NCBI GenBank assembly: GCA_016867855.1 | Contig: VGIO01000010.1 | Span: forward strand, 1-32,008 | Direction: 5' to 3' | Origin: Calditrichota bacterium | GTDB taxonomy: Bacteria; Electryoneota; AABM5-125-24; Hatepunaeales; Hatepunaeaceae | DNA: 32,008 nucleotides | Shown: positions 1 to 32,008 of the stretch, piece by piece | How positions within the stretch are numbered: the stretch's first letter is position 1 | Layout: every line of letters starts with the position of its first letter | Notes under the pieces: model-generated | What the model was told of the DNA's origin: nothing | Databases searched by the model: none | The model's input: only the letters and a program-made list of their open reading frames with translations | Program-made: the position numbers and the translations under genes

Positions 1-22
1 TATTGACATCGATATTGATGTT

Positions 23-67
<45 letters not shown>

Positions 68-751
68 TTGTTAGTCAACAGTCGTTTGAATTTGAATTCC
101 CAACCTTTTGAGCGCATATCAGATGTATATGAACGCGTCAATTTTCTTATGAGTTTAGGGCTGGTGAAAGTCTGGCGCCGACAGGTGATAAAGGCTTTGG
201 AAATTAAAAATGGTGGGAAGGTATTAGATATCGGCTGCGGGGCAGGGGATTTATTGGAATTAATAGACAATTGTTCGGTGAGTAAAATTGGATTGGATCC
301 AGAGGCCGTGATGTTGCTTAAGGCGCGCCAGCCTTTCCATCGGCTGCGCGCCGCGGCTGAGAGCATTCCGTTAAAAGCAAGTCGTGTTGACTGCGCGATG
401 TCTGCTTGGGCGTTGCGAAATTTCTCTAATCGCCAGAGCGCATTCGAACAGATTTTCACGATTCTTAAGCCCGGCGGACACTGTGTGATAACCGAATTTT
501 CCCCTCTGCGAGCAGGAATTTTCAATTTATTCATCAACTTATATATACGCTTTGGCATCCATTGGCTTGGCGGATTACTTTCCGGAGACTACGGCGCTTA
601 TGCCTACCTGGCTGAAACTATCCACAATTTTCCGCAGCCGGAGATTATCCAAACCGAATTGCAAGTAATTGGATTTACTAATGTTACATTTAGAAGATTA
701 ATTGGCGGCGCGTCGGTTTTGTATATTTGCGAAAAACCGGAAGCGCGCTAA
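68..751 (+). CDS. ubiE: UbiE/MenG-type class I SAM-dependent methyltransferase (probable demethylmenaquinone methyltransferase)
   Basis: The protein probably methylates demethylmenaquinone to menaquinone in the cytoplasm. About 227 residues is slightly short for the family. The N-terminus has the family's tyrosine- and leucine-rich block followed by 'LVKVWRRQVIKAL'. SAM motif I is 'VLDIGCGAGDLL' (about residues 53-64), then the UbiE-like 'AWALRNFSNRQSAF' and 'ILKPGGHCVITEFS'. The start is uncertain: TTG codons lie at 68, 86 and 92, none with a clear ribosome binding site, and the frame stays open upstream through a TCA repeat to the window edge. The gene stops 5 bp before the priA ATG, so the two are probably cotranscribed. 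The substrate is inferred from the motifs; a different small-molecule methyltransferase is possible. Confidence 0.75.
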   Translation: MLVNSRLNLNSQPFERISDVYERVNFLMSLGLVKVWRRQVIKALEIKNGGKVLDIGCGAGDLLELIDNCSVSKIGLDPEAVMLLKARQPFHRLRAAAESIPLKASRVDCAMSAWALRNFSNRQSAFEQIFTILKPGGHCVITEFSPLRAGIFNLFINLYIRFGIHWLGGLLSGDYGAYAYLAETIHNFPQPEIIQTELQVIGFTNVTFRRLIGGASVLYICEKPEAR

Positions 752-756
752 CGAAG

Positions 757-3222
757 ATGATTGACAGTCTAAATGCGCAAGGTAAATTCGTCAGATTAGC
801 CGAGGTTGTATTCTTCGATACGCCGTTTGGACCATTCACCTATCGCGTGCCGCTGGATTTGGAATTAGAATCGCCCGGCAGCCGGGTTAAGGCGCCGTTC
901 AGAAACCGCTCGCGCATCGGGTTTGTGGTCGATTTGAAGCACGGCGAGGATAAACCACATTATAAGGCGATAAGTTCAATTATAGACCCGAAACCGCTCT
1001 TAGCGTTTGATTTATTGGAACTTACGCGGTGGATGGCGGAGTATTATTTGTGCGAGTGGGGTGAGACTTTGGCAGCGGCGATACCCGTTGGATTAAAAGC
1101 CTACGGCCGGCTTAAATATCGTCTTTCATCCGTTGGTCGGGAAGTGGCTTGGATGGAGCAGGAGAGCGGATGCGCGGCCGACTTATGGCGGGCGTTGTAT
1201 CGATTGCCGATGACCTTACTGCAGATTAAGCGGCATTTCAAAGATTATTCCGATTTACTCGATGGTTTTCGTAGGCGCGGCTGGCTCGAAACCTATATCG
1301 AAGAAGGCAAATCGGACGGTATAAAATACGATTTAATCTGGCGTTGGACTAATGCCTTAACCTACGCTGAAGCGCGGATTAAACTGCCCAAACGCGCTGC
1401 GAAATTAATATCGGCGCTGGATTTAATTCAAGAAATGGGCGGCTCGGCGCTGCAGAGCGATTTGAGTCGCCGGCAGAAGCAAATCGGTATCCCGCTGCGC
1501 TCTTTGAAAGTCAAAGGTTGGCTGGACTCTGAGCGCATCCCAGTTGACCGCTTCAGCCTGAGTCAAACCGGACTCGAAGAAACCGCCAACGATTTGACGC
1601 CGGTTCTTTCTCCAGCCCAGCAGACTGTTGTATCCGCGGTAACAGACTCGCTTAAAGCCGGAATTTTTCGCACGCATCTTTTGTATGGCGTTACCGGCAG
1701 TGGAAAAAGTTTGGTCTATTTAGAGATTGTAGCCAAGATGTTGGAGATGGGCAGGGATGTCTTAGTGTTAGTGCCGGAAATCGCACTGACGCCGCAACTG
1801 GCGGGAAGACTGCGGCGGCGCTTCGGACTTCACATCGGCATCACTCACAGCGGACTATCCAACGGCGAGAGGCGCGATATCTGGAGCGCCGTCAGCCATG
1901 GCAGGATTAAGGTCGTAGTCGGTCCGCGCTCGGCGCTTTTCGCGCCGCTTAAGAACCTGGGTTTAATCGTCATAGACGAGGAACACGATGACTCCTACAA
2001 GCAGGACGAGCCGGCGCCGCGCTATTCAGGCCGCGATGCGGCAATCAAGCGCGCCCAGATTTGTAATGCGACGGTTTTGCTCGGCTCAGCGACGCCAGAT
2101 GTAGTGAGTTTTCACAATGCATCCACCGGACGCTATCGATTACTCGAACTGCCGGAACGGCATCAAGGTGTTCATCTGCCGAGCGTGTGGGTCGTCAAAT
2201 GGTGTGGTCAGCAAGAGGGCAGCATTTTCAGTCCGCACTTGCAAACGCGTCTCAACAAACGTTTGGCTGCCGGCGAACAGACAATCCTGCTGCTGAACCG
2301 GCGCGGTTTTGCGACCTGCATTCGCTGCCCGGATTGCGGCGAAGTCGCCAAATGCCCAAACTGCGATATAATCCTGCGCTATCATCGAGTCGGCGAGCGG
2401 TTGGAGTGCCATTACTGCGGCTGGACGCAACGGGCTATAGACCTCTGCCCGCTGTGCGGCGGACAGCGTGTTCGTTATAGCGGCGTCGGAACTCAACGGG
2501 TCGAGCGCGAGTTAAACATTAGATTCCCCCAAGCCCGTCTGGCGCGTATGGACTTGGACACAACCCGCGTCGGCGGTTCGCAGCAGAAAATCCTGTCCGG
2601 GCTGGCGCAACGGCAGTTCGATATCCTGCTCGGCACCCAGATGGTCGCCAAAGGGCATGATTTTCCGAATGTAACTTTGGTCGGCGTATTAGCGGCGGAT
2701 TTGGAATGGCTGGAGCCGGATTTTCGGGCTGTGGAACGCGCTTTCCGGCTGCTTGTGCAAGCCGCCGGCCGCACCGGTCGCGCTGGCGCCGGCGAAGTCA
2801 TCGTCCAATCGCTGAATCCCAGCCATCCTATGTTGCGCTGGGTGCAGGCGCATAATTATGAAGCGCTTTATAAATATGAAATCGACTCGCGCCAGCCACT
2901 TAGTTATCCACCGTTTGGCAGGCTGATAACCGTCTGGCTCAAAAGCAGAGATAGAGGAGTAGTTCAGGACGTTGCTGCTGCGATGCGCGCTAAAATCGAC
3001 GCCGCGCTGACTAATTGCCTAACGTTAGGTCCAGCCGCGCCGATTATCGAGCGTCTGCAAGGGCAGTTCCGGCGGCGGATACTGCTTAAACTGCCGCCGC
3101 GGCTTGACGCTCAAGCACGGGAAAACAAGGTTCGTTTGAAATTCATTGCGCAAGAGATTCGCGAAAATTACAGCAAAACCGATATCAAGGTCGCCATTGA
3201 TGTTGATCCGATGGAAGTGTAA
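757..3222 (+). CDS. priA: Primosomal protein N' (PriA replication-restart helicase)
   Basis: PriA is a 3'-to-5' superfamily 2 DNA helicase that recognises abandoned replication forks and reloads the replisome. The N-terminal 3'-end-binding domain is visible ('FFDTPFGPFTYRVP', 'GSRVKAPFRNRSRIGFV'). Walker A 'GVTGSGKS' has its Lys at about residue 317 and the DEEH box is at about 407-410. The paired zinc-binding motifs lie between about 521 and 568 ('CIRCPDCG', 'CPNCD', 'CHYCG', 'CPLCGG'), followed by 'GTQMVAKGHDFPNVTLV' and 'QAAGRTGRAGAGEVIVQS'. The track starts at a TTG (727) inside ubiE; I prefer the ATG at 757, 5 bp after the ubiE stop, which gives 821 residues. All hallmark motifs are intact. 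The 3' end overlaps the next gene by 23 bp. Confidence 0.96.
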   Translation: MIDSLNAQGKFVRLAEVVFFDTPFGPFTYRVPLDLELESPGSRVKAPFRNRSRIGFVVDLKHGEDKPHYKAISSIIDPKPLLAFDLLELTRWMAEYYLCEWGETLAAAIPVGLKAYGRLKYRLSSVGREVAWMEQESGCAADLWRALYRLPMTLLQIKRHFKDYSDLLDGFRRRGWLETYIEEGKSDGIKYDLIWRWTNALTYAEARIKLPKRAAKLISALDLIQEMGGSALQSDLSRRQKQIGIPLRSLKVKGWLDSERIPVDRFSLSQTGLEETANDLTPVLSPAQQTVVSAVTDSLKAGIFRTHLLYGVTGSGKSLVYLEIVAKMLEMGRDVLVLVPEIALTPQLAGRLRRRFGLHIGITHSGLSNGERRDIWSAVSHGRIKVVVGPRSALFAPLKNLGLIVIDEEHDDSYKQDEPAPRYSGRDAAIKRAQICNATVLLGSATPDVVSFHNASTGRYRLLELPERHQGVHLPSVWVVKWCGQQEGSIFSPHLQTRLNKRLAAGEQTILLLNRRGFATCIRCPDCGEVAKCPNCDIILRYHRVGERLECHYCGWTQRAIDLCPLCGGQRVRYSGVGTQRVERELNIRFPQARLARMDLDTTRVGGSQQKILSGLAQRQFDILLGTQMVAKGHDFPNVTLVGVLAADLEWLEPDFRAVERAFRLLVQAAGRTGRAGAGEVIVQSLNPSHPMLRWVQAHNYEALYKYEIDSRQPLSYPPFGRLITVWLKSRDRGVVQDVAAAMRAKIDAALTNCLTLGPAAPIIERLQGQFRRRILLKLPPRLDAQARENKVRLKFIAQEIRENYSKTDIKVAIDVDPMEV

Positions 3223-4165
3223 ATATATTACAGACCTAAAATCTATCGCGGTCTATGTCTTTCTAAGTGCTGTAGGTTACACTTGGGCGCAGTCCGACTA
3301 TCAAATTTACGACCGTCCGCCGTTTCAATATTATTATGCCGGCCGTGACGAAGCGCTTTTAGGCCGTTTGGACAATGCGCTGCAAGACCGCCTGCGGGAG
3401 ATGGAAGGGTTGTTGGAGGCTCGGCTGCTAGGGACATTGCGCGTCGAACTGCCGCTGACGCGCGGCGAGTTCAACCGTTTGACGCAGGGGCGGGCGCCGC
3501 ATTGGTCCGGCGGGATGGCTTTCCCCCAACAGATGCAGGTAGTTCTTAAGACGCCGGCGTTCATCGACGGCGAAGCGCCAATGGATGCGATGGCGGCGCA
3601 TGAAGTCGCGCATATTTTGCTGCATCAGGCGACGAAAGGTCATCAACTGCCGCGCTGGTTTGAGGAAGGCTTGTGTCAGGTATTGGCTGGCGAGACGCGC
3701 CTGCATTCGTTATCCCGTCTCGGGCGCGCCGCCGCCGCTGACAGGTTGATGGGATTGCCGCGGGTGGATAATGTCCTGTCGTTCTCATCTTCCGACGCCG
3801 ATTTGGCTTATGCTGAGGCGCGCGCCGCCGTCATCACATTCATCGACCATTTCGACTGGACAACTGTGCGGACGGTCATAGCCTCGATCGCAGCCGGACA
3901 GGAATTCGCCGATGCATTCAAAGCCGCCACCGGTTTCGAATACGATTACTGGCAAGCCGACTGGCTCGAAAACGCTCAAAAGAAATATAAAAACATCGTC
4001 TTACTGGATATCGAAAATTACATCTGGATTGGTATCGCTTTATTATCGCTGACGGCAATTGGCGCAGTCTTTATCCGCAACCGCCGCCAGTTAAAAAAAT
4101 GGATGAAAGAAGAGGAGGAAGATGAAGGTCCACCTGAGCCTTCCAACGAGCCAATCCACCCTTAG
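3200..4165 (+). CDS. Membrane-anchored HExxH metallopeptidase (peptidase MA / gluzincin-like)
   Basis: This is a probable zinc peptidase exposed on the periplasmic side. Starting at the ATG inside the priA tail gives a good signal sequence: a basic start ('MLIRWKCK') and a hydrophobic run ending 'GYTWAQ'. The zinc site 'HEVAH' is at about residues 134-138, followed 15-18 residues later by 'WFEEGL', the usual third-ligand Glu context of MA-type gluzincins. Near the C-terminus one membrane segment ('YIWIGIALLSLTAIGAVF') is followed by a basic then very acidic cytoplasmic tail. The gene overlaps priA by 23 bp and the following barrel gene by 44 bp, which suggests translational coupling. The longer start in the ORF track would spoil the signal peptide. 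The substrate is unknown; a role in envelope-protein quality control or secretion is only inferred from context. Confidence 0.75.
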   Translation: MLIRWKCKYITDLKSIAVYVFLSAVGYTWAQSDYQIYDRPPFQYYYAGRDEALLGRLDNALQDRLREMEGLLEARLLGTLRVELPLTRGEFNRLTQGRAPHWSGGMAFPQQMQVVLKTPAFIDGEAPMDAMAAHEVAHILLHQATKGHQLPRWFEEGLCQVLAGETRLHSLSRLGRAAAADRLMGLPRVDNVLSFSSSDADLAYAEARAAVITFIDHFDWTTVRTVIASIAAGQEFADAFKAATGFEYDYWQADWLENAQKKYKNIVLLDIENYIWIGIALLSLTAIGAVFIRNRRQLKKWMKEEEEDEGPPEPSNEPIHP

Positions 4166-5156
4166 AGCGGCGTTGATTACTCTTGTTTGGGCAGCGCTTG
4201 GGCTTAGCGCACCGTTGCTCGCCGCCGGAAGTGCAGCATTTCCTATGCTATCGATGCAGATGGATCCGCGACTTGGCGCTTTAGCCGATGCGGTAGTAGT
4301 CTCCGGTCGTTTGAGCGCTGAGTCAGTCAATCCGGCAAACGCCGCCGGCCAAGAACAAACAGTAGTCATTTCCTATGCCCGGCACCCGATAGACCTTTGG
4401 AGCGGCTATATTGCATTCAATCGACCTTTAAGAAACCTCAATTTCGGCGTCGAACTCAACATATACGACTACGGCGCGTTCGATGTCATCGAAAGAAACA
4501 GTCCGCCGACTGGCGCTTCTTTCAGCGCCGCCGAACATTCGCTGCGGATTTGGACAGCCGGGAAGATAGTCGAACAAATCCAATGGGGCGCGGCAGCGAG
4601 GTTAATCTGGGGTGAAATTGGCGAGACGCGTGCTTCCGGCTGGGCATTCGATTTGGGTTTAACTTATGACCCGCGCTGGGAGAACTTGCGTTTGGGAGCA
4701 GTTTTAAGGCATTGGGGGCGGCAATTCGACAGTTATGGCAGCCAAATATATCGGCTGCCAGTCGAATTTCTCCTCGGCGGCTGTAAGAAAATTGAACACC
4801 TGCCGTTGACATCTTATGCAGTCATTGCCTGGCGCGAGTCGGGCGAAGGTTCATTGGAGGTCGAAGTCTTAGGGCGTAATCTAAGCCCGGCTTTTGCCAT
4901 CGGTGGCGAATTTAAAATCATCCCTAAGCACAGCGACAAACCGTTCTATTTAAGGCTGGGCTATAACAGCCGCGGGCAAGGCCAGCGCGTCGGCAATACC
5001 CGCGATGCCCTAGCCGGCTTGTCCTTCGGTTTTGGTTTTGATTTGAAAAATTACAGTTTCAATTACGCTTATCTACCTCAAGGCGCGCTCGGCGATGTGC
5101 ATAGATTTGGGATGGCGTATGCTTTAGGAGGATACAATGTTCAGTCCCAGAATTAA
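4122..5156 (+). CDS. PorV/PorQ-like outer-membrane beta-barrel protein
   Basis: A predicted signal peptide (about residues 1-36, hydrophobic core 'AALITLVWAALGLSAPLLA') is followed by a region that matches the start of PorV/PorQ family barrels: 'DPRLGALADAVVVSG', then 'ESVNPANAA' where the family usually has 'NPAGLA'. The rest alternates short amphipathic strands and turns, as expected for a barrel. In Bacteroidetes such proteins are the T9SS shuttle or attachment factors PorV and PorQ; assignment to either is not secure. The start has a strong purine-rich binding site ('GAGGAGGAA') that lies inside the poly-Glu codons of the upstream peptidase. The normal barrel end seems to be at 'HRFGMAYALGG'; the last seven codons and the stop lie in the left arm of a palindromic element, so the native C-terminus may have been altered. 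Confidence 0.65.
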   Translation: MKVHLSLPTSQSTLRAALITLVWAALGLSAPLLAAGSAAFPMLSMQMDPRLGALADAVVVSGRLSAESVNPANAAGQEQTVVISYARHPIDLWSGYIAFNRPLRNLNFGVELNIYDYGAFDVIERNSPPTGASFSAAEHSLRIWTAGKIVEQIQWGAAARLIWGEIGETRASGWAFDLGLTYDPRWENLRLGAVLRHWGRQFDSYGSQIYRLPVEFLLGGCKKIEHLPLTSYAVIAWRESGEGSLEVEVLGRNLSPAFAIGGEFKIIPKHSDKPFYLRLGYNSRGQGQRVGNTRDALAGLSFGFGFDLKNYSFNYAYLPQGALGDVHRFGMAYALGGYNVQSQN

Positions 5157-5265
5157 CTAGTTCAGAGTTCAAAGCTTCAGCGTGCAGTAGGCTGCTTTTA
5201 TAAACACGCTAAAGCGGTGAACTCTAAACGTTCTCGGCATATAGATAATTCTGGGACTGAACATT
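5136..5265. repeat. 130-bp MITE-like palindrome with 20-bp perfect terminal inverted repeats
   Basis: The left arm begins 'AATGTTCAGTCCCAGAATTA' (5136-5155) and its exact reverse complement closes the element at 5246-5265. Inside, 'AGAGTTCAAAGCTTCAGCGTG' pairs imperfectly with 'CACGCTAAAGCGGTGAACTCT'. The left arm includes the last codons and stop of the upstream barrel gene. It could fold as a long hairpin and act as a terminator. I see no transposase. Confidence 0.85.
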
Positions 5266-5291
5266 AGTTTTGTGTCAAGTGTGAGATATCA

Positions 5292-5365
5292 TCATCCTGA
5301 ACGAAGTGAAGGATCTCGTCCCCCGCTTCCAAAAGATATGCTTCATTATGTTCAATATAATATGC
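5292..5365. repeat. Dispersed palindromic repeat, family A, copy 1
   Basis: The sequence 'TCATCCTGAACGAAGTGAAG' continuing to 'GATCTCGT' recurs, in the opposite orientation, at 7731-7806, and a diverged relative is at 15057-15129. Here the right arm ('ATGCTTCATTATGTTCAAT') is badly decayed, so the palindrome is weak. It lies in the gene-free stretch 5157-5563, which otherwise holds two further palindromes and no credible ORF. Confidence 0.7.
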
Positions 5366-5431
5366 GACAGGGCATATGTGACACAGCGCTAGGATTATGT
5401 CAATGTAAATTTGATAGGTAAAAGACGGTAG

Positions 5432-5494
5432 GGCGGGCGTCTCTGCCCGCCGTCCATATTTTTATTTTGAATTTGGCGGGCAGATACGCCTGCC
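5432..5494. repeat. Twin-hairpin (REP/BIME-like) element
   Basis: Two 20-bp units, 'GGCGGGCGTCTCTGCCCGCC' (5432-5451) and 'GGCGGGCAGATACGCCTGCC' (5475-5494), each fold on themselves and are inverted copies of each other. The left unit is preceded by 'GGTAG', similar to the conserved tetranucleotide before REP hairpins. A related twin-hairpin arrangement occurs at 30393-30453. No REP-associated transposase is present in the window. Confidence 0.7.
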
Positions 5495-5563
5495 TAATGC
5501 CTAATATTAAAAACTTATTCACTTAGGCACTCAAGCAATCATCAAATAAAAAGGTGAACGACA

Positions 5564-6328
5564 ATGGCGCTCAAATGCACCTCCTGCCAAACTTATGTGA
5601 CCAAAATTCCGGTCAACTGGAAATGTCCGCACTGCGGTGAGAAACTGCCGGAGCCAACCAAATGGTTTCTGTTTTACGAATCGTCCATCGAAGGCTTGCA
5701 GGATAAAGGCGCGATATTTTGGAGTATATGGTTCGGTATCTTTCTGTTGTTCGTCGGCGTCATCGAACTGGTTTTCGGCTATGGGTATTTGCTGAACTAT
5801 TTCATCGACAGTATGTTGATGACGCTCTTCGGCATTGTTTTGGGCGGGATATTAATCGATATGGCTGTCAAAATCAACCTGCCGCTGCGTCTGCCTTACG
5901 GCACCGATTTCATCGTGCGGGAGCGCGCTGCCATCCGCAATATCCGCAAAGCCACTAATTTCGCCTTCGTCGCCGGCCTCCTGACCAGCCTTTTTTGGAT
6001 AAAACCTGTAACCTTCTTTCTATATTTTCCATCCTATATCGTTACAATCGCTTGGTTCTTAGCCTTCGCCTGGTCTATAGTCGGATTGTTTCTCGACCCG
6101 CGCTGGCTGGACGATATCCGTTTTAGGGCTTATTTAGAACGTTTAGGTCTCTTCAGCCTCAAACGTTTCCGGCGGTTTTCGACGATTATGCTGGCTACTT
6201 TAATATTTACTGCCATTCTCTTCAATGTGCTGAATGCTATACCTGGCTTGTGGCAAAAACTTCGCAACTGGGGACTAGTGGGCGCATTCATCCACTTCAT
6301 CGACCAGTATTTGAGTTGGTTATTCTAG
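5564..6328 (+). CDS. Zinc-ribbon multi-pass membrane protein of unknown function
   Basis: I do not recognise a named family. The N-terminus is a small zinc ribbon ('CTSCQTYV' and, 14 residues on, 'CPHCGEKLP'), followed by about six hydrophobic segments, including 'IFWSIWFGIFLLFVGVIELV', 'MLMTLFGIVLGGILIDMAV', 'YIVTIAWFLAFAWSIVGLF' and 'TIMLATLIFTAILFNVL'. A basic cytoplasmic-type loop ('RERAAIRNIRKATN') sits in the middle. The ribosome binding site 'AAGGTG' lies about nine bases before the ATG. It is read in the same direction as the following binding protein with 46 bp between them, so they may be cotranscribed. Domain content suggests an inner-membrane protein with a cytosolic metal-binding head; no reaction can be assigned. 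Confidence 0.8.
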   Translation: MALKCTSCQTYVTKIPVNWKCPHCGEKLPEPTKWFLFYESSIEGLQDKGAIFWSIWFGIFLLFVGVIELVFGYGYLLNYFIDSMLMTLFGIVLGGILIDMAVKINLPLRLPYGTDFIVRERAAIRNIRKATNFAFVAGLLTSLFWIKPVTFFLYFPSYIVTIAWFLAFAWSIVGLFLDPRWLDDIRFRAYLERLGLFSLKRFRRFSTIMLATLIFTAILFNVLNAIPGLWQKLRNWGLVGAFIHFIDQYLSWLF

Positions 6329-6374
6329 TCTTTAAAATCAAGTAGTTGAAGGTTATTACAGCGTCGGGTGAGAA

Positions 6375-7682
6375 TTGAGGTCAAGTAAAAAAACCTGCGC
6401 AATTTCAATATTATGGTTGTTTCTATGTTCAATCGGTTCGATTAGCGCGCAGACCATCCGCATCGCTATCATTCTGCCTCTCTCCAACGGTTATGCCATC
6501 GAAGGTGAGGTTTTACGCGCAGCCTACAATCTGGCTTGTAAGCGCGTCGATTGGGGCGGGATAGACGCCCAACCGTTGTTTTTCGACCATCAGAGCCAGC
6601 CGGAGACGGCTGAGTCGCTGGCTGTTAGGTTAGCGGAAGATACGAACATCCTCGCCATTGCCAGCGGCTATCCAAGTTTGTGCGCCGGACGGATAGCCGA
6701 CATTGCCGAACAATACGAAATACCCTATTTAATCGAAGCCGCCTCCGCCGATTCGCTCACACAAGTTCCGCGTCGCTGGGTGTTCCGCTTATGCCCGGCG
6801 TCGTCGGATTACAATGATGGATTATTAGGCTGGGCGATGACTGTTGTCGGAGTCGAGCGGAAAATTGCTGTTCTCTACAGCGCCGACGCTTCTAGGCTTG
6901 AGGGTGTGAATGACTTGCAACAGGATTTTAAAAGTTATTGGACAGGCGTCGTGGAATGGCTGGCTTTTCCGGCGGGGGCGCGGAGTTTTAGTTCTTATAT
7001 TGAGCGCTTAAAACAGATGAGACCCGCGGTCGTTTGGATTTTCAGCGGAACAACCGACGCGGCGGAAATCTTACGCACGGCGCGTGAGAATGATTATATA
7101 CCTTATGCTTTTATCCTTGGTTCGACCAGTCTGGCAGATCGACGCCTGATAGCCATAGCTCAAGGCGATGCCGAGTGGACCTTAGCGCCGGCAGTTTGGA
7201 CGCCCTCGCGTCTATCCGAGCAGCGCCGACGCTTTGTTAAATACTATGAATCTCAAACCGGACGCCCGCCGGACTATCGCGCCGCTGAAAGTTACGCCGC
7301 CGTCGAGGTCTTGGCGGATGCTGTCAGACGCTGCCGATTATACAGCCGCCCGGAATTCAGACAGACGCTCGAAGAGACTAAACTGTCCTCGGTGTTTGGT
7401 CCGGTTCAATTTGAGAACGTGCGAGGATTTTATAATCAAAATCGTCTGCGGACGGTGGTTGTCCAGTTGCGCGGCGGATATTGGAGTCCGGTTTGGCCGC
7501 TTGAACAGGCTGAAACCGATGCCGTTTATCCTGTTCCAAACTGGCGTGAAAGAACCAAATTAGAATTGCGCGACCGCCGGCGCGAGAATGTAAATCTCGC
7601 CTTGATTATCATCACATTTTTACTCTTAATACTGGTTATTTTACGCCGACATGATATTCAAAAGCGAAAAGAAAATCCATAG
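6375..7682 (+). CDS. Branched-chain amino acid-type periplasmic binding protein (Peripla_BP_6 family) with C-terminal membrane anchor
   Basis: The fold is that of LivJ-like type I periplasmic binding proteins: 'TIRIAIILPLSNGYAIEGE' after the signal peptide, then 'ESLAVRLAEDTNILAIASGYPS', 'YEIPYLIEAASADSLTQ', 'RWVFRLCPASSDY', and 'GRPPDYRAAESYAAVEVL' near the C-terminus. The signal peptide begins at a TTG start (MRSSKKTC...) and ends near 'ISAQ'. Unusually, residues about 410-425 form a membrane segment ('VNLALIIITFLLLILVIL') followed by a basic tail, so the protein should be tethered to the inner membrane rather than free. No ABC permease or ATPase gene is nearby. It may be a sensor or an orphan receptor rather than a transport component; the ligand is unknown. 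Confidence 0.8.
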   Translation: MRSSKKTCAISILWLFLCSIGSISAQTIRIAIILPLSNGYAIEGEVLRAAYNLACKRVDWGGIDAQPLFFDHQSQPETAESLAVRLAEDTNILAIASGYPSLCAGRIADIAEQYEIPYLIEAASADSLTQVPRRWVFRLCPASSDYNDGLLGWAMTVVGVERKIAVLYSADASRLEGVNDLQQDFKSYWTGVVEWLAFPAGARSFSSYIERLKQMRPAVVWIFSGTTDAAEILRTARENDYIPYAFILGSTSLADRRLIAIAQGDAEWTLAPAVWTPSRLSEQRRRFVKYYESQTGRPPDYRAAESYAAVEVLADAVRRCRLYSRPEFRQTLEETKLSSVFGPVQFENVRGFYNQNRLRTVVVQLRGGYWSPVWPLEQAETDAVYPVPNWRERTKLELRDRRRENVNLALIIITFLLLILVILRRHDIQKRKENP

Positions 7683-7730
7683 AATCGATATTACATACAG
7701 CCTCAGAGATAAGTTTGCATACTTCACGGG

Positions 7731-7806
7731 TGTCATGCTGAACGCATTGAAACATCTCGTCAGGGAAAGCGGGAACGAGATCCTTCACTTCGTTCAGGAT
7801 GATATG
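7731..7806. repeat. Dispersed palindromic repeat, family A, copy 2
   Basis: The left arm 'TCATGCTGAACGCATTGAAA' and the right arm 'GATCCTTCACTTCGTTCAGG' form an imperfect inverted repeat of roughly 28 bp per arm. It occupies most of the 172-bp gap between two convergent genes, so it could serve as a shared transcription terminator. A purely repeat-derived 'ORF' covers it in the track. Confidence 0.8.
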
Positions 7807-7854
7807 TGTAAGTATACGCAAAGAATAATGTCTCTATGTATAGTTTTAGAGTTT

Positions 7855-9042
7855 CTATCCCTTGCTCTGGATTCCTAACTTTTTCAAAACTAATTTAATC
7901 TTCTCGACGGCGTAGTCGATTTGGTCGAAGGTATGCGTCGCCATAATCGCCAGTCTGATGAGCGCTTCGCCGGGACCGACGGCCGGCGAGACGACCGGAT
8001 TCACAAACACACCCTCCTCCTGAAGGTGAGCGCAGACGCGGAAAGTATCGAGGTCATCGCCGATGAGAATAGGGACGATAGGCGTCTGCGACCGTCCATA
8101 ACTAATCCCCGCTGATTTTAGATTATTCCATAAGCGCCGGGTATTAGCCCAGAGTTTGGCGCGTCGCTCAGGTTCGCGTTTGATGATTTTCAACGCGGCT
8201 TGGACAGAGGCTACCGAGGCCGGCGCCGGGCTGGCGGAAAATATTAACGCCCGCGAATGGTGTTTGAGAAAGTCTATGACCGCCGCGTCGCCAGCGATAA
8301 AACCGCCGATTGAAGCCAGCGACTTCGAGAAGGTCCCCATAATCAAACCAACGCCTTCAGTCAAGCCGAAATGCGCGGCGGTGCCTTCGCCGTTAGGTCC
8401 CAACACGCCGATGGAATGGGCGTCATCGACCATAACATCCGCGTTATACTGCCCGGCAAGTCTTACGATATCCGGCAGCGGCGCGATGTCGCCCTCCATA
8501 GAAAACACTCCGTCGATGACGATGAATGGCGTCAGGCTGTTCAGGCTTTTCAATACCCGTTCCAGAGCGTCAATATCGCTGTGTTCGAATTTGACCGTCC
8601 GACCGAAAGCCAGTCGGCAGCCATCGATAATGGAAGCATGGTCGGTGCGGTCGATGACGACGGCGCCGTCGCGTCCAACCAAGGTGGAAATTACGCCCTG
8701 ATTGACTTGAAAACCGGTGGAATAGAGCAGCGCGGCTTCTTTATGCACAAAGTCGGCAAGTTCTTCCTCCAGTTCGATGTGGATGCGCAACGTTCCGTTT
8801 AAAAAACGTGAACCGGCGCAGCCGCTGCCATAGCGGTCGATAGCGGCTTTGGCTGCCGATTTGACTTCCGGATGATTGGTTAGCCCAAGATAATTGTTCG
8901 AGCCTAACATCAATACCCGGTGGTTGTTAATGATGACTTCGGTGTCCTGGTCAGAATCGATAGGACGGAAATAGGGGTAGATGCCTAACTGACGAACTTG
9001 ATTGGCAGCTGTGAATTGAGCGGCTCGTTCTTGGATTCTCAA
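7855..9042 (-). CDS. Alpha-oxoamine synthase, serine palmitoyltransferase-like (PLP-dependent)
   Basis: This 395-residue enzyme belongs to the PLP family that condenses an amino acid with an acyl-CoA (serine palmitoyltransferase, KBL, BioF). The PLP lysine is about K240 in '[13 protein letters not shown]'; 'DHASIIDG' and '[11 protein letters not shown]' supply other cofactor contacts. The segment '[10 protein letters not shown]' plus '[19 protein letters not shown]' resembles, from memory, Bacteroidetes serine palmitoyltransferases more than KBL or BioF, and the enzyme may thus make 3-ketosphinganine for sphingolipids. KBL (glycine plus acetyl-CoA) remains possible because no bio or tdh gene is nearby to decide. 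Its start overlaps the upstream small membrane-protein gene by 4 bp (ATGA), so the two are translated as a pair. Confidence 0.85.
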
Positions 9043-9428
9043 ATGAGACGCTCCGATTCTTCTTTAGGTGGAGGGGGAGGTTGAGTCGCCTCTGGGGCAA
9101 GTTTTTCAGCGATATCGCTTAATATCGGCAGCCGAAATGGTCGGCCATTGAACGCCGCCCAGATACCCAAAACCGCTAAAATAAGCAGCGCAATCCAGAG
9201 TAACTTATAAAAAGTCGGCACGGTTACCAGGAAGAGAAATATCTCTATGGAAAATAATATCATTCCCTGCCGGGCATGTGCCTCCAGTTCCGGCTTGACT
9301 TTGCGCAGTGTCCAGGGATAGATGCAGAAAATTGGCACATACGCTAACATCGCCTCCCAGGGTAATTGGTCGGACGACAGGAACGATTCGTCCTGATAAT
9401 TCGCATCGGACGCGGTTCTGGATTTCAT
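9039..9428 (-). CDS. Small membrane protein, unknown function (Tic20/DUF4870-like layout)
   Basis: A protein of 129 residues with three hydrophobic segments: '[18 protein letters not shown]', '[20 protein letters not shown]' and '[18 protein letters not shown]'. The tail is proline- and glutamate-rich ('[13 protein letters not shown]'). The order of a first hydrophobic stretch, a 'HARQGMILF' junction and two more membrane segments resembles small DUF4870/Tic20-like proteins, but this is only a layout resemblance. Its stop overlaps the start of the serine palmitoyltransferase-like gene by 4 bp, which suggests a functional link with that enzyme, perhaps in the membrane; that is inference. Confidence 0.7.
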
Positions 9429-9507
9429 TTAGAGCCTTATGTTTAAGGGAGTGGAGATAAAGAGTCCAATTTTAAAATCGATGGCGCGAAAGTGTAAATT
9501 CCTTTGG

Positions 9508-9987
9508 CTATTGCGATTTAATTATCCAGCCGTTTTTACGCATCTCGGTCGTCAAACGGTAAGTGCCACCATCGAGATAGTAACAATCATAACCTTCCTT
9601 TATGACTAACTTGGCGATATTTTTAGAATCGTCGCCGTAAGGACAGACGATATACACCGGCGTTCCGGGCGGCAATTTTTTAACTTGGTTTGTAACATCG
9701 CCGGCAAAGAGCGAAATCATTCCCGGCAGTTGGACGACCAATTCGGGAATTTCATAAGTGAAATCCTGGAGAAAATAAATGTGCATTTTAACGCCGGAGT
9801 TCAGGCTGTCAACCAAGGCTTTAGCCGTGATGTAAGACATCTTACCGAAAGGTAAGTGTTCGATTTTATCCGGCAGATTGCCGCGGGTGAAACCTTGCGG
9901 CGGCGGTGTCTTTGACTCGCAGCCCGTAAACTGAAAAATAAGGGCGAGTCCGACTATAAGCGATGTTGGACGAAAAGATACTTTCAT
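9508..9987 (-). CDS. Rhodanese-like lipoprotein
   Basis: A lipoprotein signal peptide with a lipobox ending 'FQFTGC' (lipidated Cys at residue 23) leads into a single rhodanese-like domain. The recognisable core is 'PVYIVCPYGDDSKNIAKLV' followed by 'YDCYYLDGGTYRL', which matches the usual active-site loop and the 'yLdGG' strand. The active-site Cys is present, but the Arg usual at the end of the loop (C-x4-5-R) appears replaced by Ser-Lys. It should sit on the periplasmic side of a membrane and could handle sulfane sulfur or simply bind a partner; the odd loop makes activity uncertain. It stands alone, 66 bp after the GGDEF gene and 79 bp before the small membrane protein, all on the same strand. 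Confidence 0.75.
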   Translation of the reverse strand: MKVSFRPTSLIVGLALIFQFTGCESKTPPPQGFTRGNLPDKIEHLPFGKMSYITAKALVDSLNSGVKMHIYFLQDFTYEIPELVVQLPGMISLFAGDVTNQVKKLPPGTPVYIVCPYGDDSKNIAKLVIKEGYDCYYLDGGTYRLTTEMRKNGWIIKSQ

Positions 9988-10053
9988 TGAATTGTATGTT
10001 GGTTAAATATTACAGAGTTAACTTGATGGCAAGTTTAAATTACCTACGCTGTC

Positions 10054-11589
10054 TTAGTCCATTGGCGGCCAGATTCGGTTGCGTCCGTTATGTTTGGCTT
10101 GATACATATTTTGGTCGGCGATTTTGATGAGTTCGACTGGCGAAGTAACTTCCGGCATCCCGGCGGCGCTGTAGGCTACATATCCGACGCTCACTGTAAC
10201 CTGTATATCGCCCTCGGCGGTGGGGAACTCGACTTCGCTGATGGATTTGTTCAATTTTTCGGCAATTAAGGCTACAGCGTGCGGTTTTGTTTCCGGCAGC
10301 AGGACGACGAACTCCTCGCCGCCGTAGCGCGCCACAATATCAGTATTACGCAATTTAGCGCGTAGGGTTTCCGCAACGCCCTGCAAGATGCGGTCGCCGG
10401 TGAGATGCCCGTAGTCATCGTTGACATGCTTGAAATGGTCTATATCTATCATCAGGCAGCCTAAAGTCGTTCCATAACGCACAGCGCGGTTAAAGTTCCA
10501 ACCGGCGAACTCTTCAAAGTAGCGGCGATTATAGACGCGCGTCAGCGGGTCGATGTTTGCGGCGTCGCGTAGTTTCTGATTAGTTTCTTCCAATCGTTTG
10601 GTCAACTGTTCAGCTTTGCGCATCGCAATTTCCAATTCCCGCACCATCTGCTCGTAAGTCAAAGTTGCCCGGCCGAGTTCACGATTGATGCGTTGAAGCA
10701 TCTCTATATAAGGCACGGCGCGGCCGGCTTGCACGACCATTTTCATTGTGGCGCTGTCGGCCACCAGTGTTATCTGTTGCAATAAATTGACCATATCCTC
10801 ACGCGGAATATTAAAATGTTCCGCAGCAAATCCCAAAGTGCGTTCGATGCCGGTTACATTATTATTTTCAAAAAACACCGAGGTTGCCAAATTAGCAAGG
10901 TAAATGACGCCTCGGTCGATGTCGGGGCAAGTCCATTCGCCGGTCAAATCCTGATGCCGCACGACGCATTCGACCTTAGGGCTTAAATGCCAACTATGCG
11001 CAATCTGCTGCCCTACAACCGTGTGGTCAACGCCGATTAAGTCCTGTTCCATATCAGTCAAACAACCGCCTTCTTGTCGCCAGCGGTCGATGACCGGCGC
11101 ATATTCGCGCGGGAAATTATGCAGCAGAAACAAAATGCCGACATCAAGCAGCAGTCCTAAACTATGATAAAGTCCGGCATCGGGTTTCTTCAGCCGCTCG
11201 GCTAAAATACGGGCGGCGACCGCGCAGCAGAGGCTGCGTTCCCAGAGCCATTGAATACGTTGATGTTCCTCTGTCCCCTGAGGACTATCATCTGTGTCAT
11301 CGATGAATTTTGTCGCCAGTAAAAGGTTGCGCAGGTTAGTTCCGTTCAACCGTTGAACGGCATCGTCGATGTCAACAGCTTCGGCTTCGTATTGTCCGCT
11401 CGAATTGACCGTCCGCAAAATGCGCGTAGTTAGCGCAACATCGTTGCGAATTATCTCCATCAAATCGGCATCGGATTTGGCGACATTTTCTTTCAGGGTT
11501 AAGAGCCGCCGAATTACCGGCGCCAGCGTTGGAAGTTCGCCGCCGGCTTCGATAATTTCGAGAATATTTGCGATAGTGAAGGTTATCAT
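10054..11589 (-). CDS. HDOD-GGDEF protein (predicted diguanylate cyclase)
   Basis: An N-terminal HDOD domain (about residues 20-280; 'LPTLAPVIRRLLTL', 'IIRNDVALTTRILRTVNS', 'LLLDVGILFLLHNFP', 'VVGQQIAHSWHLSPKVECVV') is joined through a helical linker to a GGDEF domain. The GGEEF signature is intact (Gly pair at about 423-424), with 'DPLTRVYNRRYF' at the start and 'DIDHFKHVNDDYGH' as the metal and substrate site. The inhibitory RxxD site is also present five residues before the signature ('RNTDIVARYGGEEF'), so it probably makes cyclic di-GMP under feedback control. The ORF track starts inside the upstream gene; the ATG at 11589, 4 bp after that gene's stop, is the better start (511 residues). 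Cotranscribed with the phosphohexomutase upstream. Confidence 0.9.
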   Translation of the reverse strand: MITFTIANILEIIEAGGELPTLAPVIRRLLTLKENVAKSDADLMEIIRNDVALTTRILRTVNSSGQYEAEAVDIDDAVQRLNGTNLRNLLLATKFIDDTDDSPQGTEEHQRIQWLWERSLCCAVAARILAERLKKPDAGLYHSLGLLLDVGILFLLHNFPREYAPVIDRWRQEGGCLTDMEQDLIGVDHTVVGQQIAHSWHLSPKVECVVRHQDLTGEWTCPDIDRGVIYLANLATSVFFENNNVTGIERTLGFAAEHFNIPREDMVNLLQQITLVADSATMKMVVQAGRAVPYIEMLQRINRELGRATLTYEQMVRELEIAMRKAEQLTKRLEETNQKLRDAANIDPLTRVYNRRYFEEFAGWNFNRAVRYGTTLGCLMIDIDHFKHVNDDYGHLTGDRILQGVAETLRAKLRNTDIVARYGGEEFVVLLPETKPHAVALIAEKLNKSISEVEFPTAEGDIQVTVSVGYVAYSAAGMPEVTSPVELIKIADQNMYQAKHNGRNRIWPPMD

Positions 11590-11593
11590 AGAT

Positions 11594-12964
11594 TTATCTC
11601 TTAAGGCGCGATACAATCGATTCGATATTTTCCAGCATTTCATTCAACGCGCTTTCAGCTTGTTCGCCGTCCCGGTCCTCGCTATAGATGCGTAGAATCG
11701 GCTCGGTGTTCGAGGCACGGGCTTGAATCCAACCGTGGTCATTCGCTATCCTCACACCGTCGGTCCGGCTTACTTGGTCATAAGGATAGCGCTCAGCTAA
11801 AATATCCAGCGCTTCTTGTGGATTAAATTCCAGTATCGGATAAGTGGTCTTTAGCATTTTATACTGCGGCAGCGCTGCGACTTTAATGCTCAAGGGTTTC
11901 CGCGCGGCGGCCATTTCGTTCAGTATCAACGCCATTCCAACGCCGGCGTCGCGGACTAAATGTAATTCAGCCAGCATTACGCCGCCGTTTCCTTCGCCGC
12001 CTACAACCGCGCCAACTTCCTTCATTAACGCGGCGACATTAGCCTCGCCGACCTTGCTGCGATGACAGTCGATCTCGAATTGCCGGGTGATGTCGCAAAT
12101 AAGTTGCGAGGTCAGGCTGTTTATGACGACTGGACCCGGACGCCGCGCTAAAGTATTCAGAATTGCCAGCGCGAGGGTGGTCTCTTCGCCTATGGGTTGG
12201 CCGGTTTCATCGACGGCTGCCAGCCGGTCGCCGTCGGGATCCACCGCAAAACCTACTTGACATTTGTTTGTAACTACGCATCGGCAAAGTTCTTGGATAT
12301 TTTCCGGGCCAGGTTCTGGTGAGCGTGGAAAAAATCCGCTGCCGTCGCAGTAAATGCTTGTAACTTCGCAGCCCAGCGCTTCTAAAAGCAAGGGATAAAG
12401 CATACTGCCGGCGCCATTGACGCAATCGATGGCGACCCGGAGTTTTTTGCGGCGGATGCGGTCCAGGTCGAGCAAGCCCAGTCCCAGCGCCGCGTCCAAA
12501 TACATCTCGCCAGCGCCTTTCCAATCTACAGACCGGCCGATTTTATCCCAAGCCGCGCTGCGTATCGGCCCATCGGTCACAATATGCTCTAATTCGCTGA
12601 AATCGTTAGCCGTCAACATTCGCCCATCCGGACGCACAAACTTCAAAGCGTTCCAAGGCTGTGGATTATGACTGGCAGTGATGATGATGCCGCCGCCGGC
12701 GCCGCGCCGCTCGACTGCCAACGCCCCGGTCGGTGTCGGCACTACACCGACATCCTCAATGTCGCAGCCGGCGCTCATCAAACCGGCTTTGACGGCGTGA
12801 ACGAACATCCAACCGGTCGGACGGCTGTCCCGTGCGAGGACTACTTTTCGACCCTCAATCCAAGTGCCGAATCCGCCAGCCCAGAGCAACGCCACCTCCG
12901 GCGTCAATCCTTCGCCTACGATACCGCGCACGCCGGACACGCTGGTCATCAAGCCTTTGAACAA
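11594..12964 (-). CDS. Phosphohexomutase (phosphoglucosamine / phosphomannomutase family)
   Basis: This alpha-D-phosphohexomutase of 456 residues moves phosphate between positions 1 and 6 of a hexose or glucosamine. The catalytic phosphoserine loop is 'IIITASHNPQPWNALK' (Ser about 98), the metal loop is 'DPDGDRLAAVD', the sugar loop is 'VGGEGNGGVML', and the phosphate-binding loop near the C-terminus is 'RASNTEPILRIYSED'. All four are intact. The 'GEGNGG' loop points to the phosphoglucosamine mutase or ManB side of the family, but substrate choice cannot be read reliably. It may feed cell-envelope sugar synthesis. It ends 4 bp before the HDOD-GGDEF gene and starts 57 bp after the outer-membrane barrel gene. 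Confidence 0.92.
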   Translation of the reverse strand: MFKGLMTSVSGVRGIVGEGLTPEVALLWAGGFGTWIEGRKVVLARDSRPTGWMFVHAVKAGLMSAGCDIEDVGVVPTPTGALAVERRGAGGGIIITASHNPQPWNALKFVRPDGRMLTANDFSELEHIVTDGPIRSAAWDKIGRSVDWKGAGEMYLDAALGLGLLDLDRIRRKKLRVAIDCVNGAGSMLYPLLLEALGCEVTSIYCDGSGFFPRSPEPGPENIQELCRCVVTNKCQVGFAVDPDGDRLAAVDETGQPIGEETTLALAILNTLARRPGPVVINSLTSQLICDITRQFEIDCHRSKVGEANVAALMKEVGAVVGGEGNGGVMLAELHLVRDAGVGMALILNEMAAARKPLSIKVAALPQYKMLKTTYPILEFNPQEALDILAERYPYDQVSRTDGVRIANDHGWIQARASNTEPILRIYSEDRDGEQAESALNEMLENIESIVSRLKR

Positions 12965-13021
12965 GTATATCTCCCGTGCGATGTCATTTTTAAAGACAAA
13001 TTTTGCATTAATCTAATACAA

Positions 13022-14533
13022 TCAGAATTTATATTGCAAAGTAAAACGCAGGAAATCTTCCGGCAGACCGACCAGCAGGACACCGAGCGCCATATTATCG
13101 GCGATGGAGGCGTCAAAGGTCAAGGCTAAATAAGGCAATTTAATCTCATTCCCCGTTTTGATGAGTTGTCCGGAGGCGTCTTTGTAACCGGTGTTGACAT
13201 CTGTAGCGCTGGTAATTCCAAATCCGGCGTTGAATAGCATAATATCCAAACTACCGCGTGCCGCCCAGTTAGGTTTGAGACCACGCTTATAGACAAATGG
13301 CGCGCCGTCTTCGAGCATTTTGTATCTATATGATAGTTCGCCGAAATACTTCGTTAGAGTTATCGAAGGCTTGAAAAAGCTTTGCATAGACGCGGCAATA
13401 GACAATTGGCTGGGTATGTTGGCGGTCATTTTCTTCGATGGAGTAAACATCTTGGGCGTAGTCCGGGTTAATTCAGTTGGGTCGATATTGCTGACATTGA
13501 ATTGCTCTTCGTCCTCTTGCGCGTTCAATTTCAAGGCTGTGAAGCGATGCAATTGTATGTCGAATTCGCCCTCCATACTTATTGGGCTTTGCAGCCTCAA
13601 GTCGGCTCCGAACAGCCATTTCTCGGCATAAGGATACAGCGCTCCGAGCCTTAAAGCCCAAGCCGCGCCGTCGAATTCGCCATTAGCAACGCTGAAGAAA
13701 TCGTTTGCCCACGGGTCGCGCGGATCATTGAAGGCGGATTCCGACCCGGCTTTGGACATAATGCCATCGGTGCGTTGATTGGCATTCATTTGAAAGATAG
13801 CATCGGTGCGCAATAAAGACGCTCCAACCCACCAATCGCCGATTTGCTTAGCGCCGCCAAATGTCCAGGCGTGAGATGAAATGCTAATATCCATATCCAT
13901 ATTAATCGAAGCAAACATCAAAATTGCATCTTCAGGATTGGCTTCGATGGAGCGGATGCGGGTGCGCAACCCGGCATAAATGAGTTTGAAGCCCATCTCA
14001 AGCGGTTGTTGGTAGCCGAAGGCGATTCTATCGACCAGGCGGGGCAGTTTGCCGCCAAACCATTCCTCATCCATCTCGTCGAGCGAGAATGACGCTGCAA
14101 ATCCGGTGACTATCGCGCCATTGCGTAAGATTTCCCCGGTTACTTCAGGGTATATTTTACGCGCCGCCATCTCGAAGTTCTGCGTCGAATTATCGATGGA
14201 ATTTTGGACGGTCGGCGATGGGTCGTAAAAGTTTGTCACATTAAGACCCAAAGCCGGTGAAGACGACAAGGCGAAGGCTCGCCCTTCGATCAAACCCAGA
14301 GCCGCCGGATTGCCGAAGATGATAAAAGGCTCAAGTTTGAGCGGCGCGGTGAATCCGCTGGAGGCGCCCTCTATACCCGCGCCCGATAGCAACGATGAGC
14401 GCAGGCTAATCAATCCCGCCACATTCCCGCCTTCGAATAACTCCATCCGGGAGTCGTAGCTAAAGGCTGCGTCTGTGGATAGGATGACCGTTAAGGCAAT
14501 CAGACCGACAAGATATTTGTATCGCGGTGACAT
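13022..14533 (-). CDS. Outer-membrane beta-barrel protein, unknown specificity
   Basis: A clean signal peptide ('YLVGLIALTVILSTDAAFS') leads into a 503-residue protein made of alternating short strands and loops, ending in '...FTLQYKF', the terminal aromatic residue typical of barrels assembled by the BAM complex. The segment 'FIIFGNPAALGLIEGRAFALS' near residue 75 recalls the 'NPAGLA' stretch of OMPP1/FadL and PorV-type proteins, so a distant FadL/PorV-like channel is my best guess. The start is supported by 'AAAGG' six bases upstream. It lies between queF and the phosphohexomutase gene on the same strand, with 34 and 57 bp gaps. No ligand can be named. Confidence 0.75.
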   Translation of the reverse strand: MSPRYKYLVGLIALTVILSTDAAFSYDSRMELFEGGNVAGLISLRSSLLSGAGIEGASSGFTAPLKLEPFIIFGNPAALGLIEGRAFALSSSPALGLNVTNFYDPSPTVQNSIDNSTQNFEMAARKIYPEVTGEILRNGAIVTGFAASFSLDEMDEEWFGGKLPRLVDRIAFGYQQPLEMGFKLIYAGLRTRIRSIEANPEDAILMFASINMDMDISISSHAWTFGGAKQIGDWWVGASLLRTDAIFQMNANQRTDGIMSKAGSESAFNDPRDPWANDFFSVANGEFDGAAWALRLGALYPYAEKWLFGADLRLQSPISMEGEFDIQLHRFTALKLNAQEDEEQFNVSNIDPTELTRTTPKMFTPSKKMTANIPSQLSIAASMQSFFKPSITLTKYFGELSYRYKMLEDGAPFVYKRGLKPNWAARGSLDIMLFNAGFGITSATDVNTGYKDASGQLIKTGNEIKLPYLALTFDASIADNMALGVLLVGLPEDFLRFTLQYKF

Positions 14534-14567
14534 AGCGAACCTTTAAGCGATTTAGAAATAGATTTGT

Positions 14568-14978
14568 TTATGGAATTGTAGCGGGCTTCGTCCAGACCGC
14601 TGAAGCCCGGGTTTTCATCCCGCCGCGGACTTTATAATCCGCTTCAATCGTCATCCGCCGCGGCTGCATAACCTGCACCAAATCGATGAGCAGCCGGTTG
14701 ACTAAATGTTCGTAAAAGATACCTACATTGCGATAAGACAAAAGATAATACTTGAGCGAGCGCAGCTCGACGCATACTTGGTCGGGGACATAACGAATAG
14801 TGATAGTCCCGAAATCCGGCAGCCCGGAATACGGGCAGACGGCGGTGAATTCATCGCATACGATTTCGACTTCGATTTCGCGCCCGACATATTCGTAAGG
14901 GAAGGTTTCTAAGACCGATGTGTCAACAGCATCGGGGGATTGAAAGGGGAATTTTTTATCTAAGGCTTGAAAATCCAT
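14568..14978 (-). CDS. queF: NADPH-dependent preQ0 reductase (QueF, type I)
   Basis: QueF reduces the nitrile of preQ0 to the amine preQ1, the last free-base step on the way to queuosine in tRNA. The 136-residue length fits the unimodular type I (YkvM-like) enzyme. The catalytic Cys (about C48) and general-acid Asp (about D55) lie in 'VCPYSGLPDFGTI'. The QueF NADPH motif appears as 'VELRSLKYYLLSYRN', with Arg in place of the more usual Lys. Family identity is firm. No other queuosine gene is present; it sits between the C25 protease gene and a barrel gene, so the cluster does not reflect the pathway. A long palindromic region (14985-15173) separates it from the protease. Confidence 0.95.
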   Translation of the reverse strand: MDFQALDKKFPFQSPDAVDTSVLETFPYEYVGREIEVEIVCDEFTAVCPYSGLPDFGTITIRYVPDQVCVELRSLKYYLLSYRNVGIFYEHLVNRLLIDLVQVMQPRRMTIEADYKVRGGMKTRASAVWTKPATIP

Positions 14979-14984
14979 TGATTT

Positions 14985-15173
14985 GGGCTTTAGGCTTTAG
15001 GCTTTGGGCTTTAGGCTTTAGGTGTATTGTCTTGTGAGGTTGTAGCGCGATTGTAGGTCATGCTGAATGTAGTGAAGTATCTCGTCTGTGTAGCAGGGAG
15101 ACAATATCCTTCACTTCGTTCAAGATAACACAATTTGTGCTAAAACCCAAAGCCTAAAGCCCAAAGCCTAAAG
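14985..15173. repeat. Nested palindrome: GGCTTTA heptad repeats flanking repeat family A, copy 3
   Basis: At 14985-15022 the heptamer 'GGCTTTA' (with 'GGCTTTG') is repeated about five times. The reverse complement ('AAACCCAAAGCCTAAAGCCC' and on) stands at 15143-15173. Between them lies an imperfect palindrome (15057-15129; 'TCATGCTGAATGTAGTGAAG' with 'CTTCACTTCGTTCAAG') related to repeat family A. The whole 203-bp gap between the C25 protease and queF could form a long stem. Confidence 0.8.
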
Positions 15174-15181
15174 TCAATAAC

Positions 15182-18100
15182 CTATTTCAACACTGCCATT
15201 TTTCGCACGGCGACTTTGTCGCCGGATTGCAGCCGTGCGAAGTAAATGCCGGCAGGCAGGTCGTCGGCGCGCCAAATGTATTCATAACGTCCGTCCTTTT
15301 GCACTTTATCGATTAACCGCGCGACTTCCCGTCCATTAGTGTCCCATATCGTCAGCGAGACCTTTGCCGTGCGGTCGAGGCTATAGACGAGGCGCGTCTG
15401 CATATTGAACGGATTAGGGTGATTCTGCTTCAGCGCAAAGTATTTGGCGAACAGTTCTTTTTCGCGCGTGTTGACAACTGTATCTGTATCCGGCGGCGGA
15501 GGCGTAAGGCTATCGGTAACTTCGAGTATTATCGGCAGCGAGAATAGACCTGGATTGGCGTTGTGGCTGAAATTAATAGTAACACCGTAGAAGCCGTAAT
15601 CGAGGTCGGCGGAGTTGATGGTGAATTCTATCGGTCGGGCTGTGCCAGCCACGAGGGTGTCCAACTTTGGCTCGTAGCGCATCCAGCTCGAGTTCGGCCC
15701 GATTTCGAATACTCCGACCAGGTCTTGTTGGTTGTTGTCGAACACCGCGGCTAGCGCCCAGACCAGATTATTCCATTTGGAAGTAATCGTCATTCCGCCT
15801 CGGCCGGAGGCTGAAGCCGGCAGATGTGCGCCTAAATCGGTCAGGAAGCGGATTTCGCCGGTTTCAGTATTCAACTTATGTATCGATACATCGGCGCGAT
15901 TGGGGTCGTTGGGCGTCGGCACGACATTCGTTATCAAGTATAGATAAAACCTGTCGATGTCATCCTTGAACCAGGCTAAGCCTTGCTCGCGAATCGCCTC
16001 ATTCGTGCGCGGATCTAGTTTGGCATAGGAACGAACTGGACGCAACGTATCGCCGTCGATGCTGAAAACTTGAATAAACGAACTGGAAGTGTTCGTCGAT
16101 AAATAGAGCAAACCTGTTTCGGGGTCGATAGTGATGTTGCGCGGCGAGAAATTCCGGATAGGCATCGTCCAACCGGCAATTGAATCGCCGGAAATAGGGT
16201 CAACTAGAGCGATCCAGGTATTGCCGAGCGCGCAATAGAGCATATCTTCATAATAGACCATATCGCGGATGCCGTATTGCCCGCCGATGCGCGGCTGAGG
16301 CAGACGATCGATGTATCGGCCGCGCCTATCGAAGCGGTAGAAGAAACGCAGCGTGTCGTTGCGGTTGTTGCTGCCGGCGACATACCAGACCGTATCGACT
16401 AATTCGATGCATTGAATTGCGGCATCGCCGACCGTGTCGCTGACCGTGAACATCAACAGCGGATCCCATGCCTCGTCAGGTTCGTCCCGCACCGGACTGG
16501 ACAAACGCTGCCAAATCGGCGGCGGCAGTAAGTTCTCACTGGGGACATAGTTCAGCCGTGTGTTGAACCAGAGTGTGCCGTTGCCGTTGTTGCGCATTGT
16601 AATAGCGCGCTGGGCGACTGAATCGGGCAGCATCTCAAAATAGACGCTGTCCACCGACATTGTAAACTCCGGGTGCAGCAAGGCGAAGTCAACATAAACC
16701 GGATCCCCTTCAATTATGACGATGCCGGTTTGGGTCGAGTCGTTGTAGAATTGCTTGGAAGCCGTTATAGTATAGTTTGTATCAACCAGAATCTCGGGGA
16801 TTTCATAGAAGCCCTCAGCGTCGGTGCGTGCAGAGAAGCCGTAAGTTGTCGTTATAAGCGCGCTTTGGAGGGCTTCGCCAGTCTCAAAATCGGTAACATA
16901 GCCGCGCAGGCAGCCGGTAACAAATTCGATTAAAGTTGTGAATTTTATCGCTCGACGCGGCACAAGCGGCGCCGTTGCTCCGTTGCGTTGATTCCAATAA
17001 GTGTATTCCAAACCGGTGGATAAGTCCGGGCTGGCGATGCCGACCGAAGCAAAAGGCGTGTCCCAAGCCTGATTGCATTGCTGTTCGTCTGTAACATCCA
17101 AATACTGGAAGATAATTTCGCCATCGCCGGTGAAGGATGGATAATGACGCGGGTCGTTGAGAATGACCTGGAATGACTCTATCGTCTGCGGATTGCCGCC
17201 CAGCCGCTTCATACGCGACCATTCGACGATGAAGCGGTTGTTGTCCTCGTCATACCAGGTCCAGATGCCGCTGTTGTTGTCGGTGATGAGGTCGTCCCAG
17301 AAGGGCGCAATCATACCGGGGGGATTTTCGCCGTCTGGGATATGGCGATTGCGGGCGGATATAAGATGGCGGTAATCGCCCATCGCAATCCAGCCGTTGG
17401 TGCAGATAGTGATGCGGTTGAAATTCTGCCCGTAGTATTGGAAATTGAAAGGCAAGTTGACTACTACGGAAGAGTCGTCTTCGGCTGCAATATCGTTCAG
17501 AGTTGTATTTGTGCCGGGTCCGTTGAGCCGGCCGCTGATTTCGACCCACTCGAAGCGCGGCGCGGCAAACCAACTAGTGTCGGTATCGTCAAAGCAGATA
17601 TAGCCATATTTATCAGGTCCAAACGGCTGTCCCGGACGCGGTTCATCGACGACAATAGTGAACCAGACTGTGTCTAAGATGCCGCCGTCGCTCGCCAGCG
17701 CAATACCTAAATCCGCCTTTTGCCCCCCGAGATGGAATGGATGCGCTGAAAGCCTAAACGAGCCTTCTGAACGCGCCGTGTCATTGACGCCAGCCGCCCG
17801 GAATGTGCCGTCGGCTACAGGCGCGCCGATAGTATGTGTGCGGCTGAACAGTGCAGCCGCCATTGGCGGCGCGGCTTTGCCTCCGATATTGACAAGCGAT
17901 ATGCGCAGACTCGCGGCATCGGCTGGACGCAAAGGCGCGTTATCCCAGAGCAGTCTTGGCTTGCCGAATTTGGGACCGACCACGGGAATAGAAACCGAGG
18001 AGTTCCAAGACTGGCCGCCAGCGGTCGTCGTTAGATTGAATACGGCGTTTTGGTTATGCCGCATACCGCCGCCGATTAGCACCACAAAATCGCCGCGGAC

Positions 18101-20479
18101 GCTGGCGGCAGAATCCGGCGCAACATTGAAAAAAGCCTGCCCGGAAATGACTTCCAAATAAGGCGAATCAGTTGTCAATTCGGCTATCATTTCGCCTTGC
18201 GGTGGACGACCGCCATAGTTGGTGATATTCAACGCCAGTTCGAGAGTCTCGGTGGGATTGGCGCGGTTGTCGCCATCGCCGCGCGAGTCGCCCTCGTTGT
18301 CATCATTTATTGTAAATGTCCCGGCGCCGATAAATGGCGCGGGAGTAATATTATAATCGACGAGAACCGGTCTGAGGTTATGTCCACTAACAGTCAGTTT
18401 AATCTGTCCGCTCTGCGTCCACTGCGGATTGAGGTCGAACTGGACGCGGCCTTCAGCGTCGGTTTGCTTCACAATTTGAAAGACCGGCGCATTTTGTTCA
18501 GCTTTATAGAGGCAGACATCGATGCCTTGCGCCGGCACATCTTCGTCGCGGTCGAACATCACTTCGACTGCGAGATGGGTCTCGCCGCGCCTTAAGACTT
18601 CGGGGCGATGCACAAGCAGCGGCTGCGGAACATCGGTGAACAGGTCAACTGCGCCATCGCCCATTAAGTTGGTGATATAGTAATGGCACAGCCAGTTCAG
18701 CATATTGCGGTTTTCAGGATGGTTGACATCGCCGCGTCCGGCATAGTGTGTATAAAGCCCTAATTTGCCAATTAAATGCACATAGCCCATTAATGTCAGG
18801 TTTTGGGCGAAAATACTGTGGATTGAAGCCGAACAATAGATATTATTATAAGCCGTATGCGTCGAACCGGCGCTGCCAACCGCGCCGATTGCCCCGCCGT
18901 TCGGATGCCAGGTGAAACTCTCATTGAAATAACCATTGCCACCGTCTGAAATATGTTCAGCATAATCGCCGGTATTACAAGTTATAATCATCGCATAAGG
19001 CAGCATCCGGTCATTGCGAAGTTGAGGAACCATAGCAAAAGTAAATCTATCGCCCTGCTGCCCCATCCAGAGATGGCCGCGGAATAAGAACATCGACATC
19101 CCGCCTTCGAAATTGTCTATCGTGAACTGCCGGGTATCGGCGATTTGACCGGCCGAGAAATAGAGTTGGCTGACCTGTTGATAGCCATTGTTTAATAGTA
19201 TGCTGCGCGTCCAGCGGCACATATCGATACTCGATAGTCCGCTGCGATAGTCATGGGACACGACGGCGCCGCGCTTCTGCCAGTTGCGTTGGTTGCCTTC
19301 AGCGGGAACATAGGGGTCGGATTCATAGCGTATGAATTTATTAACCATTCCCCGCAGCCGATCGATACTATCGAAAGGCATCCGGCTGACCGCCGCTTCG
19401 GGCAGAACATCGTCGCCTTCCCAGAGACAAAAGTCATTGTCGCTCTCATAAGGGTAACCAAGTCCACTGACATTTTTATCGAAGAATCCGAAGGGGAATG
19501 AGCCGTCGGTGTCGCCGCAGATAATGACGATTTCCGGTGGAATCGTCCATTCGCGGTAAGCCTGCTGCAGTTCGCGCGTCACGGAAGCCGCGTCGTTGCT
19601 GGTCCGCACCCGCAGGATTTGCGCCGTCCAACCCATCCGCCGGCGCCATTCGACCAGCGGCGCCAAGGTGTTGGCGACTTCGTTCCAGGATTGGTCGTCG
19701 TCGATGACATAGACCACCGAGCCGCCGCGCGGACCGCCAGGATCGCGCTGCGGAAGCGGTGGATTCAGCGCTATATTGCTCACTAACTGATGAAAATAAC
19801 GCGATGGCCGCGGCCGGTCGGGGTCGATGACGATGTTTTCGCGATTCTTATCGGTAGCGAAATTTACTTCGATGTCAACATTGTCCAGAACGACTAATTC
19901 GCCGGTGCGAGCTTTCCAGCGCAGCGGATAGACCGTAACCGGCAGAATTCGATAGCCGCGCATTATGGCGGGTTTGCCCAGCGTCACCGGTTCGGGCGGC
20001 CAAAAGCCGTCGGTTTCATTTACAATATCGACTCGTTTTAGCGGCTTCGTCCAGTTCTCGGCGCCCGGTTCGAACATAACGCTTTCATCTCCGGTCATCA
20101 ATTCCGTCTGAACAGGAAATGGATTGACATCGGTTATTTTATGTGAGCGGAGATTTTCGAGATTTAGTTCGACGCCGCTTTGGGGTGGAATGAGTAGGAA
20201 ACTGGTGAGCGCCGGCAGTTCGGGCCAGCCTTCGCCGCCGGCAATCGGATGACCTTCGAAGGCGAAGCGGTCAAACTGTTCGCCGCCGACGGTTATCTGC
20301 TCGCGTTCTAACTTAGCCAGCCGGAAATTCAGCTGCACAACGCTTGGCGTCGCTGCTATTAGCGCCGTCGAATGTTCGGCGACAGCGGTCACAGCAACTG
20401 TTGCCGCGCCGTATAAATGCTGAGGATTGGCGAAAAGCGAAATGAATATAACGAGGAGGAATATTATGTTTTTTTTCAT
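15182..20479 (-). CDS. Secreted gingipain-type cysteine protease (peptidase C25) with T9SS-like C-terminal sorting domain
   Basis: A very large (1765-residue) secreted protease. After a signal peptide ('IIFLLVIFISLFANP') comes a propeptide-like region to about 245. The C25 domain (about 250-640) has catalytic His about 469 in 'FLFRGHLWMG' and Cys about 501 in 'MIITCNTGDYAE', as in gingipains. Then follow CARDB-like beta domains (about 640-940) and a domain at about 958-1170 beginning 'YGYICFDDTDTSW' and holding 'ITICTNGWIAMGD'. A carboxypeptidase-regulatory-like domain ('LRGYVTDFETGEALQSALI', about 1188-1260), a propeller-like region (about 1340-1600) and the sorting domain (about 1680-1765; 'QNHPNPFN', 'GIYFARLQSG', ending 'AVLK') complete it. 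A binding site 'AAGGTG' supports the ATG. It heads a long minus-strand gene run. The protease is inferred to act outside the cell or on its surface. Confidence 0.92.
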   Translation of the reverse strand: MKKNIIFLLVIFISLFANPQHLYGAATVAVTAVAEHSTALIAATPSVVQLNFRLAKLEREQITVGGEQFDRFAFEGHPIAGGEGWPELPALTSFLLIPPQSGVELNLENLRSHKITDVNPFPVQTELMTGDESVMFEPGAENWTKPLKRVDIVNETDGFWPPEPVTLGKPAIMRGYRILPVTVYPLRWKARTGELVVLDNVDIEVNFATDKNRENIVIDPDRPRPSRYFHQLVSNIALNPPLPQRDPGGPRGGSVVYVIDDDQSWNEVANTLAPLVEWRRRMGWTAQILRVRTSNDAASVTRELQQAYREWTIPPEIVIICGDTDGSFPFGFFDKNVSGLGYPYESDNDFCLWEGDDVLPEAAVSRMPFDSIDRLRGMVNKFIRYESDPYVPAEGNQRNWQKRGAVVSHDYRSGLSSIDMCRWTRSILLNNGYQQVSQLYFSAGQIADTRQFTIDNFEGGMSMFLFRGHLWMGQQGDRFTFAMVPQLRNDRMLPYAMIITCNTGDYAEHISDGGNGYFNESFTWHPNGGAIGAVGSAGSTHTAYNNIYCSASIHSIFAQNLTLMGYVHLIGKLGLYTHYAGRGDVNHPENRNMLNWLCHYYITNLMGDGAVDLFTDVPQPLLVHRPEVLRRGETHLAVEVMFDRDEDVPAQGIDVCLYKAEQNAPVFQIVKQTDAEGRVQFDLNPQWTQSGQIKLTVSGHNLRPVLVDYNITPAPFIGAGTFTINDDNEGDSRGDGDNRANPTETLELALNITNYGGRPPQGEMIAELTTDSPYLEVISGQAFFNVAPDSAASVRGDFVVLIGGGMRHNQNAVFNLTTTAGGQSWNSSVSIPVVGPKFGKPRLLWDNAPLRPADAASLRISLVNIGGKAAPPMAAALFSRTHTIGAPVADGTFRAAGVNDTARSEGSFRLSAHPFHLGGQKADLGIALASDGGILDTVWFTIVVDEPRPGQPFGPDKYGYICFDDTDTSWFAAPRFEWVEISGRLNGPGTNTTLNDIAAEDDSSVVVNLPFNFQYYGQNFNRITICTNGWIAMGDYRHLISARNRHIPDGENPPGMIAPFWDDLITDNNSGIWTWYDEDNNRFIVEWSRMKRLGGNPQTIESFQVILNDPRHYPSFTGDGEIIFQYLDVTDEQQCNQAWDTPFASVGIASPDLSTGLEYTYWNQRNGATAPLVPRRAIKFTTLIEFVTGCLRGYVTDFETGEALQSALITTTYGFSARTDAEGFYEIPEILVDTNYTITASKQFYNDSTQTGIVIIEGDPVYVDFALLHPEFTMSVDSVYFEMLPDSVAQRAITMRNNGNGTLWFNTRLNYVPSENLLPPPIWQRLSSPVRDEPDEAWDPLLMFTVSDTVGDAAIQCIELVDTVWYVAGSNNRNDTLRFFYRFDRRGRYIDRLPQPRIGGQYGIRDMVYYEDMLYCALGNTWIALVDPISGDSIAGWTMPIRNFSPRNITIDPETGLLYLSTNTSSSFIQVFSIDGDTLRPVRSYAKLDPRTNEAIREQGLAWFKDDIDRFYLYLITNVVPTPNDPNRADVSIHKLNTETGEIRFLTDLGAHLPASASGRGGMTITSKWNNLVWALAAVFDNNQQDLVGVFEIGPNSSWMRYEPKLDTLVAGTARPIEFTINSADLDYGFYGVTINFSHNANPGLFSLPIILEVTDSLTPPPPDTDTVVNTREKELFAKYFALKQNHPNPFNMQTRLVYSLDRTAKVSLTIWDTNGREVARLIDKVQKDGRYEYIWRADDLPAGIYFARLQSGDKVAVRKMAVLK

Positions 20480-20610
20480 CGCTGCACCTTGTAGGCTAAT
20501 CTGAGGTTTTCAGTTCCTTAGAGAATTAAAAGTCGCGGCTGGCGCCGGTTTGACGAAGCCTTGGGTAGAACTTATACTAATTTGCTTCAGCAGGACACCG
20601 CGGATTGATG

Positions 20611-20677
20611 AATTCACAACGGATTATAACTCATATTTAAGATGTATCCGTTACATCCGTTTAATCCGTTGTGAATT
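20611..20677. repeat. Dispersed palindromic repeat, family B, copy 1
   Basis: 'AATTCACAACGGATTA' (20611-20626) is the exact reverse complement of 20662-20677. The spacer repeats shorter 'ATCCGTT' words. Relatives lie at 26962-27050 and 30260-30345. It is in the 465-bp gap between divergently read genes (20480-20944), which otherwise holds AT-rich sequence and a candidate promoter but no credible ORF. Confidence 0.85.
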
Positions 20678-20825
20678 ATCTTAAAATAAGCGTTATTTCA
20701 AACACGGTTTAGCATCAGGACGATTATTTAGGATAAATTAAACCTAACTTACTAATATAATAAATATCGTTAATAAGTCAAGCCTCGTTTGCTGAAATTT
20801 ACGGTAATTATTCAACCTTATACAC

Positions 20826-20854
20826 TTGACACATAGGATTGGAATGACTATTTT
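20826..20854 (+). promoter_or_regulatory. Candidate sigma-70-type promoter for the prenyl synthase gene
   Basis: A perfect -35 'TTGACA' is followed after 17 bp by 'TATTTT', about 90 bp upstream of the prenyl synthase ATG. The -10 matches consensus at only four of six positions. Predicted from sequence alone. Confidence 0.4.
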
Positions 20855-20944
20855 TAAAATACTAAAATTTGCTGAACAAAATAAAGCGCATTTTGCGTCC
20901 TTTGACCGCTTCGTTCACAATATTGTCATTTAAAATATCCTTAA

Positions 20945-22042
20945 ATGCCATCCAACGACCGCAGGGAGTTTTTTACAGCCCTCGACAGGCGCTGTAAGTG
21001 GATAAAAAACTATATATTACACCCGCGTTTTGTCGGGCGGTTTTCACCGGCTGAGATACAGTGGGCGGTAACGGCTTATGTGCGTTACGGCGGAAAGCGG
21101 CTGAGACCGGCGATATTGCTGTTTTCCTGCGGCGCGGTCGGCGGCGACGAACGGCAGGCAATTCCGGCTGCAGCCGCCGTCGAAATCTTTCACACCTGGA
21201 CGCTGGTTCACGATGACATCATCGACCGCGATCCGATGCGGCGCGGTCAAGCCACTGTGCATCAGCGCTTCTTTGACCACTACGATATGAAGCCGGCGGA
21301 TTGTTCTTTGCCGGTCGATGAAGCGCGGCACTACGGCGTCTCCTTGGCAATCCTGACCGGCGACATCCAGCATGGCTGGGGCATCAGTATGATGACCGAA
21401 CTCGCCACCCGGCGCGGCGTTACATCCGACATCACACTGAAGTTAATCGACGACCTGGATACTTATGTCCTCAACACGCTGGTCGAAGGTGAAGTGCTTG
21501 ACATCCAGTATTCGCACCAGCCTTTGGAAGCCTTAACGCCGGAGGATATTGAGACGATGCTGTGGAAGAAGACCGGGGCGCTCTATCAATTCTGCGGTCG
21601 TGCCGGGGCGATGATAGGGCTCGGCAAACGCAAGCATCCTTATATCGAGGCTGTATCGGAATTTGCTGCGCTCTGCGGCACGGCTTTTCAGTTGCAGGAT
21701 GATATTTTGGGCGTAGTCGGCAATCAGGAGGTCATCGGCAAACCGGTTGGATCCGACCTGCGCGAGGGTAAGAAAACCTTGGTCGTTCATTACGCCTATC
21801 AGAATGCCAGTCTATCAGAAAAGAAATTAATATCCGGAGTTTTAGGCAATCCTAAAGCCGATGAAAGCCAAATTCGAAGAGTCATTCAAGCCCTGCGCGA
21901 TTTAGGCGGGATAAAAATCGTCAACCAGCGCGCTAAGGATTTAATTGCCAAGGCTCAAAATTATCTGCAAGCGCTGCCGGAAAATCAATATCGCGCCTGG
22001 CTCAAACAATGGGCCGATTATATGGTGCAGAGGGAATTTTAG
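20945..22042 (+). CDS. All-trans polyprenyl diphosphate synthase (FPP/GGPP-synthase family)
   Basis: This enzyme condenses isopentenyl diphosphate with allylic diphosphates to make C15-C40 chains for quinone side chains, carrier lipids or similar. The chain-binding 'YGGKRLRPAILLFSCGAVGG' and the first Asp-rich motif 'HDDIIDRDPMRRG' (Asp about 90, 91 and 94) are intact. The second motif is 'FQLQDDILGVVG', DDxxG rather than DDxxD, a variant seen in many bacterial short-chain enzymes. 'GKPVGSDLREGKKTLV' follows. At 365 residues it is somewhat longer than usual, partly because of an insertion after the first motif ('DHYDMKPADCSLPVDEARH'). Chain length cannot be read. The HPr gene follows on the same strand. 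Confidence 0.92.
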   Translation: MPSNDRREFFTALDRRCKWIKNYILHPRFVGRFSPAEIQWAVTAYVRYGGKRLRPAILLFSCGAVGGDERQAIPAAAAVEIFHTWTLVHDDIIDRDPMRRGQATVHQRFFDHYDMKPADCSLPVDEARHYGVSLAILTGDIQHGWGISMMTELATRRGVTSDITLKLIDDLDTYVLNTLVEGEVLDIQYSHQPLEALTPEDIETMLWKKTGALYQFCGRAGAMIGLGKRKHPYIEAVSEFAALCGTAFQLQDDILGVVGNQEVIGKPVGSDLREGKKTLVVHYAYQNASLSEKKLISGVLGNPKADESQIRRVIQALRDLGGIKIVNQRAKDLIAKAQNYLQALPENQYRAWLKQWADYMVQREF

Positions 22043-22126
22043 GGCGGATGAACGAAATGGACGAGATAGATAGCATCGGCCGAATTGACAATCCTAATCC
22101 CAAATCTAACGCCTAAAGCCCAGTTA

Positions 22127-22393
22127 ATGAAATCAGCCGAAGTAACTATAACTAACCGGCTTGGACTGCATGCCCGTCCGGCATCGAAATTAGTCCGCAC
22201 GGTTACCGGCGGCGATTCGCAGGTTTTCTTGATAAAAGACGGTCAACGCGTCAACGCGCGCAGCATTTTAGGGGTGATGCTTTTGGATGCCGGTCAGGGC
22301 GCAAGTGTTTGCATCGAGGTCAGTGGTGCAGATGAAGATATAATGCTTCGGAAATTAGTCGAGTTAATTGTGGGAAAGTTTGGCGAGGATTAG
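22127..22393 (+). CDS. ptsH: HPr-family phosphocarrier protein
   Basis: An 88-residue HPr. Choosing the ATG at 22127 (rather than the TTG at 22085 in the track) places the phosphorylated histidine exactly at His15 ('NRLGLHARPASKLV') and the regulatory serine exactly at Ser46 ('VNARSILGVMLLDAG'), as in the well-known family members. Both residues are present, so phosphorylation by enzyme I at His15 and by an HPr kinase at Ser46 are both possible. No enzyme I, HPr kinase or sugar permease gene is in the window, so it may have a regulatory role rather than sugar transport. The start lacks a good ribosome binding site; a 22-codon reading frame just upstream may help translation. Confidence 0.93.
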   Translation: MKSAEVTITNRLGLHARPASKLVRTVTGGDSQVFLIKDGQRVNARSILGVMLLDAGQGASVCIEVSGADEDIMLRKLVELIVGKFGED

Positions 22394-22420
22394 AATCTGA
22401 ATTGATGTTTGATTATTTAG

Positions 22421-22494
22421 TAGCGGAGGAGGGACTTGAACCCCCGACACGCGGATTATGATTCCGCTGCTCTGACCAACTGAGCTACTCCGCC
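22421..22494 (-). tRNA. tRNA-Met (anticodon CAT), elongator type
   Basis: The minus strand folds as a full cloverleaf: acceptor GGCGGAG/CTCCGCT (one G-U pair at 1-72), D arm 'GCTCAGTTGGTCAGAGC', anticodon arm 'GCGGAATCATAATCCGC' with CAT at 34-36, and T arm 'GGGGGTTCAAGTCCCTC' with one G-U pair. A73 is present and CCA is not encoded. The anticodon arm matches elongator methionine tRNAs; a CAT-anticodon isoleucine tRNA modified with lysidine cannot be fully excluded. Confidence 0.95.
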
Positions 22495-22507
22495 GCGAAG
22501 TATGCAA

Positions 22508-22539
22508 AATTAGGGACAGATATCTATCCGTCCTTAATT
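22508..22539. repeat. 10-bp inverted repeat upstream of tRNA-Met
   Basis: 'AATTAGGGAC' pairs with 'GTCCTTAATT' (one G-T) across a 12-base loop, 14 bp upstream of the tRNA 5' end. A second small hairpin, 'CCCGCTTGCGCGGG', lies at about 22559-22572. Their role is not known; the rest of 22573-22676 is AT-rich and shows nothing else. Confidence 0.55.
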
Positions 22540-22676
22540 ATTGTGCTTGTCTGGATGCCCGCTTGCGCGGGTAAGATGCGCTTTTAGCGTTTTAGTGAAT
22601 ATTCCAAAGAACTTTTATTAATATAAAAATTCCTGTTGATTTGTCAATATGAAACAATAGATTCTCAGTTTATAGA

Positions 22677-22705
22677 TTGACTTTTTATTGATTATTATTT
22701 ATATT
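22677..22705 (+). promoter_or_regulatory. Candidate sigma-70-type promoter for the subtilisin gene
   Basis: 'TTGACT' and 'TATATT' are separated by 17 bp in a strongly AT-rich tract, each matching consensus at five of six positions. The -10 lies 56 bp before the ATG of the S8 protease. It could drive the protease, the PorD-like gene and perhaps the fibronectin-like gene together. Confidence 0.55.
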
Positions 22706-22761
22706 AAATTTTTATTTCATTTCCTAATTAAATAATTTTCGAACCACACATAGAGGAACTA

Positions 22762-25476
22762 ATGTCCTTGAAATTCAATCGGGGCATTCCAGCGCTGTTT
22801 AGCGCGCTTTGTGCAATGTTAGTCCCGTTGGCGCTTAGCGCGGCGGATTACAGTTGGATGAGGCCGGGCGAGAATGTCGAAGCCGACCGGATTTACTTAA
22901 AAATACACTCCCAATATGCGCCTTTGGAGGTTAAAGTCTTTGGTGGACTAGTGCATACAGGCAATTCCGCGCTCGACGCCGTGGCGGATGCCTTTGGCGT
23001 TTATAGAATCGAGAAGACATTTATGATGGAAGCGACGCCGGCCGACCCTAAAGTGCCGGATCTGTCGCGTTATTATACTGCCTTTTTCCCGGAAGCCTAC
23101 GGTCCGGTTAGGCTCATCGAGGCTTATGAGGCTTGCCCGGAGGTCGAATTTGCCGAGTGGATAACCATCGACCGGGTTGACTATATTCCTAATGATGCCC
23201 GTTTCCGCGGGCAGTGGCATTTAAGTCATTGCGGTTTCCCCGGCGCCTGGGATATTTCCGCTGGTTCGCCCAGTGTAGTCATCGGTATTGTTGACTCTGG
23301 CATCGATATGCCGTTCGACGATATGGGCGATTGGGCTATTCACGAAGATTTAGAGCCTAATTTATGGGTGAATCCGGGTGAGGACATCGACCATAATGGC
23401 ATAATGACTTTGGACGATTGGGATGGGCAGGATAACGACCGCAATGGTTATGCGGATGATTTTTTCGGCTGGGATTTGACCGGACGCGATAACTGGCCTC
23501 ACGATGAATGGGCGCGACGCGGCGGCTTAGCGCACGGAACGCATGTTGCCGGAATAGCCTCAGCCGCGACTGACAATGAGATTGGCGTATCCGGCGCGGG
23601 CTTTAACTGCAGGTTAATGATTGCCGCCTGTTATGACTATCGCTCTGACGGATATATCGACAACGGATATAACGGCATCGAATACTGCGGACGCAACCGC
23701 GCCGACATCATAAACTGCTCCTGGGGCAGTAATTCAGCGCCCAATCGCACGCAGATGGCTGTCGTTAATTACGCCCGTTCGCAAGGTTCAATCATTTTTG
23801 CGGCGATGGGCAACGACACTATTTACGACCATCGGGGGCTGCAACTACATCACTATCCGGCTTGCTATGACGGCGTTATTGCGGTAGCCGCTTGCGATTC
23901 GCGCGATGATAAAGTCCTTTTCTCAAATTGGGGTGATTATGTTGACCTGGTCGCGCCAGGCGAAGCCATCTTATCGACCTTTACAAATAATGATTATAGG
24001 TCTTTTCCCGGCACATCGATGGCTTCTCCGTTAGCCGCCGGACTCGGCGCTCTGATGCTCTCTTCGATGAGGTTGAACGAAGTGCAATTGCTCGACCGGA
24101 TGCAGCGCACCGCGATCGATATTTCCGCCCGCAATCAACAATATGTCGGTATCCGTTACCGCATCAACGCCGAGGAATTGCTGAATTCGTCGCAGCCGCG
24201 CTTCGAATTGCTCGAATGGGAAATCGACGAATGGAACGGCAATCACGACGGCCGGGCGGATCCACTGGAACATATTTTCTTTAATATTACTTTACGCAAC
24301 CGCTCGTTTTTTACAAATGCCAACAATGTTCGCATTAGTCTCAGTAATCCCGATTCAACTCTTATCATCGGAAACCAGATAAGGCTGTTAGGTAATATCA
24401 ACACCCAACAGAGCGTTGCAATGTTTGGACAGGAACGGCTCTCGTTTTATGTGCAGTGGTTTTCTAAGCCGCACTATACGACCTTTACCATTAGAATTAC
24501 AGCCGACGGCGGATTTGAGCAGACCTTTGAAAAGTCGATGACCATCGGACATCCTCATTATTTATTAGTCGATGACGACGATGGTTCCACTTTCGAATCT
24601 TATTATAAACAGGATTTGGATCAGCGTCCGGTCGTCCACGATATGTGGTCGATGCAAGATAATGGCGATCTTACCGCTGAATATTTGCAGGGCTATACTG
24701 CGGTTATATGGGCGGCCGGCAATGCGCGCAATCCGCTGACGGTTTCAGAACAGGCGGTTATCAGCGCATATCTTAACGGCGGCGGATATTTATTGCTGAC
24801 CGGGCAGTTCATCGGCGATGATTTAGGGAATACCGATTTTCATCGGGATGTGCTGCGAGCCAGGCATCTTACAGACAACACCAACGGCAGCCAGTTGTTC
24901 GGAGAACCGGGTGGACCTTGCGAGGGGATGCGGCTGCTGCTGGTCGGCGGCGCCGGCGCCGGCAACGGCCGGATTTCGCCCAGCGCTATGGAACCGTTGA
25001 ACGGCGCCCGTCCGTTGTTAAACTATGACAACGGTTCAGGTGTTGGAGGCATCATCTATACCGGTCAATACGGACTAGTCTATTTGGGCTTCGCACTCGA
25101 AGGCGTTTCCGGGATGGGCGGTACGACGCCGCGGACAGTATTCATCGAGCGCCTCCTGGATTTGTTCTATCAATTGACAGCGCCCGATGAACCGGCGGCT
25201 GAATTGTTGTCATCGAGCGTTCATTTATCACCGGCTTATCCCAATCCGTTTAACGGGTTGACGGAATTCCGGGTCGAACTGCCTTATGCGGCTGATTATC
25301 GACTCGAGGTCGTCGATGCCGCCGGACATCAAACCACGTTGCTGCATATTGGGGGGGCAACCGCTGGGATGCACCAATATTTCTGGAACGCTTCAGCCCA
25401 GCCGGCCGGGATATATTTTATAAGACTTAGTCATCCTGCCGGAACCCGGTTGCAGAAAGTTGTCTTGGTTAAATAA
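22762..25476 (+). CDS. Secreted subtilisin-like serine protease (S8) with T9SS-like C-terminal sorting domain
   Basis: A 904-residue extracellular protease. A signal peptide ('LFSALCAMLVPLALSA') and a propeptide (to about residue 150) precede a subtilase domain with an intact triad: Asp178 in 'IGIVDSGID', His258 in 'LAHGTHVAGIAS' and Ser419 in 'PGTSMASPLAAGLGAL'. Oxyanion Asn351 is in 'AAMGND'. A 70-residue insertion between Asp and His is rich in Asp ('DDWDGQDNDRNGYADD'), probably calcium-binding. After beta domains comes a glutamine-amidotransferase-like segment ('HYLLVDDDDGSTFESYY', 'GGGYLLLTGQF'), and finally the sorting domain ('PAYPNPFNGLTEF', 'GIYFIRLSHP', ending 'VVLVK'). The binding site 'AGAGGAA' supports the ATG. 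The next gene encodes a PorD-like protein, which fits secretion by a T9SS-like machine. Confidence 0.94.
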   Translation: MSLKFNRGIPALFSALCAMLVPLALSAADYSWMRPGENVEADRIYLKIHSQYAPLEVKVFGGLVHTGNSALDAVADAFGVYRIEKTFMMEATPADPKVPDLSRYYTAFFPEAYGPVRLIEAYEACPEVEFAEWITIDRVDYIPNDARFRGQWHLSHCGFPGAWDISAGSPSVVIGIVDSGIDMPFDDMGDWAIHEDLEPNLWVNPGEDIDHNGIMTLDDWDGQDNDRNGYADDFFGWDLTGRDNWPHDEWARRGGLAHGTHVAGIASAATDNEIGVSGAGFNCRLMIAACYDYRSDGYIDNGYNGIEYCGRNRADIINCSWGSNSAPNRTQMAVVNYARSQGSIIFAAMGNDTIYDHRGLQLHHYPACYDGVIAVAACDSRDDKVLFSNWGDYVDLVAPGEAILSTFTNNDYRSFPGTSMASPLAAGLGALMLSSMRLNEVQLLDRMQRTAIDISARNQQYVGIRYRINAEELLNSSQPRFELLEWEIDEWNGNHDGRADPLEHIFFNITLRNRSFFTNANNVRISLSNPDSTLIIGNQIRLLGNINTQQSVAMFGQERLSFYVQWFSKPHYTTFTIRITADGGFEQTFEKSMTIGHPHYLLVDDDDGSTFESYYKQDLDQRPVVHDMWSMQDNGDLTAEYLQGYTAVIWAAGNARNPLTVSEQAVISAYLNGGGYLLLTGQFIGDDLGNTDFHRDVLRARHLTDNTNGSQLFGEPGGPCEGMRLLLVGGAGAGNGRISPSAMEPLNGARPLLNYDNGSGVGGIIYTGQYGLVYLGFALEGVSGMGGTTPRTVFIERLLDLFYQLTAPDEPAAELLSSSVHLSPAYPNPFNGLTEFRVELPYAADYRLEVVDAAGHQTTLLHIGGATAGMHQYFWNASAQPAGIYFIRLSHPAGTRLQKVVLVK

Positions 25477-25520
25477 AGAATTATCTACATATTGTCTCAG
25501 TATTATAATGTTATGCTGCC

Positions 25521-26372
25521 TTGAAGCGACGGTCTAAAACATTGCTTTGGTGTTCAATGGGCTTGATATGGACTATATTTTCGAGCCTATATGCCCAACA
25601 TCTGCAGCCGGTTGTAACACTGCATACCGACCGTCTGCCGGAAGAGGAAAAGCAATATCTGTCTGGGCTGGCCGGACAATTGGAGCGTCTGATACGCGCG
25701 GCGAATTGGGTCGAAAAGCCGTATAACTATCAATTCTCGTTGAAAATCGATATTTTCTTTGAGAAGTGGACTCGCACCGCCTTGCAGCGACGATACACAG
25801 CCGGGATATTAGTAGCCTTGAAAGATGGAGTGCAATTCCGCGATCGGCGTTGGGAATTTCCTTATTCACAGGATGAACCGCTGAACTTCAGCGATCCTTA
25901 TCATCCGTTAACCGGGTTAATTGAGTTTTATAACTATTTGGCTTTGGCGCGTGAGATTGACCTGCTCGCGCCCTTAAGCGGCGATAGTTATGGGCAGAAG
26001 GCATATTTTATCTCGCAGAGTTCGCGTTCGGAGGCGTTGTATGCACTCGGCTGGGATGCGAGGCGCGAGTTAGCCGATTATTTGAACCGCGACAGCACGA
26101 TAACATCCTTGCGGCAAGCCGCTTTCTATGCTCGTGCAGGGTATTATTATCTCGATAAGAACATTCAAACTGCTGCTGAAGACAACTTGTGCCGTGCCGC
26201 CGAACTATTATTGCAAGTCCCACCGCAGATGGTCGAACTGCACCGTGACGACCATATTATTCGTTTTGTGGACATCGCCCGCTTCGCCGAAGCGCTGAAG
26301 GAAGCGAGTTTAAAAGATATCCTTAGCCAATTTGAGGAATGGGATGTTGAAAATGTAGAAATATTTCGTTGA
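25521..26372 (+). CDS. porD: PorD-like protein (DUF4835 family), T9SS-associated
   Basis: A 283-residue exported protein. The TTG start gives a proper signal peptide (basic 'MKRRSK', then 'TLLWCSMGLIWTIFSSLYAQ'). The mature part resembles DUF4835/PorD: an initial strand ('PVVTLHTDRLPEEEKQYL'), a central 'WEFPYSQDEPLNFSDPYHPL' followed by 'IEFYNYLALAREIDLL', then 'GDSYGQKA' and a C-terminal helical half with 'FYARAGYYYLD'. In Bacteroidetes PorD is required for T9SS function but its exact job is poorly known. The match is by remembered pattern, not a search. It lies 44 bp after a sorting-domain protease, and the two are probably cotranscribed. The gene symbol is tentative. Confidence 0.65.
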   Translation: MKRRSKTLLWCSMGLIWTIFSSLYAQHLQPVVTLHTDRLPEEEKQYLSGLAGQLERLIRAANWVEKPYNYQFSLKIDIFFEKWTRTALQRRYTAGILVALKDGVQFRDRRWEFPYSQDEPLNFSDPYHPLTGLIEFYNYLALAREIDLLAPLSGDSYGQKAYFISQSSRSEALYALGWDARRELADYLNRDSTITSLRQAAFYARAGYYYLDKNIQTAAEDNLCRAAELLLQVPPQMVELHRDDHIIRFVDIARFAEALKEASLKDILSQFEEWDVENVEIFR

Positions 26373-26386
26373 AATGAGAAATTCTC

Positions 26387-26415
26387 TTGACAAGGATATA
26401 TAAATTCAATAAATT
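26387..26415 (+). promoter_or_regulatory. Candidate promoter for the small fibronectin-like protein
   Basis: A perfect 'TTGACA' lies 17 bp from 'TAAATT' (four of six), just after the PorD-like gene and about 70 bp before the next ATG. This may give the small secreted protein independent transcription. Sequence prediction only. Confidence 0.35.
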
Positions 26416-26486
26416 AAAGATAGCAATGCTTCGTCCCCTTGGTAAATTGGGGGTGAAGGCGAGATGTTTATCAAGTGAGTAGTAAA

Positions 26487-26906
26487 ATGAAACAGCCAAA
26501 ACCGCTTCTTATCGCATTATTAATCTGCTCGATAGCAGGCTTATTAGCCGTGAGCGCATGGGCGGAAACTTTCGTGGTGCGCGAATTTACAGCTGCTAAT
26601 ACCGGCCAGGAAGTGCGGCTGGAGTGGCTTAGCGGCAGCGAGAGCGGCTTAAGCGAATTTCGCGTTCAACGTTCGTTCGACGGCCAAAATTATCGGACAA
26701 TTTATAATGTCAATTTAAAAGGTTCGAACAATCGCTATGTATATATCGACAGCGATTTATTCAAAGGCGAGATTCGAATGGTGCATTATCGTATCGAAGC
26801 CGCTTTCCACGATGGGCGAAACGAGTGGAGCAAGGCTGAAATTGTAACACTTTCGTTTTCAGGACTGCGCCGCACTTGGGGCAGCATCAAGGCGATGTTT
26901 CGATAG
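26487..26906 (+). CDS. Small secreted protein with one fibronectin-III-like domain
   Basis: A signal peptide ('PLLIALLICSIAGLLAVSAWA') is followed by a single beta-sandwich domain of about 90 residues. Its pattern ('EVRLEWLSGSESGLSEFRVQ', 'RSFDGQNYRTI', 'YVYIDSDL', 'VHYRIEAAFHDG') is the one found next to sorting domains in many secreted FCB proteins, where it reads V-L-W-x-T-x-x-E ... F-x-V-x-R-S-x-D-G. Here it stands alone, without a sorting domain, and ends in a short basic, aromatic tail ('RTWGSIKAMFR'). The ATG at 26487 or the GTG at 26475 could be the start. Its position after the PorD-like gene suggests an accessory role in the cell envelope or secretion, but no function can be assigned. 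Confidence 0.75.
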   Translation: MKQPKPLLIALLICSIAGLLAVSAWAETFVVREFTAANTGQEVRLEWLSGSESGLSEFRVQRSFDGQNYRTIYNVNLKGSNNRYVYIDSDLFKGEIRMVHYRIEAAFHDGRNEWSKAEIVTLSFSGLRRTWGSIKAMFR

Positions 26907-26922
26907 GTCTTATATACATTTA

Positions 26923-27087
26923 ATACCAAATTGCAATCAATCGGATGATAAATGTCAAAACAAATTCACAACAGATTAAACGGATGAAACGGATAATCCT
27001 GTAAAGCGCTGTGTTAATACGTTCTATTCGTTTAATCCGTTGTAAAATTTGAATCCCTTTATTATTCATTTGAATGCAAATTGGTAT
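26923..27087. repeat. Palindromic element with terminal inverted repeats, containing repeat family B copy 2
   Basis: The ends 'ATACCAAATTGCA' (26923-26935) and 'TGCAAATTGGTAT' (27075-27087) pair at 12 of 13 positions. Nested inside is a family B palindrome (26962-27050: 'AAATTCACAACAGATTAAAC' against 'GTTTAATCCGTTGTAAAATT'). It lies between convergent genes and directly abuts the terminator hairpin. Confidence 0.75.
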
Positions 27088-27127
27088 AAAAAGCAAATAA
27101 GCGTCCTGCGACGCTTATTTGCTTTTT
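27088..27127. terminator. Bidirectional intrinsic terminator
   Basis: A perfect 18-bp stem, 'AAAAAGCAAATAAGCGTC' with its reverse complement, encloses a 4-base loop. The stem ends in A5/T5, so either strand ends in a U-tract after the hairpin. It separates the converging PorD-region genes (+) and the anti-sigma gene (-). Confidence 0.85.
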
Positions 27128-27254
27128 GGTCGATGGGTGAGAGAATAAAGTTCGTTTAGGAAGGCTTTACTCGCTATGAGTTCCTTATCTTCCGCCGCTG
27201 GAGACCATTCTTGAGCGTTGATTGACTTCAAAAGGCGGACTAACGGCTGTATCC
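27115..27254 (-). other. Probable out-of-frame C-terminus of the anti-sigma factor
   Basis: In the frame next to that of the anti-sigma gene, this stretch encodes 'RIQPLVRLLKSINAQEW' and 'ELIASKAFLNELYSLTH', which looks like genuine helical protein, ending at a TAA inside the terminator stem. The track lists it as part of a separate 74-residue ORF starting in the anti-sigma gene with no binding site. Joining the frames needs skipping one base. Confidence 0.45.
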
Positions 27255-27736
27255 TGGCGCGCTCGTAGTGTGTCTTTGACAGGCTCATCGGCGCGCTGAG
27301 ACGAGGCGGTTTGTTCAGCCAGACGTTCATCCGGGACAAACGCGGTCGGCGGTGGAGTCACCGCAGCAAGGTTGGAATTGGGCTGCTCGTCGATTTCGCC
27401 GGGTAGTAAAAGCATCAAACCGATGGCCAGACCGGTTGCCAGACCAGCGCTTAAAACCGCCCAGCGTGGGAACAGACCTGGTGCGCGCATCGAGCGGGCA
27501 ACATCCCGGCGTCTTATATCGAGAATAGCCTGCTCTAGATTGGCCGCGAATTCGGCGCTGGGCTGATATAGCGAACTATGCTCCAGCAGAGTTCGCAGTT
27601 CATCAGTTTCAGCTGTGTAATGCCGGCAGTGCGCGCATTCGAGTGAATGTGCGAGCATCTCGTCGGCGATGACAGGAGCCAGTTTTGCCGCTTTCCAAGT
27701 CGTCCAATTTTGTTCAAAATGTTCGCAAGATAGCAT
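27185..27736 (-). CDS. Zinc-finger anti-sigma factor (ZAS type), possibly frameshifted at the C-terminus
   Basis: A predicted transmembrane anti-sigma factor of the ECF sigma encoded just upstream. The N-terminal zinc motif is 'HSLECAHC' (His30, Cys34, Cys37) with an early Cys in 'MLSCEHF'; one membrane segment follows at about residues 92-112 ('AVLSAGLATGLAIGLMLLL'), and then a proline-rich periplasmic stretch. The reading frame ends in a low-complexity-looking tail ('EVNQRSRMVSSGGR'), whereas the next frame over the same DNA continues convincingly to 27115 (see separate entry), so a one-base shift near 27.25 kb is likely. The sigma gene is 111 bp upstream on the same strand. The signal it senses is unknown. 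Confidence 0.82.
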   Translation of the reverse strand: MLSCEHFEQNWTTWKAAKLAPVIADEMLAHSLECAHCRHYTAETDELRTLLEHSSLYQPSAEFAANLEQAILDIRRRDVARSMRAPGLFPRWAVLSAGLATGLAIGLMLLLPGEIDEQPNSNLAAVTPPPTAFVPDERLAEQTASSQRADEPVKDTLRARQDTAVSPPFEVNQRSRMVSSGGR

Positions 27737-27847
27737 TTAATTCCGTATTTGGTGTTTGTTTTTAAGTTTTAAATCCGGAACGGTTTTCGACCGCCGGTGG
27801 GATTTTTCTCGCCGAAAGACGGGATAATCCCCTGTATTAAACATCTA

Positions 27848-28432
27848 TCAGCGCAGGTCGGTCAAACGTTTCTGCAGCCTGGCGCGGCCGCGATTAACGC
27901 GCGATTTGACTGTTCCGAGCGGGATTTTTAAAATTATACTAATCTCTTCGTAACTAAGTTCCTGAATATCGCGTAAAATTATCGCCTCTTTAAAAACAAG
28001 CGGCAAACGACTGATTTCTTTATCGACTCGCTGTTTGATATTTTTTCGTTCATAATCGAGAGTTGGGTCGGCTTCCTCATCGGCAATTTCGAGGGCGCGG
28101 CTTTTGTCATCGGCGAAACTGCCGCTGCCGATGCTCAGCGACAACCAGCGATGCACTTTTTTTCGACGCAGTTCTGACTTAGCCAGGTTACCGGCGATGG
28201 TATAAATCCAAGTCGAAAACTTGGCTATCGCTCGATAACTATGACGATTCGTCCAGATGCGTATGAAGGTCTCTTGCAGTAAGTCTTCGGCGAAGACCGC
28301 ATCGCCCAAAATGCGATAGATGAAGTTGTAGAGTGGAATCCGGTAACGGGCGACAATTTCGTCGAAGGCTTGGGCATCGCCGTTCTGAAAGTTGCGAATC
28401 AGGTCTTCATCGCTGAGAGGTTGGCTGTTCAA
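27848..28432 (-). CDS. ECF-family RNA polymerase sigma factor
   Basis: A 194-residue group 4 sigma factor. Region 2 is clear ('FDEIVARYRIPLYNFIYRIL', 'AEDLLQETFIRIW', 'FSTWIYTIAGNLAKSELRRK'), a variable linker follows (about 95-130, 'SGSFADDKSRALEIADEEAD'), and region 4 is complete ('LPLVFKEAIILRDIQELSYE', 'IPLGTVKSRVNRGRARLQK'). There is no region 1 or 3 and no extra C-terminal domain. Its start overlaps the holA stop by 4 bp (ATGA), so translation is probably coupled to HolA, an unusual neighbour for a regulator. The zinc-finger protein downstream is its likely inhibitor. Target promoters cannot be read from this window. Confidence 0.95.
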   Translation of the reverse strand: MNSQPLSDEDLIRNFQNGDAQAFDEIVARYRIPLYNFIYRILGDAVFAEDLLQETFIRIWTNRHSYRAIAKFSTWIYTIAGNLAKSELRRKKVHRWLSLSIGSGSFADDKSRALEIADEEADPTLDYERKNIKQRVDKEISRLPLVFKEAIILRDIQELSYEEISIILKIPLGTVKSRVNRGRARLQKRLTDLR

Positions 28433-29436
28433 TGCGTGCCCTGGCGGTCGGTCAGCAATCGCCCTAATTCGACGATTAACAGGTTCAATTCCACATCGTC
28501 GCTATGGATGCCGCTTTTGATGTTTAAGTCAGCATTATAGATACGAATTAGGCCGGTTTCTAAGTTATCGAGCGATAAAGTGGGGGCGATGTTGACATAT
28601 TTCTCGAATAAAAAGGGCAGGAGTTTCATCGTGCGGCGGGCTTGTTCGACCTGGTGTTTGTCGATGTGCCGCTTGATATACCAGAGACGCTGAAACAATC
28701 GAAACAAGTCGCCGATGATTTGTGTCGAATGCAATCCCCAGAATTGTAAATTTTGCCCAATTATAATCGCGTTTTCAACCTTGCCGGCTGATAAGGCGTC
28801 GGTCAGTTTCCATCTTTCCAGCGCGAATGAACTGCTGCCGGCTTCTTCCAGGTCGGAAAGCGATATATTTTTCTTCTCGCCGACCATAAGAATGATGCGG
28901 TCCAGTTCGGAAGCCGCTTCGCGCAACGAGGGAAATGCCAGCGCGGCTAATCTCCCAAGCGTGCCGTCGTCAAGTTTTTTGCCCTGTCCTTCGATATAAC
29001 TACGAATCCAATTGTTTAGTTCCCGGCCTTTGAGATTGGCGCATTCGACCAATTTGATGTTTTTCTCGAGTTGCTTGTAGAAAGTCGTGCGTTTGTCGAG
29101 TTCGCCAGTCCAAAGTATCAGGCAGCCGTCGGACGGTGGATTTTGGATGTAGCGCACGACGGCGGCTTGATGTTTTTCCGGCAGGTCTTGGGCTTGTTTG
29201 ACGACGATCACTCGTTTTGCAGCGAAGACCGGCGGTGTATTCAGAGCGTCGGTTAATCCGACGGCGTCGCGGCCATATATTATCGACAGATTGAGACTGC
29301 GCTCATCCGGGCTGAGCAATTTATCGGTCAGATGTTGCACGCCGGTTTCGCAGAGAAGATCTTCCTTGCCGTAAAAAAGATAAGCAGGATGAACCTGTCC
29401 GGCGTCCAGTTCTTTTAGAAATGCATCGTAAGTCAC
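28429..29436 (-). CDS. holA: DNA polymerase III subunit delta (HolA)
   Basis: Delta is the clamp-loader subunit that opens the sliding clamp. The 335-residue length fits the family. The N-terminal block 'HPAYLFYGKEDLLCETGVQH', the 'PPVFAAKRVIVVKQAQDLP' segment and 'LILWTGELDKRTTFYKQLEK' are typical, and the middle has 'FPSLREAASELDRIILM', corresponding to the family's 'D.r.l..EleKL' helix. As in most delta subunits there is no ATP site. The start is 14 bp from the end of the upstream amidotransferase gene and the stop overlaps the ECF sigma gene by 4 bp, so these minus-strand genes appear to form one transcript. Confidence 0.9.
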   Translation of the reverse strand: MTYDAFLKELDAGQVHPAYLFYGKEDLLCETGVQHLTDKLLSPDERSLNLSIIYGRDAVGLTDALNTPPVFAAKRVIVVKQAQDLPEKHQAAVVRYIQNPPSDGCLILWTGELDKRTTFYKQLEKNIKLVECANLKGRELNNWIRSYIEGQGKKLDDGTLGRLAALAFPSLREAASELDRIILMVGEKKNISLSDLEEAGSSSFALERWKLTDALSAGKVENAIIIGQNLQFWGLHSTQIIGDLFRLFQRLWYIKRHIDKHQVEQARRTMKLLPFLFEKYVNIAPTLSLDNLETGLIRIYNADLNIKSGIHSDDVELNLLIVELGRLLTDRQGTH

Positions 29437-29449
29437 TATAACGCAATAA

Positions 29450-30193
29450 TTAAAACTGTGCCTGACGGATGAACCAGCGCGCTAAGTCGGCTTGCTTGGG
29501 GTCGTGGAGTATTCGCTCCGGATGCCACTGGACGCCGTAAGTGCAGCGGTCGTCGGGGCAATGCACGGCTTCGATGACGCCGTCCTGCGAAGCCGCAAGC
29601 GGGAGCAGACCTTTGCCGAGTTCTTTGACCGATTGATGATGACTGCTATTGACTTCGATTTCGTCACGTTCGAAGATTTCAGATAGAATCGAGTGGCGGG
29701 TGAGCAGGACATTATGGAAGGTTTCTTTACCTTCAGCGAAGCGGTGGTGGATGAGCGCGCCGTCGATCATCGATGGAATATCCTGATATAAACTGCCGCC
29801 GAAAGCCACATTTAAAACCTGAATGCCGCGGCAGACGCCCAACACGGCGCGGGCTTGCCGCCGGGCGGCGTGTATAAGTTCAATTTCATATCGGTCGCGC
29901 AGAATATCGCAACCCAGCGAATGTGTATTGTTCTCATTGTAGAGTGATGGCTCGACATCGACGCCGCCCGTGATGATGAGGCCATCCAATTTGGATATTA
30001 AATCCGGCACATAGTCCAAATCTTCGATCGCAGGCAGTATGACCGGCACGCCGTCGCCTATAAGGACGAACTGGCAATAATGTTCTTGAATATAATGTAA
30101 CTTCGTCCCTTTGGAGAAGGTTCGATTCGGGTCGTCGGCGGGACTTATGTTGGCGCTGATACCGATGACAGGTTTCATAACGAATCCGGACAT
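29450..30193 (-). CDS. Class I glutamine amidotransferase-like hydrolase (PuuD / gamma-glutamyl-GABA hydrolase family)
   Basis: A cytoplasmic hydrolase of the peptidase C26 family, which cleaves gamma-glutamyl bonds such as gamma-glutamyl-GABA. The 'MKPVIGISANISPADDPNR' opening, 'LDGLIITGGVDVEPSLYNE', the nucleophile elbow 'VLGVCRGIQVLNVAFGGSLY' (active-site Cys) and 'YGVQWHPERI' (His and Glu of the triad) are all intact, together with 'VNSSHHQSVKELG'. The start may be the ATG at 30193 or the one five codons later (30178). No putrescine or polyamine genes are nearby, so the substrate remains open; a role in turnover of gamma-glutamyl compounds is inferred from the family. It is the first gene of the holA-sigma-anti-sigma run. 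Confidence 0.88.
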   Translation of the reverse strand: MSGFVMKPVIGISANISPADDPNRTFSKGTKLHYIQEHYCQFVLIGDGVPVILPAIEDLDYVPDLISKLDGLIITGGVDVEPSLYNENNTHSLGCDILRDRYEIELIHAARRQARAVLGVCRGIQVLNVAFGGSLYQDIPSMIDGALIHHRFAEGKETFHNVLLTRHSILSEIFERDEIEVNSSHHQSVKELGKGLLPLAASQDGVIEAVHCPDDRCTYGVQWHPERILHDPKQADLARWFIRQAQF

Positions 30194-30259
30194 TTATAAT
30201 TGCAGAGAATTGTAGGTTTTAGATCTAAGTTGCGTTCATAATAACTATTAGTTTAAGAT

Positions 30260-30345
30260 AATTCACAACTGATTAAAAGGATGAAATGGATATATATTCT
30301 TCGATATGCGTAATAATCCGTTTATCTGTTTCATCTGCTGTGAAT
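30260..30345. repeat. Dispersed palindromic repeat, family B, copy 3
   Basis: 'AATTCACAACTGATTAAAAG' at the left and 'CATCTGCTGTGAAT' at the right pair imperfectly, with 'GGATGAAATGGAT' and 'ATCCGTTTATCTGTTTCAT' also matching. It is related to the copies at 20611-20677 and 26962-27050 and is the most decayed. It lies in the gene-free stretch 30194-30550. Confidence 0.7.
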
Positions 30346-30349
30346 ATAA

Positions 30350-30486
30350 TTAGGGTTTGCTGAATAATGCACGAAAATTCCAGAATTGGCAAGGCGCACG
30401 CCCCCGTGCGCCGACAATTCGTGCTTGACAAACGGCGGACGAGGGCGTCCGCCTTGACGCAAAGTGAATTATTCAGGAGACCCTAA
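30350..30486. repeat. 137-bp MITE-like element enclosing two self-complementary hairpins
   Basis: The ends 'TTAGGGTTTGCTGAATAAT' and its reverse complement (30468-30486) match at 17 of 19 positions. Inside are two units, 'GGCGCACGCCCCCGTGCGCC' (30393-30412) and 'GGCGGACGAGGGCGTCCGCC' (30434-30453). Each has a perfect 8-bp stem, and they are also inverted copies of one another. The differences between the two units keep both hairpins paired. Confidence 0.8.
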
Positions 30487-30550
30487 ATATATTGACAATT
30501 TCGGTTAGCGCACCGAATTGGTCATCACCACAGACCAACAAGAGGGACAA

Positions 30551-31015
30551 ATGAACTCAACGCACCTGTTATCGTCCGTCGGCGACACGCTGTCCACTTT
30601 CCCATACATAATTTCGCTGGAAGATTACCTACCGATAATGCCGCTGGCTTTTTTAGCCGCAGTTGTGCTTATTGTCTATTATTCGATTCGCTTCAAGATG
30701 AAGTTATATAGTATGCGGCACGCCGAGCGGATGTTAGCCCTTGAGCGCGGTCTGCCGATTCCTTCGCGGATGGCGCAGGAGAAACAGCGCAATCCTTATA
30801 AATGGCCCATCATCCTGATAGCCTTGGGCATAGCGTTTATAATCGCGCAGATTGTCGACCGGGACGACTCTTGGGCTTGGGGCTTGCTGCCGCTGCTCAT
30901 CGGCGTCGGGATGCTCATCTCCAATCGTCACTTTGAAAAACAGCGGCAGGCTGAAATCGAGCGGTTGGAATCCCACGCCCAAACTAAAAGTTTAAAGGAC
31001 AATCCACCTAATTAA
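30551..31015 (+). CDS. Small two-segment membrane protein (DUF6249-like)
   Basis: I prefer the ATG at 30551, with the binding site 'AGAGGGA' just upstream, over the earlier TTG in the track; this gives 154 residues. There is a first membrane segment ('LAFLAAVVLIVYYSIRF'), then a short cytoplasmic block 'HAERMLALERGLPIP' typical of DUF6249-type proteins, then two closely spaced hydrophobic stretches ('WPIILIALGIAFIIAQIV', 'WGLLPLLIGVGMLIS') and a basic or acidic tail. In many bacteria such proteins neighbour ECF sigma and anti-sigma genes, which is also true here, though it is on the opposite strand. No molecular role is known. The family assignment is from remembered motif only. Confidence 0.72.
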   Translation: MNSTHLLSSVGDTLSTFPYIISLEDYLPIMPLAFLAAVVLIVYYSIRFKMKLYSMRHAERMLALERGLPIPSRMAQEKQRNPYKWPIILIALGIAFIIAQIVDRDDSWAWGLLPLLIGVGMLISNRHFEKQRQAEIERLESHAQTKSLKDNPPN

Positions 31016-31054
31016 AATGCGGAACGACAAAATAACCACACCTTCCGCATAATC

Positions 31055-31085
31055 AAGGGACGGCTGCCAACTGTCCCTTTTTTTT
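31055..31085 (+). terminator. Intrinsic terminator after the small membrane protein
   Basis: 'AAGGGAC' pairs with 'GTCCCTT' across an 11-base loop and is followed by six more T residues. It lies 39 bp past the stop of the membrane-protein gene, before the convergent broken gene. Confidence 0.85.
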
Positions 31086-31149
31086 ATATCAACGCTATGC
31101 TAATGTTATTGTTCGCTATCTCACCGGATTTACCAGTTTTCCAATACCT

Positions 31150-32008
31150 TTATTTAATTAACAAAAACCTTGTCGAAACAGATGTGCGCGGCGATTGGAG
31201 CCGCAGAATGTATTCTCCAGCGGAGAATTGAGACAGGTCTTTAACCAGGTAAGGCGCGTCAAGCAGTGTCCCAGTCGAAACAGACCTGCCTAATAGATTA
31301 AAGATGTGATATCTGAAGATTTCCTCCTGTAGGTTATTATCGAAATAGATTCTAAACTCGAATTGCAGGGGTTTGGATATAAAAATAGTTTTGGCGATAA
31401 TTTTAATGACTTTAGTTGTTCTGATTTGTCATCAACCGCGGTCGGCAACACGACCCCAATCTCGCCGTTGCGGTTTATCATTTGTAAGGTAGGAGAAAGA
31501 TTTGGATCAATAAGCGTTATAATACCACCGTTACCATCTGTAATTGTGAACAAAAAGTAAGGATTCTTAGCCTGAATTGCTCGACCGCGGTCCCCCCACA
31601 GACGCTGCCATTTAGACTTATTCGTTGTCCCCATTGCTGCCAATTTCCACCAATCTCACGTTCATCTGCTTCCTTCCATACATAACATACTCCGTTTTCG
31701 GAGTCCACAGCGTCAAGTTGGTAATAGTCTGCAGGTGGAGGTATTATAACATCTATAGGTTCTAACCAAATAAGTTCACCGGAAATATTGATTGCGGAAA
31801 GGCAAAATTGATGATGCCGATCCGCCCAAGCGACAAAGAAGCGTCCCGAACCGGCGTAATTAACAATCGGTTTAATAGTTCTAAATTCTTTACCTAACTG
31901 AGAATCGCGTTCATAAAGATTTCGCGTCCAAAGTGAATCACCATCACGCGAAATCCGCAAAGCGTTAACACCGCGATATCGTCTTAGTGTGTCATCGATT
32001 GTTACGCG
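31150..32008 (-). pseudogene. Secreted repeat protein with T9SS-like sorting domain, 3' part only, two frameshifts
   Basis: The 3' end of a gene running off the window. Read from 32008 downwards, frame 1 gives 'GVNALRISRDGDSLWTRN' and on to 'WQQWGQRISLNG', one or two ~50-residue beta repeats of the 'G.G..VAW.D ... NG..LWG' type. Near 31.6 kb a single missing base moves the sense into the next frame ('QRLWGDRGRAIQAKNPYF' to 'LSPKLFLYPNPCNSS'). Near 31.36 kb another missing base moves it again, into a frame absent from the ORF track: 'EFRIYFDNNLQEEIFRYHIF', 'LLGRSVSTGTLL', 'FSAGEYILRLQSP', ending 'RFLLIK' and TAA at 31150-31152. Together these make a normal sorting domain. Either the gene has decayed or the sequence contains indel errors near the contig end. 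Confidence 0.8.

Follow-up and report, generated by a model that had tools for sequence, protein, structure and literature searches.

A small exported protein encoded next to the gene for a divergent PorD homologue belongs to an undescribed family that spans several phyla, has an FnIII fold of the kind found in T9SS cargo, and ends in a nearly invariant stretch of ten residues. With a probability of about 0.5, we read it as an undescribed periplasmic T9SS accessory that uses its C-terminal helix for docking and occurs in FCB bacteria outside most of the classical Bacteroidia.

Organization of the locus

The window (the whole stretch of DNA analysed, 32,008 nt) comes from a 3.1 Mb genome that is 94% complete. 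Related loci from its phylum are labelled AABM5.125.24, LCP-89 or Tariuqbacter arcticus, names that published work assigns to the candidate phylum Electryoneota/AABM5-125-24 (PMC10439189). The features of the locus are as follows.

22762..25476, + strand: secreted subtilase (S8), 904 aa (PF00082, 141.6 bits; TIGR04183, 28.1 bits)
25234..25467, + strand: sorting domain at the C-terminus of the subtilase (genome scan: TIGR04183, 33.2 bits)
25521..26372, + strand: divergent PorD (DUF4835), 283 aa (PF16119, 56.3 bits; signal peptide ending ..LYAQ)
26475..26906, + strand: small exported FnIII protein, 143 aa, undescribed family without a Pfam or NCBIfam model
26487..26564, + strand: putative signal peptide of the small protein (MKQPKPLLIALLICSIAGLLAVSAWA), with a hydrophobic N-terminus, an A-x-A end and no lipobox cysteine
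26577..26849, + strand: predicted FnIII beta-sandwich of the small protein, residues 35-125 (AlphaFold, Foldseek)
26874..26903, + strand: C-terminal decapeptide TWGSIKAMFR of the small protein, predicted helix at residues 133-141, directly before the stop codon

All three genes were found where the first-pass annotation had placed them, on the same strand, with gaps of 44 bp between the subtilase gene and porD and 102 bp between porD and the small gene. Judging by its sequence, the small gene more likely starts at the ATG at 26487 than at the GTG at 26475. As to the single probable operon proposed earlier, co-transcription is plausible, including that of porD with the small gene. The best promoter-like site between these two genes lies at 26387-26415 (10/12), in a scan that returned no more matches than shuffled sequences did.

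The subtilase matches Peptidase_S8 over residues 171-451 (141.6 bits) and TIGR04183 over residues 826-901 (28.1 bits, cut-off 23), while the Pfam sorting domain PF18962 stays below its cut-off (18.3 bits, cut-off 27). With its hydrophobic N-terminus, it thus combines the two features that define a type A cargo, a signal peptide and a TIGR04183 match above cut-off, and its initial description as a cargo protease with a sorting domain holds.

The PorD-like call for 25521-26372 was likewise borne out, by a DUF4835 match (PF16119) of 56.3 bits (cut-off 25; E 3.7e-15) over residues 26-218. The NCBIfam model T9SS_PorD (NF052317) gives 57.9 bits, whereas its strict equivalog cut-off is 170; since DUF4835 passes its cut-off and NF052317 does not reach the equivalog level, we regard the protein as a divergent PorD homologue. 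Such a protein is encoded in 37 of 39 Electryoneota genomes, once per genome, and in the window genome alongside the SprA translocon. It shares DUF4835, the signal peptide and the single copy per genome with the PorD of known T9SS; it differs in falling below the equivalog cut-off, in a model that matches no solved structure, and in its pairing with a small FnIII gene. The AlphaFold model has a pLDDT of 87.9, and searches by sequence and by fold found no solved relatives, the best Foldseek match (E 0.08) being at chance level and discarded. In P. gingivalis, PorD is a T9SS component that binds PorW/SprE and helps secretion (PMC8754138), whereas in F. johnsoniae it is bound but dispensable (PMC10994853); the PorD-PorW/SprE contact is located below the SprA pore (PMC8754138, PMC10994853).

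The first-pass annotation had also suggested a lineage with a divergent T9SS. We saw no sign of one: standard models recognize SprA_N (G000:C193, E 1.7e-50), PorD, a PorV/PorQ-type protein and many cargos, with about 143 type A sorting domains in the genome. The PorV/PorQ-family component lies in the window itself, at 4122-5156 (+), some 20 kb from porD; it matches NF033709 with 107.8 bits (cut-off 90), and its best match is the PorQ model NF033711 (130.7 bits, below the cut-off of 220). Two further genes of the window are on the minus strand: 15182-20479 encodes a gingipain-like protein of 1765 aa with C25 propeptide and peptidase, a carboxypeptidase-regulatory domain and a type A sorting domain, and 13022-14533 encodes an exported protein of 503 aa without a Pfam or NCBIfam match.

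Conservation of gene order in Electryoneota

Across the phylum, the two-gene pair of porD and the small gene is conserved and the three-gene order is not. In 16 Electryoneota genomes, belonging to families f1, f2, f7 and f8, the two genes are direct neighbours with the same orientation, and the pair is thereby retained in four of the eight families; in families f3 to f6 they lie at separate places. A tree of PorD and the small protein left the deep branches without resolution. The usual upstream neighbours of the Electryoneota porD locus are divergently oriented and encode a barrel-like protein of about 600 aa and an outer-membrane-like protein of about 270 aa. Examples of the two, both without a family match, are L094:9558-11540, which has a helix-hairpin-helix-like LPGMTKTKA motif, and L099:7072-7881.

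An orthologue of the subtilase precedes porD only in the sister genome G008 (locus L098; 49% identity over the C-terminal 254 aa), where one extra gene separates porD from the small gene. That gene, L098:9344-10012 (-), encodes an outer-membrane-like protein of 222 aa. The subtilase is thus not a conserved part of the porD locus. These comparisons bear directly on the original proposal of a dedicated module for secretion or maturation made up of protease, PorD and FnIII protein. The order is indeed the same in the window genome and, apart from the extra gene, in its sister, but the subtilase is missing at the other Electryoneota porD loci with upstream sequence, and both PorD and the small protein are found without it. 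Moreover, this cargo is one among many: the genome holds about 143 TIGR04183 sorting domains, so nothing ties PorD to this protease in particular. We consider such a module very improbable, and the gene-order comparison largely rules it out as an explanation of the locus.

An undescribed cross-phylum family with a cargo-type FnIII domain

The small protein is present full-length and in single copy in 38 of the 39 Electryoneota genomes, the exception being only 56% complete. A scan of 84,980 GTDB species genomes yielded 395 relatives; it was seeded by the tail pattern, so that tail conservation in this set is partly by construction, and 80 of the approximately 395 relatives were kept. Their labels cover Ignavibacteria and other Bacteroidetes, KSB1, Calditrichaeota, Neomarinimicrobiota and members of Electryoneota. 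When 81 members were searched, no Pfam or NCBIfam model matched, and neither TIGR04183 nor PF18962 was found in any of them (0/81); the protein at 26475-26906 accordingly lacks the C-terminal sorting domain that defines a type A cargo. A search of the available literature for the tail motif or the family found no description of either. The relatives also begin with a hydrophobic stretch.

Pfam fn3 does not match the small protein. AlphaFold nevertheless models it as an FnIII beta-sandwich, mostly with pLDDT above 90, and Foldseek matches it to FnIII domains in the PDB with a probability of 1.00. Its FnIII profile also matches large FCB open reading frames (for example L267, L268, L269 and L273) in which the residues after the FnIII domain form a C-terminal end of the kind seen in T9SS sorting domains; the profile shared with the FnIII domain before the type A sorting domain matches several FCB cargos at E values of about 1e-20 or lower. 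Because the profile precedes sorting ends in these large reading frames, we read the small protein as a cargo-type FnIII domain in which the tail has taken the place of the sorting domain, in keeping with its earlier description as a detached cargo-like domain. It differs from the cargo domains in standing alone, at about 140 aa and in single copy, and in ending in TWGSIKAMFR. Matches of the A1 profile to heat-labile enterotoxin (E about 0.4-0.8) were set aside as noise.

The C-terminal decapeptide

All 38 Electryoneota small proteins end in [TS]WG[SG][IL]K[AS][MLI]F[RK] directly before the stop codon, and the consensus across the family, TWGSIKA(M/L)F(R/K/Q), is nearly invariant. The motif forms the exact last ten residues in 116 of 119 loci. 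At the DNA level, 38 of 39 genomes contain the pattern of tail plus stop codon a single time, always in the small gene, apart from one extra match in G011. Mean pairwise identity was calculated from sets retrieved by whole-protein or profile search, not from tail-seeded ones: it is 90% for the tail and 37% for the domain in Electryoneota (whole protein or profile), and 81% and 25%, respectively, in Bacteroidota and Marinimicrobia (profile). The codons of the tail vary freely, with serine written both as AGY and as TCN, so that selection acts on the peptide, and a DNA or RNA element was rejected as the cause of the conservation.

In the AlphaFold model the tail is a helix with pLDDT of about 70, lying beyond the very confident FnIII domain. 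A helix of lower confidence following a rigid domain is what would be expected of a partner-binding end. A sorting tag common to many proteins was rejected, because one protein per genome carries the tail; a helix for docking is the better reading. An analogy is offered by another exact C-terminal docking peptide, the tip of bacterial SSB: there too, a short extreme C-terminus is far more conserved than the folded domain. The SSB tip is acidic, however, whereas the tail of the small protein is basic, amphipathic and, if our reading holds, periplasmic.

Two loci (L249 and L240) carry a variant family end, WGMIKEM(F/L)K. In these, the small gene is followed by genes for a protein of 557-591 aa (a putative metalloprotease of the MXAN_6640 type in L240) and an ABC ATPase, possibly a second genomic context.

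Co-occurrence with the T9SS and neighbours in other phyla

Among 50 carriers drawn mostly from other clades, SprA_N was found in 46. Among 297 Bacteroidota, 107 carry a full-length copy of the small protein among the matches listed, and all 107 have SprA; by the same matches, the 68 SprA-negative genomes contain no copy (0/68), and at most 122 of the 229 SprA-positive genomes are without a counted full-length copy. Of 149 Marinimicrobia, 144 have SprA and 39 have a match that reaches the C-terminus, 36 of these 39 together with SprA, so that most SprA-positive Marinimicrobia have no counted full-length small protein. The seven carriers without a SprA match comprise three with PorD and four with neither, and these absences may be gaps in the MAGs. 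By raw counts uncorrected for phylogeny, carrying the small protein thus almost always implies a T9SS, and the reverse is false. Because many SprA-positive genomes have no counted copy, the small protein is not a core T9SS component.

The link to porD is limited to part of Electryoneota and one KSB1-labelled genome (L158). Outside Electryoneota, we looked for conserved T9SS neighbours of the small gene and found none; it lies beside unrelated housekeeping or envelope genes (SpoIID, Maf, MreB, HtrA, M23 peptidase, Omp85-patatin).

Proposed role and alternative explanations

A role as a T9SS accessory factor is the best single reading because it accounts for the porD pairing, the cargo-like domain and the co-occurrence with SprA; its periplasmic location, the docking by the tail and the T9SS as partner are inferred. 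The protein would be exported by its Sec signal peptide and, having no sorting domain, would be retained in the periplasm. There the tail helix, with a hydrophobic face (W/I/M/F), basic residues (K/R) and a free carboxylate, would dock into a conserved groove of a T9SS component, and the docked protein would display its cargo-like FnIII domain near the translocon, where it might gate, scaffold or escort cargo. The PorD/SprE region is one plausible docking site, and PorD one candidate partner, because the small protein is encoded with PorD in Electryoneota and PorD binds SprE/PorW under the SprA pore. Described accessory proteins of the extended translocon (SprE/PorW, SkpA, PPI and Plug) are periplasmic, in some cases dispensable, and arranged around SprA (PMC10994853). 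The small protein would likewise be a periplasmic accessory, although it occurs in only a subset of SprA-positive genomes, and neither Pfam nor NCBIfam relates it in sequence to described T9SS components. More tentatively, it may be an unrecognized T9SS subunit of FCB phyla: with its tail helix plugged into a component of the translocon or the motor, it would hold out an FnIII domain that mimics cargo, and could serve at the SprA pore as a checkpoint, a release factor or a placeholder. Such a subunit would have been missed because the model T9SS organisms do not have it.

The most serious competitor, which we find rather unlikely, is a general FCB envelope factor that serves wall, S-layer or outer-membrane upkeep and whose tail binds a partner outside the T9SS, the link to SprA being a matter of shared ancestry. 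The envelope and housekeeping neighbours outside Electryoneota (SpoIID, MreB, M23 peptidase, Omp85-patatin, HtrA) would suit such a factor, as would the many T9SS-positive genomes without the small protein and the four carriers with neither a SprA nor a PorD match. It is harder to reconcile with the pairing with porD in 16 genomes, the cargo type of the FnIII domain, and the absence of the protein from all 68 SprA-negative Bacteroidota among the matches listed.

Two other explanations start from the tail and the domain themselves. The decapeptide could be a new signal for export or anchoring, which would count as a third kind of T9SS sorting tail and make the small protein itself a surface-displayed cargo. 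It does stand at the exact C-terminus, behind a cargo-type FnIII domain, where a type A sorting domain would otherwise be; yet a single protein per genome carries it, against 143 type A signals in the window genome, and it has 10 residues where a sorting domain is a fold of about 70, so that we think this improbable. The cargo-like domain might also be taken for what is left of a cargo gene whose sorting domain was lost and which survived beside porD by chance. Conservation throughout the phylum, with the strongest constraint at the C-terminus, refutes this, and we give it hardly any credence.

The T9SS is known from a few Bacteroidia, and its parts list in other FCB bacteria is inferred by homology. 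A single-copy protein of several phyla with a nearly invariant end of ten residues and no family model points to a binding site under very strong constraint. Should the partner prove to be a T9SS protein, the family would add a component beyond the reach of the model systems, and its tail would provide a defined peptide (SGVKRTWGSIKAMFR) for pull-down of that partner.
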